A DNA stretch of 33,579 nucleotides, taken from Magnetococcales bacterium (lineage in GTDB: Bacteria; Pseudomonadota; Magnetococcia; Magnetococcales; UBA8363). Location of the stretch: NCBI GenBank assembly GCA_015228975.1, contig JADGCN010000023.1, positions 1-33,579 of the forward strand, written 5' to 3'. Positions 1 to 33,579 of the stretch are shown one piece after another. Each line of letters begins with the position of its first letter. Positions within the stretch are counted from its first letter, which is position 1. Below the pieces are notes generated by a model. It searched no databases, was not told where the DNA came from, and saw nothing but the letters and a program-made list of their open reading frames with translations. A program made the translations under genes and the position numbers.

Positions 1-137
1 AGCGGTTTCGTTTTTTTATCCTTTTCGTCCGAGTCCCCGAACCAGCTCCCTGGACTGGACCAGGAACTGGCATTGGAACACCCGGACAACAGCAGTAACA
101 GGGCGGTGAGCAGAAGAAAATTACAATATTTTCTCAT
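1..137 (-). CDS. bamB: Outer-membrane lipoprotein, likely BamB (5' part only)
   Basis: The ATG at 135-137 opens a frame that runs off the left edge, so only about 45 residues are visible. They form a clear lipoprotein signal: a short basic start (MRKY), a Leu-rich core and the lipobox L-S-G-C with the acylated Cys at residue 20, followed by a Ser/Trp linker and a charged Asp/Lys stretch. No domain is visible. The BamB call (beta-propeller lipoprotein of the outer-membrane protein assembly complex) rests on position: in many proteobacteria bamB directly follows hisS and the yfgM-like gene, as here, with a 5-nt gap after the upstream stop. The lipoprotein call is firm; the BamB identity is inferred. 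Confidence 0.7.
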   Translation of the reverse strand, partial: MRKYCNFLLLTALLLLLSGCSNASSWSSPGSWFGDSDEKDKKTKP

Positions 138-142
138 ATGGA

Positions 143-790
143 TTACTCTTTTGCAGGTTTGCCCAGGCGATCCAGGCGTCGGAGCAAACGGGTGTGCAAT
201 TCCCCTTTGGCACCCAGTTCAATCGCTTTTTGGAAAAAGCTGGCAGCCTTTTGCCCATCTTTTTGTTTCAGCGCCAGCAAGCCCAAGATTTCAAGGGCAT
301 GGCCACGGAATGGGGAATCGTCTTTGATGCGACCGAGCAAGGTTTCAGCGCGTGGGCTATCGTCATCGACGACAACCAGGGCGGCGTTATAAAGGGCCAG
401 ATCGCGCAAGGATTCCTCCTGGGTCAGGTTCGCCAAGTTTTCCATTTTTGCGGAAGCGGCGCTCTTTTGTCCCGTTTCCGCCAGGGAACGGGCCTCGACG
501 ATTTGTCCGAGCAGGCTGTAGCCGTGGTTTTTGTATTGTTGCAGCAATGGTTGCAGTTGTTTTTGCGTTTCCGACCAGTTGCCCTGTTCAAGGGGTTTGG
601 TGACGGCGAGATACAGATCGCTGGCGGCGATGTCTTCACGTTTCCGGTATTCGTCCCAGCCAACGTAGGCAAACAATCCCAGGAAGAAGAGAATGAAACC
701 ACCTATGATCCAGGGGCGATTCCTTTCCCATTGTTTGCGGAGGCGATCGGCATCCAGCTCTTCGTCAATCTGTTCGAAAATGTTTTCCAT
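143..790 (-). CDS. yfgM: YfgM-like membrane-anchored TPR protein (UPF0070 / TPR_21)
   Basis: The 215-aa protein begins with an acidic/basic cytoplasmic segment (EELDADRLRKQWERNRPWI). One transmembrane helix follows at about residues 28-46, and the rest is a periplasmic alpha-helical region with degenerate TPR-like repeats (for example ALEILGLLALKQKDGQKAASFFQKAIE near the end). This architecture and length match YfgM, an inner-membrane protein that in E. coli associates with SecYEG and the periplasmic chaperone network. It lies between hisS (52-nt gap) and the presumed bamB (5-nt gap), the same neighbourhood as in many proteobacteria. Family assignment is by architecture and synteny; molecular function in this organism is inferred. 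Confidence 0.8.
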   Translation of the reverse strand: MENIFEQIDEELDADRLRKQWERNRPWIIGGFILFFLGLFAYVGWDEYRKREDIAASDLYLAVTKPLEQGNWSETQKQLQPLLQQYKNHGYSLLGQIVEARSLAETGQKSAASAKMENLANLTQEESLRDLALYNAALVVVDDDSPRAETLLGRIKDDSPFRGHALEILGLLALKQKDGQKAASFFQKAIELGAKGELHTRLLRRLDRLGKPAKE

Positions 791-842
791 GCCTTGGTTA
801 ATCCTACGGTTTTGTTTTGATTCGATGGTCGTGACAAGTCGG

Positions 843-2102
843 TCAAGGGCTGGTGCGACAAAGGGTGATCATGTGGTTCACGGTTTCCGGGATGGGGATC
901 TCCTGCTGTTGGCTCTGGAGCATATCTTTAACGACGACGACATTGTTGGCGAGTTCCGTATCGCCGATCAGCATGGCAAACCGGGCTTGGGATCGTCCGG
1001 CGCGCTTCATTTGACTTTTCAAGGATCCACCACCCAGGTTCAGTTCCACCGACAGGCCAGCCTTGCGCAAGGTATCGGCCAGTTTGAGACCCGCCTGTTC
1101 GGCAGCGTTCCCCAGAGTGACCAGGTAGACCTCCATGGGGAGCGTGTGCCTGTTTTCCCCGTCCAACAGCAACGCCAACCTTTCCAATCCCATGGCGAAG
1201 CCGATGGCCGGTGTCGCCGTACCCCCCATCTGTTCCACCAGTCCATCGTAACGTCCACCAGCGGCAACGGCATTTTGTGCCCCCAATCCCACCGCCGTGA
1301 TTTCAAAAGCGGTGCGATTGTAATAATCCAAGCCACGCACCATCAGGGGATTCACTTGATGGGAGATGCCCAATCCCGTCAAATGATCCTTGAGAATGGC
1401 GAAATGGGTATGGCATCCCGGGCACAGATGATCCAGCATGACGGGAGCCCGGGTAATGGTGGCGCGACAGGATTCCCGTTTACAATCCAGAACACGCAGG
1501 GGATTTCTTTCCAGGCGATTCTGGCAATCGTCGCAGAGTTGCGCGGCTGAGGTGCGCAGCGCCGCGATCAATCGGTCGCGATAGGGGGCGCGGCACGCCA
1601 GGCAGCCCAACGAGTTGATTTCCAGTACCAGGGCGTCCTTGAGGCCAATCCCGGTCAGATAGTGCATGGCCATGGCCATGAGTTCGGCATCCGCCAAGGG
1701 GCCTTCGGGACCGAACAACTCGCAACCGATCTGGTGGAATTGTCTTTGCCGTCCCTTTTGCGGCCTCTCATAACGAAACATCGGCCCCCGATACCAGACC
1801 TTCCACGGCAGGTGCCGGTGCATGCTTTGTTGTACGAAGGCGCGGACCACCGAAGCGGTACCTTCAGGGCGCAGGCTGAGGGAATCGCCACCGCGATCCG
1901 CAAAGGTGTACATCTCTTTTTCGACGATATCGGTGGTGGCACCGACGGCACGGGCGAACAGTTCGGTTTTTTCAAACAAGGGGGTGCGAATCTCCTCAAA
2001 GCCGTAACGCCGGAAAATGGACAGGGCTTCGGATTCGAGGAATTGCCAAAGGGTTGTTTCGCCCGGAAGAAGGTCGTGAACCCCGCGTACGGTTTGTATC
2101 AT
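843..2102 (-). CDS. hisS: Histidine--tRNA ligase
   Basis: The 419-aa class II aminoacyl-tRNA synthetase charges tRNA-His with histidine using ATP in the cytoplasm. Visible family signatures include [13 protein letters not shown] in motif 2 followed by [19 protein letters not shown], the histidine-specific [13 protein letters not shown] segment, [10 protein letters not shown], and the motif-3 region [14 protein letters not shown]-terminal anticodon-binding domain follows (MEVYLVTLG to about residue 410). Length is normal for bacterial HisS. The start overlaps the ispG stop by 4 nt (ATGA), which supports translational coupling and fixes the start. It is part of the nadE-to-bamB operon. Confidence 0.97.
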
Positions 2103-3214
2103 GAGCCGGTGAGTTCCTGTTGATCGTGCCGCATTGTCGCAGCGACCTGTTCGACTTCGGTCACCAGACGGTCAACCAGTTCGCTGGCGTTGATTTTGCC
2201 ACAGGGGCGGCCATCACGGTAGAGCAGATGACTTCCCTGGCCACCACCGACCAGGCCGATGGCTGTTTCTTTGGCTTCGCCGGGACCGTTGACAACGCAT
2301 CCGATGACCGACAAGGCCACGGGTTCGCGAATGTGGGCCAATTGTTGTTCCAAACGGGCAACAACGTCGATCACGTTGAATTCCTGCCGCGAACAGGTTG
2401 GGCAGGAGATGATGTTGACCCCATGGGTACGGAGCCGCAAGGCTTTCAAGATTTCAAAACCGACTCTGACCTCTTCGACCGGGTCGGCGGTCAGGGAGAC
2501 GCGCAGGGTGTCGCCAATCCCTTCAGCCAGGAGCAAACCCAGGCCAATGGACGATTTAACGGCTCCGGGCAGCAATCCCCCCGCCTCGGTGATGCCCAGG
2601 TGCAATGGGTAATCGACCTGCTCGGCCAACAAGCGGTAAGCCGCGACAGTCATGCCAACGGAACTGGCCTTGAGGCTGATTTTGATTTCCCGGAAATCCA
2701 GTTCTTCCAAGATACGGATGTGCCCCAGCGCCGAGTCAACCATGGCCTGGGGTGTCGGTTCGCCGTAGCGGGCGAGGAGTTCTTTTTCCAGGGAGCCGGC
2801 GTTGACACCGATGCGAATGGAAACGCCACGATCCCGGGCCGCTTGCACCACCTCCTGGACGCGGTATTTGGAGCCGATATTGCCCGGGTTGATCCGCAAT
2901 CCCTGCACTCCCTGGTTCAGAGCTTCCAGGGCCAGGCGATAGTCGAAATGAATATCGGCGATCAAGGGAACCCGGGCATTACGGACCAGGGTACCCATCG
3001 CCTGGGCCGCGTCCATGTCAGGGCAGGAGACCCGGACGATGTCAGCACCCGCACGGTCCAGAAGATCGATTTGCCGTCCCGTGGCCCCGATATCGGCGGT
3101 GGGGGTGTTGGTCATGGATTGGACGCTGATGGGGGCCGTGCCGCCCACAACGACCCGACCCACGTGGATGGTACGGGTGGCGCGTCTGGGGGCGACAAGG
3201 GAGGGTTCGGACAC
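2099..3214 (-). CDS. ispG: 4-hydroxy-3-methylbut-2-enyl diphosphate synthase (flavodoxin/ferredoxin), GcpE
   Basis: The 371-aa [4Fe-4S] enzyme converts methylerythritol cyclodiphosphate to HMBPP in the non-mevalonate isoprenoid pathway. The N-terminal TIM-barrel shows [28 protein letters not shown] and [10 protein letters not shown]. The C-terminal domain carries the three cluster cysteines in [13 protein letters not shown] and [14 protein letters not shown], with the conserved Glu after the third Cys. This is the compact bacterial type without the extra insert domain found in some other lineages. Its start lies 2 nt after the rodZ-like stop, and its end overlaps hisS by 4 nt. Confidence 0.97.
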
Positions 3215-3216
3215 GT

Positions 3217-4998
3217 CTACAACCCCTTGGTCCGTTTTTGCAAGGCTTCCGGCGAGAGTTCCAGATCCTGTATGACCTCTCCCGTTTCGCCAAGGTAAGG
3301 AAGGGTTTTACCGCCAATCTTCACCTGGATGGCACTGGCACTGCCGAGAATGGCATAAAAAGTTTCCCCCTCTGGAATATGGAACACATGATCCGGTTGC
3401 ATGACCATGTCCTTCAAGACGAGACCATCCTTGTCCTGGATTTGCACCCAGACCAATTCTTTGGCTACCAGGGCAACGGAGCGCGGACCGGTGGTAGCCG
3501 CCTCGGTGTCGTTGTAGACGGGGACGGGATGGGCATCGATAACCTTTTCCCGCGCCTTGGTTTTGGTGTTACCCGGGGGGCGTGTGTTCGCCACCGCGGT
3601 GACCGGGGCGGTCTGGGCGCCGCGAATTTCCGAGGCGATGGCATCGGCTGTGGAAGGTGCAGATGCTTTTGGATCCACGGTAATTGCCTTTGGATCCGCG
3701 GTAATTGCCTTTGGATCCGCGGTGATTGCCTTTGGATCCGTAGTGGTTGCCTTCGGATCCACGGTGGCCACCTTGGCATCCGCAGCGGTTGGGCCGGGTT
3801 GTGCGGGCAGGCGGTTACGCGGGGCCACTTCGGGGATTTTTGGCATGGGTGTGACCACCGCATCGGCTGGCGTTGCCGTGGCCGACAGGGTCGGCCCCTG
3901 GGGCGGCGGTAACGCGGCATTCTGTGCTTGTGCGGATGCCGGGGGGGTGGGTGAAACGGTCGCGGCGGATGGAACACCGGCTGTGGCCGCTGGTGGCGCT
4001 TTCGCGGGAGGAACCGGCGTGGGCTGGGCGGCAACGGTGGGCCCCATCGGCAACGGAGTCGCCGCCTCAAGATCATTGGCGACATCCTCCTCCTCAGCCG
4101 TATCGGTCACATTGAGATCCCGGTTGGCGGTATCCTCGTTTTCCGCTGGTGGGGGTGGGGCCGTGGTTTCGGGGACGGAGTTGATGCGACTGGACGTACG
4201 GCCCCATAAGCTGAAGAAGGAAGTGGATTCCTTTTGTTTCGGTGGCGGTGGTTCCGGGCTGGCAACCGGGGCAACGGCTTTGGTCTCTTTGACATCGGGA
4301 GCGGGTTTGGCTTTGGTGACCGCAGGAGGCGTGCTGGATGCCGAACCGGCCTCGGTGAAAACATCGCCTTCGGGGGTGGTCGAACCCACCTTGAGGGGGG
4401 GGGCGGACGGAATGGCGGGGATGGTGATCGCTGGCGTACGGTAGCGTTCATAGGCCACAAACCCGCCCGCCAGGGCGGCGATGCCCAGAAATATCAGAAA
4501 AAAACCGGGGCGATGACTGGCTTTGGTCGGGGCGGGAAATTTTTCAATCTGCAATCCCTGGCGTTTCTGCTCCAAGGTTTCCAGAAAGGCTTCAATGGGA
4601 TCCGTGTCGGCGATATTCAAATGCTTGGCGTACAGGCGCATGAATCCCGCTACAAAGGTGATCCCGGGTAATTTGTTGATGGCCCCCTCTTCCAGGGCCT
4701 GGAGGTGGATGTCGCGGATGCGGGTGGACGCAGCCAGTTCCGCAATGGAACGCCCTTGGGATCGACGGGCGTCAGCCAACAATTTGCCTACATTTTCTGC
4801 GGAATTGACGGGAGGTTCCGGTCGGGTTTCGGCAGGGGGTTGCGGAACGGCCACCTCCTCGGGAGGAGGGGGTGGGGGGGCCGGAGTGGAGAATTGCGGT
4901 TGGTGATAGTCGGTTTTTCGGACAACGGCCGCTGCCGGTTTGTTGCCGCGGTTGCCACCACCTCTGTTGACCAGGTTGAGTCGGGGTTTTTTGATCAT
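3217..4998 (-). CDS. rodZ: RodZ-like HTH/DUF4115 membrane protein with long low-complexity linker
   Basis: This 593-aa protein is larger than E. coli RodZ (about 337 aa). A Pro-rich N-terminus (residues 38-65) is followed by a RodZ-type helix-turn-helix at about 68-130 ([43 protein letters not shown]), a transmembrane helix at about 164-184, a very long Pro/Ala/Thr-rich periplasmic linker, and a C-terminal DUF4115 domain at about 515-590 ([26 protein letters not shown]). RodZ links MreB to the cell-wall elongation machinery. The linker contains tandem heptapeptides (DPKAITA-like) encoded by a 21-bp repeat. The gene overlaps pilF by 4 nt upstream. Placement before ispG and hisS is typical. The extra length comes from the linker. 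Confidence 0.88.
3671..3781 (-). repeat. In-frame 21-bp tandem repeat inside rodZ
   Basis: Five copies of a 21-bp unit each contain GGATCC (starting at 3671, 3692, 3713, 3734 and 3755), and a degraded copy follows at 3776. The period is exactly seven codons, so the protein shows consecutive [35 protein letters not shown] units. Such near-identical in-frame units are prone to copy-number change by slippage without breaking the gene. Confidence 0.95.
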
Positions 4999-5771
4999 GG
5001 TTGTTCAGTGTCCAATAGGCGCTCGCGGGCACGCTGGGCTGCAGGATGTTCCGGATTGGATTGCACCAGACGTTTGAAAACGGCACGGGCCTGGTCCTTC
5101 CTGCCAAGAGTGATCAGGTTTTGTCCAAGTCTTTCCAGGATGTCACTGTTCTCTGGATCCAACAATACGATCTTCTCCAGATGGTTGCGTTCCATCTCGG
5201 GTTGGCCGGTCTTATTATAGAACGTGGCCAGTACCAGATGGGAGGGAATATGAGAAGGGTCGAAGTGAATGGCTTGTTGCAAGGCCGTGACCATGGTGTC
5301 CGGCTGGTTTTTACGTTGGTGGACCAGTGCCAGGTTGTACCAGGTACTGGCCTGGTTACGGAATTCCCGGGATTGGGTGACCCGGGTCAGGGTGTCTTGC
5401 GCCTGATCCAACAGCCCTTCGTCAAGCTGGGCCACTCCAAGATTGTGCAGGATGCTGGGATCCTCGGGTTTGATCGTGTGCGCCCTTTGCAGGGCATCCA
5501 GGGCGGCCCGGGATTGTCCCAGTTTGGAGTAGACCGTGGCGATGACCAGCAGGAGGTCGGGATTATCGGGATGAATGCGCTGGGCTTCTTGTAACGCGGT
5601 CAGGGCCAACTGGGGTTTGTCACGTTCCAGATAAGCCTGCCCTTTTGTCAAAAATGCCTGAAATTCCGGGTCTTTGTCTTGTTCCTGGGCAGTACCCGCG
5701 CAGCCGCACACCAGTCCAGCCGCCAAGACGGAGACCAAGCCCAGAGAACAGGAATGCTTACATGGTATCAT
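4995..5771 (-). CDS. pilF: PilF/PilW-type TPR lipoprotein
   Basis: The 258-aa protein starts with a lipoprotein signal peptide ending in V-C-G-C (Cys24 as the lipid-modified residue). Roughly six consecutive TPR repeats follow, with typical residues such as PQLALTALQEAQRIHPDNPDLL, AALDALQRAHTIKPEDPSILHNLG and ARAVFKRLVQSNPEHPAA. Length and architecture match PilF/PilW, the outer-membrane pilotin needed for PilQ secretin multimerisation in type IV pili. The gene sits directly before rodZ-ispG-hisS, as pilF does in many proteobacteria. It overlaps nadE upstream and rodZ downstream by 4 nt each. No other pilus gene is in the window, so the pilus role is inferred from family and synteny. Confidence 0.82.
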   Translation of the reverse strand: MIPCKHSCSLGLVSVLAAGLVCGCAGTAQEQDKDPEFQAFLTKGQAYLERDKPQLALTALQEAQRIHPDNPDLLLVIATVYSKLGQSRAALDALQRAHTIKPEDPSILHNLGVAQLDEGLLDQAQDTLTRVTQSREFRNQASTWYNLALVHQRKNQPDTMVTALQQAIHFDPSHIPSHLVLATFYNKTGQPEMERNHLEKIVLLDPENSDILERLGQNLITLGRKDQARAVFKRLVQSNPEHPAAQRARERLLDTEQP

Positions 5772-7417
5772 GATACCTTGAATCCGTTGGTGATGGGATA
5801 ACGCCGGTCTTTGCCAAAGGCCCGACGGGTAACCCGAACCCCGGGCGGGGATTGTCGCCGTTTGTATTCGTTGCGGTCAACCAAGGCGATGACCCGGAGG
5901 GCAGTATCCCGGTCAATACCCCGTGCGATGATCTCATCGAGTCCCTTCTCCTGCTCGACGTAGAGTTCCAAAATACGGTCCAATACGGGATAGGGGGGAA
6001 GGGAGTCGGTATCTTTTTGATTCAACTTCAATTCGGCTGTGGGTGGCTTTTCGAGGATGCGTTGCGGAATGGGGGGGGGCAATCCTTGCTCCTCGGCCCA
6101 ACGGTTGCGTTCCCGGGCCAGCAGGTAGACGGTCTCCTTGAGGAGGTCTTTGAGAACTGAGAAGCCCCCCGCCATGTCACCGTAGAGTGTGGCATAGCCA
6201 ACGCTCACCTCGCTTTTGTTGCCGGTCGTGACCAGAAGCGACCCTTTTTTGTTGGACAAGGCCATCAGCAGGGTGGCACGAATACGCGGTTGTATGTTTT
6301 CTTCGGTGACGTCCTCTTTGAGTCCGGCAAACAAGGGGGCCAGTTGGGTGCGAAAGCTTTCAAACAAGGGGGTGATGGCAACGGTATTCAGAGTGACCCC
6401 CATCCGTCCGGCCCCTTCCGCAGCATCTTCCAAGCTGTCTTGTGATGTGAAGGGGGAAGGCATCATCAAGGCTTCAACGCGATCACTGCCCAGGGCATCG
6501 GCACAGATGACAAGGGTCAGGGCGGAATCTATGCCGCCGGAAAGGCCGAGAACCACCCCTTTGAAACGATTCTTGGTCACGTAATCGCGAATGCCCAGAC
6601 AGAGGGCCTGGTAAATTTCCGCCGCGTGATCCGGTACAGGGGTGACCGGTCCGTTGATGAATTGGACGGGTCCCCCGGGTTGGCGCTGCAACCGTACCAG
6701 GGCGATGGATTCTTTCATGAGGGGTTCGCGTTGGGCGATCCGGCCGTCGGCGTTGATGGCGAATGAGCCGCCGTCGAACACCAGTTCGTCCTGCCCGCCC
6801 ACCAGGTTGACGTAGAGCAAGGGCAAGCCGCATTCCATGACCCGCTCCCGAGCCACGGCTTCGCGCTCCAACTGTTTGCCGACATGGTACGGGGAGGCGT
6901 TCAGATGGAGGATGAAGGAGGCACCGGCACGTGTCAGTTTGGGCAGTGGTCCCCCCGGGTGCCAGATGTCTTCGCAAATGGTAATGCCGAAGGGAAAGCC
7001 CTTGTAGGGAAAAATACGGATGGTTTTTGCGGGGACGAAATAGCGCAGTTCGTCGAAGACGCCATAGTTGGGCAAGCGGCGTTTGCCGATGAACCCGGTT
7101 GCCGTTCCGTTTTGCACGACGACGCCGGCATTGAGGAGTCCCTGGGCATCGCGACGTACCGAACCATAAACGGCATCGATGCCAATGGCACCGAGGTTTT
7201 TGTGCAGTTGCAGTTCGGTTTGCGCCAATTGATCCAGAAACAAAGGTTTATGCAGGAGATCCTCGGGGGGGTAACCGGTGAGGACCAGTTCCGGGAAGAC
7301 CACCAAGTCGGCTCCGAGCTTGCGGGCTTCGCGCGCGGCCGAGGTCATGCGTTCCAGATTTTCGTCCAGGGCACCGACATGGGTGTCGATCTGGGCCAGG
7401 GCTAGGGATAGTTCCAT
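5768..7417 (-). CDS. nadE: Glutamine-dependent NAD+ synthetase
   Basis: This two-domain enzyme of about 549 aa makes NAD+ from deamido-NAD+, ATP and glutamine. The N-terminal nitrilase-type glutaminase has its catalytic triad as Glu43 (FPELVLTGYPPEDLL), Lys112 (GKRRLPNYGVFDE) and Cys148 (ITICEDIWHPGG). The C-terminal synthetase has the PP-loop LSGGIDS at about residues 292-298, plus NKSEVSVGYATLYGDMAGG. The open frame extends upstream to 7543, but the ATG at 7415-7417 (MELSLALAQI) matches the family N-terminus. It also lies downstream of a good promoter at 7460-7487, which the longer form would straddle. It is the first gene of the minus-strand operon. Confidence 0.96.
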   Translation of the reverse strand: MELSLALAQIDTHVGALDENLERMTSAAREARKLGADLVVFPELVLTGYPPEDLLHKPLFLDQLAQTELQLHKNLGAIGIDAVYGSVRRDAQGLLNAGVVVQNGTATGFIGKRRLPNYGVFDELRYFVPAKTIRIFPYKGFPFGITICEDIWHPGGPLPKLTRAGASFILHLNASPYHVGKQLEREAVARERVMECGLPLLYVNLVGGQDELVFDGGSFAINADGRIAQREPLMKESIALVRLQRQPGGPVQFINGPVTPVPDHAAEIYQALCLGIRDYVTKNRFKGVVLGLSGGIDSALTLVICADALGSDRVEALMMPSPFTSQDSLEDAAEGAGRMGVTLNTVAITPLFESFRTQLAPLFAGLKEDVTEENIQPRIRATLLMALSNKKGSLLVTTGNKSEVSVGYATLYGDMAGGFSVLKDLLKETVYLLARERNRWAEEQGLPPPIPQRILEKPPTAELKLNQKDTDSLPPYPVLDRILELYVEQEKGLDEIIARGIDRDTALRVIALVDRNEYKRRQSPPGVRVTRRAFGKDRRYPITNGFKVS

Positions 7418-7459
7418 GAAGGTTACCGAATAATGGGCTAAAATTTTCCAACTGCCCCA

Positions 7460-7487
7460 TTTTACGGCAAACCATGACAAATTCAAT
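7460..7487 (-). promoter_or_regulatory. Predicted sigma-70 promoter for the nadE operon
   Basis: Reading on the minus strand, a -35 element TTGAAT (7482-7487) is followed after 16 nt by a -10 element TAAAAT (7460-7465). The start would fall near 7452, leaving an untranslated leader of about 35 nt before the nadE ATG at 7417. Confidence 0.5.
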
Positions 7488-7631
7488 GCATTGCGGCAGG
7501 ATGGTTTGCGATAATGGATTGACGGGGCCGTATACCCAGGCATTCAATGGAAAATCCTTCGGAAGAAGGAATGGGGTGTCCGGGGATGGGTGGGGGCTTC
7601 CGATGACATTCAGGCAATCGAGGTGGAAACG

Positions 7632-8714
7632 ATGGATCCCATATCTTTGGTACGGGCTGGTGTGGCCAACATGTCGGGGTATGTCCCGGGAGAGCAACCT
7701 GCACAGAGGCCCGATTTGGTGAAACTCAACACCAATGAAAATCCCCAGGAACCGCCACCTCGGGTCGTGCAGGAGCTGATCGCGGCGATGCCCGCCATCA
7801 ACTTGCGGCGCTATCCCGATCCCGGGGCACGTTTGGTTCGGGAGTGGGCGGCCAAGGTCTATGGCCATGGTTTGACACCGGAGCAGGTCATTGTCGGCAA
7901 TGGCTCGGATGATCTGTTGACCATGATCCTGCGGACATTTGTGGACCCGGGGGAATGGGTGGTGGCGCCGGGACCAACGTATTCCCTGTATGAGGCCCTG
8001 ACGCAACTCCAGGGGGGACGTTATCGGGAGGTGCCGTGGCATGGGGATGGGGGATTGCCGGTTGCCGAACTGGTGGCAACCCGGGCCAAGGTCGTTTTTG
8101 TCGTGCGTCCCAATGCCCCGACCGGGCATGTGGTGGCCCTGGAGGAGGTGGCCCGTCTGTGTCGTGAATTTCAGGGCATGGTCATACTGGATGAAGCCTA
8201 TGTTGATTTCGCCGCCGATCATGGATTGGGTCTGCTGGCGCATCATGCCAATTTGATGATCACCCGTACCTTTTCCAAATCCATGGCGATGGCCTCGTTA
8301 CGCATCGGCCTGGGTTTCGTGCATGCCCCGCAGTTGGTGGCGGAACTCCATAAGGTGAGGGATTCCTACAATATCAATGCGTTTTCACAACTGGCGGCGC
8401 GCATCGCCTTGGAACACCATGCCGACTATCAACCGATCTGGACGGAAATACGCCGTCAGCGTGCGCGCTTGACGGACCAACTACGCCAACGTGGTTTCAC
8501 CATGCCCGACAGCCAGGCCAATTTCATCCTGGCCCGGGTGCCCGAAGCGGGACCGGAGGCGGCGTGGTGGTTTGAACAATTGAAAGATCGGGGCATCCAT
8601 GTCCGTTATTTTGCCCGGGATCCGCGCTTGTCCGACAAGTTGCGCATCACCATCGGAACGGCGGAGGAATTGGATCGTTTCCTGGCCGTTGTCGATGAAC
8701 TCGGTACCTTTTGA
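7632..8714 (+). CDS. hisC: Histidinol-phosphate aminotransferase
   Basis: The 360-aa fold-type I PLP aminotransferase interconverts imidazole acetol-phosphate and histidinol phosphate in histidine biosynthesis. Signatures are KLNTNENP (31-38), the phosphate-cup GNGSDDLL (89-96), RPNAPTG (159-165), LDEAYVDF (186-193), and the Schiff-base lysine at about 216 in TRTFSKSMAMASLRIG. A C-terminal LRITIGT follows. The frame is open from 7590, but the ATG at 7632 is preferred: GAGGTGG stands just upstream with good spacing, and the protein then starts with the usual MDPISLVRAGV. It is transcribed divergently from nadE; a weak promoter candidate for it is TTGACG at 7519 with TTCAAT at 7543 (18-nt spacing). 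Confidence 0.95.
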   Translation: MDPISLVRAGVANMSGYVPGEQPAQRPDLVKLNTNENPQEPPPRVVQELIAAMPAINLRRYPDPGARLVREWAAKVYGHGLTPEQVIVGNGSDDLLTMILRTFVDPGEWVVAPGPTYSLYEALTQLQGGRYREVPWHGDGGLPVAELVATRAKVVFVVRPNAPTGHVVALEEVARLCREFQGMVILDEAYVDFAADHGLGLLAHHANLMITRTFSKSMAMASLRIGLGFVHAPQLVAELHKVRDSYNINAFSQLAARIALEHHADYQPIWTEIRRQRARLTDQLRQRGFTMPDSQANFILARVPEAGPEAAWWFEQLKDRGIHVRYFARDPRLSDKLRITIGTAEELDRFLAVVDELGTF

Positions 8715-8788
8715 ATTATTACAACAACCGGAAAATGGAGATTTTTTTCAGTGGTGAAAAAATTGTCTGTTTTGGCGTAATTAATAAC

Positions 8789-8817
8789 TTGTCAAGTGGC
8801 GGGAATCTGTTTATAAA
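8789..8817 (+). promoter_or_regulatory. Predicted sigma-70 promoter for pckG
   Basis: TTGTCA (8789-8794) and TATAAA (8812-8817) are separated by exactly 17 nt, each one base away from consensus. Transcription would start near 8824, about 220 nt upstream of the pckG start codon. Confidence 0.6.
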
Positions 8818-8823
8818 CGTCCC

Positions 8824-9044
8824 TGGTCTGAACAAAAGGGAAACAAATTACGGGATGTTTTTGTTAATTCCCCGGTGGCGAGGCTCACGTGGTTTAAAGA
8901 CACACGTATATTCCGCATAGCTCGCCCTTAAGAATCGTGGAGGGGGCCGTTCAGGTCGTGTTTCTTTTGTCGAATTGTCGAATAAAGACCCGTCGAAAAA
9001 GACCCTTGTGGTAGAACACTAAAAAATTAAGGAGAGAGTCTATT
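8824..9044 (+). promoter_or_regulatory. Long 5' leader of pckG with possible folded elements
   Basis: The region between the predicted promoter and pckG holds no convincing gene. It contains an outer stem GGCGAG (8877-8882) with CTCGCC (8921-8926), enclosing a second stem ACGTG (8887-8891) with CACGT (8903-8907). An earlier bulged hairpin is formed by GGGAA/ACAAA against TTTGT/TTCCC at about 8838-8871. The leader ends in a strong ribosome-binding site (AAGGAGAG near 9028-9037). I do not recognise a known riboswitch. A structured leader or small RNA is possible. Confidence 0.3.
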
Positions 9045-10823
9045 ATGAGTCCAAGCCAGAACAGCAAGCTGAATGCCTGGGTTGAGGAAATCCGTGCCAT
9101 GGTTCAACCCGACAAGGTTGAATGGTGTGATGGATCCAAGGCCGAATACGACCGCATGCTGCAAATTTTGGTCGAAGCCGGATTGGCCACCAAACTTGCC
9201 AAACGCCCCAACAGCTACCTGTTTCGTTCCGATCCCTCCGACGTGGCCCGCGTGGAAGATCGGACCTACATCTCCACCAAGAACAAACGCGATGCCGGTC
9301 CCACCAACAACTGGATCGATCCCGAACAACTCAAGACCACCATGCGCGGCCTGTACAACGGGTGCATGAAAGGGCGTACCATGTACGTGATCCCTTTCTC
9401 CATGGGTCCCATCGGTTCGGACATCGCCAAGATTGGCGTTCAGATCACCGATAGCGCCTACGTGGTCGCCAATATGCATATTATGACCCGCGTCGGTACC
9501 CGGGTTCTGGATATTTTGGGTGCCAATGGTCAGTTCATTCCTTGCTTGCATTCGGTCGGCAAGCCGTTGCAGCCCGGTCAGAAGGACAACGGTGTTTGGC
9601 CCTGCGCCCCCATTGAGAAAAAATACATCGCCCACTTCCCCGAGGAAAATCTGATCTGGTCGTATGGTTCGGGTTACGGCGGCAACGCGTTGCTGGGCAA
9701 AAAGTGTCTGGCGCTGCGTATCGCTTCCGCCATGGCTCACAAAGAGGGATGGATGGCGGAGCACATGCTGATCCTGCGCCTGACCAATCCCGAAGGTCGG
9801 AGGTTCCACATCGCCGCCGCGTTCCCCAGCGCCTGCGGTAAAACCAACCTGGCCATGCTGCAACCCCCCATCAAAGGTTGGAAAGCGGAATGTCTGGGTG
9901 ACGACATTGCCTGGATGAAGATCAAGGCGGATGGGCGTCTGTATGCCATCAATCCAGAAGCGGGCTTTTTTGGCGTGGCCCCGGGGACCAGCTACAAGTC
10001 CAATCCCATGGCCATGGACTCCATGAAAGAAAATGCCATCTTCACCAACTGCGTCCTGACCGACGATGGCGACGTGTGGTGGGAAGATATGGACAAGCCG
10101 TGCGATCACGGTATCGACTGGAAGGGTCGCGATTGGAAACCGGGCAAGGAACCCGGTGCCCACGGCAATGCGCGTTTCACCGCCCCTGCCAAGCAATGCC
10201 CGGTGATCTGTTCCGATTGGGAAAATCCGGAAGGGGTGCCCATCGATATCTTCATTTTCGGCGGACGCCGTACCAAAGTCATGCCGTTGGTGCACCAAGC
10301 CCGCAGTTGGGACCACGGGGTGTTCATGGGTGCCACGGCAGCTTCCGAACCGACAGCCGCCGCCCTCGACGTCTCGGCTACCCTGCGTCGCGATCCGATG
10401 GCCATGCTGCCTTTCTGCGGCTACAACGTCGGCGACTATTGGCAACATTGGTTCGAGATGGGTGACCGCCTGGGTGACAAGGCTCCGAAAATTTTCTATG
10501 TCAATTGGTTCCGCAAGAGCGATGCCGGCAAATTCTTGTGGCCCGGTTACGGCGACAACGCCCGTGTCCTCAAGTGGATGTGCGAGCGCGTTGAAGGCAA
10601 AGCGGGTGCCCGCGAGACCCCGTTGGGATTCATGCCCAATCCCGGTGATCTGGACCTCACCGGTTTGGATATCCCCAAGGAAAATCTGGAGCAGGTTCTC
10701 AAGGTGGACAACGAAGCCTTCAAAGCGGAGTTTGCCGATCTTGACGGCTGGATGGCGAAAATCGGCGAATATTTGCCCGAACGCATGAAAAAGCAGGTTG
10801 CTGAGTACAAGAGCCGTTTCTAG
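9045..10823 (+). CDS. pckG: Phosphoenolpyruvate carboxykinase (GTP)
   Basis: The 592-aa GTP-dependent PEPCK converts oxaloacetate and GTP to PEP, CO2 and GDP, the entry step of gluconeogenesis from TCA intermediates. The diagnostic P-loop with reactive cysteine, [13 protein letters not shown], has Cys264 and Lys266. Other family motifs include [22 protein letters not shown] (285-291), [14 protein letters not shown], the FIFGGRR loop, and [25 protein letters not shown]. Length is typical for the GTP class, which is unrelated in sequence detail to the ATP-type PckA common in proteobacteria. The start follows AAGGAGAG. The gene is flanked by its own promoter and a strong terminator, so it is probably monocistronic. 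Confidence 0.97.
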
Positions 10824-10897
10824 AACCTGTTTGCATTGGGACGACCCCTGTCCGCAGTGTTTGGGATGGGTTGCAGGTAGCAGCACTCTTTAAGCTC

Positions 10898-10930
10898 AAT
10901 CCGGGGGTTCAGGCCCCCGGATTCTTTCTT
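10898..10930 (+). terminator. Rho-independent terminator of pckG
   Basis: A perfect 10-bp stem AATCCGGGGG / CCCCCGGATT (10898-10907 and 10914-10923) with a 6-nt loop is followed by CTTTCTT. It lies 75 nt after the pckG stop and before ndk. Confidence 0.9.
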
Positions 10931-11007
10931 GAAGGGGTGGGCAACGGGTGTCGTTTCCATTTTTTTCCATGGCACATGGTTGATTTGCTTCGTCACAGGA
11001 GGAAGAG

Positions 11008-11439
11008 ATGGCTGTTGAGCGTACTTTGTCGATGATCAAGCCCGATGGTGTGGCCAAGAATGTGATTGGTGAGATTTACGCCCGTTTTGAAAAGGCGGGA
11101 CTGCGTATCGTGGCCGCCAAAATGTTGCATCTGACCCGGGAACGTGCGGGTGAGTTTTATGAAGTCCATCGGGGCAAAAAGTTTTTTGACGAGTTGGTGG
11201 CCTACATGAGTTCCGGTCCCATCATGGTGCAAATCCTTGAGGGAGAGGATGCCATCAAGAAAAATCGTGATGTGATGGGTGCAACCGATCCCAAAAAAGC
11301 GGCTCCCGGGACGATTCGTGCCGATTTCGCTTCCGATATCAGTGAAAATGCGGTTCATGGCTCCGATGCCCCGGAAACGGCGGCTGTTGAGATCGCGTTC
11401 TTCTTTTCGGCGCTGGAACGTTGGCCGCGGACGCGCTGA
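11008..11439 (+). CDS. ndk: Nucleoside diphosphate kinase
   Basis: The 143-aa enzyme transfers the gamma-phosphate of ATP to other nucleoside diphosphates through a phospho-histidine intermediate. The catalytic histidine is His117 in the signature [10 protein letters not shown]. Other conserved parts are [15 protein letters not shown] at the start, [31 protein letters not shown], and [14 protein letters not shown]. Length is canonical. A strong AGGAGGAAG ribosome-binding site precedes the ATG. Confidence 0.98.
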
Positions 11440-11467
11440 CGGAACCTGCCTCGTTGATTGCGCCTTG

Positions 11468-11506
11468 CCCGGGGTAACTCGCACCTGCCCGTGTGGTTAC
11501 CCCGGG
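11468..11506 (+). terminator. Strong hairpin after ndk, possible terminator
   Basis: A perfect 11-bp inverted repeat CCCGGGGTAAC (11468-11478) / GTTACCCCGGG (11496-11506) encloses a 17-nt loop, 28 nt after the ndk stop. There is no T-tract behind it, so it is not a textbook intrinsic terminator. It could be a 3'-end-protecting or bidirectional structure. Confidence 0.45.
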
Positions 11507-11688
11507 TGGTGAACTTCACGTCCCGCTCGAAACAAGAGGGCGCCTTGATTTCGTCCTGGATGGCATTGCGCTGTTCCCCCCCCCATTTGATGACGCCCCA
11601 TTGGCCATCATGAACGTGTTGTTTTTCGTGATGCGCACCTCGTTGCAATCGTTCTCTTTAATGGAATACAGGTGTCACAGGATCCCTT

Positions 11689-11898
11689 ATGAAGCCATAC
11701 GATCAACAACCATGGCGTCTCCTTGAGGCACTGGAGGGTGACGAGTATGCGACTGGGGATACCTGGAGGAAACGGGTCCAATTCCAGGATATGACCCTGT
11801 TATTGGTACAAAAGGGGGCGTGGTGCGGCGTGCGACAGGATGTGTATCTCCTGGAAAACGATGCGGAAAGAAATGATTGGCAAACATGTACCCCATGA
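11689..11898 (+). CDS. Small hypothetical protein (69 aa)
   Basis: This is an unrecognised 69-aa product, rich in Trp, Gln and charged residues, with no signal peptide or membrane helix. The ATG is preceded by AGGA with a 6-nt gap, and a dense reading (YDQQPWRLLEALEGDEYATGD, then VQKGAWCGVRQDVYLLEND) looks protein-like rather than random. It stands alone between ndk and the sigma-54-like site at 11941. The 249 nt between ndk and this ORF hold the hairpin at 11468-11506 and nothing else I can call. It could also be a chance ORF. Confidence 0.45.
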   Translation: MKPYDQQPWRLLEALEGDEYATGDTWRKRVQFQDMTLLLVQKGAWCGVRQDVYLLENDAERNDWQTCTP

Positions 11899-11940
11899 TG
11901 CGGAATGGGTCGCTCCAAGCTGATCTGTAACCCGCAATAA

Positions 11941-11958
11941 TTGGCATGAAACTGGCAT
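11941..11958 (+). promoter_or_regulatory. Predicted sigma-54 (RpoN) promoter for the SPOR-ankyrin-Sel1-CysZ operon
   Basis: TTGGCATGAAACTGGCAT carries GG and GC exactly 10 nt apart, as required for -24/-12 elements, and agrees with the consensus TTGGCACG-N4-TTGCAT at most positions. The start would fall near 11970, about 55 nt before the ATG at 12025. Confidence 0.55.
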
Positions 11959-12024
11959 TAATTATCTGGAACAGGGCAGCATGGTTGTGTTGCCGAGGCT
12001 TAACACCAGATAATCGGACCGCAT

Positions 12025-12864
12025 ATGATCAAGATCGAAATTATTGGACCCAATGGGGAAAATCTGCTGAGCGGCACCATGATGCAAAAGGTGAAAAGGC
12101 TGGGATTGCCGACGGTGGGTTTGGTGGGAGGGATGATTCTTTCCTTCTTTTTGGCAAGTTCCCTGGTGACGGATCGGACCGATTCATCGGTCACAGTGGC
12201 CCAGGATAAACACGTCAACACCTTCAAGGCGGGCGTGGATTACTCCCTGCCAACCATGAATCGGGATGGGGCTGCCGGGGCGTCAACAGTAGTTGCCAAA
12301 CTGGAGCAAACAACGCCTTTCAAGGAAGATGTCGCTGCCAAGTCCGATGCGGGTAAAGGTGCTGTAGAACAGAAAAAAATGTATGGCAACTTGGTCACAG
12401 AGACACATGCCAAAGAATTGGTGGCCAAAGGAGCCGCGGCCAACAGCAAAAGGATCGATCAACAAGCCAATGTCCGGGATGCGACCGATCCCATGTTGGA
12501 TGAGCGCATTCAAGCGGCCCGGGAATGGTTGACCGCCAATAACGGTGACGGATCGTTCAGTATCCAATTGATGTCGGTTCGCCGTTCGAGCCTGGGAGGG
12601 CTGAAAGAATACCTAGCCAAGGCCAACCTGGGGCTGGCAGAGGATAAATTGTATGCGTTCCCCTTCGCCAAGGATCGCCTGTTGCTCTACTACGGTCGCT
12701 ATGCCACCTACAGCGAGGCGACTCAAGCCATTGCTTCCCTGCCCGCCAGTATTCGCAGCCAAAAGCCGTTCGTTTTGTCAGGCAAGGAAATTCATGGCAA
12801 ATTGGCCCATCTGAACAAGACTTCCGGTAAGAAGGAAGGCCTGGTGGCGGCCCTGAAACCGTAA
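12025..12864 (+). CDS. Membrane-anchored protein with SPOR-like C-terminal domain
   Basis: The 279-aa protein has a short cytoplasmic N-terminus, one transmembrane helix at about residues 29-47 (LPTVGLVGGMILSFFLASSL), and an extended polar periplasmic region. A compact C-terminal domain at about 176-252 has the beta-alpha-beta pattern of SPOR: FSIQLMSVRR, LKEYLAKANL, LYAFPFAKDRLLLYYGRYATYSEATQAIASLP. SPOR domains bind denuded peptidoglycan glycans at septa or around envelope machines. The call is from pattern, not from a clear family motif. Its stop overlaps the next start (TAATG). The ribosome-binding site is weak (CGGA). It is the first gene of an apparent four-gene operon. Confidence 0.65.
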   Translation: MIKIEIIGPNGENLLSGTMMQKVKRLGLPTVGLVGGMILSFFLASSLVTDRTDSSVTVAQDKHVNTFKAGVDYSLPTMNRDGAAGASTVVAKLEQTTPFKEDVAAKSDAGKGAVEQKKMYGNLVTETHAKELVAKGAAANSKRIDQQANVRDATDPMLDERIQAAREWLTANNGDGSFSIQLMSVRRSSLGGLKEYLAKANLGLAEDKLYAFPFAKDRLLLYYGRYATYSEATQAIASLPASIRSQKPFVLSGKEIHGKLAHLNKTSGKKEGLVAALKP

Positions 12865-13592
12865 TGAAGGGAATGGGTGCGATGGGTTCCACGGTGGTGA
12901 CGGTGATTTGGCGGTTCGGAATCGTGCTTGTCGTGTATGGCTGGCTGGGGTGTGTCCCGGGCTGGGCGGGTACGTTCCACCAGGCGGCCTTTCAGGGACG
13001 CCTGGAGACGGTGAAGCGGTTGATTGCTGAAAAAAAGAACGATGTCAATGAAGCGGATGGTTTTGGTTCTACCCCCTTGCATCATGCGGCCATGGGGGGG
13101 AACACGGAGATGGTCAACTGGTTGCTGAACAATGGTGCCGCGATTGAAGCCCGGGATGCCGGGGGGTACTCGCCATTGGTTTTGGCACTGCGGAATGGCA
13201 AGACGGAAGTCGCCAAACTATTGGTCAAGGCGGGGGCGGATATCGGGGTATTGGACAATCTGGGGGGGAGTGTGCTTGCAAGTGCGGCTTATCTTGGCGA
13301 TAGTGATCTGGTTGAGATGATTTTGAATCGTGGCGCTGAGGTCAATCATGCCAATGAGTTGGGATTAGCCCCTCTGCACTTGGCAACCTTGGCCAACTCC
13401 AAGAAAATCATGAAACTGTTGCTTGGCCATGGCGCCAATGCCAATGCCAAGGACAAGTCGGGCGAAACGCCCCTCAACAAAGTCAAGGATGATGAGGCGC
13501 GGCAGCTTCTTTGGCAACATGGTGCCCGTCTGGTAAAAAATCGTGACGATGCACTGGTGGAGCAGCCAGCTCCCAAGGGGACGGAAGAATGA
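12864..13592 (+). CDS. Exported ankyrin-repeat protein
   Basis: The 242-aa product starts with a hydrophobic stretch and a probable signal peptide (cleavage near VPGWAG at about residues 31-36). Five to six ankyrin repeats follow with standard motifs: FGSTPLHHAAMGGNTEMVNWLLNNGA, GGYSPLVLALRNGKTEVAKLLVKAGAD, LGLAPLHLATLANSKKIMKLLLGHGA and SGETPLNKV. Ankyrin arrays bind partner proteins; a periplasmic location is inferred. The start is fixed by the TAATG overlap with the SPOR-like gene, and the end overlaps the Sel1 gene by 4 nt. No catalytic domain is seen. Confidence 0.85.
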   Translation: MKGMGAMGSTVVTVIWRFGIVLVVYGWLGCVPGWAGTFHQAAFQGRLETVKRLIAEKKNDVNEADGFGSTPLHHAAMGGNTEMVNWLLNNGAAIEARDAGGYSPLVLALRNGKTEVAKLLVKAGADIGVLDNLGGSVLASAAYLGDSDLVEMILNRGAEVNHANELGLAPLHLATLANSKKIMKLLLGHGANANAKDKSGETPLNKVKDDEARQLLWQHGARLVKNRDDALVEQPAPKGTEE

Positions 13593-14149
13593 TGGCCATG
13601 GCGGAATCTACAAAATCGCTCGTATCCCCGGTTCCTGGTAGTGGATCGGGGGTGCCGGGGTTTCACGAACTGGATGAAGGGGACTATGTGACCACATTGG
13701 CAACGTTTGCCGAGTGGGGAGACCCCAAAGCACAGCATGATCTGGCAGCACTCTATCTGGAAGGACGTGAGGTTGAACAAAACTTTGCCGAGGCGCTCAA
13801 GTGGCATACCTTGGCTGCCGAACAAGGCATGCCCTTGTCGCAACATGATCTGGCAACCATGTATCTGGAAGGGATGGGCGTCATTCCCGATCCCGAAGTA
13901 GCCTATTCCTGGTTCTTGAAAGCGGCTTTGCAGAATGATGGCAAGGCGCAGAACAACCTGGGGATCCTCTATGCCACCGGCCAGGGTGTGGCCGAGGATA
14001 TCGTTGAGGCGGCCAAATGGTTTCTGCTGGCCCAAAGCCGGGGTATGAGCGATGCCGAAGAAAATTTGGCTATCGCCAGGGAAGAGATGACCCCGGAACA
14101 GTGGCAGGAGGCCCAAACCCGTGCCCAATCCTGGCAGGGGGGGGCATGA
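13589..14149 (+). CDS. Sel1/TPR-repeat protein
   Basis: The 186-aa protein contains about four Sel1-like repeats: GDPKAQHDLAALYLEGREVEQNFAEALKW, MPLSQHDLATMYLEGMGV, DGKAQNNLGILYATGQGVAEDIVEAAKWF and SDAEENLAIAREEMTP. Sel1 arrays are protein-interaction scaffolds. No signal peptide or membrane helix is evident, so it may be cytoplasmic. The start overlaps the ankyrin stop (ATGATG; the second or a later Met is also possible), and the stop overlaps the downstream cysZ-like gene by 4 nt. This points to coordinated production of all four proteins. Confidence 0.85.
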   Translation: MMAMAESTKSLVSPVPGSGSGVPGFHELDEGDYVTTLATFAEWGDPKAQHDLAALYLEGREVEQNFAEALKWHTLAAEQGMPLSQHDLATMYLEGMGVIPDPEVAYSWFLKAALQNDGKAQNNLGILYATGQGVAEDIVEAAKWFLLAQSRGMSDAEENLAIAREEMTPEQWQEAQTRAQSWQGGA

Positions 14150-14877
14150 CTTCCCCGTTTCGTGGCGCCCTGTATTTCCTTGCCGGGGTTCGCTTGGTGT
14201 TCCGACCGGAGTTGCGGCGTTTCGTCTGGGTGCCGTTGCTGGTGAACACCGTTCTGTTCCTTTTGGGCGGATGGTATGGCGTGAAGCAAATCGCTTCCAT
14301 GTTGGGGTGGGTGACCACGTTGCTCCCATCGTGGCTGCATTGGTTGAATTGGCTGGTGGGGCCATTCTTCATTATTTCCATGGTGCTGGTTTTTTTCTCA
14401 TTATTCACGGCTCTAGCCAATCTCATCGCCTCGCCGTTCAACAGCTATCTCTCCGCGGAAGTGGAGGGCCTCCTGACCGGCAATAAACCGGTGCCCGAAG
14501 ACCCATCCCATGCCATTATGAATGAGCTGGAAAAAATCTTCTATGCTTTCAAGTGGTTTGTCTGGTTTGTCGTCCTGTTTTTCATTCCGGTGGTGAACAC
14601 ATTGTTTTCCCCGCTGTGGTTTTTGTTTTCAGCCTGGATCATCGCCGTGGGATATTGTGATTATCCCATGGCCAATCATGCCATGGATGGCCGTGCGGTA
14701 CGGCGGCATATGCGTCGCAACCTGGGCACCACCCTCGGGTTCGGTGCCGCCGTCATGCTGGCGATGATGGTGCCGGTCGTCAATTGTCTGGTGATGCCGG
14801 CTGCGGTGGCGGGGGGCACGGTGTTCTGGCTGAAAACAAGGGAACCGGAAACGCACCGGGACGCATTGCCCGCGTGA
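14146..14877 (+). CDS. cysZ: CysZ/EI24 family integral membrane protein
   Basis: This polytopic membrane protein of about 243 aa opens with SPFRGALYFLAGVRLVFRPELRRFVWVPLLVNTVLF, the characteristic EI24/CysZ start. Further helices follow at about 63-97, 140-175 and 200-225, with an amphipathic stretch around IASPFNSYLSAEVEGLL. CysZ of E. coli is a sulfate transporter feeding cysteine synthesis, but family members are often of unknown role and no sulfur gene is adjacent. The open frame extends upstream to 14017 inside the Sel1 gene. The ATG at 14146 is preferred because it gives a 4-nt overlap and follows a G-rich ribosome-binding stretch. Confidence 0.82.
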   Translation: MTSPFRGALYFLAGVRLVFRPELRRFVWVPLLVNTVLFLLGGWYGVKQIASMLGWVTTLLPSWLHWLNWLVGPFFIISMVLVFFSLFTALANLIASPFNSYLSAEVEGLLTGNKPVPEDPSHAIMNELEKIFYAFKWFVWFVVLFFIPVVNTLFSPLWFLFSAWIIAVGYCDYPMANHAMDGRAVRRHMRRNLGTTLGFGAAVMLAMMVPVVNCLVMPAAVAGGTVFWLKTREPETHRDALPA

Positions 14878-14905
14878 TTGTTGCCCGGTCGCCGCACCAG
14901 CGGGA

Positions 14906-17398
14906 CTACGGCTGCTGCTTGACCTCCTCCAGGTACAACTTGGCAGCTTTATTGTCCGGATCTTTTTCCAGGATGTCCTGGAATACCAGGGCCGCTTCTT
15001 TGCTGTGACCCAATTCCGCATGCAGCATTCCCAAACGGGTTTCCGTTAACGTGTCCTTGGGCGCATGTTTCATGTAGTTGGTGTAGGTCACCAACGCCTC
15101 TTCACTGTACCCGTTCAAACGTTGCAGGTTGGCGTAGATGGGTATGAATACCTGGGACAATTGGGACAGTTTGCCGGCAGTGTACAGTGCATCCTGCAAT
15201 TCGGATCGTTTCAGATGGATGGCGAGCATGCATCGCAGGCTTTCATGGCGCAGACCATCCAGGGTGATTTGCTTGAAATGTTCCAGCGCCTCATCGTACG
15301 ACTCCCGGTGATCTGCAAGATAGCCCTGGATCAATAACAGGAATTGCTCTTTGTTGGGAATGGGGCTCTTTGCGATTCCATGCATGAAATTGGTCAGCTT
15401 CTCAAATTCTTTTTTATGCAGGAAGGATTGCGCCTTGATCCGTATGGCTTCCGGTGAGGCCAGATTGCGCTGACAGTGCGCCCGGTAATCGGTTTCCGTG
15501 GCGTCAAGCAAGGTTTGGTATTCCTGGAGCGCAGCGCGAAAAAGCTTGGCGACGGGCTCGGGTAAGGTTTCAACACTTAATTGACGTTTTTCGAGAAAAC
15601 ACAGGGCGCGTCCGGGTTGGCCATCGCTCTTCCATTGTTGGAAAATTGATTTAAAAGGGGGCTTTTCTTTTTCGGCATCACTGTTGGCTCGGATCCTCTG
15701 CCGTGCCAAGTCGATGACCTTGATGAGATCCACCGTGTTGTTGTGATAGATTTCATAATAATTCAGCCCCGCCCGCTCAACTTCCTGGTCGCTCAGAACC
15801 TTTTCTTTATCGGGACTGCCCAGTCGCAGGAAGCCTATGATGTTCCATTGTTTGACCAGTCGAGTTAACTCTCCATGGTCCGTATTGAGGGTTTCCTCAA
15901 TGGCATCCATGCGTAATTTATATTTATAATCCATCGGCTTGTTTTTACGACCAAACAATCCCTGGTTGCACTTCAAGGCTTCGCTGGTGAGTTTTTGAAT
16001 CGTGAGCAGTTCACTGCGTACCCGGAACAGTTCCGTTTCGACCATGGCGAAATGCTGTAATCGGTCTTCTCGCGTTTCCCGGGGTATCCTGTGCAAAAAG
16101 GTTTCTCTTGCGGGGATTTCCCGGGATTCCGGGACGATTTCCTCCCAGGGTACATGCTCCACATGCGCAATCTTGGCAGACCCCCTGGAGGGATTGCAGA
16201 CCCGACACCCACGTGATTTTCCCGTTTCCGCCAATTGACTGAGGGCCGGGATGGCATTGAACAAGTCGGCACTGGTTTCAGCTTTCCAACCGCCATTGGT
16301 TTCGACCCACAGGTCGCTACGATAGGCCGAAGGCCCGGTGCGGACTTCAAGACTTCCCGAGGCGTGCGTGAAACCTTCTTTGTTGAAACACAGGTCAAAG
16401 CCGCACAATATGACCTGGGAAAATCCCATGTGGACGGCGGAACCGAGGGCCTGATGGGAAACGGTGATACCCGGATACGAAGGATTTTCCGTGTTGAGCG
16501 GTGTTTTCCAGGGAAAGAGCGTTCCCATATACATGCTTTGGCCACACCACTGACCCAATAACCGGGAGTTGAGATGGTACATGTTGACCAGCAGGGATTC
16601 CTTGCCAAAGGCGAGGATATCCTTGCTCAGATGGAAAATGATCTCGTGGGGGTCGATGGCATAGATCAGGTCGGGGACTATCTTTTCACGCTTGAGTTGT
16701 CCGCCGATGCGGGCAACCGCCAGGACGATGATATCTTTCCGGTGGCTGCGAACCCACTCAAAGCTTTCATCGAGGGAAGGGCCACCGGCCATAAGAACAG
16801 CGGTCATTCTCTGGAATTTGTTATGCAGCACCGATACGGGCACACGATTGCCCGGCAAATTTTCCAATCCCCGTAACATGAAAATTTTGGAACCTATTTC
16901 TTGCCCAAGCTCAATCTCCGTCTGCCCAAATATTCTGTCAAACTCACCATTTAAATTAACATAATCTGGGTAGAAACCATCGATGACGCCCAGGGAGCGG
17001 ATGGCGATATTTTTACCGATATAATAATAATCTTTCATGGAAAAAGCAGAGGCCTTTTCTGGCCATTTCTCCACCGGGCAGATACTGACATGGGGCGGGA
17101 ATGTTTCCGGAAGGATTCCTTCGCGGCCCAAATAATCGATCATTTCTGGTAATTCCAGAAAAATGAACCGGGTGCCCTGGGGTGGTTTTTTGCCCAGTAT
17201 CCATTGCAATAACAATCCACCATCGGTACCGAGGATGGAGAACAGACACTCTTTGCCTTCAAACATGGCTCCATAATGGCGTTGATAAAAATTGTCCGAT
17301 CCAACTTGAGAAAAGGTCTCGCCATTGATGGAAGGGAGATAGCGTTCACCGAATTTGTTGGTTACAAACGGACCAAAAGTTTCTGAATGATTGCTCAA
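14906..17398 (-). CDS. Maf-type (DUF115) flagellin glycosyltransferase with C-terminal TPRs
   Basis: The product is about 830 aa. A helical N-terminal region (SETFGPFVTNKFGERYLPSING, ILGTDGGLLL) is followed by the DUF115/MAF_flag10 domain at about residues 190-400. This carries the typical AGGPSLDE nucleotide-sugar loop, IVLAVARIGGQL, PDLIYAIDPH and FDLCFNKEGFTHASG. The C-terminal third is helical with TPR-like repeats. Maf proteins transfer nonulosonic acids such as pseudaminic acid to flagellin. Start choice: the open frame can be read from a TTG at 17458 without a ribosome-binding site; the TTG at 17396-17398 has GAGGGTG 6 nt upstream and is preferred. A GTG at 17407 is less well placed. 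It lies 90 nt after the carbamoyltransferase. Confidence 0.85.
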   Translation of the reverse strand: MSNHSETFGPFVTNKFGERYLPSINGETFSQVGSDNFYQRHYGAMFEGKECLFSILGTDGGLLLQWILGKKPPQGTRFIFLELPEMIDYLGREGILPETFPPHVSICPVEKWPEKASAFSMKDYYYIGKNIAIRSLGVIDGFYPDYVNLNGEFDRIFGQTEIELGQEIGSKIFMLRGLENLPGNRVPVSVLHNKFQRMTAVLMAGGPSLDESFEWVRSHRKDIIVLAVARIGGQLKREKIVPDLIYAIDPHEIIFHLSKDILAFGKESLLVNMYHLNSRLLGQWCGQSMYMGTLFPWKTPLNTENPSYPGITVSHQALGSAVHMGFSQVILCGFDLCFNKEGFTHASGSLEVRTGPSAYRSDLWVETNGGWKAETSADLFNAIPALSQLAETGKSRGCRVCNPSRGSAKIAHVEHVPWEEIVPESREIPARETFLHRIPRETREDRLQHFAMVETELFRVRSELLTIQKLTSEALKCNQGLFGRKNKPMDYKYKLRMDAIEETLNTDHGELTRLVKQWNIIGFLRLGSPDKEKVLSDQEVERAGLNYYEIYHNNTVDLIKVIDLARQRIRANSDAEKEKPPFKSIFQQWKSDGQPGRALCFLEKRQLSVETLPEPVAKLFRAALQEYQTLLDATETDYRAHCQRNLASPEAIRIKAQSFLHKKEFEKLTNFMHGIAKSPIPNKEQFLLLIQGYLADHRESYDEALEHFKQITLDGLRHESLRCMLAIHLKRSELQDALYTAGKLSQLSQVFIPIYANLQRLNGYSEEALVTYTNYMKHAPKDTLTETRLGMLHAELGHSKEAALVFQDILEKDPDNKAAKLYLEEVKQQP

Positions 17399-17488
17399 GA
17401 CGATCACCCTCGGAAAAAAGTGGGGAGTGGGCGTGTACCAGGATCCGTATGCGGGCAAAAAAAGACGGCTGCTATTTTTTGCCGATTT

Positions 17489-19327
17489 TTAGTCCAATTC
17501 AAACCGATCTTTGTAATCTTTAAGGAGTTGGGGATTTTGGCATTCCTTTTTGAGGAAACAACGCCCAATCGCGAGGGTTTCAATTCCGGTACCCATGAAG
17601 CAATGAAAGGCATCTTCCGGGGAGCCGACAATGGGCTCTCCCCGGACATTGAAACTGGTATTGACAATGACCGGGCAGGCGGTGCGTTCCCGGAAGTGTT
17701 GTATCAGGGCGTGATAAAGGGGATTGGTTTCACGATGAACGGTCTGGATCCGGGCGGAATAGTCGACATGAGTGACTGCGGGTATGGTGGAACGGGGAAT
17801 GTTTAATTTATCAATGCCAAAGAGTTTCTGTTCCGCCGCAGTCATGGCGCGCCTCTGGGAGGGATGAACATCGTCCACCAGCAACATGTACGGGCTATCG
17901 GTATCCAGGTTGAACCAGTCCTGCATCTCCTCGCGCAATACCGAAGGGGCGAAAGGACGAAATGATTCGCGAAATTTGACTTTAAGGTTGAGCGTGGATT
18001 GCATGGTCGCTGAACGGGCATCGCCAAGAATGGAACGGGCCCCCAAAGCACGCGGACCGAACTCCATGCGCCCCTGGAACCATCCCAAGGCTTTTCCTTC
18101 GGTCAATGCCTGTACTGAAGCCGCAATCAGATCGCGTTCCTCCAATACCTCAAAGCAGGCACCGGCGGAGGTCAGACGCTGTTCGATCTCTTGCTGCGAG
18201 AATTCGGGCCCCAGATAGGCACCATTCATGGCATCAAGATGCCCGGACGGGGTGCGTTCGTGTCCCAGATGTCCGTGATAAGCTGCCAGAGCGGCTCCGA
18301 GGGCACCACCCGCATCTCCCGAGGCGGGTTGAATCCACAGGTTGGCAAAGTGTCCATCACGTAAAATTTTGCCATTGGCCACACAATTGAGAGCAACGCC
18401 TCCCGCCAAGCACAGGTTGGGGCTTGCGGTTTCCCGGGCCAGGGCGCGTGTCAAACGCAGCACCGCTTCTTCGATGACAACCTGAATGGAGGCTGCCAAA
18501 TCCATCTCTTTCTGGGTAATCGGTTCTTCCGGAGTACGCGGTGGACCGCCGAAAAGGTGATGGAATTTTTTGCCGGTCATGGTCAGACCGGTACAATAGT
18601 CAAAGTAGGAAATGTCCAGGCGGAAAGAACCATCCGCCTTCAGGTCGATGAGATGGTCAAAGATGGTTTGCGCAAAGCGGGGTTGGCCGTAGGGGGCGAG
18701 ACCCATCACTTTGTATTCGCCGGAGTTGACCTTGAAGCCGGTGTAATAGGTAAAGGCGGAGTAAAGCAGGCCAAGGGAGTGGGGGAAATGAATTTCTTTC
18801 AGAAGTTCCAACCGGTTGCCACGCCCCATCCCCATGGAGGTCGTTGCCCATTCGCCCACACCGTCCAGGGTCAGAACTGCGGCTTCTGCAAACGGAGAGG
18901 GAAAAAAGGCGCTGGCGGCATGGCTTTGGTGATGTTCGGCGAACAGCAGGCGGGATTCGTCGGAAAAAGCGTCATCCAGGCGTCGCAATTCCTGCAAAAG
19001 CATCTTTTTCAGGAATAACTTTTCCTTGATCCATACCAGAATGGCCATGCGAAACGAGGTGAACCCCCGGGGAGCGAAGGCCAGATAGGTTTCCAGCAAC
19101 CGTTCAAATTTTAAAAACGGCTTGTCGTAAAAAACAACGTGGTCGATCTTGGAAAGGGGAACCCCGGCGGCATCCAAGCAATAGCGTACCGCATGGACGG
19201 GAAAGCTCGGGTCGTGTTTGATACGGGTGAAGCGTTCCTCCTGGGCTGCGGCGACAATCGCCCCATCTCGGACCAAGGCTGCGGCACTATCGTGATAATA
19301 GGCGGAGATTCCAAGTATGCGCGCCAT
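17489..19327 (-). CDS. NodU/CmcH-type carbamoyltransferase
   Basis: The 612-aa O-carbamoyltransferase would use carbamoyl phosphate to carbamoylate a hydroxyl on a sugar or other small molecule. The N-terminal ASKHA/TsaD-like domain shows ILGISAYYHDSAAALVRDG (4-22), the metal-binding EHHQSHAASAFF (131-142), SGEYKVMGLAPYG (202-214) and LCLAGGVALNCVANGK (305-320). The C-terminal domain shows GWFQGRMEFGPRALGARSIL and FNVRGEPIV. Length is standard. It sits 7 nt after the DUF5989-like gene and upstream of the Maf glycosyltransferase, so the acceptor may be a flagellin-linked or surface glycan; this acceptor is inference. Confidence 0.93.
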   Translation of the reverse strand: MARILGISAYYHDSAAALVRDGAIVAAAQEERFTRIKHDPSFPVHAVRYCLDAAGVPLSKIDHVVFYDKPFLKFERLLETYLAFAPRGFTSFRMAILVWIKEKLFLKKMLLQELRRLDDAFSDESRLLFAEHHQSHAASAFFPSPFAEAAVLTLDGVGEWATTSMGMGRGNRLELLKEIHFPHSLGLLYSAFTYYTGFKVNSGEYKVMGLAPYGQPRFAQTIFDHLIDLKADGSFRLDISYFDYCTGLTMTGKKFHHLFGGPPRTPEEPITQKEMDLAASIQVVIEEAVLRLTRALARETASPNLCLAGGVALNCVANGKILRDGHFANLWIQPASGDAGGALGAALAAYHGHLGHERTPSGHLDAMNGAYLGPEFSQQEIEQRLTSAGACFEVLEERDLIAASVQALTEGKALGWFQGRMEFGPRALGARSILGDARSATMQSTLNLKVKFRESFRPFAPSVLREEMQDWFNLDTDSPYMLLVDDVHPSQRRAMTAAEQKLFGIDKLNIPRSTIPAVTHVDYSARIQTVHRETNPLYHALIQHFRERTACPVIVNTSFNVRGEPIVGSPEDAFHCFMGTGIETLAIGRCFLKKECQNPQLLKDYKDRFELD

Positions 19328-19334
19328 GAAGGAT

Positions 19335-19484
19335 CTAAAAAAGTGTGTAAATAAATGGTGCCACAGCGGAACCCTGACTGAGGACGATCAGCCCACCCAA
19401 AAGGACCATCGTGATCAGGATGGGTAGCAACCAAAATTTTTTTCTGACCCGCATGAACGCCCAGAGTTCAATGAAAAAAGACAT
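19335..19484 (-). CDS. Small DUF5989-like membrane protein (49 aa)
   Basis: The ATG at 19482-19484 opens a 49-aa frame: a short amphipathic start (MSFFIELWAFMRVRKKFW), one transmembrane helix (LLPILITMVLLGGLIVL) and a conserved-looking tail SQGSAVAPFIYTLF ending at TAG 19335. This is the standard form of the tiny DUF5989 proteins encoded next to NodU/CmcH carbamoyltransferases, and here it lies immediately upstream of one with a 7-nt gap. Its role is unknown; a membrane anchor or partner for the carbamoyltransferase is plausible. No strong ribosome-binding site is visible. The recognition is from recall of the family pattern. Confidence 0.85.
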   Translation of the reverse strand: MSFFIELWAFMRVRKKFWLLPILITMVLLGGLIVLSQGSAVAPFIYTLF

Positions 19485-19544
19485 GGTAAGCGCAGCCGGT
19501 ATTGAATAGCTAGTGGGGGAAAAGGAATGAGTGACTTGTTGCGA

Positions 19545-19697
19545 TCAACTTGAAATCCCCGGGTCCAGGCCGAGCCGATCCATCAGCTCGACACAGTACC
19601 CGGTTTGGAAGCCTTTGAGACTGAACAGACCCATTACACCGGTCCACCCCTCTTGATGAACCGACGCATCAACCCATTCAGCGGCGAATCCCTTCAT
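19545..19697 (-). CDS. Unrecognised small ORF or gene remnant (50 aa)
   Basis: The 309-nt gap between the DUF5989-like gene and the cold-shock gene contains a 50-aa ATG frame (starts MKGFAAEWVDASV, ends RLGLDPGISS) whose composition looks like real protein. The same frame stays open upstream for at least 20 more codons without a start. I do not recognise it. It may be the tail of a decayed gene or a small protein. The promoter for the carbamoyltransferase group should also lie in this gap, but I see no convincing one. Confidence 0.25.
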   Translation of the reverse strand: MKGFAAEWVDASVHQEGWTGVMGLFSLKGFQTGYCVELMDRLGLDPGISS

Positions 19698-19793
19698 CGA
19701 AACTTGGCGACACCCACGAACATCTCCATGGGAACCGGCATGCTTGCTGCTGAACGGGTGGATTGACCTGATCCAAAGTTTGGGGATAAAAAT

Positions 19794-20003
19794 CTACACC
19801 ACCTCCACGTCGTTGGCCTGAAGGCCTTTTTGGCCTTGAACCACAGTGAACTCGACTTTCTGGCCTTCTTTCAATGAGCGAAACCCATCGCTCTTGATTG
19901 AGGAGAAGTGAACAAAAACGTCTTCACCATGCTCACGGGCGATAAATCCAAAGCCCTTGCTATCGTTGAACCATTTGACGGTTCCTGTTTCCCTGTCAGA
20001 CAT
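19794..20003 (-). CDS. cspA: Cold-shock domain protein
   Basis: The 69-aa single-domain CspA-type RNA chaperone has both RNA-binding motifs: KGFGFI (RNP1) and VFVHFSSI (RNP2), in the frame [28 protein letters not shown]. The open frame continues upstream to 20123, but the ATG at 20001-20003 gives the canonical protein start ([12 protein letters not shown]) and is preceded by AGGAG with about 10-nt spacing. It stands alone between the carbamoyltransferase group and the flagellar cluster. The exact Csp paralogue cannot be told. Confidence 0.95.
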
Positions 20004-20043
20004 GTATGCAAAACTCCTGTTGGTTTGTTCAATGTACACGGCG

Positions 20044-20052
20044 TTTATAGCA
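20044..20052 (-). promoter_or_regulatory. Predicted extended -10 promoter of the cold-shock gene
   Basis: On the minus strand TGCTATAAA gives an extended -10 motif (TGn plus TATAAA), with only a weak -35 (TTTGCT, 17 nt upstream of the hexamer). The start would be near 20037, about 34 nt before the ATG at 20003. Confidence 0.45.
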
Positions 20053-20249
20053 TGTTGCAGTCCAGAAGCAAACAAAATTGTGCAAAAAAGTGGGAAATGA
20101 AGAAAAAAAACATCCAATCGCAAGGGGAAAGCAAGGACTGAAACGGAAAAATCTTGAATAATTTCTGAAGGTTATTCTTTTTTGGAGAATGCCGGGAGCC
20201 AAGTACACGACCTTAAAGACAGCGGTTCCGTCAGCACAGAGAGGGGGGG

Positions 20250-20603
20250 TTACGCTTGCCGTGACATCAGGATCAACGATTTGGCGGTACGGCCATAACC
20301 TTGACGCATGGACTGCATGCGGCGATTGTGGGCCATGATCTGCTGCGAGACCCCCCCCTTGTACTCGTTCAATGTGCTGGTCACCTGGGCGAGCTGTTCA
20401 ACGAGCATTTGCAGGCGGGGTTTCAGGAAAGGGTCGGTGGCGGCGGCTTGACGCAACTCTTCTTCAGACAGGTGCTGTAACCGGTCCGTGGCTTCCAGCC
20501 AATCCTGGTTCAATCTTTCGAGATCGGATGACGCCAATTCATCAGGCTTTTCCAAACGCCGCAGAATCGTTTCCAACCAGACGACAACGGTTTCCACGGA
20601 CAT
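20250..20603 (-). CDS. Helical protein in FliT position (putative FliT-like chaperone)
   Basis: The 117-aa, almost entirely helical protein (VVVWLETILRRLEKPDELASSDLERLNQDW, then LQMLVEQLAQVTSTLNEY) ends with a basic C-terminal tail (NRRMQSMRQGYGRTAKSL). Its start overlaps the fliS stop by one base (TGATG). Position after fliD-fliS, size and helical character match FliT, the FliD export chaperone. Sequence identity is not recognisable by eye, so the FliT name is a positional inference. It is the last gene of the flagellar run; no clear terminator follows. Confidence 0.55.
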   Translation of the reverse strand: MSVETVVVWLETILRRLEKPDELASSDLERLNQDWLEATDRLQHLSEEELRQAAATDPFLKPRLQMLVEQLAQVTSTLNEYKGGVSQQIMAHNRRMQSMRQGYGRTAKSLILMSRQA

Positions 20604-21043
20604 CAGTAGGCCCCCCCTGCCAAACGCCGAGGGGCACCCTCAGCCGGGGTGGCCATGGCCGCAGCGGCCTGGCCCTGCACCTGACGCACCGCAACGCGCC
20701 AGCCTTCCAACAGGGTATTCAAATTTTTGATCACAACGCGGATCTGTTCCATATCCTGTTTGATATTGGCTTCGGTCAGCCGGTCGATCATGTAGCTGTA
20801 CAACTCAAAGAGCTGAATCGCCAAATCCCCCCCCTTCTGGAAATCGAGGGTGGCCTGCAATTCCGACACGATGGCCAACCCCCGGCGCAGATACATTTTA
20901 TGCTCGCTGAGGCGTTTGGACTCCTTCTCCACTATGGCACGCTCCAAAAAGCGGATCGCCCCTTCATAGAGCAAAATGAGGAGATCCTCTTTGGAGGCGG
21001 TGTTGGCCTGCGAAGTCTTGTATCGTTTCAAACCGTAGGACAT
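20603..21043 (-). CDS. fliS: Flagellin export chaperone FliS
   Basis: The 146-aa four-helix protein has the typical FliS pattern: a YKTSQ..TASKEDLLILLYEGAIRFLERA start, then LSELQATLDFQKGGDLAIQLFELYSYMIDRL-type helices and a C-terminal NLLEGWR-like end (LNTLLEGWRVAV). FliS binds the C-terminus of flagellin in the cytoplasm and prevents premature polymerisation. It is followed by a Gln/Ala-rich tail. It lies 18 nt after a second FliS-like gene, so two FliS paralogues are encoded back to back. Confidence 0.93.
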   Translation of the reverse strand: MSYGLKRYKTSQANTASKEDLLILLYEGAIRFLERAIVEKESKRLSEHKMYLRRGLAIVSELQATLDFQKGGDLAIQLFELYSYMIDRLTEANIKQDMEQIRVVIKNLNTLLEGWRVAVRQVQGQAAAAMATPAEGAPRRLAGGAY

Positions 21044-21061
21044 GGGGTCAGGCCTCGAAGA

Positions 21062-21433
21062 TTAGGAGAGAACCAATGGCCGGGCACCACGCCATCCGTC
21101 AAGCAATATTTCCAACTGTTCAACAACCCGGTTGATATAATCAGTCTCATGAGTCAAACCCGATTGCGCCAAGCTCTCCAGCATGAATGTGTACAGGTCA
21201 TTCAACTGGTTGGGTACCGGACCGCCCTTCTCATAGTCCAATGTGTTCTGGAAATGTTCAATGATCCGTTTGCCCCTTCCCAGTTTATCTTTAAAATCAT
21301 CGACCCGCCCATCTTCGCAAGCCTGGGAGGCCTGGTTTAAAAACTTGATGCACCCTTCGTACAACTGGATCAGGATTTCCAATCCAGAAAGCGGTGCCGG
21401 GCTTTCCTGGGTTTGTGCCACTTGTGTTTCCAT
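21062..21433 (-). CDS. Second FliS-like flagellin chaperone
   Basis: The product, about 123 aa, shares the FliS signature of its neighbour: ILIQLYEGCIKFLNQASQA, IIEHFQNTLDYEKGGPVPNQLNDLYTFMLESL, and QLEILLDGWRGA at the end. The open frame runs to 21484, but the preceding segment (Gly/Trp/His-rich) looks non-coding. The ATG at 21433 (METQVAQTQ) with AGAGAG about 8 nt upstream is preferred. It lacks the N-terminal YK motif seen in the other FliS and has a longer Pro-containing lead-in. It may serve the second flagellin or be a FliS co-chaperone; the specificity is inference. Confidence 0.85.
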   Translation of the reverse strand: METQVAQTQESPAPLSGLEILIQLYEGCIKFLNQASQACEDGRVDDFKDKLGRGKRIIEHFQNTLDYEKGGPVPNQLNDLYTFMLESLAQSGLTHETDYINRVVEQLEILLDGWRGARPLVLS

Positions 21434-21555
21434 TGGACAGGCTCTCTTTCTGCAATGTGTGGTCGTCCACCCCCCCCCATGCACTACCCATTGCCATGAC
21501 TCAAAGGGAAAGGCTGGCGTTTCGTTTATTCAGTGATGCGGGTGATTTGGCAACA

Positions 21556-21595
21556 GCGCAAAAGTGAAAGCAAACATCAGACCAATTATTCTGAT
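21556..21595 (-). terminator. Weak terminator-like hairpin after fliD
   Basis: On the minus strand ATCAGA / TCTGAT (21595-21590 and 21581-21576) forms a 6-bp stem with an 8-nt loop, followed by a T-rich run (GTTTGCTTTCACTTTTG). It lies just past the fliD stop and could partly terminate fliD transcripts ahead of the fliS genes. Confidence 0.3.
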
Positions 21596-21603
21596 CGCCC
21601 CTG

Positions 21604-23433
21604 TTACAGCTTGGACAGTGCCGAGGTCAAGGCGTTGCCCTGACTGTTCATGCTGCTGACCAACTGCTCCAGATTGGCAAATTTTTTGTTCAACTGTGCC
21701 CGAACCTTATCTTCCCGTGCTTGTTCCCGCGTTATGGTGTCATCCAGGGATTTGAGTTGGTCTACAAGGCTTTGTTTGGAACCTCCAAGGGAGCCGGTGT
21801 TGTTGGTAATGCTTTTGAGCAATGTGTCCAAGCGGTAGGACAGACCAGCACTGTTGTTGGTACCGACTGCGGTCTGGGTGTTGGTGAACAGACTGGACAA
21901 GTTGGTGAAGTTGGTATTCAGGGCGGAATCAAGCTTGGTGCTGTCGAAGCTGACCTGACCGGTTTTTTGATCCGTCCTGAGACCGATCTCCGCCAAGATG
22001 GAAAATGGGCTCAACCTGTTTCCCGAAAGATCGCCGCTCGAAGTAGCCGTATTCAACTGCCCCCGTAATTGGGAGACAACGCTACGTGCCAAGGCCGATG
22101 CCTCTAGGGTTCCACCCTTGGTGGAGTTGTCGGCTATGAATTTAATGACATCGTTAAATGCCGAAGTGAAAGAATTCAGAGTCGTCTTAAGTGATGTATT
22201 GTCATTGGCCACAGTCACGGATACGGGTGTGTTGGCTGCGGTGACTTGCTTGAGTGACAGGGTGATGCCGGGCAAAACACTGGTCACCGTGTTGCTGGAG
22301 CTGTAAATATTGGTCAGGCCGTCTATCTTCAACTGGGCGTCCTGGCCAACGCTCGACTGGAATGCCCCCCAACTGGTTGCTGCGGTCGATTCCAACGTCG
22401 AGGCGGTGCCATTTCCATCCACGTTGCTGAAACCCACATTGACACTCAAATTAGTGATGGCAGTAGTGCCGTCCATGACCAGACGATTCTGGTAACCATC
22501 GTTGACGACACTAGCTTTGAGACCAGTCAGGTTCATGCTGTTGATCCGGGTCGCGATTCCTGCCAACGTATCCCCTGCAGTTACGCCAACGCCCGGAATC
22601 ATCCCAACGGCCGCATTGGCATAAGTGACTCCATTATAGGTGAATCCGAAACTCGTGATCGCGTTGACGGTTGCGCTGGAGCTGGTCATGGCGGTGGCGG
22701 TGCCCATTGCAACGGTATTGCCCGATGTCGCCGCAGTATCCCAAGTTTGGCCACCGGTCCAAGCCATGTTCATGACCAGATTCGTCAGACGCGTCGTATT
22801 GGTCGTGCCATCCGAATTACGGCTCCCGGCTCCCTGGTCCCTGGGGGTCAGGACCAAACGGTAGTTGGTACCGTCAAACAGGGTACTGGCACTGACGCCA
22901 GTTGAATTCGTGCCATAGTTGTAACTGCTGATTTTCGAGGCAATGGTCGATAGGGAATCCCCTGAGGCAATTGCAAAGTTGGCATTGGTGTAATTGGTCG
23001 TCGAACCATCGGTATTCATGAGGGTGAAGCTCAGGGTCGGCGCGGCAGAGAGCGTATCGGTCGAACTGGTGACACCCGCCGCAGACATCATCGTTTGGGA
23101 GCTGGCCAGACGTGAAATCTCAACACTGTGGCTGCCCGCAACTGCTGTGGACGAAGCCGTCACATCAAGATAAGTCGTATCACCGCTGGTTGCCGTGTGC
23201 GGCGACCAGGAGGCAACCGATTGCAAATTGGTCACCGTTGTATCAAGGGCGGCGAGTTTGGTACCCAGGTCGTTCAACGCCGCCTGCTGCGTGGTCAGGT
23301 TGCTTTTCTTCGTTTGCAGGGCGGTCATGCGCCGGGTTTCGACCGTCATCAACTGATCGACCATATTCGCCGGCAACCCGGTGGCCAACCCCCCGAAACT
23401 GATCGGGGTACTCGAAACGCTGGAAGTAGCCAT
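21604..23433 (-). CDS. fliD: Flagellar hook-associated protein 2 (filament cap)
   Basis: The 609-aa protein is the filament cap that inserts flagellin subunits at the tip. The N-terminal FliD domain reads ISFGGLATGLPANMVDQLMTVETRRMTALQTKKSNLTTQQAALNDLGTKLAALDT, and the C-terminal helical domain reads LDDTITREQAREDKVRAQLNKKFANLEQLVSSMNSQGNALTSALSKL. The middle is Ser/Thr/Asn-rich, as in surface-exposed FliD domains, and makes this version longer than the E. coli protein (468 aa). The ribosome-binding site AAGGGGAA precedes the ATG at 23431-23433. It lies 36 nt after a small unknown gene. Confidence 0.96.
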   Translation of the reverse strand: MATSSVSSTPISFGGLATGLPANMVDQLMTVETRRMTALQTKKSNLTTQQAALNDLGTKLAALDTTVTNLQSVASWSPHTATSGDTTYLDVTASSTAVAGSHSVEISRLASSQTMMSAAGVTSSTDTLSAAPTLSFTLMNTDGSTTNYTNANFAIASGDSLSTIASKISSYNYGTNSTGVSASTLFDGTNYRLVLTPRDQGAGSRNSDGTTNTTRLTNLVMNMAWTGGQTWDTAATSGNTVAMGTATAMTSSSATVNAITSFGFTYNGVTYANAAVGMIPGVGVTAGDTLAGIATRINSMNLTGLKASVVNDGYQNRLVMDGTTAITNLSVNVGFSNVDGNGTASTLESTAATSWGAFQSSVGQDAQLKIDGLTNIYSSSNTVTSVLPGITLSLKQVTAANTPVSVTVANDNTSLKTTLNSFTSAFNDVIKFIADNSTKGGTLEASALARSVVSQLRGQLNTATSSGDLSGNRLSPFSILAEIGLRTDQKTGQVSFDSTKLDSALNTNFTNLSSLFTNTQTAVGTNNSAGLSYRLDTLLKSITNNTGSLGGSKQSLVDQLKSLDDTITREQAREDKVRAQLNKKFANLEQLVSSMNSQGNALTSALSKL

Positions 23434-23469
23434 ATGATCTTCCCCTTAATTTCCTTCGATCCCTATCTT

Positions 23470-23757
23470 TCAGACACACCGGTCATACAACATGTTCTGC
23501 AATACCTGCATTTTGATGGACAGGTCATGCATCTGATCACCTTTCAGGCGAGCGATCTCCCGACTGTCCACGGTATCCACGACCGTCACCTGATTCTCCA
23601 TCACGGACTCATCCAAACGCAACATCAAAGAGGACATGGAATCAAGAAACTGGTTGGCTTCATGCACCAACGACCCCAAATCCGCCAGTTCGTCCAGTAG
23701 CACCGGTGTTTCCAACGTGATTGGAATTTCCTTGGCAACACCCATCATTTCGCTCAT
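23470..23757 (-). CDS. Unknown small protein between flagellin and fliD (95 aa)
   Basis: The 95-aa acidic, helical protein (LLDELADLGSLVHEANQFLDSMSSLMLRLDE, then MHDLSIKMQVLQNML) has no signal peptide or membrane segment. It occupies the slot where flaG is found in many fliC-flaG-fliD-fliS clusters, but the FlaG C-terminal pattern (RDTGEVIRQIP-like) is absent, so I do not assign it. A sigma-28-type promoter and a hairpin lie directly upstream. Coupling to fliD (36-nt gap) suggests a filament-assembly role. Met4 or Met5 are alternative starts. Confidence 0.65.
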   Translation of the reverse strand: MSEMMGVAKEIPITLETPVLLDELADLGSLVHEANQFLDSMSSLMLRLDESVMENQVTVVDTVDSREIARLKGDQMHDLSIKMQVLQNMLYDRCV

Positions 23758-23774
23758 GGCACACCTACCGCATC

Positions 23775-23793
23775 CAGGAACATCTTTCCTGGC
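23775..23793 (-). other. Hairpin in the leader of the 95-aa gene
   Basis: CCAGGAA / TTCCTGG forms a perfect 7-bp stem with a 5-nt loop immediately downstream of the predicted sigma-28 start. It would sit at the very 5' end of that transcript or close the upstream flagellin transcript. Confidence 0.5.
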
Positions 23794-23803
23794 CTTCCTT
23801 ATT

Positions 23804-23830
23804 TATCGGCTGATTTCGCCCTGACTTGCG
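23804..23830 (-). promoter_or_regulatory. Predicted sigma-28 (FliA) promoter before the 95-aa gene and fliD
   Basis: On the minus strand an exact GCCGATAA -10 element (23804-23811) lies 11 nt after GCAAGTCA (23823-23830), which matches the TAAAGTTT -35 consensus at 4 of 8 positions. Spacing is the canonical 11 nt. The predicted start lies about 40 nt before the ATG at 23757. Confidence 0.5.
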
Positions 23831-23836
23831 ATCTTT

Positions 23837-24682
23837 TTATCCGAGCAGCTTCAGGGCGAGCTGAGGTTGCTGATTGGCCTGGGCCAAAATGGCGGTTCCC
23901 GCTTGTTGCAAAATGGAATTGCGTGTCAGGTTGGCGGTTTCTGCCGCAATGTCCGCATCCATGATACGCGAACGTGCCGCCGACATGTTTTCCACCACAT
24001 TCGTCAGGTTGGAAACAACGGCCTGGAAGCGGTTTTGGATGGCACCCAGATTGGAGCGGACATTGGAAATGGCATCCAGGGCGGAGTCAATTTTGGCTAA
24101 CGTGGTACTGGCGTAGATTGAATCAACCCTGCCTGAATACGTTTTCACAGCCGTTCCCGACAGAATCCCCAGCTTTAGCGTGCTGATATTCATGGTCGAG
24201 ATGTTCATGGTAATCGTCTGGCCCGCATTGGTTCCAACCTGGAACGCAATTGTGGCCATGGATCCATTCAACACACCTCTGTTGTTGAACGTAACTTGGT
24301 TGGCGGTCCTCTGAATTTCCTGCAGGAGTTGCTTGACCTCCAGGTTAAGGGAATTACGGTCCGTGTTGGAGTTCGTCCCGTTGATGGCCTGCACCGCCAG
24401 TTCCCGAATCCGCTGCAAAGAATTGGTGTTTTCTTCCAGCGCCCCTTCGGCCACCTGCGCAAGGGAGATGCCATCATTGGCGTTGCGAATGGCTTGGGTC
24501 AGACCACGGACCTGGGAAGTCATCCGCTGAGAAATCGCCAACCCGGCGGCGTCATCCTTGGCGGAATTGATCCGGAGACCGGAGGCCAAGCGGGCAAAGC
24601 TGGTCCCCAGGGAATTGGTGGAATGATCAAGATGACGTCGAGTGTTGATAGAGGCAATGTTTGTGTTGATAAAAAGCGGCAT
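23837..24682 (-). CDS. fliC: Flagellin (short, 281 aa)
   Basis: This is the main filament subunit type. The N-terminal D0/D1 region is INTNIASINTRRHL, GTSFARLASGLRINSAKDDAAGLAIS, NDGISLAQVAEGALEENTNSLQRIRELAVQA. The C-terminal D1/D0 region is LGAIQNRFQAVVSNLTNVVENMSAARSRIMDADIAAETANLTRNSILQQAGTAILAQANQQPQLALKLLG. The variable middle is only about 50 residues, including a tandem TMNISTMNIST, so the subunit has essentially only D0/D1. It follows fliW across a 314-nt leader. Probable client of FliW, FliS and the Maf glycosyltransferase. Confidence 0.96.
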   Translation of the reverse strand: MPLFINTNIASINTRRHLDHSTNSLGTSFARLASGLRINSAKDDAAGLAISQRMTSQVRGLTQAIRNANDGISLAQVAEGALEENTNSLQRIRELAVQAINGTNSNTDRNSLNLEVKQLLQEIQRTANQVTFNNRGVLNGSMATIAFQVGTNAGQTITMNISTMNISTLKLGILSGTAVKTYSGRVDSIYASTTLAKIDSALDAISNVRSNLGAIQNRFQAVVSNLTNVVENMSAARSRIMDADIAAETANLTRNSILQQAGTAILAQANQQPQLALKLLG

Positions 24683-24990
24683 GGTTCATTCCCCTTTGTC
24701 CGGGAGCTTTTTCCCAGTCCAACCCCTTAAGGGCTGGTTGTCGGTTGCCGATGAAGCCGGGCCTCTTGCCCAATAACCTTTAATTTCCCGGATTGGTTTT
24801 CCGGGTCAACCCTGGAAATGAAGTCTGTATGGAGCTGGTCAGGATGAAAATGGTCGATTCCAAGAAAACTTGTCAACCATTCTGACTTGTCACTCAAACT
24901 TCCTCCACCGGGGGTTACTCCATCTGTTACTTAGGTTCTTTTGTAATCATGAAAACGAATGCGTACGAATGCTTCGGTTTGGTTCGCTCC
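24683..24990 (-). promoter_or_regulatory. Leader region of the short flagellin gene
   Basis: No gene is visible in this gap of about 310 nt between fliW and the flagellin start. On the minus strand TAAAGGTT (24775-24782) matches the sigma-28 -35 element at 7 of 8 positions, but the expected -10 position reads poorly (GGCCCGGC), so a promoter here is only suggestive. A 10-bp palindrome CCCTTAAGGG lies near the ATG at about 24725-24734, and GGGG precedes the start codon as a weak ribosome-binding site. Confidence 0.25.
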
Positions 24991-24996
24991 CCTCTC

Positions 24997-25491
24997 TTAG
25001 ACAGCTATCTTTTTTTTCGTTTGCGGTTTCATTTCCTGCATCGCCTGCTCCCGGGCCTGCGCTTGAAACTCTTTGGGTATCAAGGGCTGTCGGGAGGAAT
25101 ACTGGCCTAACAAAATCTGTTTGCCTTTGCGGGTCTCAATGTTGACGATCACGGGACCTGCAAGGTTGGTGCGCATCTCTTCGGGATGTCCCTCCGGGAT
25201 GGTCACCAAAGTGAACATCTCCGCGTCTTCCGATTTCTTCAGGCCAATGGCGGCGGCATCCTCATCTGAAATCTCAAACTCCAGATCGCAAAAGAAGTCG
25301 AACGGATTGACGACGATGAAGGAAATCTCCGGCTCATCCACCGACTGCAGCCAAAAGAACGAAGAATCATCCGAGTAGGGGAACATGATGTAGCGCCTAC
25401 TCAAGGGGAAACCCAACAAGCCATCCTCCAACCGGATTACGTCCGCAGAGTCAAAGCTCAGGGTTCCAAAACGGGTGCCATGAACCTCCAT
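24997..25491 (-). CDS. fliW: Flagellar assembly factor FliW (first copy)
   Basis: FliW of about 164 aa binds flagellin and relieves CsrA repression of flagellin translation. It shows the family core: TRFGTLSFDSADVIRLEDGLLGFPLSRRYIMFPY, SFFWLQSVDEPEISFIVVNPFDFFCDLEF, FTLVTIPEG, MRTNLAGPVIVN, GKQILLGQYSSRQPLIP. The Lys/Gln-rich C-terminal tail is unique to this copy. Two adjacent ATGs (25494 and 25491) follow AGGGAG; the second is chosen because the paralogue starts MEIHGTRFG. The frame is open to 25518 but that start lacks support. It precedes the short flagellin. No csrA gene is in the window. Confidence 0.92.
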   Translation of the reverse strand: MEVHGTRFGTLSFDSADVIRLEDGLLGFPLSRRYIMFPYSDDSSFFWLQSVDEPEISFIVVNPFDFFCDLEFEISDEDAAAIGLKKSEDAEMFTLVTIPEGHPEEMRTNLAGPVIVNIETRKGKQILLGQYSSRQPLIPKEFQAQAREQAMQEMKPQTKKKIAV

Positions 25492-26043
25492 CATCGTCTT
25501 CTCCCTGTCGTTGGGCATCTCGCATTGCGTTTCCGGTTGGTGATACCCAACCCCGACCGGATGGTTTCGAGAATTCTGTTTAGTTAAACCACTGGGTTCT
25601 TATAAAACAATCTGTTCAATTCACTAATCAATAACTCTATTTTCGTCATCCCCGCCCCCGATTGAAGCATTCGAGGGCAGGCTTCAGCGGGGATCCAGAG
25701 CCCGTCATTCCCGCGAAGGCGGGAACCCCGAATGCCTGAATCGGGGGGAACCTTCCTATTCTCTCCTGGCTTTCTGGATTCCCGCTTTCGCGGGAATGAC
25801 GCTGGAAAACTACATGCCCTGTGTTGCTTGTGGTTAAATACTTTCTAACTGAAATGACGCTGTATTATCCGCTTACTGAGGTGTTCCGATGCGTTGTATC
25901 TGATAATGCATTTCGTGTGCCATTTATATCTTCTTGGTCTTTCTTGGCTTTTCCCTTGTTCTTTCCGTCCTCTGGTGCCGATTCTGGGAAATTGTTGCCT
26001 ACTTGGGTCCGGCAATTTTTGTTACTGTGTACCTTTCAGGCTG
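25492..26043. other. Intergenic region between the giant flagellin and fliW
   Basis: The roughly 600-nt gap holds the palindromic repeat at 25645-25800. The flanks, 25501-25644 and 25801-26043, are comparatively AT-rich. I see no convincing gene: the plus-strand frames here are low-complexity Phe/Leu/Ser runs without ribosome-binding sites. No clear sigma-54 or sigma-28 promoter for fliW was found. Confidence 0.5.
25645..25800. repeat. Palindromic dispersed repeat (REP/MITE-like), copy 1
   Basis: The element is built from inverted modules: GTCATCCCCGCCCCCGATTG (25645-25664), an inverted GTCATTCCCGCGAAGGCGGGAA (25694-25715), an inverted CCGAATGCCTGAATCGGGGG segment (about 25728-25747), and a terminal palindrome core TTCCCGCTTTCGCGGGAA with flanks at 25773-25800. 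The terminal 28 nt are identical to 32461-32488. It lies wholly between genes. Confidence 0.9.
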
Positions 26044-26108
26044 TCAGGCCAGGGGATCCGCTTGCCTGGGAGTGGGGTTAGGCAAGCGAATCTTCCTTTA
26101 TGGCCTGA
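26044..26108 (-). terminator. Nested hairpin just past the giant flagellin gene
   Basis: An inner perfect stem CGCTTGCCT (26059-26067) / AGGCAAGCG (26080-26088) is enclosed by a second stem TCAGGCC (26044-26050) / GGCCTGA (26102-26108). It begins 5 nt beyond the stop codon of the 775-aa flagellin. No T-tract follows on the minus strand, so it may act as a transcript-end stabiliser or a factor-dependent terminator. Confidence 0.5.
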
Positions 26109-26112
26109 GACC

Positions 26113-28440
26113 TCATCTGAGCAGTTGCAGAGCCAGTTGAGGTTGTTGGTTGCACTGAGCGAGAACTGCTGTTCCAGCTTGTTGCATGATGGTCAGCTTG
26201 GTCATGTTGGCTGTTTCCGCGGCGATATCGGTGTCCAAAATGCGCGAGCGGGCAGCACTGACGTTTTCCACCACGTTGGAAAGGTTGTTGATATTCGAGG
26301 TGAACCGATTCTGAATGGCACCCAGCTCGGCCCGTGTCGAGGAGACCCGATCAATGGCCTGCTTGACGATGGAGATCATCCGGGCGGCCGCATCCTGTCC
26401 GGCCAACGGCGGGTTGGATGCATTGGTCGTTGGTGGATCGAACGGCAGTGTCGGATCGGTGGGGATCGTCGCACCGGTAATATCAATCAGGGGTGACGGG
26501 GGAAACTTGGTCTGTTTAGAGGTATCTACCAGCCAGGAGGGGACGGTGATATATTCCCCCCCTTTCGGTTGCGAGGCGGCACGAACCGCGGAATCTCGCG
26601 CCCCCAAGACCAGGGCCATTTGCTTGGCGGATGCCTGGGCCGATGCGACCGTTCCGCTGGGTTTGGCTGCTGACAAACCGGCGGCGGCTATGATTTTGGC
26701 TTCCGAGACGGTCAATTGCTTGGATTGATCGGCTGCGACTGCCGCCTGGGCGATGGATTCAATATCCTTGTTCTCATTGACGGCACCACGGAATGCCTGG
26801 ATCACCAGGATGAGATTGCCCACCGGGACATCCTTGACCGTTGTACCGTTGGTCACCGCATTGTCGATGACGGTGGTGGGACCGGAGGCGTTGAATATGG
26901 CTCCGTTGGTTGCCCCCGCCAAAGCGGTGTATTGAGCGGGAACTGCGTCGGAATCGGTGTAGGTGGTGCGAATGGCATCGTAGGTGGCTGCTGCAATGAC
27001 CCGAGCCTGGTCCGAGTTAATGGTAGAATCAGCGGGCTTGACTACGGTTTCCGCAACCCAGGCGGCAATAACCGCCGACTTTTGGTTGCCACCACCCGTG
27101 AGTTTGGTCACACCATCGTTGTTGCGTCCCCGGGCGGACAGTACCGCTGCCGCCAAACCTTTGGCATTATTGCCGGTTATGCGGGGGTCGGCACCGGTGA
27201 TGGCCGCAGCCATGGCCGTGACATCCAGGTTGCTGTCGATGCCATTGTTGATGGCGGTCGTCAGTCCGGCTACCACAGGGGCGAATCCAAGACCGGTGAC
27301 AATGGCCGATGTGGTATTGGCAACGTTGGCGACCAATGTTTGCAAGTCAACGTTCACACCCACGGCATTGATGGCCACGGCAGAGCCGAAGTTCGACGCA
27401 TCAATGGCTGCCGAGGCGATGGTTTGGGCATTGGCGGTTGAGAGTTTCGGATTAGCCGCCTGGATGTCCGTGGTCAGGTCCGTAAGGCTCTTGCCGGCAG
27501 CGATACCCTTGCTGGCTGCCGTTTGAATCTTGGCATCGGGACTCGTCGCCAACGTCGCCGGTACCAGAGCAGTTGTTGCAATGTTGACGGCCTTGTTGAC
27601 CGCAGTATCCCGGTCCATCAGATTCGTTTCGAGGGCATTGACAACACCCGTGGTGCTGACGACCTCGCTATTGATCGAAGCTGCCACAGTCGTGGTGTTT
27701 TGATCGTCAATGGCGTTCAACAGGTTCGTCGCTACGGTGCTAGAATCGATCGTCCAGGGCGACGGGCCTTGGGTATTGGCGTTGGCCAGGGTATTGATCA
27801 TTTTGGCCGATGAGGAGCTGAACAGCTTGGAACCAGCCAACTGTGTCGTCGGGGCCTTGATGGTCATACCCGTGATCAAAGGGTTCTTGACACTGACCAG
27901 ATTGTTGGGATCCGCCGGCTGGGGTTGCGCCAGCAAGGTCGCGGCACGGGCATCCGCCAGGGTGACGACCACGGTTTGACTCTCCTGGGCACCGATCTGG
28001 AATACCAGCGGTTTGGTCTTGCCATTCAGCATGGGCCAACCGTTGAATTCGGTCTGATTGGCAACCCGCTCGATTTCCGACAGGAGTTGCGACACCTCCT
28101 GTTGCAAACTGGCGCGATCCTGATCACTGTTGGTGGCGTTGGCCGCTTGTACCGACAGTTCGTTGATGCGTTGCAACATATCGGCGTGTTCCTGCAGGGC
28201 GCCTTCCGCCACCTGGGATACGGAGATCCCATCGTTGGCATTGCGCACCGCTTGGGACAAGCCGCGAATCTGCGAGGTCATGCGATTGCTGATGGCAAGG
28301 CCTGCGGCATCATCTCCCGCCGTGTTGATGCGGACGCCGGATGAGAGCCTTGCGAATACTTTGCCCAGTTCCCCAGACGACTTCAACATGTTGCGTTGCG
28401 CGTTGATGGAGGCCAGGTTGGTGTTCAGATAAATTGGCAT
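26113..28440 (-). CDS. Giant flagellin (775 aa) with about 500-residue Ala-rich insertion
   Basis: The ends are clear flagellin: residues 1-140 (LNTNLASINAQRNMLKSSGE, FARLSSGVRINTAGDDAAGLAISNRMTSQ, VAEGALQEHADMLQRINELSVQAANATNS) and about 690-775 (GAIQNRFTSNINNLSNVVENVSAARSRILDTDIAAETANMTK, then a QQPQLALQLLR end). Between them lies a roughly 500-residue surface domain rich in Ala, Thr, Asn and Asp, with a recurring helical motif near 322-347, 406-436, 458-490 and 559-592. Cys763 lies in the D0 helix, where the short flagellin has Ala. AAGGAA precedes the ATG, and fliW ends 38 nt upstream. It is a probable filament protein with a large exposed domain; function of the insert is unknown. Confidence 0.93.
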   Translation of the reverse strand: MPIYLNTNLASINAQRNMLKSSGELGKVFARLSSGVRINTAGDDAAGLAISNRMTSQIRGLSQAVRNANDGISVSQVAEGALQEHADMLQRINELSVQAANATNSDQDRASLQQEVSQLLSEIERVANQTEFNGWPMLNGKTKPLVFQIGAQESQTVVVTLADARAATLLAQPQPADPNNLVSVKNPLITGMTIKAPTTQLAGSKLFSSSSAKMINTLANANTQGPSPWTIDSSTVATNLLNAIDDQNTTTVAASINSEVVSTTGVVNALETNLMDRDTAVNKAVNIATTALVPATLATSPDAKIQTAASKGIAAGKSLTDLTTDIQAANPKLSTANAQTIASAAIDASNFGSAVAINAVGVNVDLQTLVANVANTTSAIVTGLGFAPVVAGLTTAINNGIDSNLDVTAMAAAITGADPRITGNNAKGLAAAVLSARGRNNDGVTKLTGGGNQKSAVIAAWVAETVVKPADSTINSDQARVIAAATYDAIRTTYTDSDAVPAQYTALAGATNGAIFNASGPTTVIDNAVTNGTTVKDVPVGNLILVIQAFRGAVNENKDIESIAQAAVAADQSKQLTVSEAKIIAAAGLSAAKPSGTVASAQASAKQMALVLGARDSAVRAASQPKGGEYITVPSWLVDTSKQTKFPPSPLIDITGATIPTDPTLPFDPPTTNASNPPLAGQDAAARMISIVKQAIDRVSSTRAELGAIQNRFTSNINNLSNVVENVSAARSRILDTDIAAETANMTKLTIMQQAGTAVLAQCNQQPQLALQLLR

Positions 28441-28478
28441 GGTCGTTTCCTTTCGTTACTGCATTTCATTCGCAAAGA

Positions 28479-29018
28479 TCAACCGGCTGCGGCAACCTTC
28501 AGCGATCTGTTTTTGTCCGTCTGACGCGAACGACGCCGCGCACCCTTGTTGACCGGTTTTTTCCTGTCGGATTCATTCAGATATCTTTCACGCAATACCT
28601 TCGGGATGAGGGGCTGGCGCGGAGAAAATTCTTTAATGAGTATCTGTTTGCCCTTCCGATTGACGGTGTTGACCACCACGGGACCCGCAAGATTGGTGCG
28701 CATTTCTTCAGGCCGTCCCTCGGGTATCGTCACCAGCGTGAAAACTTCCACATCTTCGCCCCGTTCCAACCCCAACTGTTCGGTGTCTTCATCCTGGATG
28801 GCGAACTCCAGGTCGGCGAAGAAATCGAAAGGATTGACCACGATGAAAGCAATTTCCGGTTCATCCACCGATTGCAGCCAGAAAAATGAGGAATCCTGAC
28901 CGTAAGGGAACAACAAGAACCTGTTGCTCAGGGGAAATCCCAACAATCCATCCCCGATGGTGATCACTTCGTTTTCCTCGAACTCCAGTACCCCAAACCG
29001 GGTTCCATGAATCTCCAT
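28479..29018 (-). CDS. fliW: Flagellar assembly factor FliW (second copy)
   Basis: This 179-aa FliW starts MEIHGTRFGVLEFEENEVIT. It shares nearly all conserved blocks with the other copy (GLLGFPLSNRFLLFPY, SFFWLQSVDEPEI, FIVVNPFDFFADLEF, FTLVTIPEGRPEEMRTNLAGPVVVN, RQPLIPK) but has a strongly basic C-terminal tail (RKKPVNKGARRRSRQTDKNRSLK). It lies 24 nt after flgL and 38 nt before the giant flagellin, so it likely regulates that flagellin. GGAGTGGAG precedes the ATG. The basic tail suggests a possible nucleic-acid contact; that is inference. Confidence 0.94.
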   Translation of the reverse strand: MEIHGTRFGVLEFEENEVITIGDGLLGFPLSNRFLLFPYGQDSSFFWLQSVDEPEIAFIVVNPFDFFADLEFAIQDEDTEQLGLERGEDVEVFTLVTIPEGRPEEMRTNLAGPVVVNTVNRKGKQILIKEFSPRQPLIPKVLRERYLNESDRKKPVNKGARRRSRQTDKNRSLKVAAAG

Positions 29019-29042
29019 GTTTGTTCTCCACTCCCAAAGAAA

Positions 29043-30242
29043 CTACCGAATAAAATCTAATAACGATGTATTGAGTATTTGGCGTTCGGTGGCGGTCAGC
29101 ACCTGCATGTTCTGGGATTTCTGCGTCAACTCGGAGATCAATCCTAAAACATCCGCTTCGGTGTTGGTCGCCTTGGCTGTTGAAAGGGCCTCGCTGTCCG
29201 TTGACAAGGTTTTGCTGACCGCATCGATCAGTGTGACCCGTACACCGGTGACCGCTTGCAAATCAGAGACCTGGGCGCCGGCTTCCTGCAGGCGGTCCAC
29301 CTGGGCATGAATTTCATCCGGGTCGGCCCTGAGCAAAGCCCCGCGCAAAGCGGCGATGGCACCGAGGACATTGACATTGCGTCCGATAGGACCGGTCCCT
29401 TCGAGTAATTCCTTGCCGGTGACGTTACCCGGCAAACTTTGCCCATTCAGCACTTTGACCGGGCGGTCCGCTACGCCCCCCTGGTACTGGGGCACAACTT
29501 CAAAGTAGTAGACGTCCCCCTTGGCGGGCTTGAAACTGTCGTCAACACTGACCTGCAAGCCATTCCCCAAATCCAGAACCGTTGGAGAGGTCCCGGTTTG
29601 TTTGGGTGGCGGCAATTCAACACCGTTGACATCTACCTTGAAATCCCCGGTTGCCGCCTGATAGGACATTTTGACGCTCATGGGGAGATCCGTGATACTT
29701 TGGCTATTCACCACGCTGGCTTTGATGCCGGTCGGGGCGGGGGCCAACGTACCCTTGCCATTGGTTCGCATCGTTATCGACGTGGTTTGCAGGTGCTGGG
29801 CATCGTAAGGGGACCTGGTGCGGCTGCCACTGAAAATGGGCGTTCCATCTGTCTCAAGATTGACATTCTTCAAAATGTCCTGGTAAATCGCTTTGGCCGA
29901 CTCCCCTTGCGCCTTCAAGATGTCCGGGTTGCCCGCCGTTTCACTGTTGCCCATCTGTAACGCCAAATCTTTGGCATCCAGCAACCGTTCAAACATTTGC
30001 CCAACCTGGGTATCGGCCAGGTTCAATCTTTGGGACGCAGTATCGGTGGTCTTTTGCAGGCTTTGCACCCCGGAGAGATCCGCCGAGAACAGGATATCCC
30101 TGAAACTCCCCGTGGGGTCGTCGGAGGGGCGACTGATCCGCTTGCCAGTTGTGGTATTCTCCTGGATCTTCTGCAGGTCCTGCTGCTGCGATTGCATGGC
30201 AACGGCCCCTGACGTGTACATCATTGTTTGCGTGACGCGCAT
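29043..30242 (-). CDS. flgL: Flagellar hook-associated protein 3
   Basis: The 399-aa hook-filament junction protein has a flagellin-like N-terminus (MRVTQTMMYTSGAVAMQSQQQDLQKIQENTTTGKRISRPSDDPTGSF) and C-terminus (TDSEALSTAKATNTEADVLGLISELTQKSQNMQVLTATERQILNTSLLDFI). The PSDDPTGS motif is diagnostic of FlgL. Its variable central part is modest in length. It lies 21 nt after flgK with AGAGGAAAA as ribosome-binding site, and 24 nt before fliW. Confidence 0.95.
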   Translation of the reverse strand: MRVTQTMMYTSGAVAMQSQQQDLQKIQENTTTGKRISRPSDDPTGSFRDILFSADLSGVQSLQKTTDTASQRLNLADTQVGQMFERLLDAKDLALQMGNSETAGNPDILKAQGESAKAIYQDILKNVNLETDGTPIFSGSRTRSPYDAQHLQTTSITMRTNGKGTLAPAPTGIKASVVNSQSITDLPMSVKMSYQAATGDFKVDVNGVELPPPKQTGTSPTVLDLGNGLQVSVDDSFKPAKGDVYYFEVVPQYQGGVADRPVKVLNGQSLPGNVTGKELLEGTGPIGRNVNVLGAIAALRGALLRADPDEIHAQVDRLQEAGAQVSDLQAVTGVRVTLIDAVSKTLSTDSEALSTAKATNTEADVLGLISELTQKSQNMQVLTATERQILNTSLLDFIR

Positions 30243-30263
30243 GTTCGTTTTCCTCTCAGGCGA

Positions 30264-32048
30264 CTAAACCATGGAGATCAGGGATTGCATCAACTCGTCG
30301 GCGATGCTGACCATTTTGCTGGAAGCTTGAAAAGCCCGTTGGTATTTCAGGAGATCCGTCAACTCTTCCTCCAGAGACACACCCGAAACCGAACTGCGCA
30401 AATTGGAGATGAAATCCTGTGACGATTTTTGCGCGGTCAGGCTGTCTTTGTTCTGACTGACCAGGGAACCCAAATCACCCGTGACTTCGGCATAATGATT
30501 GGTCAGGGTGGCGTTCTGCCCGTCGATGGTGAACTTCGAGGTGCGTATGTTGCCCAGGGCAATGGCACCTTTGGCGTTGGCATCGTCAAACGTGACCGCA
30601 CCGTTGCTCACCGTGAGTTGGGCGCTGCCGAGTTGCTTGGAGTCGTCGAGCAACGTTTGGTTGACATGGATGTCTTCCGCACTCCGGCCACCGAAAATGG
30701 CGCCGATACCCAGGGCAGCCAAAATGCCACTCGAATCACTGGCCACGCCGAACACCCCACCCGCTTTTTTGGCACTGATCTGCAAATATTGCTGATCGCC
30801 CTCGGTGGCAAACGATGCATTGACAGTGCCGGATTGATTGATGGCTTTGGCAATGTCAACAATGGACATGTCCCGTGTGATGGCAATCGGTTGTGAAAGG
30901 GTCAGGTTGTCGGTGGTATCCCCGGAGGCGAAGGTGATAGATCCGTCCACGACCCGCGCCATACCCTTGGGAGTGTCTTTGTAGTTGGGATCTTTGCTGT
31001 TGGTCACCACATTCTTGATCGCCGGGTATTGACCTTTGACAGGGGTGGTCAAATCTTGCCCCAGTTCAAATATCCCCGTCTGCGATTGGTACATGGTTTG
31101 ACTGACCGTCTGGCTGCTGACCCGGTTGACCTGCCAGCGCAATTCGTCCGCAAGGGTGTTCAACTTGGTCATGACGCCGTTTTGGCCATGGATGATCTGG
31201 TCACGGATCTCCAGCAAACCGCCCAGTTTGCCACCGCGAATGTGATCGCTGTCGCCATACTCACGGCTGTTGATGGTGATCCCTTGAAAGCCTTCGGCAT
31301 TGACCTTGGGACTGCGGGTCAAGGTGGCGGCGTAAACCTCATCGGCAATCGTTTGTTGGCCCCGCGAGGTCATGATCTTCAAACCATCCTGCGCCGTGGG
31401 CAATGTTTGGATGTCGATGATCTTGCCCAGGTCCAGAACCATCTGGCTGCGTTGATCCTTGAGGTCCAGGGCCGGGTTGGAATTTTCATTGGCAACAATG
31501 GTCTTGTTGATGTCCCGGATCGCTTTCAGACGGGTATTGACATCATCCAGAGTGGCGGTGATTTCCTTGTCAATCGGCAGGGTGATGTCGCCCAACGACT
31601 TTTGCATCTTTTGAATCGTCTGGGCCAGAGCATTGGCTTGGGCCACAAAATCTTCACGCCCTACGGGATTGGTGGGATTGCTGGTCAGGGCATCGGCCTT
31701 GGCATAAAAGGCTTCCAATTGTTTGGAGAGTCCAGAATCGTCCAAGTCATTGAACACTTGTTCGACCATGCCGAGATATTGATCTCGGGTTTCCAAACGT
31801 CCCAGTTCACCAGTTCCCAGTTGTTGGCGGCGATCAACCAGTTGGTCGATTTGCCGGGTGATTTCTTCCATTCTGACGCCGGAGCCACCGGGATCCTGCG
31901 AGTTCCCCGGGACCCCTTCCTGCTGGACGGTCTGGCGGGAGTACCCCGGGGTGTTGACGTTGCTGATGTTGTGCGAAACCGTGTGCAACGACCCCTGGGA
32001 GACGAGAATCCCTTGCTTGGAGATGTTCAGCAGGCTGTTGAGAGACAT
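30264..32048 (-). CDS. flgK: Flagellar hook-associated protein 1
   Basis: The 594-aa first junction protein between hook and filament begins with the rod/hook-type start SLNSLLNISKQGILVSQGSLHTVSHNISNVNTPGYSRQTV and ends with SGVSLEEELTDLLKYQRAFQASSKMVSIADELMQSLISMV, the FlgK C-terminal signature. The middle is variable and surface-exposed. AAGGAAAAGG precedes the ATG. It is the first gene of the run flgK-flgL-fliW-giant flagellin, with a strong sigma-54-type promoter 60 nt upstream. Confidence 0.96.
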   Translation of the reverse strand: MSLNSLLNISKQGILVSQGSLHTVSHNISNVNTPGYSRQTVQQEGVPGNSQDPGGSGVRMEEITRQIDQLVDRRQQLGTGELGRLETRDQYLGMVEQVFNDLDDSGLSKQLEAFYAKADALTSNPTNPVGREDFVAQANALAQTIQKMQKSLGDITLPIDKEITATLDDVNTRLKAIRDINKTIVANENSNPALDLKDQRSQMVLDLGKIIDIQTLPTAQDGLKIMTSRGQQTIADEVYAATLTRSPKVNAEGFQGITINSREYGDSDHIRGGKLGGLLEIRDQIIHGQNGVMTKLNTLADELRWQVNRVSSQTVSQTMYQSQTGIFELGQDLTTPVKGQYPAIKNVVTNSKDPNYKDTPKGMARVVDGSITFASGDTTDNLTLSQPIAITRDMSIVDIAKAINQSGTVNASFATEGDQQYLQISAKKAGGVFGVASDSSGILAALGIGAIFGGRSAEDIHVNQTLLDDSKQLGSAQLTVSNGAVTFDDANAKGAIALGNIRTSKFTIDGQNATLTNHYAEVTGDLGSLVSQNKDSLTAQKSSQDFISNLRSSVSGVSLEEELTDLLKYQRAFQASSKMVSIADELMQSLISMV

Positions 32049-32107
32049 GAACCTTTTCCTTAGCTCGTATGGATAAGCGCCGAATGTCGCGCTGTCGCAG
32101 TGTTGAT

Positions 32108-32125
32108 ATGCAGCGGACGTGCCAA
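32108..32125 (-). promoter_or_regulatory. Predicted sigma-54 (RpoN) promoter of the flgK operon
   Basis: On the minus strand TTGGCACGTCCGCTGCAT matches the -24/-12 consensus with GG and GC exactly 10 nt apart and a perfect TTGGCACG -24 block. Transcription would start near 32097, giving a leader of about 50 nt before the flgK ATG. Confidence 0.75.
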
Positions 32126-32426
32126 TTCTGGAGCGTTCATTCCCTCGCTGTGATGTTCTCTGGAGTGTTTATTTAAAATATTGTTATTAATCTAAAATTT
32201 CGCATTCATTCCCGTTGCGGCAAGGGGCGGGAGCGCCTTTTTTGCCCTTACGCAATTTTCGCGCTAAACCTTTTCATCCCTGCGATAAGGCAAATTTCCC
32301 CTGGTACCCCGCGCCAAGCGGCAAATGTTTCCGTCCACACTGCGCGGCAACCTGCAAAACCACGTGCCGGGGTGACGAATCCTGGATGGCATGCTACAGT
32401 AGCCTTCATTAGCAATTGCGTTTTGC
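32126..32426. other. Intergenic region between flgK and suhB, left part
   Basis: About 300 nt without a convincing gene. An AT-rich block at about 32165-32205 lies upstream of the sigma-54 site and could bind an activator or IHF. A short GC stem GGCG/CGCC followed by TTTTTT at about 32227-32242 looks like a weak terminator facing the plus strand, but no plus-strand gene ends here. Short frames here do not look coding. Confidence 0.4.
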
Positions 32427-32594
32427 GGCCTTGATCATCGTTTCGTCCGAGCCAACTCATTCTGGATTCCCGCTTTCGCGGGAATGACGAAAAAAACGCT
32501 GAGATTGCAGTTGTTTGTCATTCCCACGAAAGCGGGAATCCAGACGGAAACGAAACATCTTCGATGCGCTTTGGCCGAAACGATGATCAAGGCC
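32427..32594. repeat. Nested palindromic repeat (REP/MITE-like, copy 2) upstream of suhB
   Basis: Outer perfect 19-bp inverted repeat: GGCCTTGATCATCGTTTCG (32427-32445) and its complement CGAAACGATGATCAAGGCC (32576-32594). Inside lie two 28-bp inverted arms, 32461-32488 and 32517-32544, identical except for one base, separated by 28 nt; each contains a smaller palindrome (CCCGCTTTCGCGGG type). The first arm is identical to the end of the repeat at 25773-25800. The right outer arm ends 42 nt before the suhB start. Confidence 0.92.
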
Positions 32595-32636
32595 CGTTTT
32601 GCCGCGAAAATGGTTTCCCCCGACCCAAAGGTTCTG

Positions 32637-33428
32637 ATGAACGTATCGCCTCACCTCAATGTGGCTGTCCGCGCTGCCCGTTCAGCCGGTCGCGAAGCCC
32701 TGATGTTCTTCAAACATCGCCACGATCTAACCATCGAAGCCAAAGGGGCCTGTGATTTTGTAACCGAGGCGGATACCACGGTGGAAAAAGAGGTCATTCG
32801 GCAATTGCACAAGGCTTATCCCAACTATGGCATTCTCGCTGAGGAAAGCAGTCGCAAGCAGCCGCAAGCAGGATGGCGTTGGATTATCGATCCCATCGAC
32901 GGCACGACCAACTTTATCCACGGCTTGCCCCACTTCGCCATTTCCATCGCCCTGGCCAATGACAACGAGTTGCATGCCGCAGTGGTTTTCAATCCGGCAA
33001 CGGATGAATTGTTCACCGCCGAACGCGGTCGCGGGGCGTTCCTCAATGGACAACGCTTGCGCGTCACCCGCAGCAATCGACTCGATCAATCTTTGCTGGC
33101 CACGGGTTTTCCAATCAACAATCCGGAGCGGACCCGGAAACATATGCCGATTGTTTCCGCCCTGCTGGTGCCATCCCGTGGCATACGTCGCCTGGGAAGC
33201 GCCGCCTTGGATCTGGCCTTTGTGGCGTCTGGGCGCTACGATGGCTATTGGGAGCCCGGACTCAATCCTTGGGATATCGCGGCTGGGGTGTTGCTGGTGC
33301 TTGAGGCGGGGGGGTTGGTGACCGACTTCGATGGGGAACAGCACTATCTGGATTCGGGCAATATCGTGGCGGCATCACCCACGATCCATCGTCTCATGCT
33401 GACAACCATCCAGTCGGCTTGGGGGTGA
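32637..33428 (+). CDS. suhB: Inositol-1-monophosphatase family protein (SuhB)
   Basis: The 263-aa Mg-dependent phosphatase is of the lithium-sensitive family. Metal-binding motifs are visible: GILAEES (Glu69-Glu70), IIDPIDGTTNFIHGLP (Asp85 and Asp88, the diagnostic DPIDGT), and the second motif EPGLNPWDIAAG (Trp212-Asp213). Length is typical. The open frame extends to 32484, inside the palindromic repeat. The ATG at 32637 (MNVSPHLNVAVRAARSAG) matches the usual SuhB start and has AAAGG 5 nt upstream. In E. coli SuhB also assists rRNA transcription antitermination; whether that applies here is unknown. Confidence 0.94.
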   Translation: MNVSPHLNVAVRAARSAGREALMFFKHRHDLTIEAKGACDFVTEADTTVEKEVIRQLHKAYPNYGILAEESSRKQPQAGWRWIIDPIDGTTNFIHGLPHFAISIALANDNELHAAVVFNPATDELFTAERGRGAFLNGQRLRVTRSNRLDQSLLATGFPINNPERTRKHMPIVSALLVPSRGIRRLGSAALDLAFVASGRYDGYWEPGLNPWDIAAGVLLVLEAGGLVTDFDGEQHYLDSGNIVAASPTIHRLMLTTIQSAWG

Positions 33429-33502
33429 GGGGTGCGGCCCCTTGGAAGGGGGGGTCACTCCTTGTCCGAAAAAACTTCGTCCAGGGACTTAAACCGCAAC
33501 CA

Positions 33503-33528
33503 ACGCGGGATACGTAGTTTTCCCGCGT
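33503..33528 (+). terminator. Hairpin downstream of suhB
   Basis: An 8-bp perfect stem ACGCGGGA (33503-33510) / TCCCGCGT (33521-33528) with a 10-nt T-containing loop lies 75 nt past suhB. It directly abuts the next palindromic repeat and may belong to it rather than act as a terminator. Confidence 0.35.
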
Positions 33529-33579
33529 CATTCCCGCCCCCGATTCAAGCATTCGAGGTTCCCGCTTTCGCGGGAATGA
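33528..33579. repeat. Palindromic dispersed repeat, copy 3 (runs off the window)
   Basis: The segment combines the same modules as the copy at 25645: TCATTCCCGCCCCCGATTCA, AAGCATTCGAGG, then the palindrome TTCCCGCTTTCGCGGGAATGA (33559-33579). It ends at the window edge, so its full extent is unknown. Confidence 0.88.

What the first reader, a model, noticed from the sequence alone, without database searches (positions are those of the whole stretch)
26113..28440. Giant flagellin with a ~500-residue Ala-rich exposed domain carrying a degenerate repeated motif
The 775-aa protein keeps normal flagellin ends but inserts about 500 residues where the neighbouring flagellin has about 50. Inside, a motif recurs about four times (around residues 322-347, 406-436, 458-490, 559-592): a helix, then A(x)nD/N-P-like turn, then a helix with the pattern AxxIAaAxxxA, e.g. 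NAQTIASAAIDA, NAKGLAAAVLSA, QARVIAAATYDA, EAKIIAAAGLSA. This looks like an internally duplicated fold grafted onto the filament surface. It could be an adhesive, sheath-contacting or enzymatic decoration.
Basis: partly seen in the sequence, partly recalled or inferred. Interest (0 to 1): 0.75.

Follow-up and report, generated by a model that had tools for sequence, protein, structure and literature searches.

The report
Large flagellin with repeated outer units
A bacterium related to the magnetic cocci has a gene for an oversized version of the protein that builds its swimming tail, with an extra outer part made of repeated units that is probably a surface coat; big flagellins of this sort are known elsewhere, but these particular units matched no catalogued family.

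Summary
The 775-aa flagellin lies on the minus strand (26113-28440), with standard flagellin ends and 547 residues between them, against 53 in its neighbour. The four motif copies are real: a profile of units from other genomes finds the window's three upstream copies, and 0 of 2000 shuffles reach it. They are cores of a ~100-residue unit. Over 34 relatives the insert is a fixed base, a variable middle (79-463 aa), a fixed last unit and a fixed return segment. 31 of 48 genomes held for the order (Magnetococcales) carry it, and 0 of 350 others sampled in the phylum. In 29 of 31 carriers the locus reads flgK-flgL-fliW-LARGE-fliW-fliC-fliD; contig ends cut the other two. 11 of 14 non-carrier loci have one fliW and one ordinary fliC. 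In two genomes FlgK holds one copy of the unit. No PDB sequence match and no consistent Pfam or NCBIfam match. AlphaFold was inconclusive (pLDDT 37 and 47). Most likely a surface layer on the filament, perhaps at its base; this is inferred. Giant flagellins with duplicated outer regions are published, so: new variant of a known kind.

The parts
26113..28440 (-). Large flagellin gene, 775 aa
28006..28440 (-). Residues 1-145: flagellin N-terminal core (D0/D1); 145 aa in all 34 aligned members, mean 78% identity to window
   Evidence: Pfam Flagellin_N
27733..28005 (-). Residues 146-236: constant N-side base of the insert (91-95 aa in 34 members, mean 56% identity)
27373..27609 (-). Unit copy 1, residues 278-356
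   Evidence: 13.1 bits
27094..27261 (-). Unit copy 2 (core), residues 394-449
   Evidence: 9.1 bits
26935..27057 (-). Unit copy 3 (partial core), residues 462-502
   Evidence: 9.7 bits
26581..26880 (-). Last unit, residues 521-620, the conserved copy
   Evidence: 118.0 bits; 122.8 bits, (the window row is part of that profile)
26386..26550 (-). Residues 631-685: conserved Pro-rich return segment (48-60 aa in 34 members, mean 69% identity)
   Evidence: invariant positions (29 inserts)
26116..26385 (-). Residues 686-775: flagellin C-terminal core
   Evidence: Pfam Flagellin_C
28479..29018 (-). Upstream FliW, 38 bp before the large flagellin
   Evidence: Pfam FliW E 2.8e-35; gap; 'up' FliW group
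24997..25518 (-). Downstream FliW of the ordinary flagellin
   Evidence: Pfam FliW E 3.8e-35; 'down' FliW group
23837..24682 (-). Ordinary flagellin, 281 aa
29043..30242 (-). FlgL, same gene run (24 bp before fliW)
   Evidence: Pfam Flagellin_N only; named FlgL from its place between FlgK and FliW; gap
30264..32048 (-). FlgK, first gene of the run
   Evidence: Pfam FlgK_D1
21604..23433 (-). FliD filament cap
   Evidence: Pfam FliD_N, FliD_C

Best explanation
This is the window's member of a large-flagellin family found here only in one order. Ordinary D0/D1 ends let it be secreted and built into the filament (inferred from the domains). Its exposed part is a constant base (146-236 and 631-685) carrying a run of ~100-residue units; the last is conserved and the number of upstream units differs between lineages (shown). 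Most likely the units form an outer-domain layer on the filament surface, held together by contacts between units of neighbouring subunits, thickening and stiffening the filament (inferred). Its place behind flgK-flgL-fliW, close-packed in most carriers, suggests that it is made with the junction proteins and may build the hook-proximal part of the filament, with the ordinary flagellins further out (inferred, weaker). The FliW next to it is probably its own homeostasis partner (inferred from gene order and tree).
For: Flagellin_N and Flagellin_C intact. Units real and homologous across the family. Fixed base, last unit and return with a variable middle; Spearman 0.85 between insert length and detected unit count over 34 inserts (rows are related and many are in the profile). 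In a quick D0/D1 tree of 77 rows the 30 large flagellins form one branch (SH-aLRT 100). Gene order kept in 29 of 31 carriers, the other two cut by contig ends; median gaps 22, 25 and 42 bp up to the large gene, then 318 bp (29-31 loci). One unit inside FlgK in two genomes, in the stretch between FlgK_D1 and the C-terminal domain, which suggests that the unit works as a surface module on axial proteins in general. Precedents: giant flagellins with duplicated outer regions and thick filaments (PMC6248924, sections 14 and 15 and passages read); flagellin outer domains that dimerise or tetramerise into sheaths or screw-like surfaces (PMC8931119, abstract and outline); a second flagellin enriched near the motor in Shewanella putrefaciens (PMC6299084, abstract and outline).
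Against: No usable structure: mean pLDDT 37.0 for the whole protein, 46.9 for the last unit, so fold and surface contacts are unproven. No expression or filament data. A sigma-28-like motif (recalled consensus) reached the cut-off in 13 of 105 gaps longer than 40 bp, 12 of them before fliD and none in the 19 such fliW-LARGE gaps; the region before flgK was examined in 5 loci only. In 7 of 30 loci the gap after the large gene is 50 bp or less and the gap before it 68-139 bp, so it is not everywhere the end of a tight run. The FlgK copy was found in 2 of 31 carriers.
Confidence: 0.55

Rival explanations
1. Sheath- or bundle-contacting decoration: the units are spacers or ligands between neighbouring flagella in a bundle, or contact a bundle sheath.
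For: Strain MO-1 of this order has sheathed bundles of 7 flagella and 24 fibrils with a sheath of a >350 kDa glycoprotein (PMC7175107, passages). The window's nearest named relative is a Magnetococcales MAG.
Against: The genome that I take for strain MC-1 (G018, one contig of 4,719,581 bases; identification recalled from its size) has no unit, although the review says that MC-1 seems to share that architecture. Strain IT-1 showed no sheath and no Sap gene (PMC5088516, passages). The sheath gene was not searched for here.
Confidence: 0.15
2. Adhesin or ligand-binding decoration, possibly calcium-dependent: the helix-AD.S..LT..EA-helix motif resembles an EF-hand or dockerin loop.
For: Counted as a 12-residue loop over 36 units: Asp at position 3 in 35, Leu or Ile at position 8 in 36, Ser or Thr at position 9 in 34, Glu or Asp at position 12 in 18.
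Against: Position 1 is Asp in only 4 of 36 units; no EF-hand or dockerin model among the 20 Pfam families listed for the 36 units at E 1. A T-x-x-E helix cap would explain part of the pattern (inference).
Confidence: 0.12
3. Hypervariable surface under phage, grazer or other escape, with no mechanical role; unit number drifts.
For: The middle segment differs most in length and sequence (79-463 aa, mean 33% identity to window).
Against: The base, last unit and return segment are conserved in length and sequence, and the gene keeps its place with a FliW on each side in the 29 complete loci.
Confidence: 0.12
4. Enzymatic flagellin like flagellinolysin.
For: Precedent exists (PMC5595980, search listing with start of abstract only). 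Weak hits of single units to enzyme families: kasugamycin N-acetyltransferase in 4 of 36 (best E 0.0055), GTP1_OBG in 1 of 36 (E 0.001).
Against: No enzyme family in the window insert at E 0.1 or in the window's last unit; the weak hits point to unrelated families and to few members.
Confidence: 0.03

Closest known systems
Giant flagellins of Bermanella marisrubri and Oleibacter marinus (tandem DE regions; PMC6248924)
   Same: Normal D0/D1 ends and a large exposed insert enlarged by tandem duplication of an internal region
   Different: The paper calls flagellins above 1000 aa giant and above 800 aa large; here 775 aa, family 578-961 aa. The paper finds the DE region in Pseudomonas and Legionella flagellins, whereas this insert and unit match no PDB chain by sequence. 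Here up to 6 detected copies, a FliW of its own, and a copy in FlgK in two genomes
Flagellins with outer-domain sheaths or screw-like surfaces (E. coli H7 and H6, Achromobacter, Sinorhizobium meliloti; PMC8931119, abstract)
   Same: Exposed domains that would cover the filament surface
   Different: Oligomerisation here is inferred only; no PDB sequence match of the insert profile
Multi-flagellin sets of MO-1 and MC-1 (14 and 15 genes; PMC7175107, passages)
   Same: Same order; many flagellin genes; a flgKL-fliW-fliC-fliD cluster
   Different: The unit-bearing large flagellin is absent from the genome taken for MC-1 and from the 16 other non-carrier genomes held for the order
Flagellinolysins (PMC5595980, listing only)
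   Same: Extra domain in the exposed region of a flagellin
   Different: No peptidase domain found in the window insert

Membership tests
Bacterial flagellin (FliC) | N- and C-terminal flagellin helical regions | tested here: met
   PF00669 E 1.1e-43, PF00700 E 2.4e-25
Bacterial flagellin (FliC) | Assembles into the filament | not testable with these tools
   needs proteomics or cryo-EM
Giant flagellin (PMC6248924) | More than 1000 aa | tested here: not met
   775 aa; family 578-961 aa over 34 members trimmed to a likely start
Giant flagellin (PMC6248924) | Internal tandem duplication in the exposed region | tested here: met
Giant flagellin (PMC6248924) | Duplicated region homologous to the DE region | tested here: inconclusive
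   No match of insert (E 1) or unit (E 10) profile to any PDB chain, a set that holds the 'B-type flagellin' chains; the DE model itself was not available
EF-hand / dockerin | Asp at loop position 1 | tested here: not met
   Asp in 4 of 36 units; no EF-hand or dockerin among the listed Pfam hits. The defining position is recalled
Flagellinolysin | Metallopeptidase domain in the insert | tested here: not met
   No Pfam family in the window insert at E 0.1
Outer-domain-sheath flagellin | Outer domains dimerise or tetramerise on the filament | not testable with these tools
   No confident model

The most novel reading that the evidence does not exclude
The unit is a self-associating surface module that has moved between axial proteins: arrays of it on the large flagellin, and a single copy on the junction protein FlgK in one lineage, form one continuous coat that begins at the hook-filament junction, and the number of units sets the thickness and stiffness of the filament base.
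Probability: 0.22. Interest if true: 0.7.

Novelty: new variant of a known kind. Interest (0 to 1): 0.48.

Why it matters
Why flagellins become large, and why members of this order keep so many of them, is open. This family offers a graded series (1 to 6 detected units), mostly at one conserved gene position, a FliW next to each of two flagellins, and one lineage in which the same unit sits on FlgK. That makes 'does unit number set filament thickness, and where along the filament?' testable. I saw no description of it in the listings of seven literature searches (the top 2 to 20 papers of each were listed, open-licence papers only); the many unlisted papers were not looked at.

Tried and rejected
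Single-sequence self-alignment for the repeat: not significant. Whether the first half, second half and tail of the unit are copies of each other: profile-profile comparison found nothing. A Foldseek search of the second model gave nothing better than E 2.7 and is not used. An alignment with copy 3 (A5) placed that copy wrongly and was dropped; an alignment with the short flagellins (A2) spread their ends into the insert and was not folded. Viral contigs: 19 stretches matched a pattern, none was confirmed as a relative. FlgL of nine carrier loci is also longer, but by a different sequence. EF-hand membership rejected.

Rows left out: A1 holds 29 of 34 inserts (near-duplicates L061, L064, L067, L068, L070 out). 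The profiles leave out those and L041, L067 and L075 (2 of 34) had no last copy by the search pattern and were not scanned, L075 gave no unit. A4 holds 36 of the 44 unit copies listed, which itself left out L041, L044, L047, L061, L063, L064, L067, L068, L070. Trees leave out L047, L061, L064, L067, L070. The tree holds very long branches (L053_other, L065_down) and the downstream ordinary flagellins do not form one branch in it (4 changes), so the duplication history of the flagellins is not settled.

Full report
What is there. The 775-residue protein is encoded on the minus strand at 26113..28440. Its ends are those of a normal flagellin (Pfam Flagellin_N 6-141, Flagellin_C 689-774), with 547 residues between them; the neighbouring 281-aa flagellin has 53. 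The window is a whole contig of an unnamed 3.75-Mb genome (75.9% complete) with flagellin-like matches on several other contigs; only this gene matches the insert. The nearest named record, 94% identical over the insert, is the Magnetococcales metagenome-assembled genome HA3dbin1, which PMC6783814 counts among uncultivated freshwater Magnetococcales (passages).

Is the repeat real? From the window alone it is not significant (score 76; 10 of 100 shuffles reach it), and no direct repeat of 24 nt or more shows at DNA level. Relatives settle it. A profile trained only on the last copy was scanned over the region upstream of that copy in 32 of 34 inserts: 22 matches of 8 bits or more in 10 members (some of them near-duplicates), against 0 in the reversed regions and 0 in 20 rounds of shuffles; at 5 bits, 31 in 18 members against 1 reversed and a shuffle mean of 0.25. 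The window itself scores only 4.8 and 6.5 bits by that profile. A fuller unit profile without the window and its close kin finds the window's three upstream copies at residues 278-356, 394-449 and 462-502 with 13.1, 9.1 and 9.7 bits; 0 of 2000 shuffles reach the best or the summed score. In the window the upstream ones have drifted far; in relatives such as L054, L058 and L072 they are plain.

Architecture. Over 34 aligned members the cores are constant in length (145 aa; 84-90 aa), the N-side base is 91-95 aa, the last unit 112-126 aa and the return segment 48-60 aa; the middle runs from 79 to 463 aa. Detected units (6 bits or more) number 1 to 6 and follow insert length (Spearman 0.85; the rows are related and many are in the profile, so the p-value is not to be taken literally).

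Distribution and gene order. The insert profile matches 31 of 48 genomes held for the order, in 6 of 17 genera. The unit profile matches 31 of 398 genomes sampled in the phylum; these are the same 31, and none of the 350 genomes outside the order matches. In 29 of the 31 carriers the locus reads flgK-flgL-fliW-LARGE-fliW-fliC-fliD (L053 has two fliC in a row; in L062 flgK runs to the contig end); in the other two (L043, L063) a contig end cuts it. Among the 17 genomes of the order without a match, 14 gave an flgL locus: 11 read flgK-flgL-fliW-fliC-fliD with one fliW and one ordinary flagellin, in L088 no flagellin was found between fliW and fliD, and L076 and L081 are cut. In a quick FliW tree 24 of 26 upstream copies and 24 of 25 downstream copies each fall in one group (SH-aLRT 91 and 93, both under the 95 mark). 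In a quick flagellin-core tree the 30 large flagellins form one branch (100), but the downstream ordinary flagellins do not. An old duplication of a fliW-fliC pair with both pairs kept is the simplest reading of the gene order; the trees support it for FliW and leave it open for the flagellins. Four genomes have a second large flagellin elsewhere (L046, L050, L056, L068).

The unit in FlgK. Before any FlgK row was used, the insert profile matched FlgK of G023 (E 7.5e-5) and the unit profile matched FlgK of G023 and G039 (E 6.4e-5 and 1.4e-4); both are 686 residues in open frame. The alignment shows about 96 extra residues (53 and 43) after positions 384 and 393 of the window's 634-residue FlgK frame, that is about 344 and 353 of the 594-aa protein, between FlgK_D1 (93-315) and the C-terminal domain (554-593). 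The FlgK copy scores 183 against the second-last unit of L058's large flagellin; 2000 shuffles averaged 48 and reached at most 82. Its four best matches are second-last units of large flagellins of the same genus (L058, L072, L074, L055; its own genome ranks fourth), so it was probably copied from such a unit.

What it is not. The window insert has no Pfam match at E 0.1, and the insert profile no PDB chain at E 1. The unit profile has no PDB chain at E 10. Of 36 units scanned singly, weak hits fall on 20 Pfam families at E 1 (best: GTP1_OBG E 0.001 in one unit; DUF732 in 3) and 11 NCBIfam families at E 0.1 (most: kasugamycin N-acetyltransferase in 4, best E 0.0055); the window's own unit has none. 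The motif resembles an EF-hand loop, but position 1 is Asp in only 4 of 36.

Structure. Both are low in confidence (mean pLDDT 37.0 and 46.9). Each motif copy is drawn as helix-loop-helix and the last unit as all helical; I treat this as a hint only.

How it most likely works. The ends show a protein that can be built into the filament, which puts the insert on the outside (established for flagellins). Repeated, conserved, length-graded units there are best read as outer domains forming a surface layer. The published parallel is the giant flagellins of B. marisrubri and O. marinus, with a tandemly duplicated exposed region and thick filaments (PMC6248924, sections 14 and 15 read). That the gene follows flgK-flgL-fliW with short gaps (medians 22, 25 and 42 bp, then 318 bp) and that FlgK can carry the unit suggest a role near the hook-filament junction; this is the weaker step. 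The spacing is not universal: in L060, L064, L065, L069, L070, L071 and L073 the gap before the gene is 68-139 bp and the one after it 50 bp or less. No sigma-28-like motif was found in the 19 fliW-LARGE gaps longer than 40 bp; 12 of the 13 sites found lie before fliD.

Verdict. Real, conserved, and a new variant of a known kind. The unexpected points are a unit without a detected relative outside the order, its copy-number series mostly at one gene position, and its presence in FlgK of one lineage.

Noticed in passing
window 14906-17458 (-) and 17489-19327 (-): A protein with Pfam MptE-like (PF01973, a family that I recall as covering motility-associated glycosylation proteins) next to a carbamoyltransferase, near the flagellar genes; possible flagellin glycosylation genes.
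   Followed up: no
L055 and L067, FlgK: FlgK of G023 and G039 carries one ~96-residue copy of the large flagellin's unit.
   Followed up: yes
L055, L060, L064, L065, L067, L069, L070, L071, L073, FlgL: FlgL in these nine carrier loci has an extra segment of 87-185 residues after position 177 of the window's 406-residue FlgL frame, unlike the unit, with a recurring VNG..Q and LDLGNGVTF pattern that appears twice in L069.
   Followed up: partly
L046, L050, L056, L068: Four genomes have a second large flagellin with none of the other reference flagellar genes found beside it in the fetched region; the four form one branch (SH-aLRT 94) inside the large-flagellin clade although two are from family f1 and two from f7.
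   Followed up: partly
window 26059-26088: An 11-pair inverted repeat about 25 bases downstream of the large flagellin's stop, in a 594-bp gap; terminator-like sites in the region are no more frequent than in shuffles (16 against 16.3).
   Followed up: no
window 9027-10886 (-) and 9045-10823 (+): Two long open frames (619 and 592 aa) on opposite strands of the same stretch; the minus one has no Pfam match at E 0.001, the plus one was not scanned.
   Followed up: no
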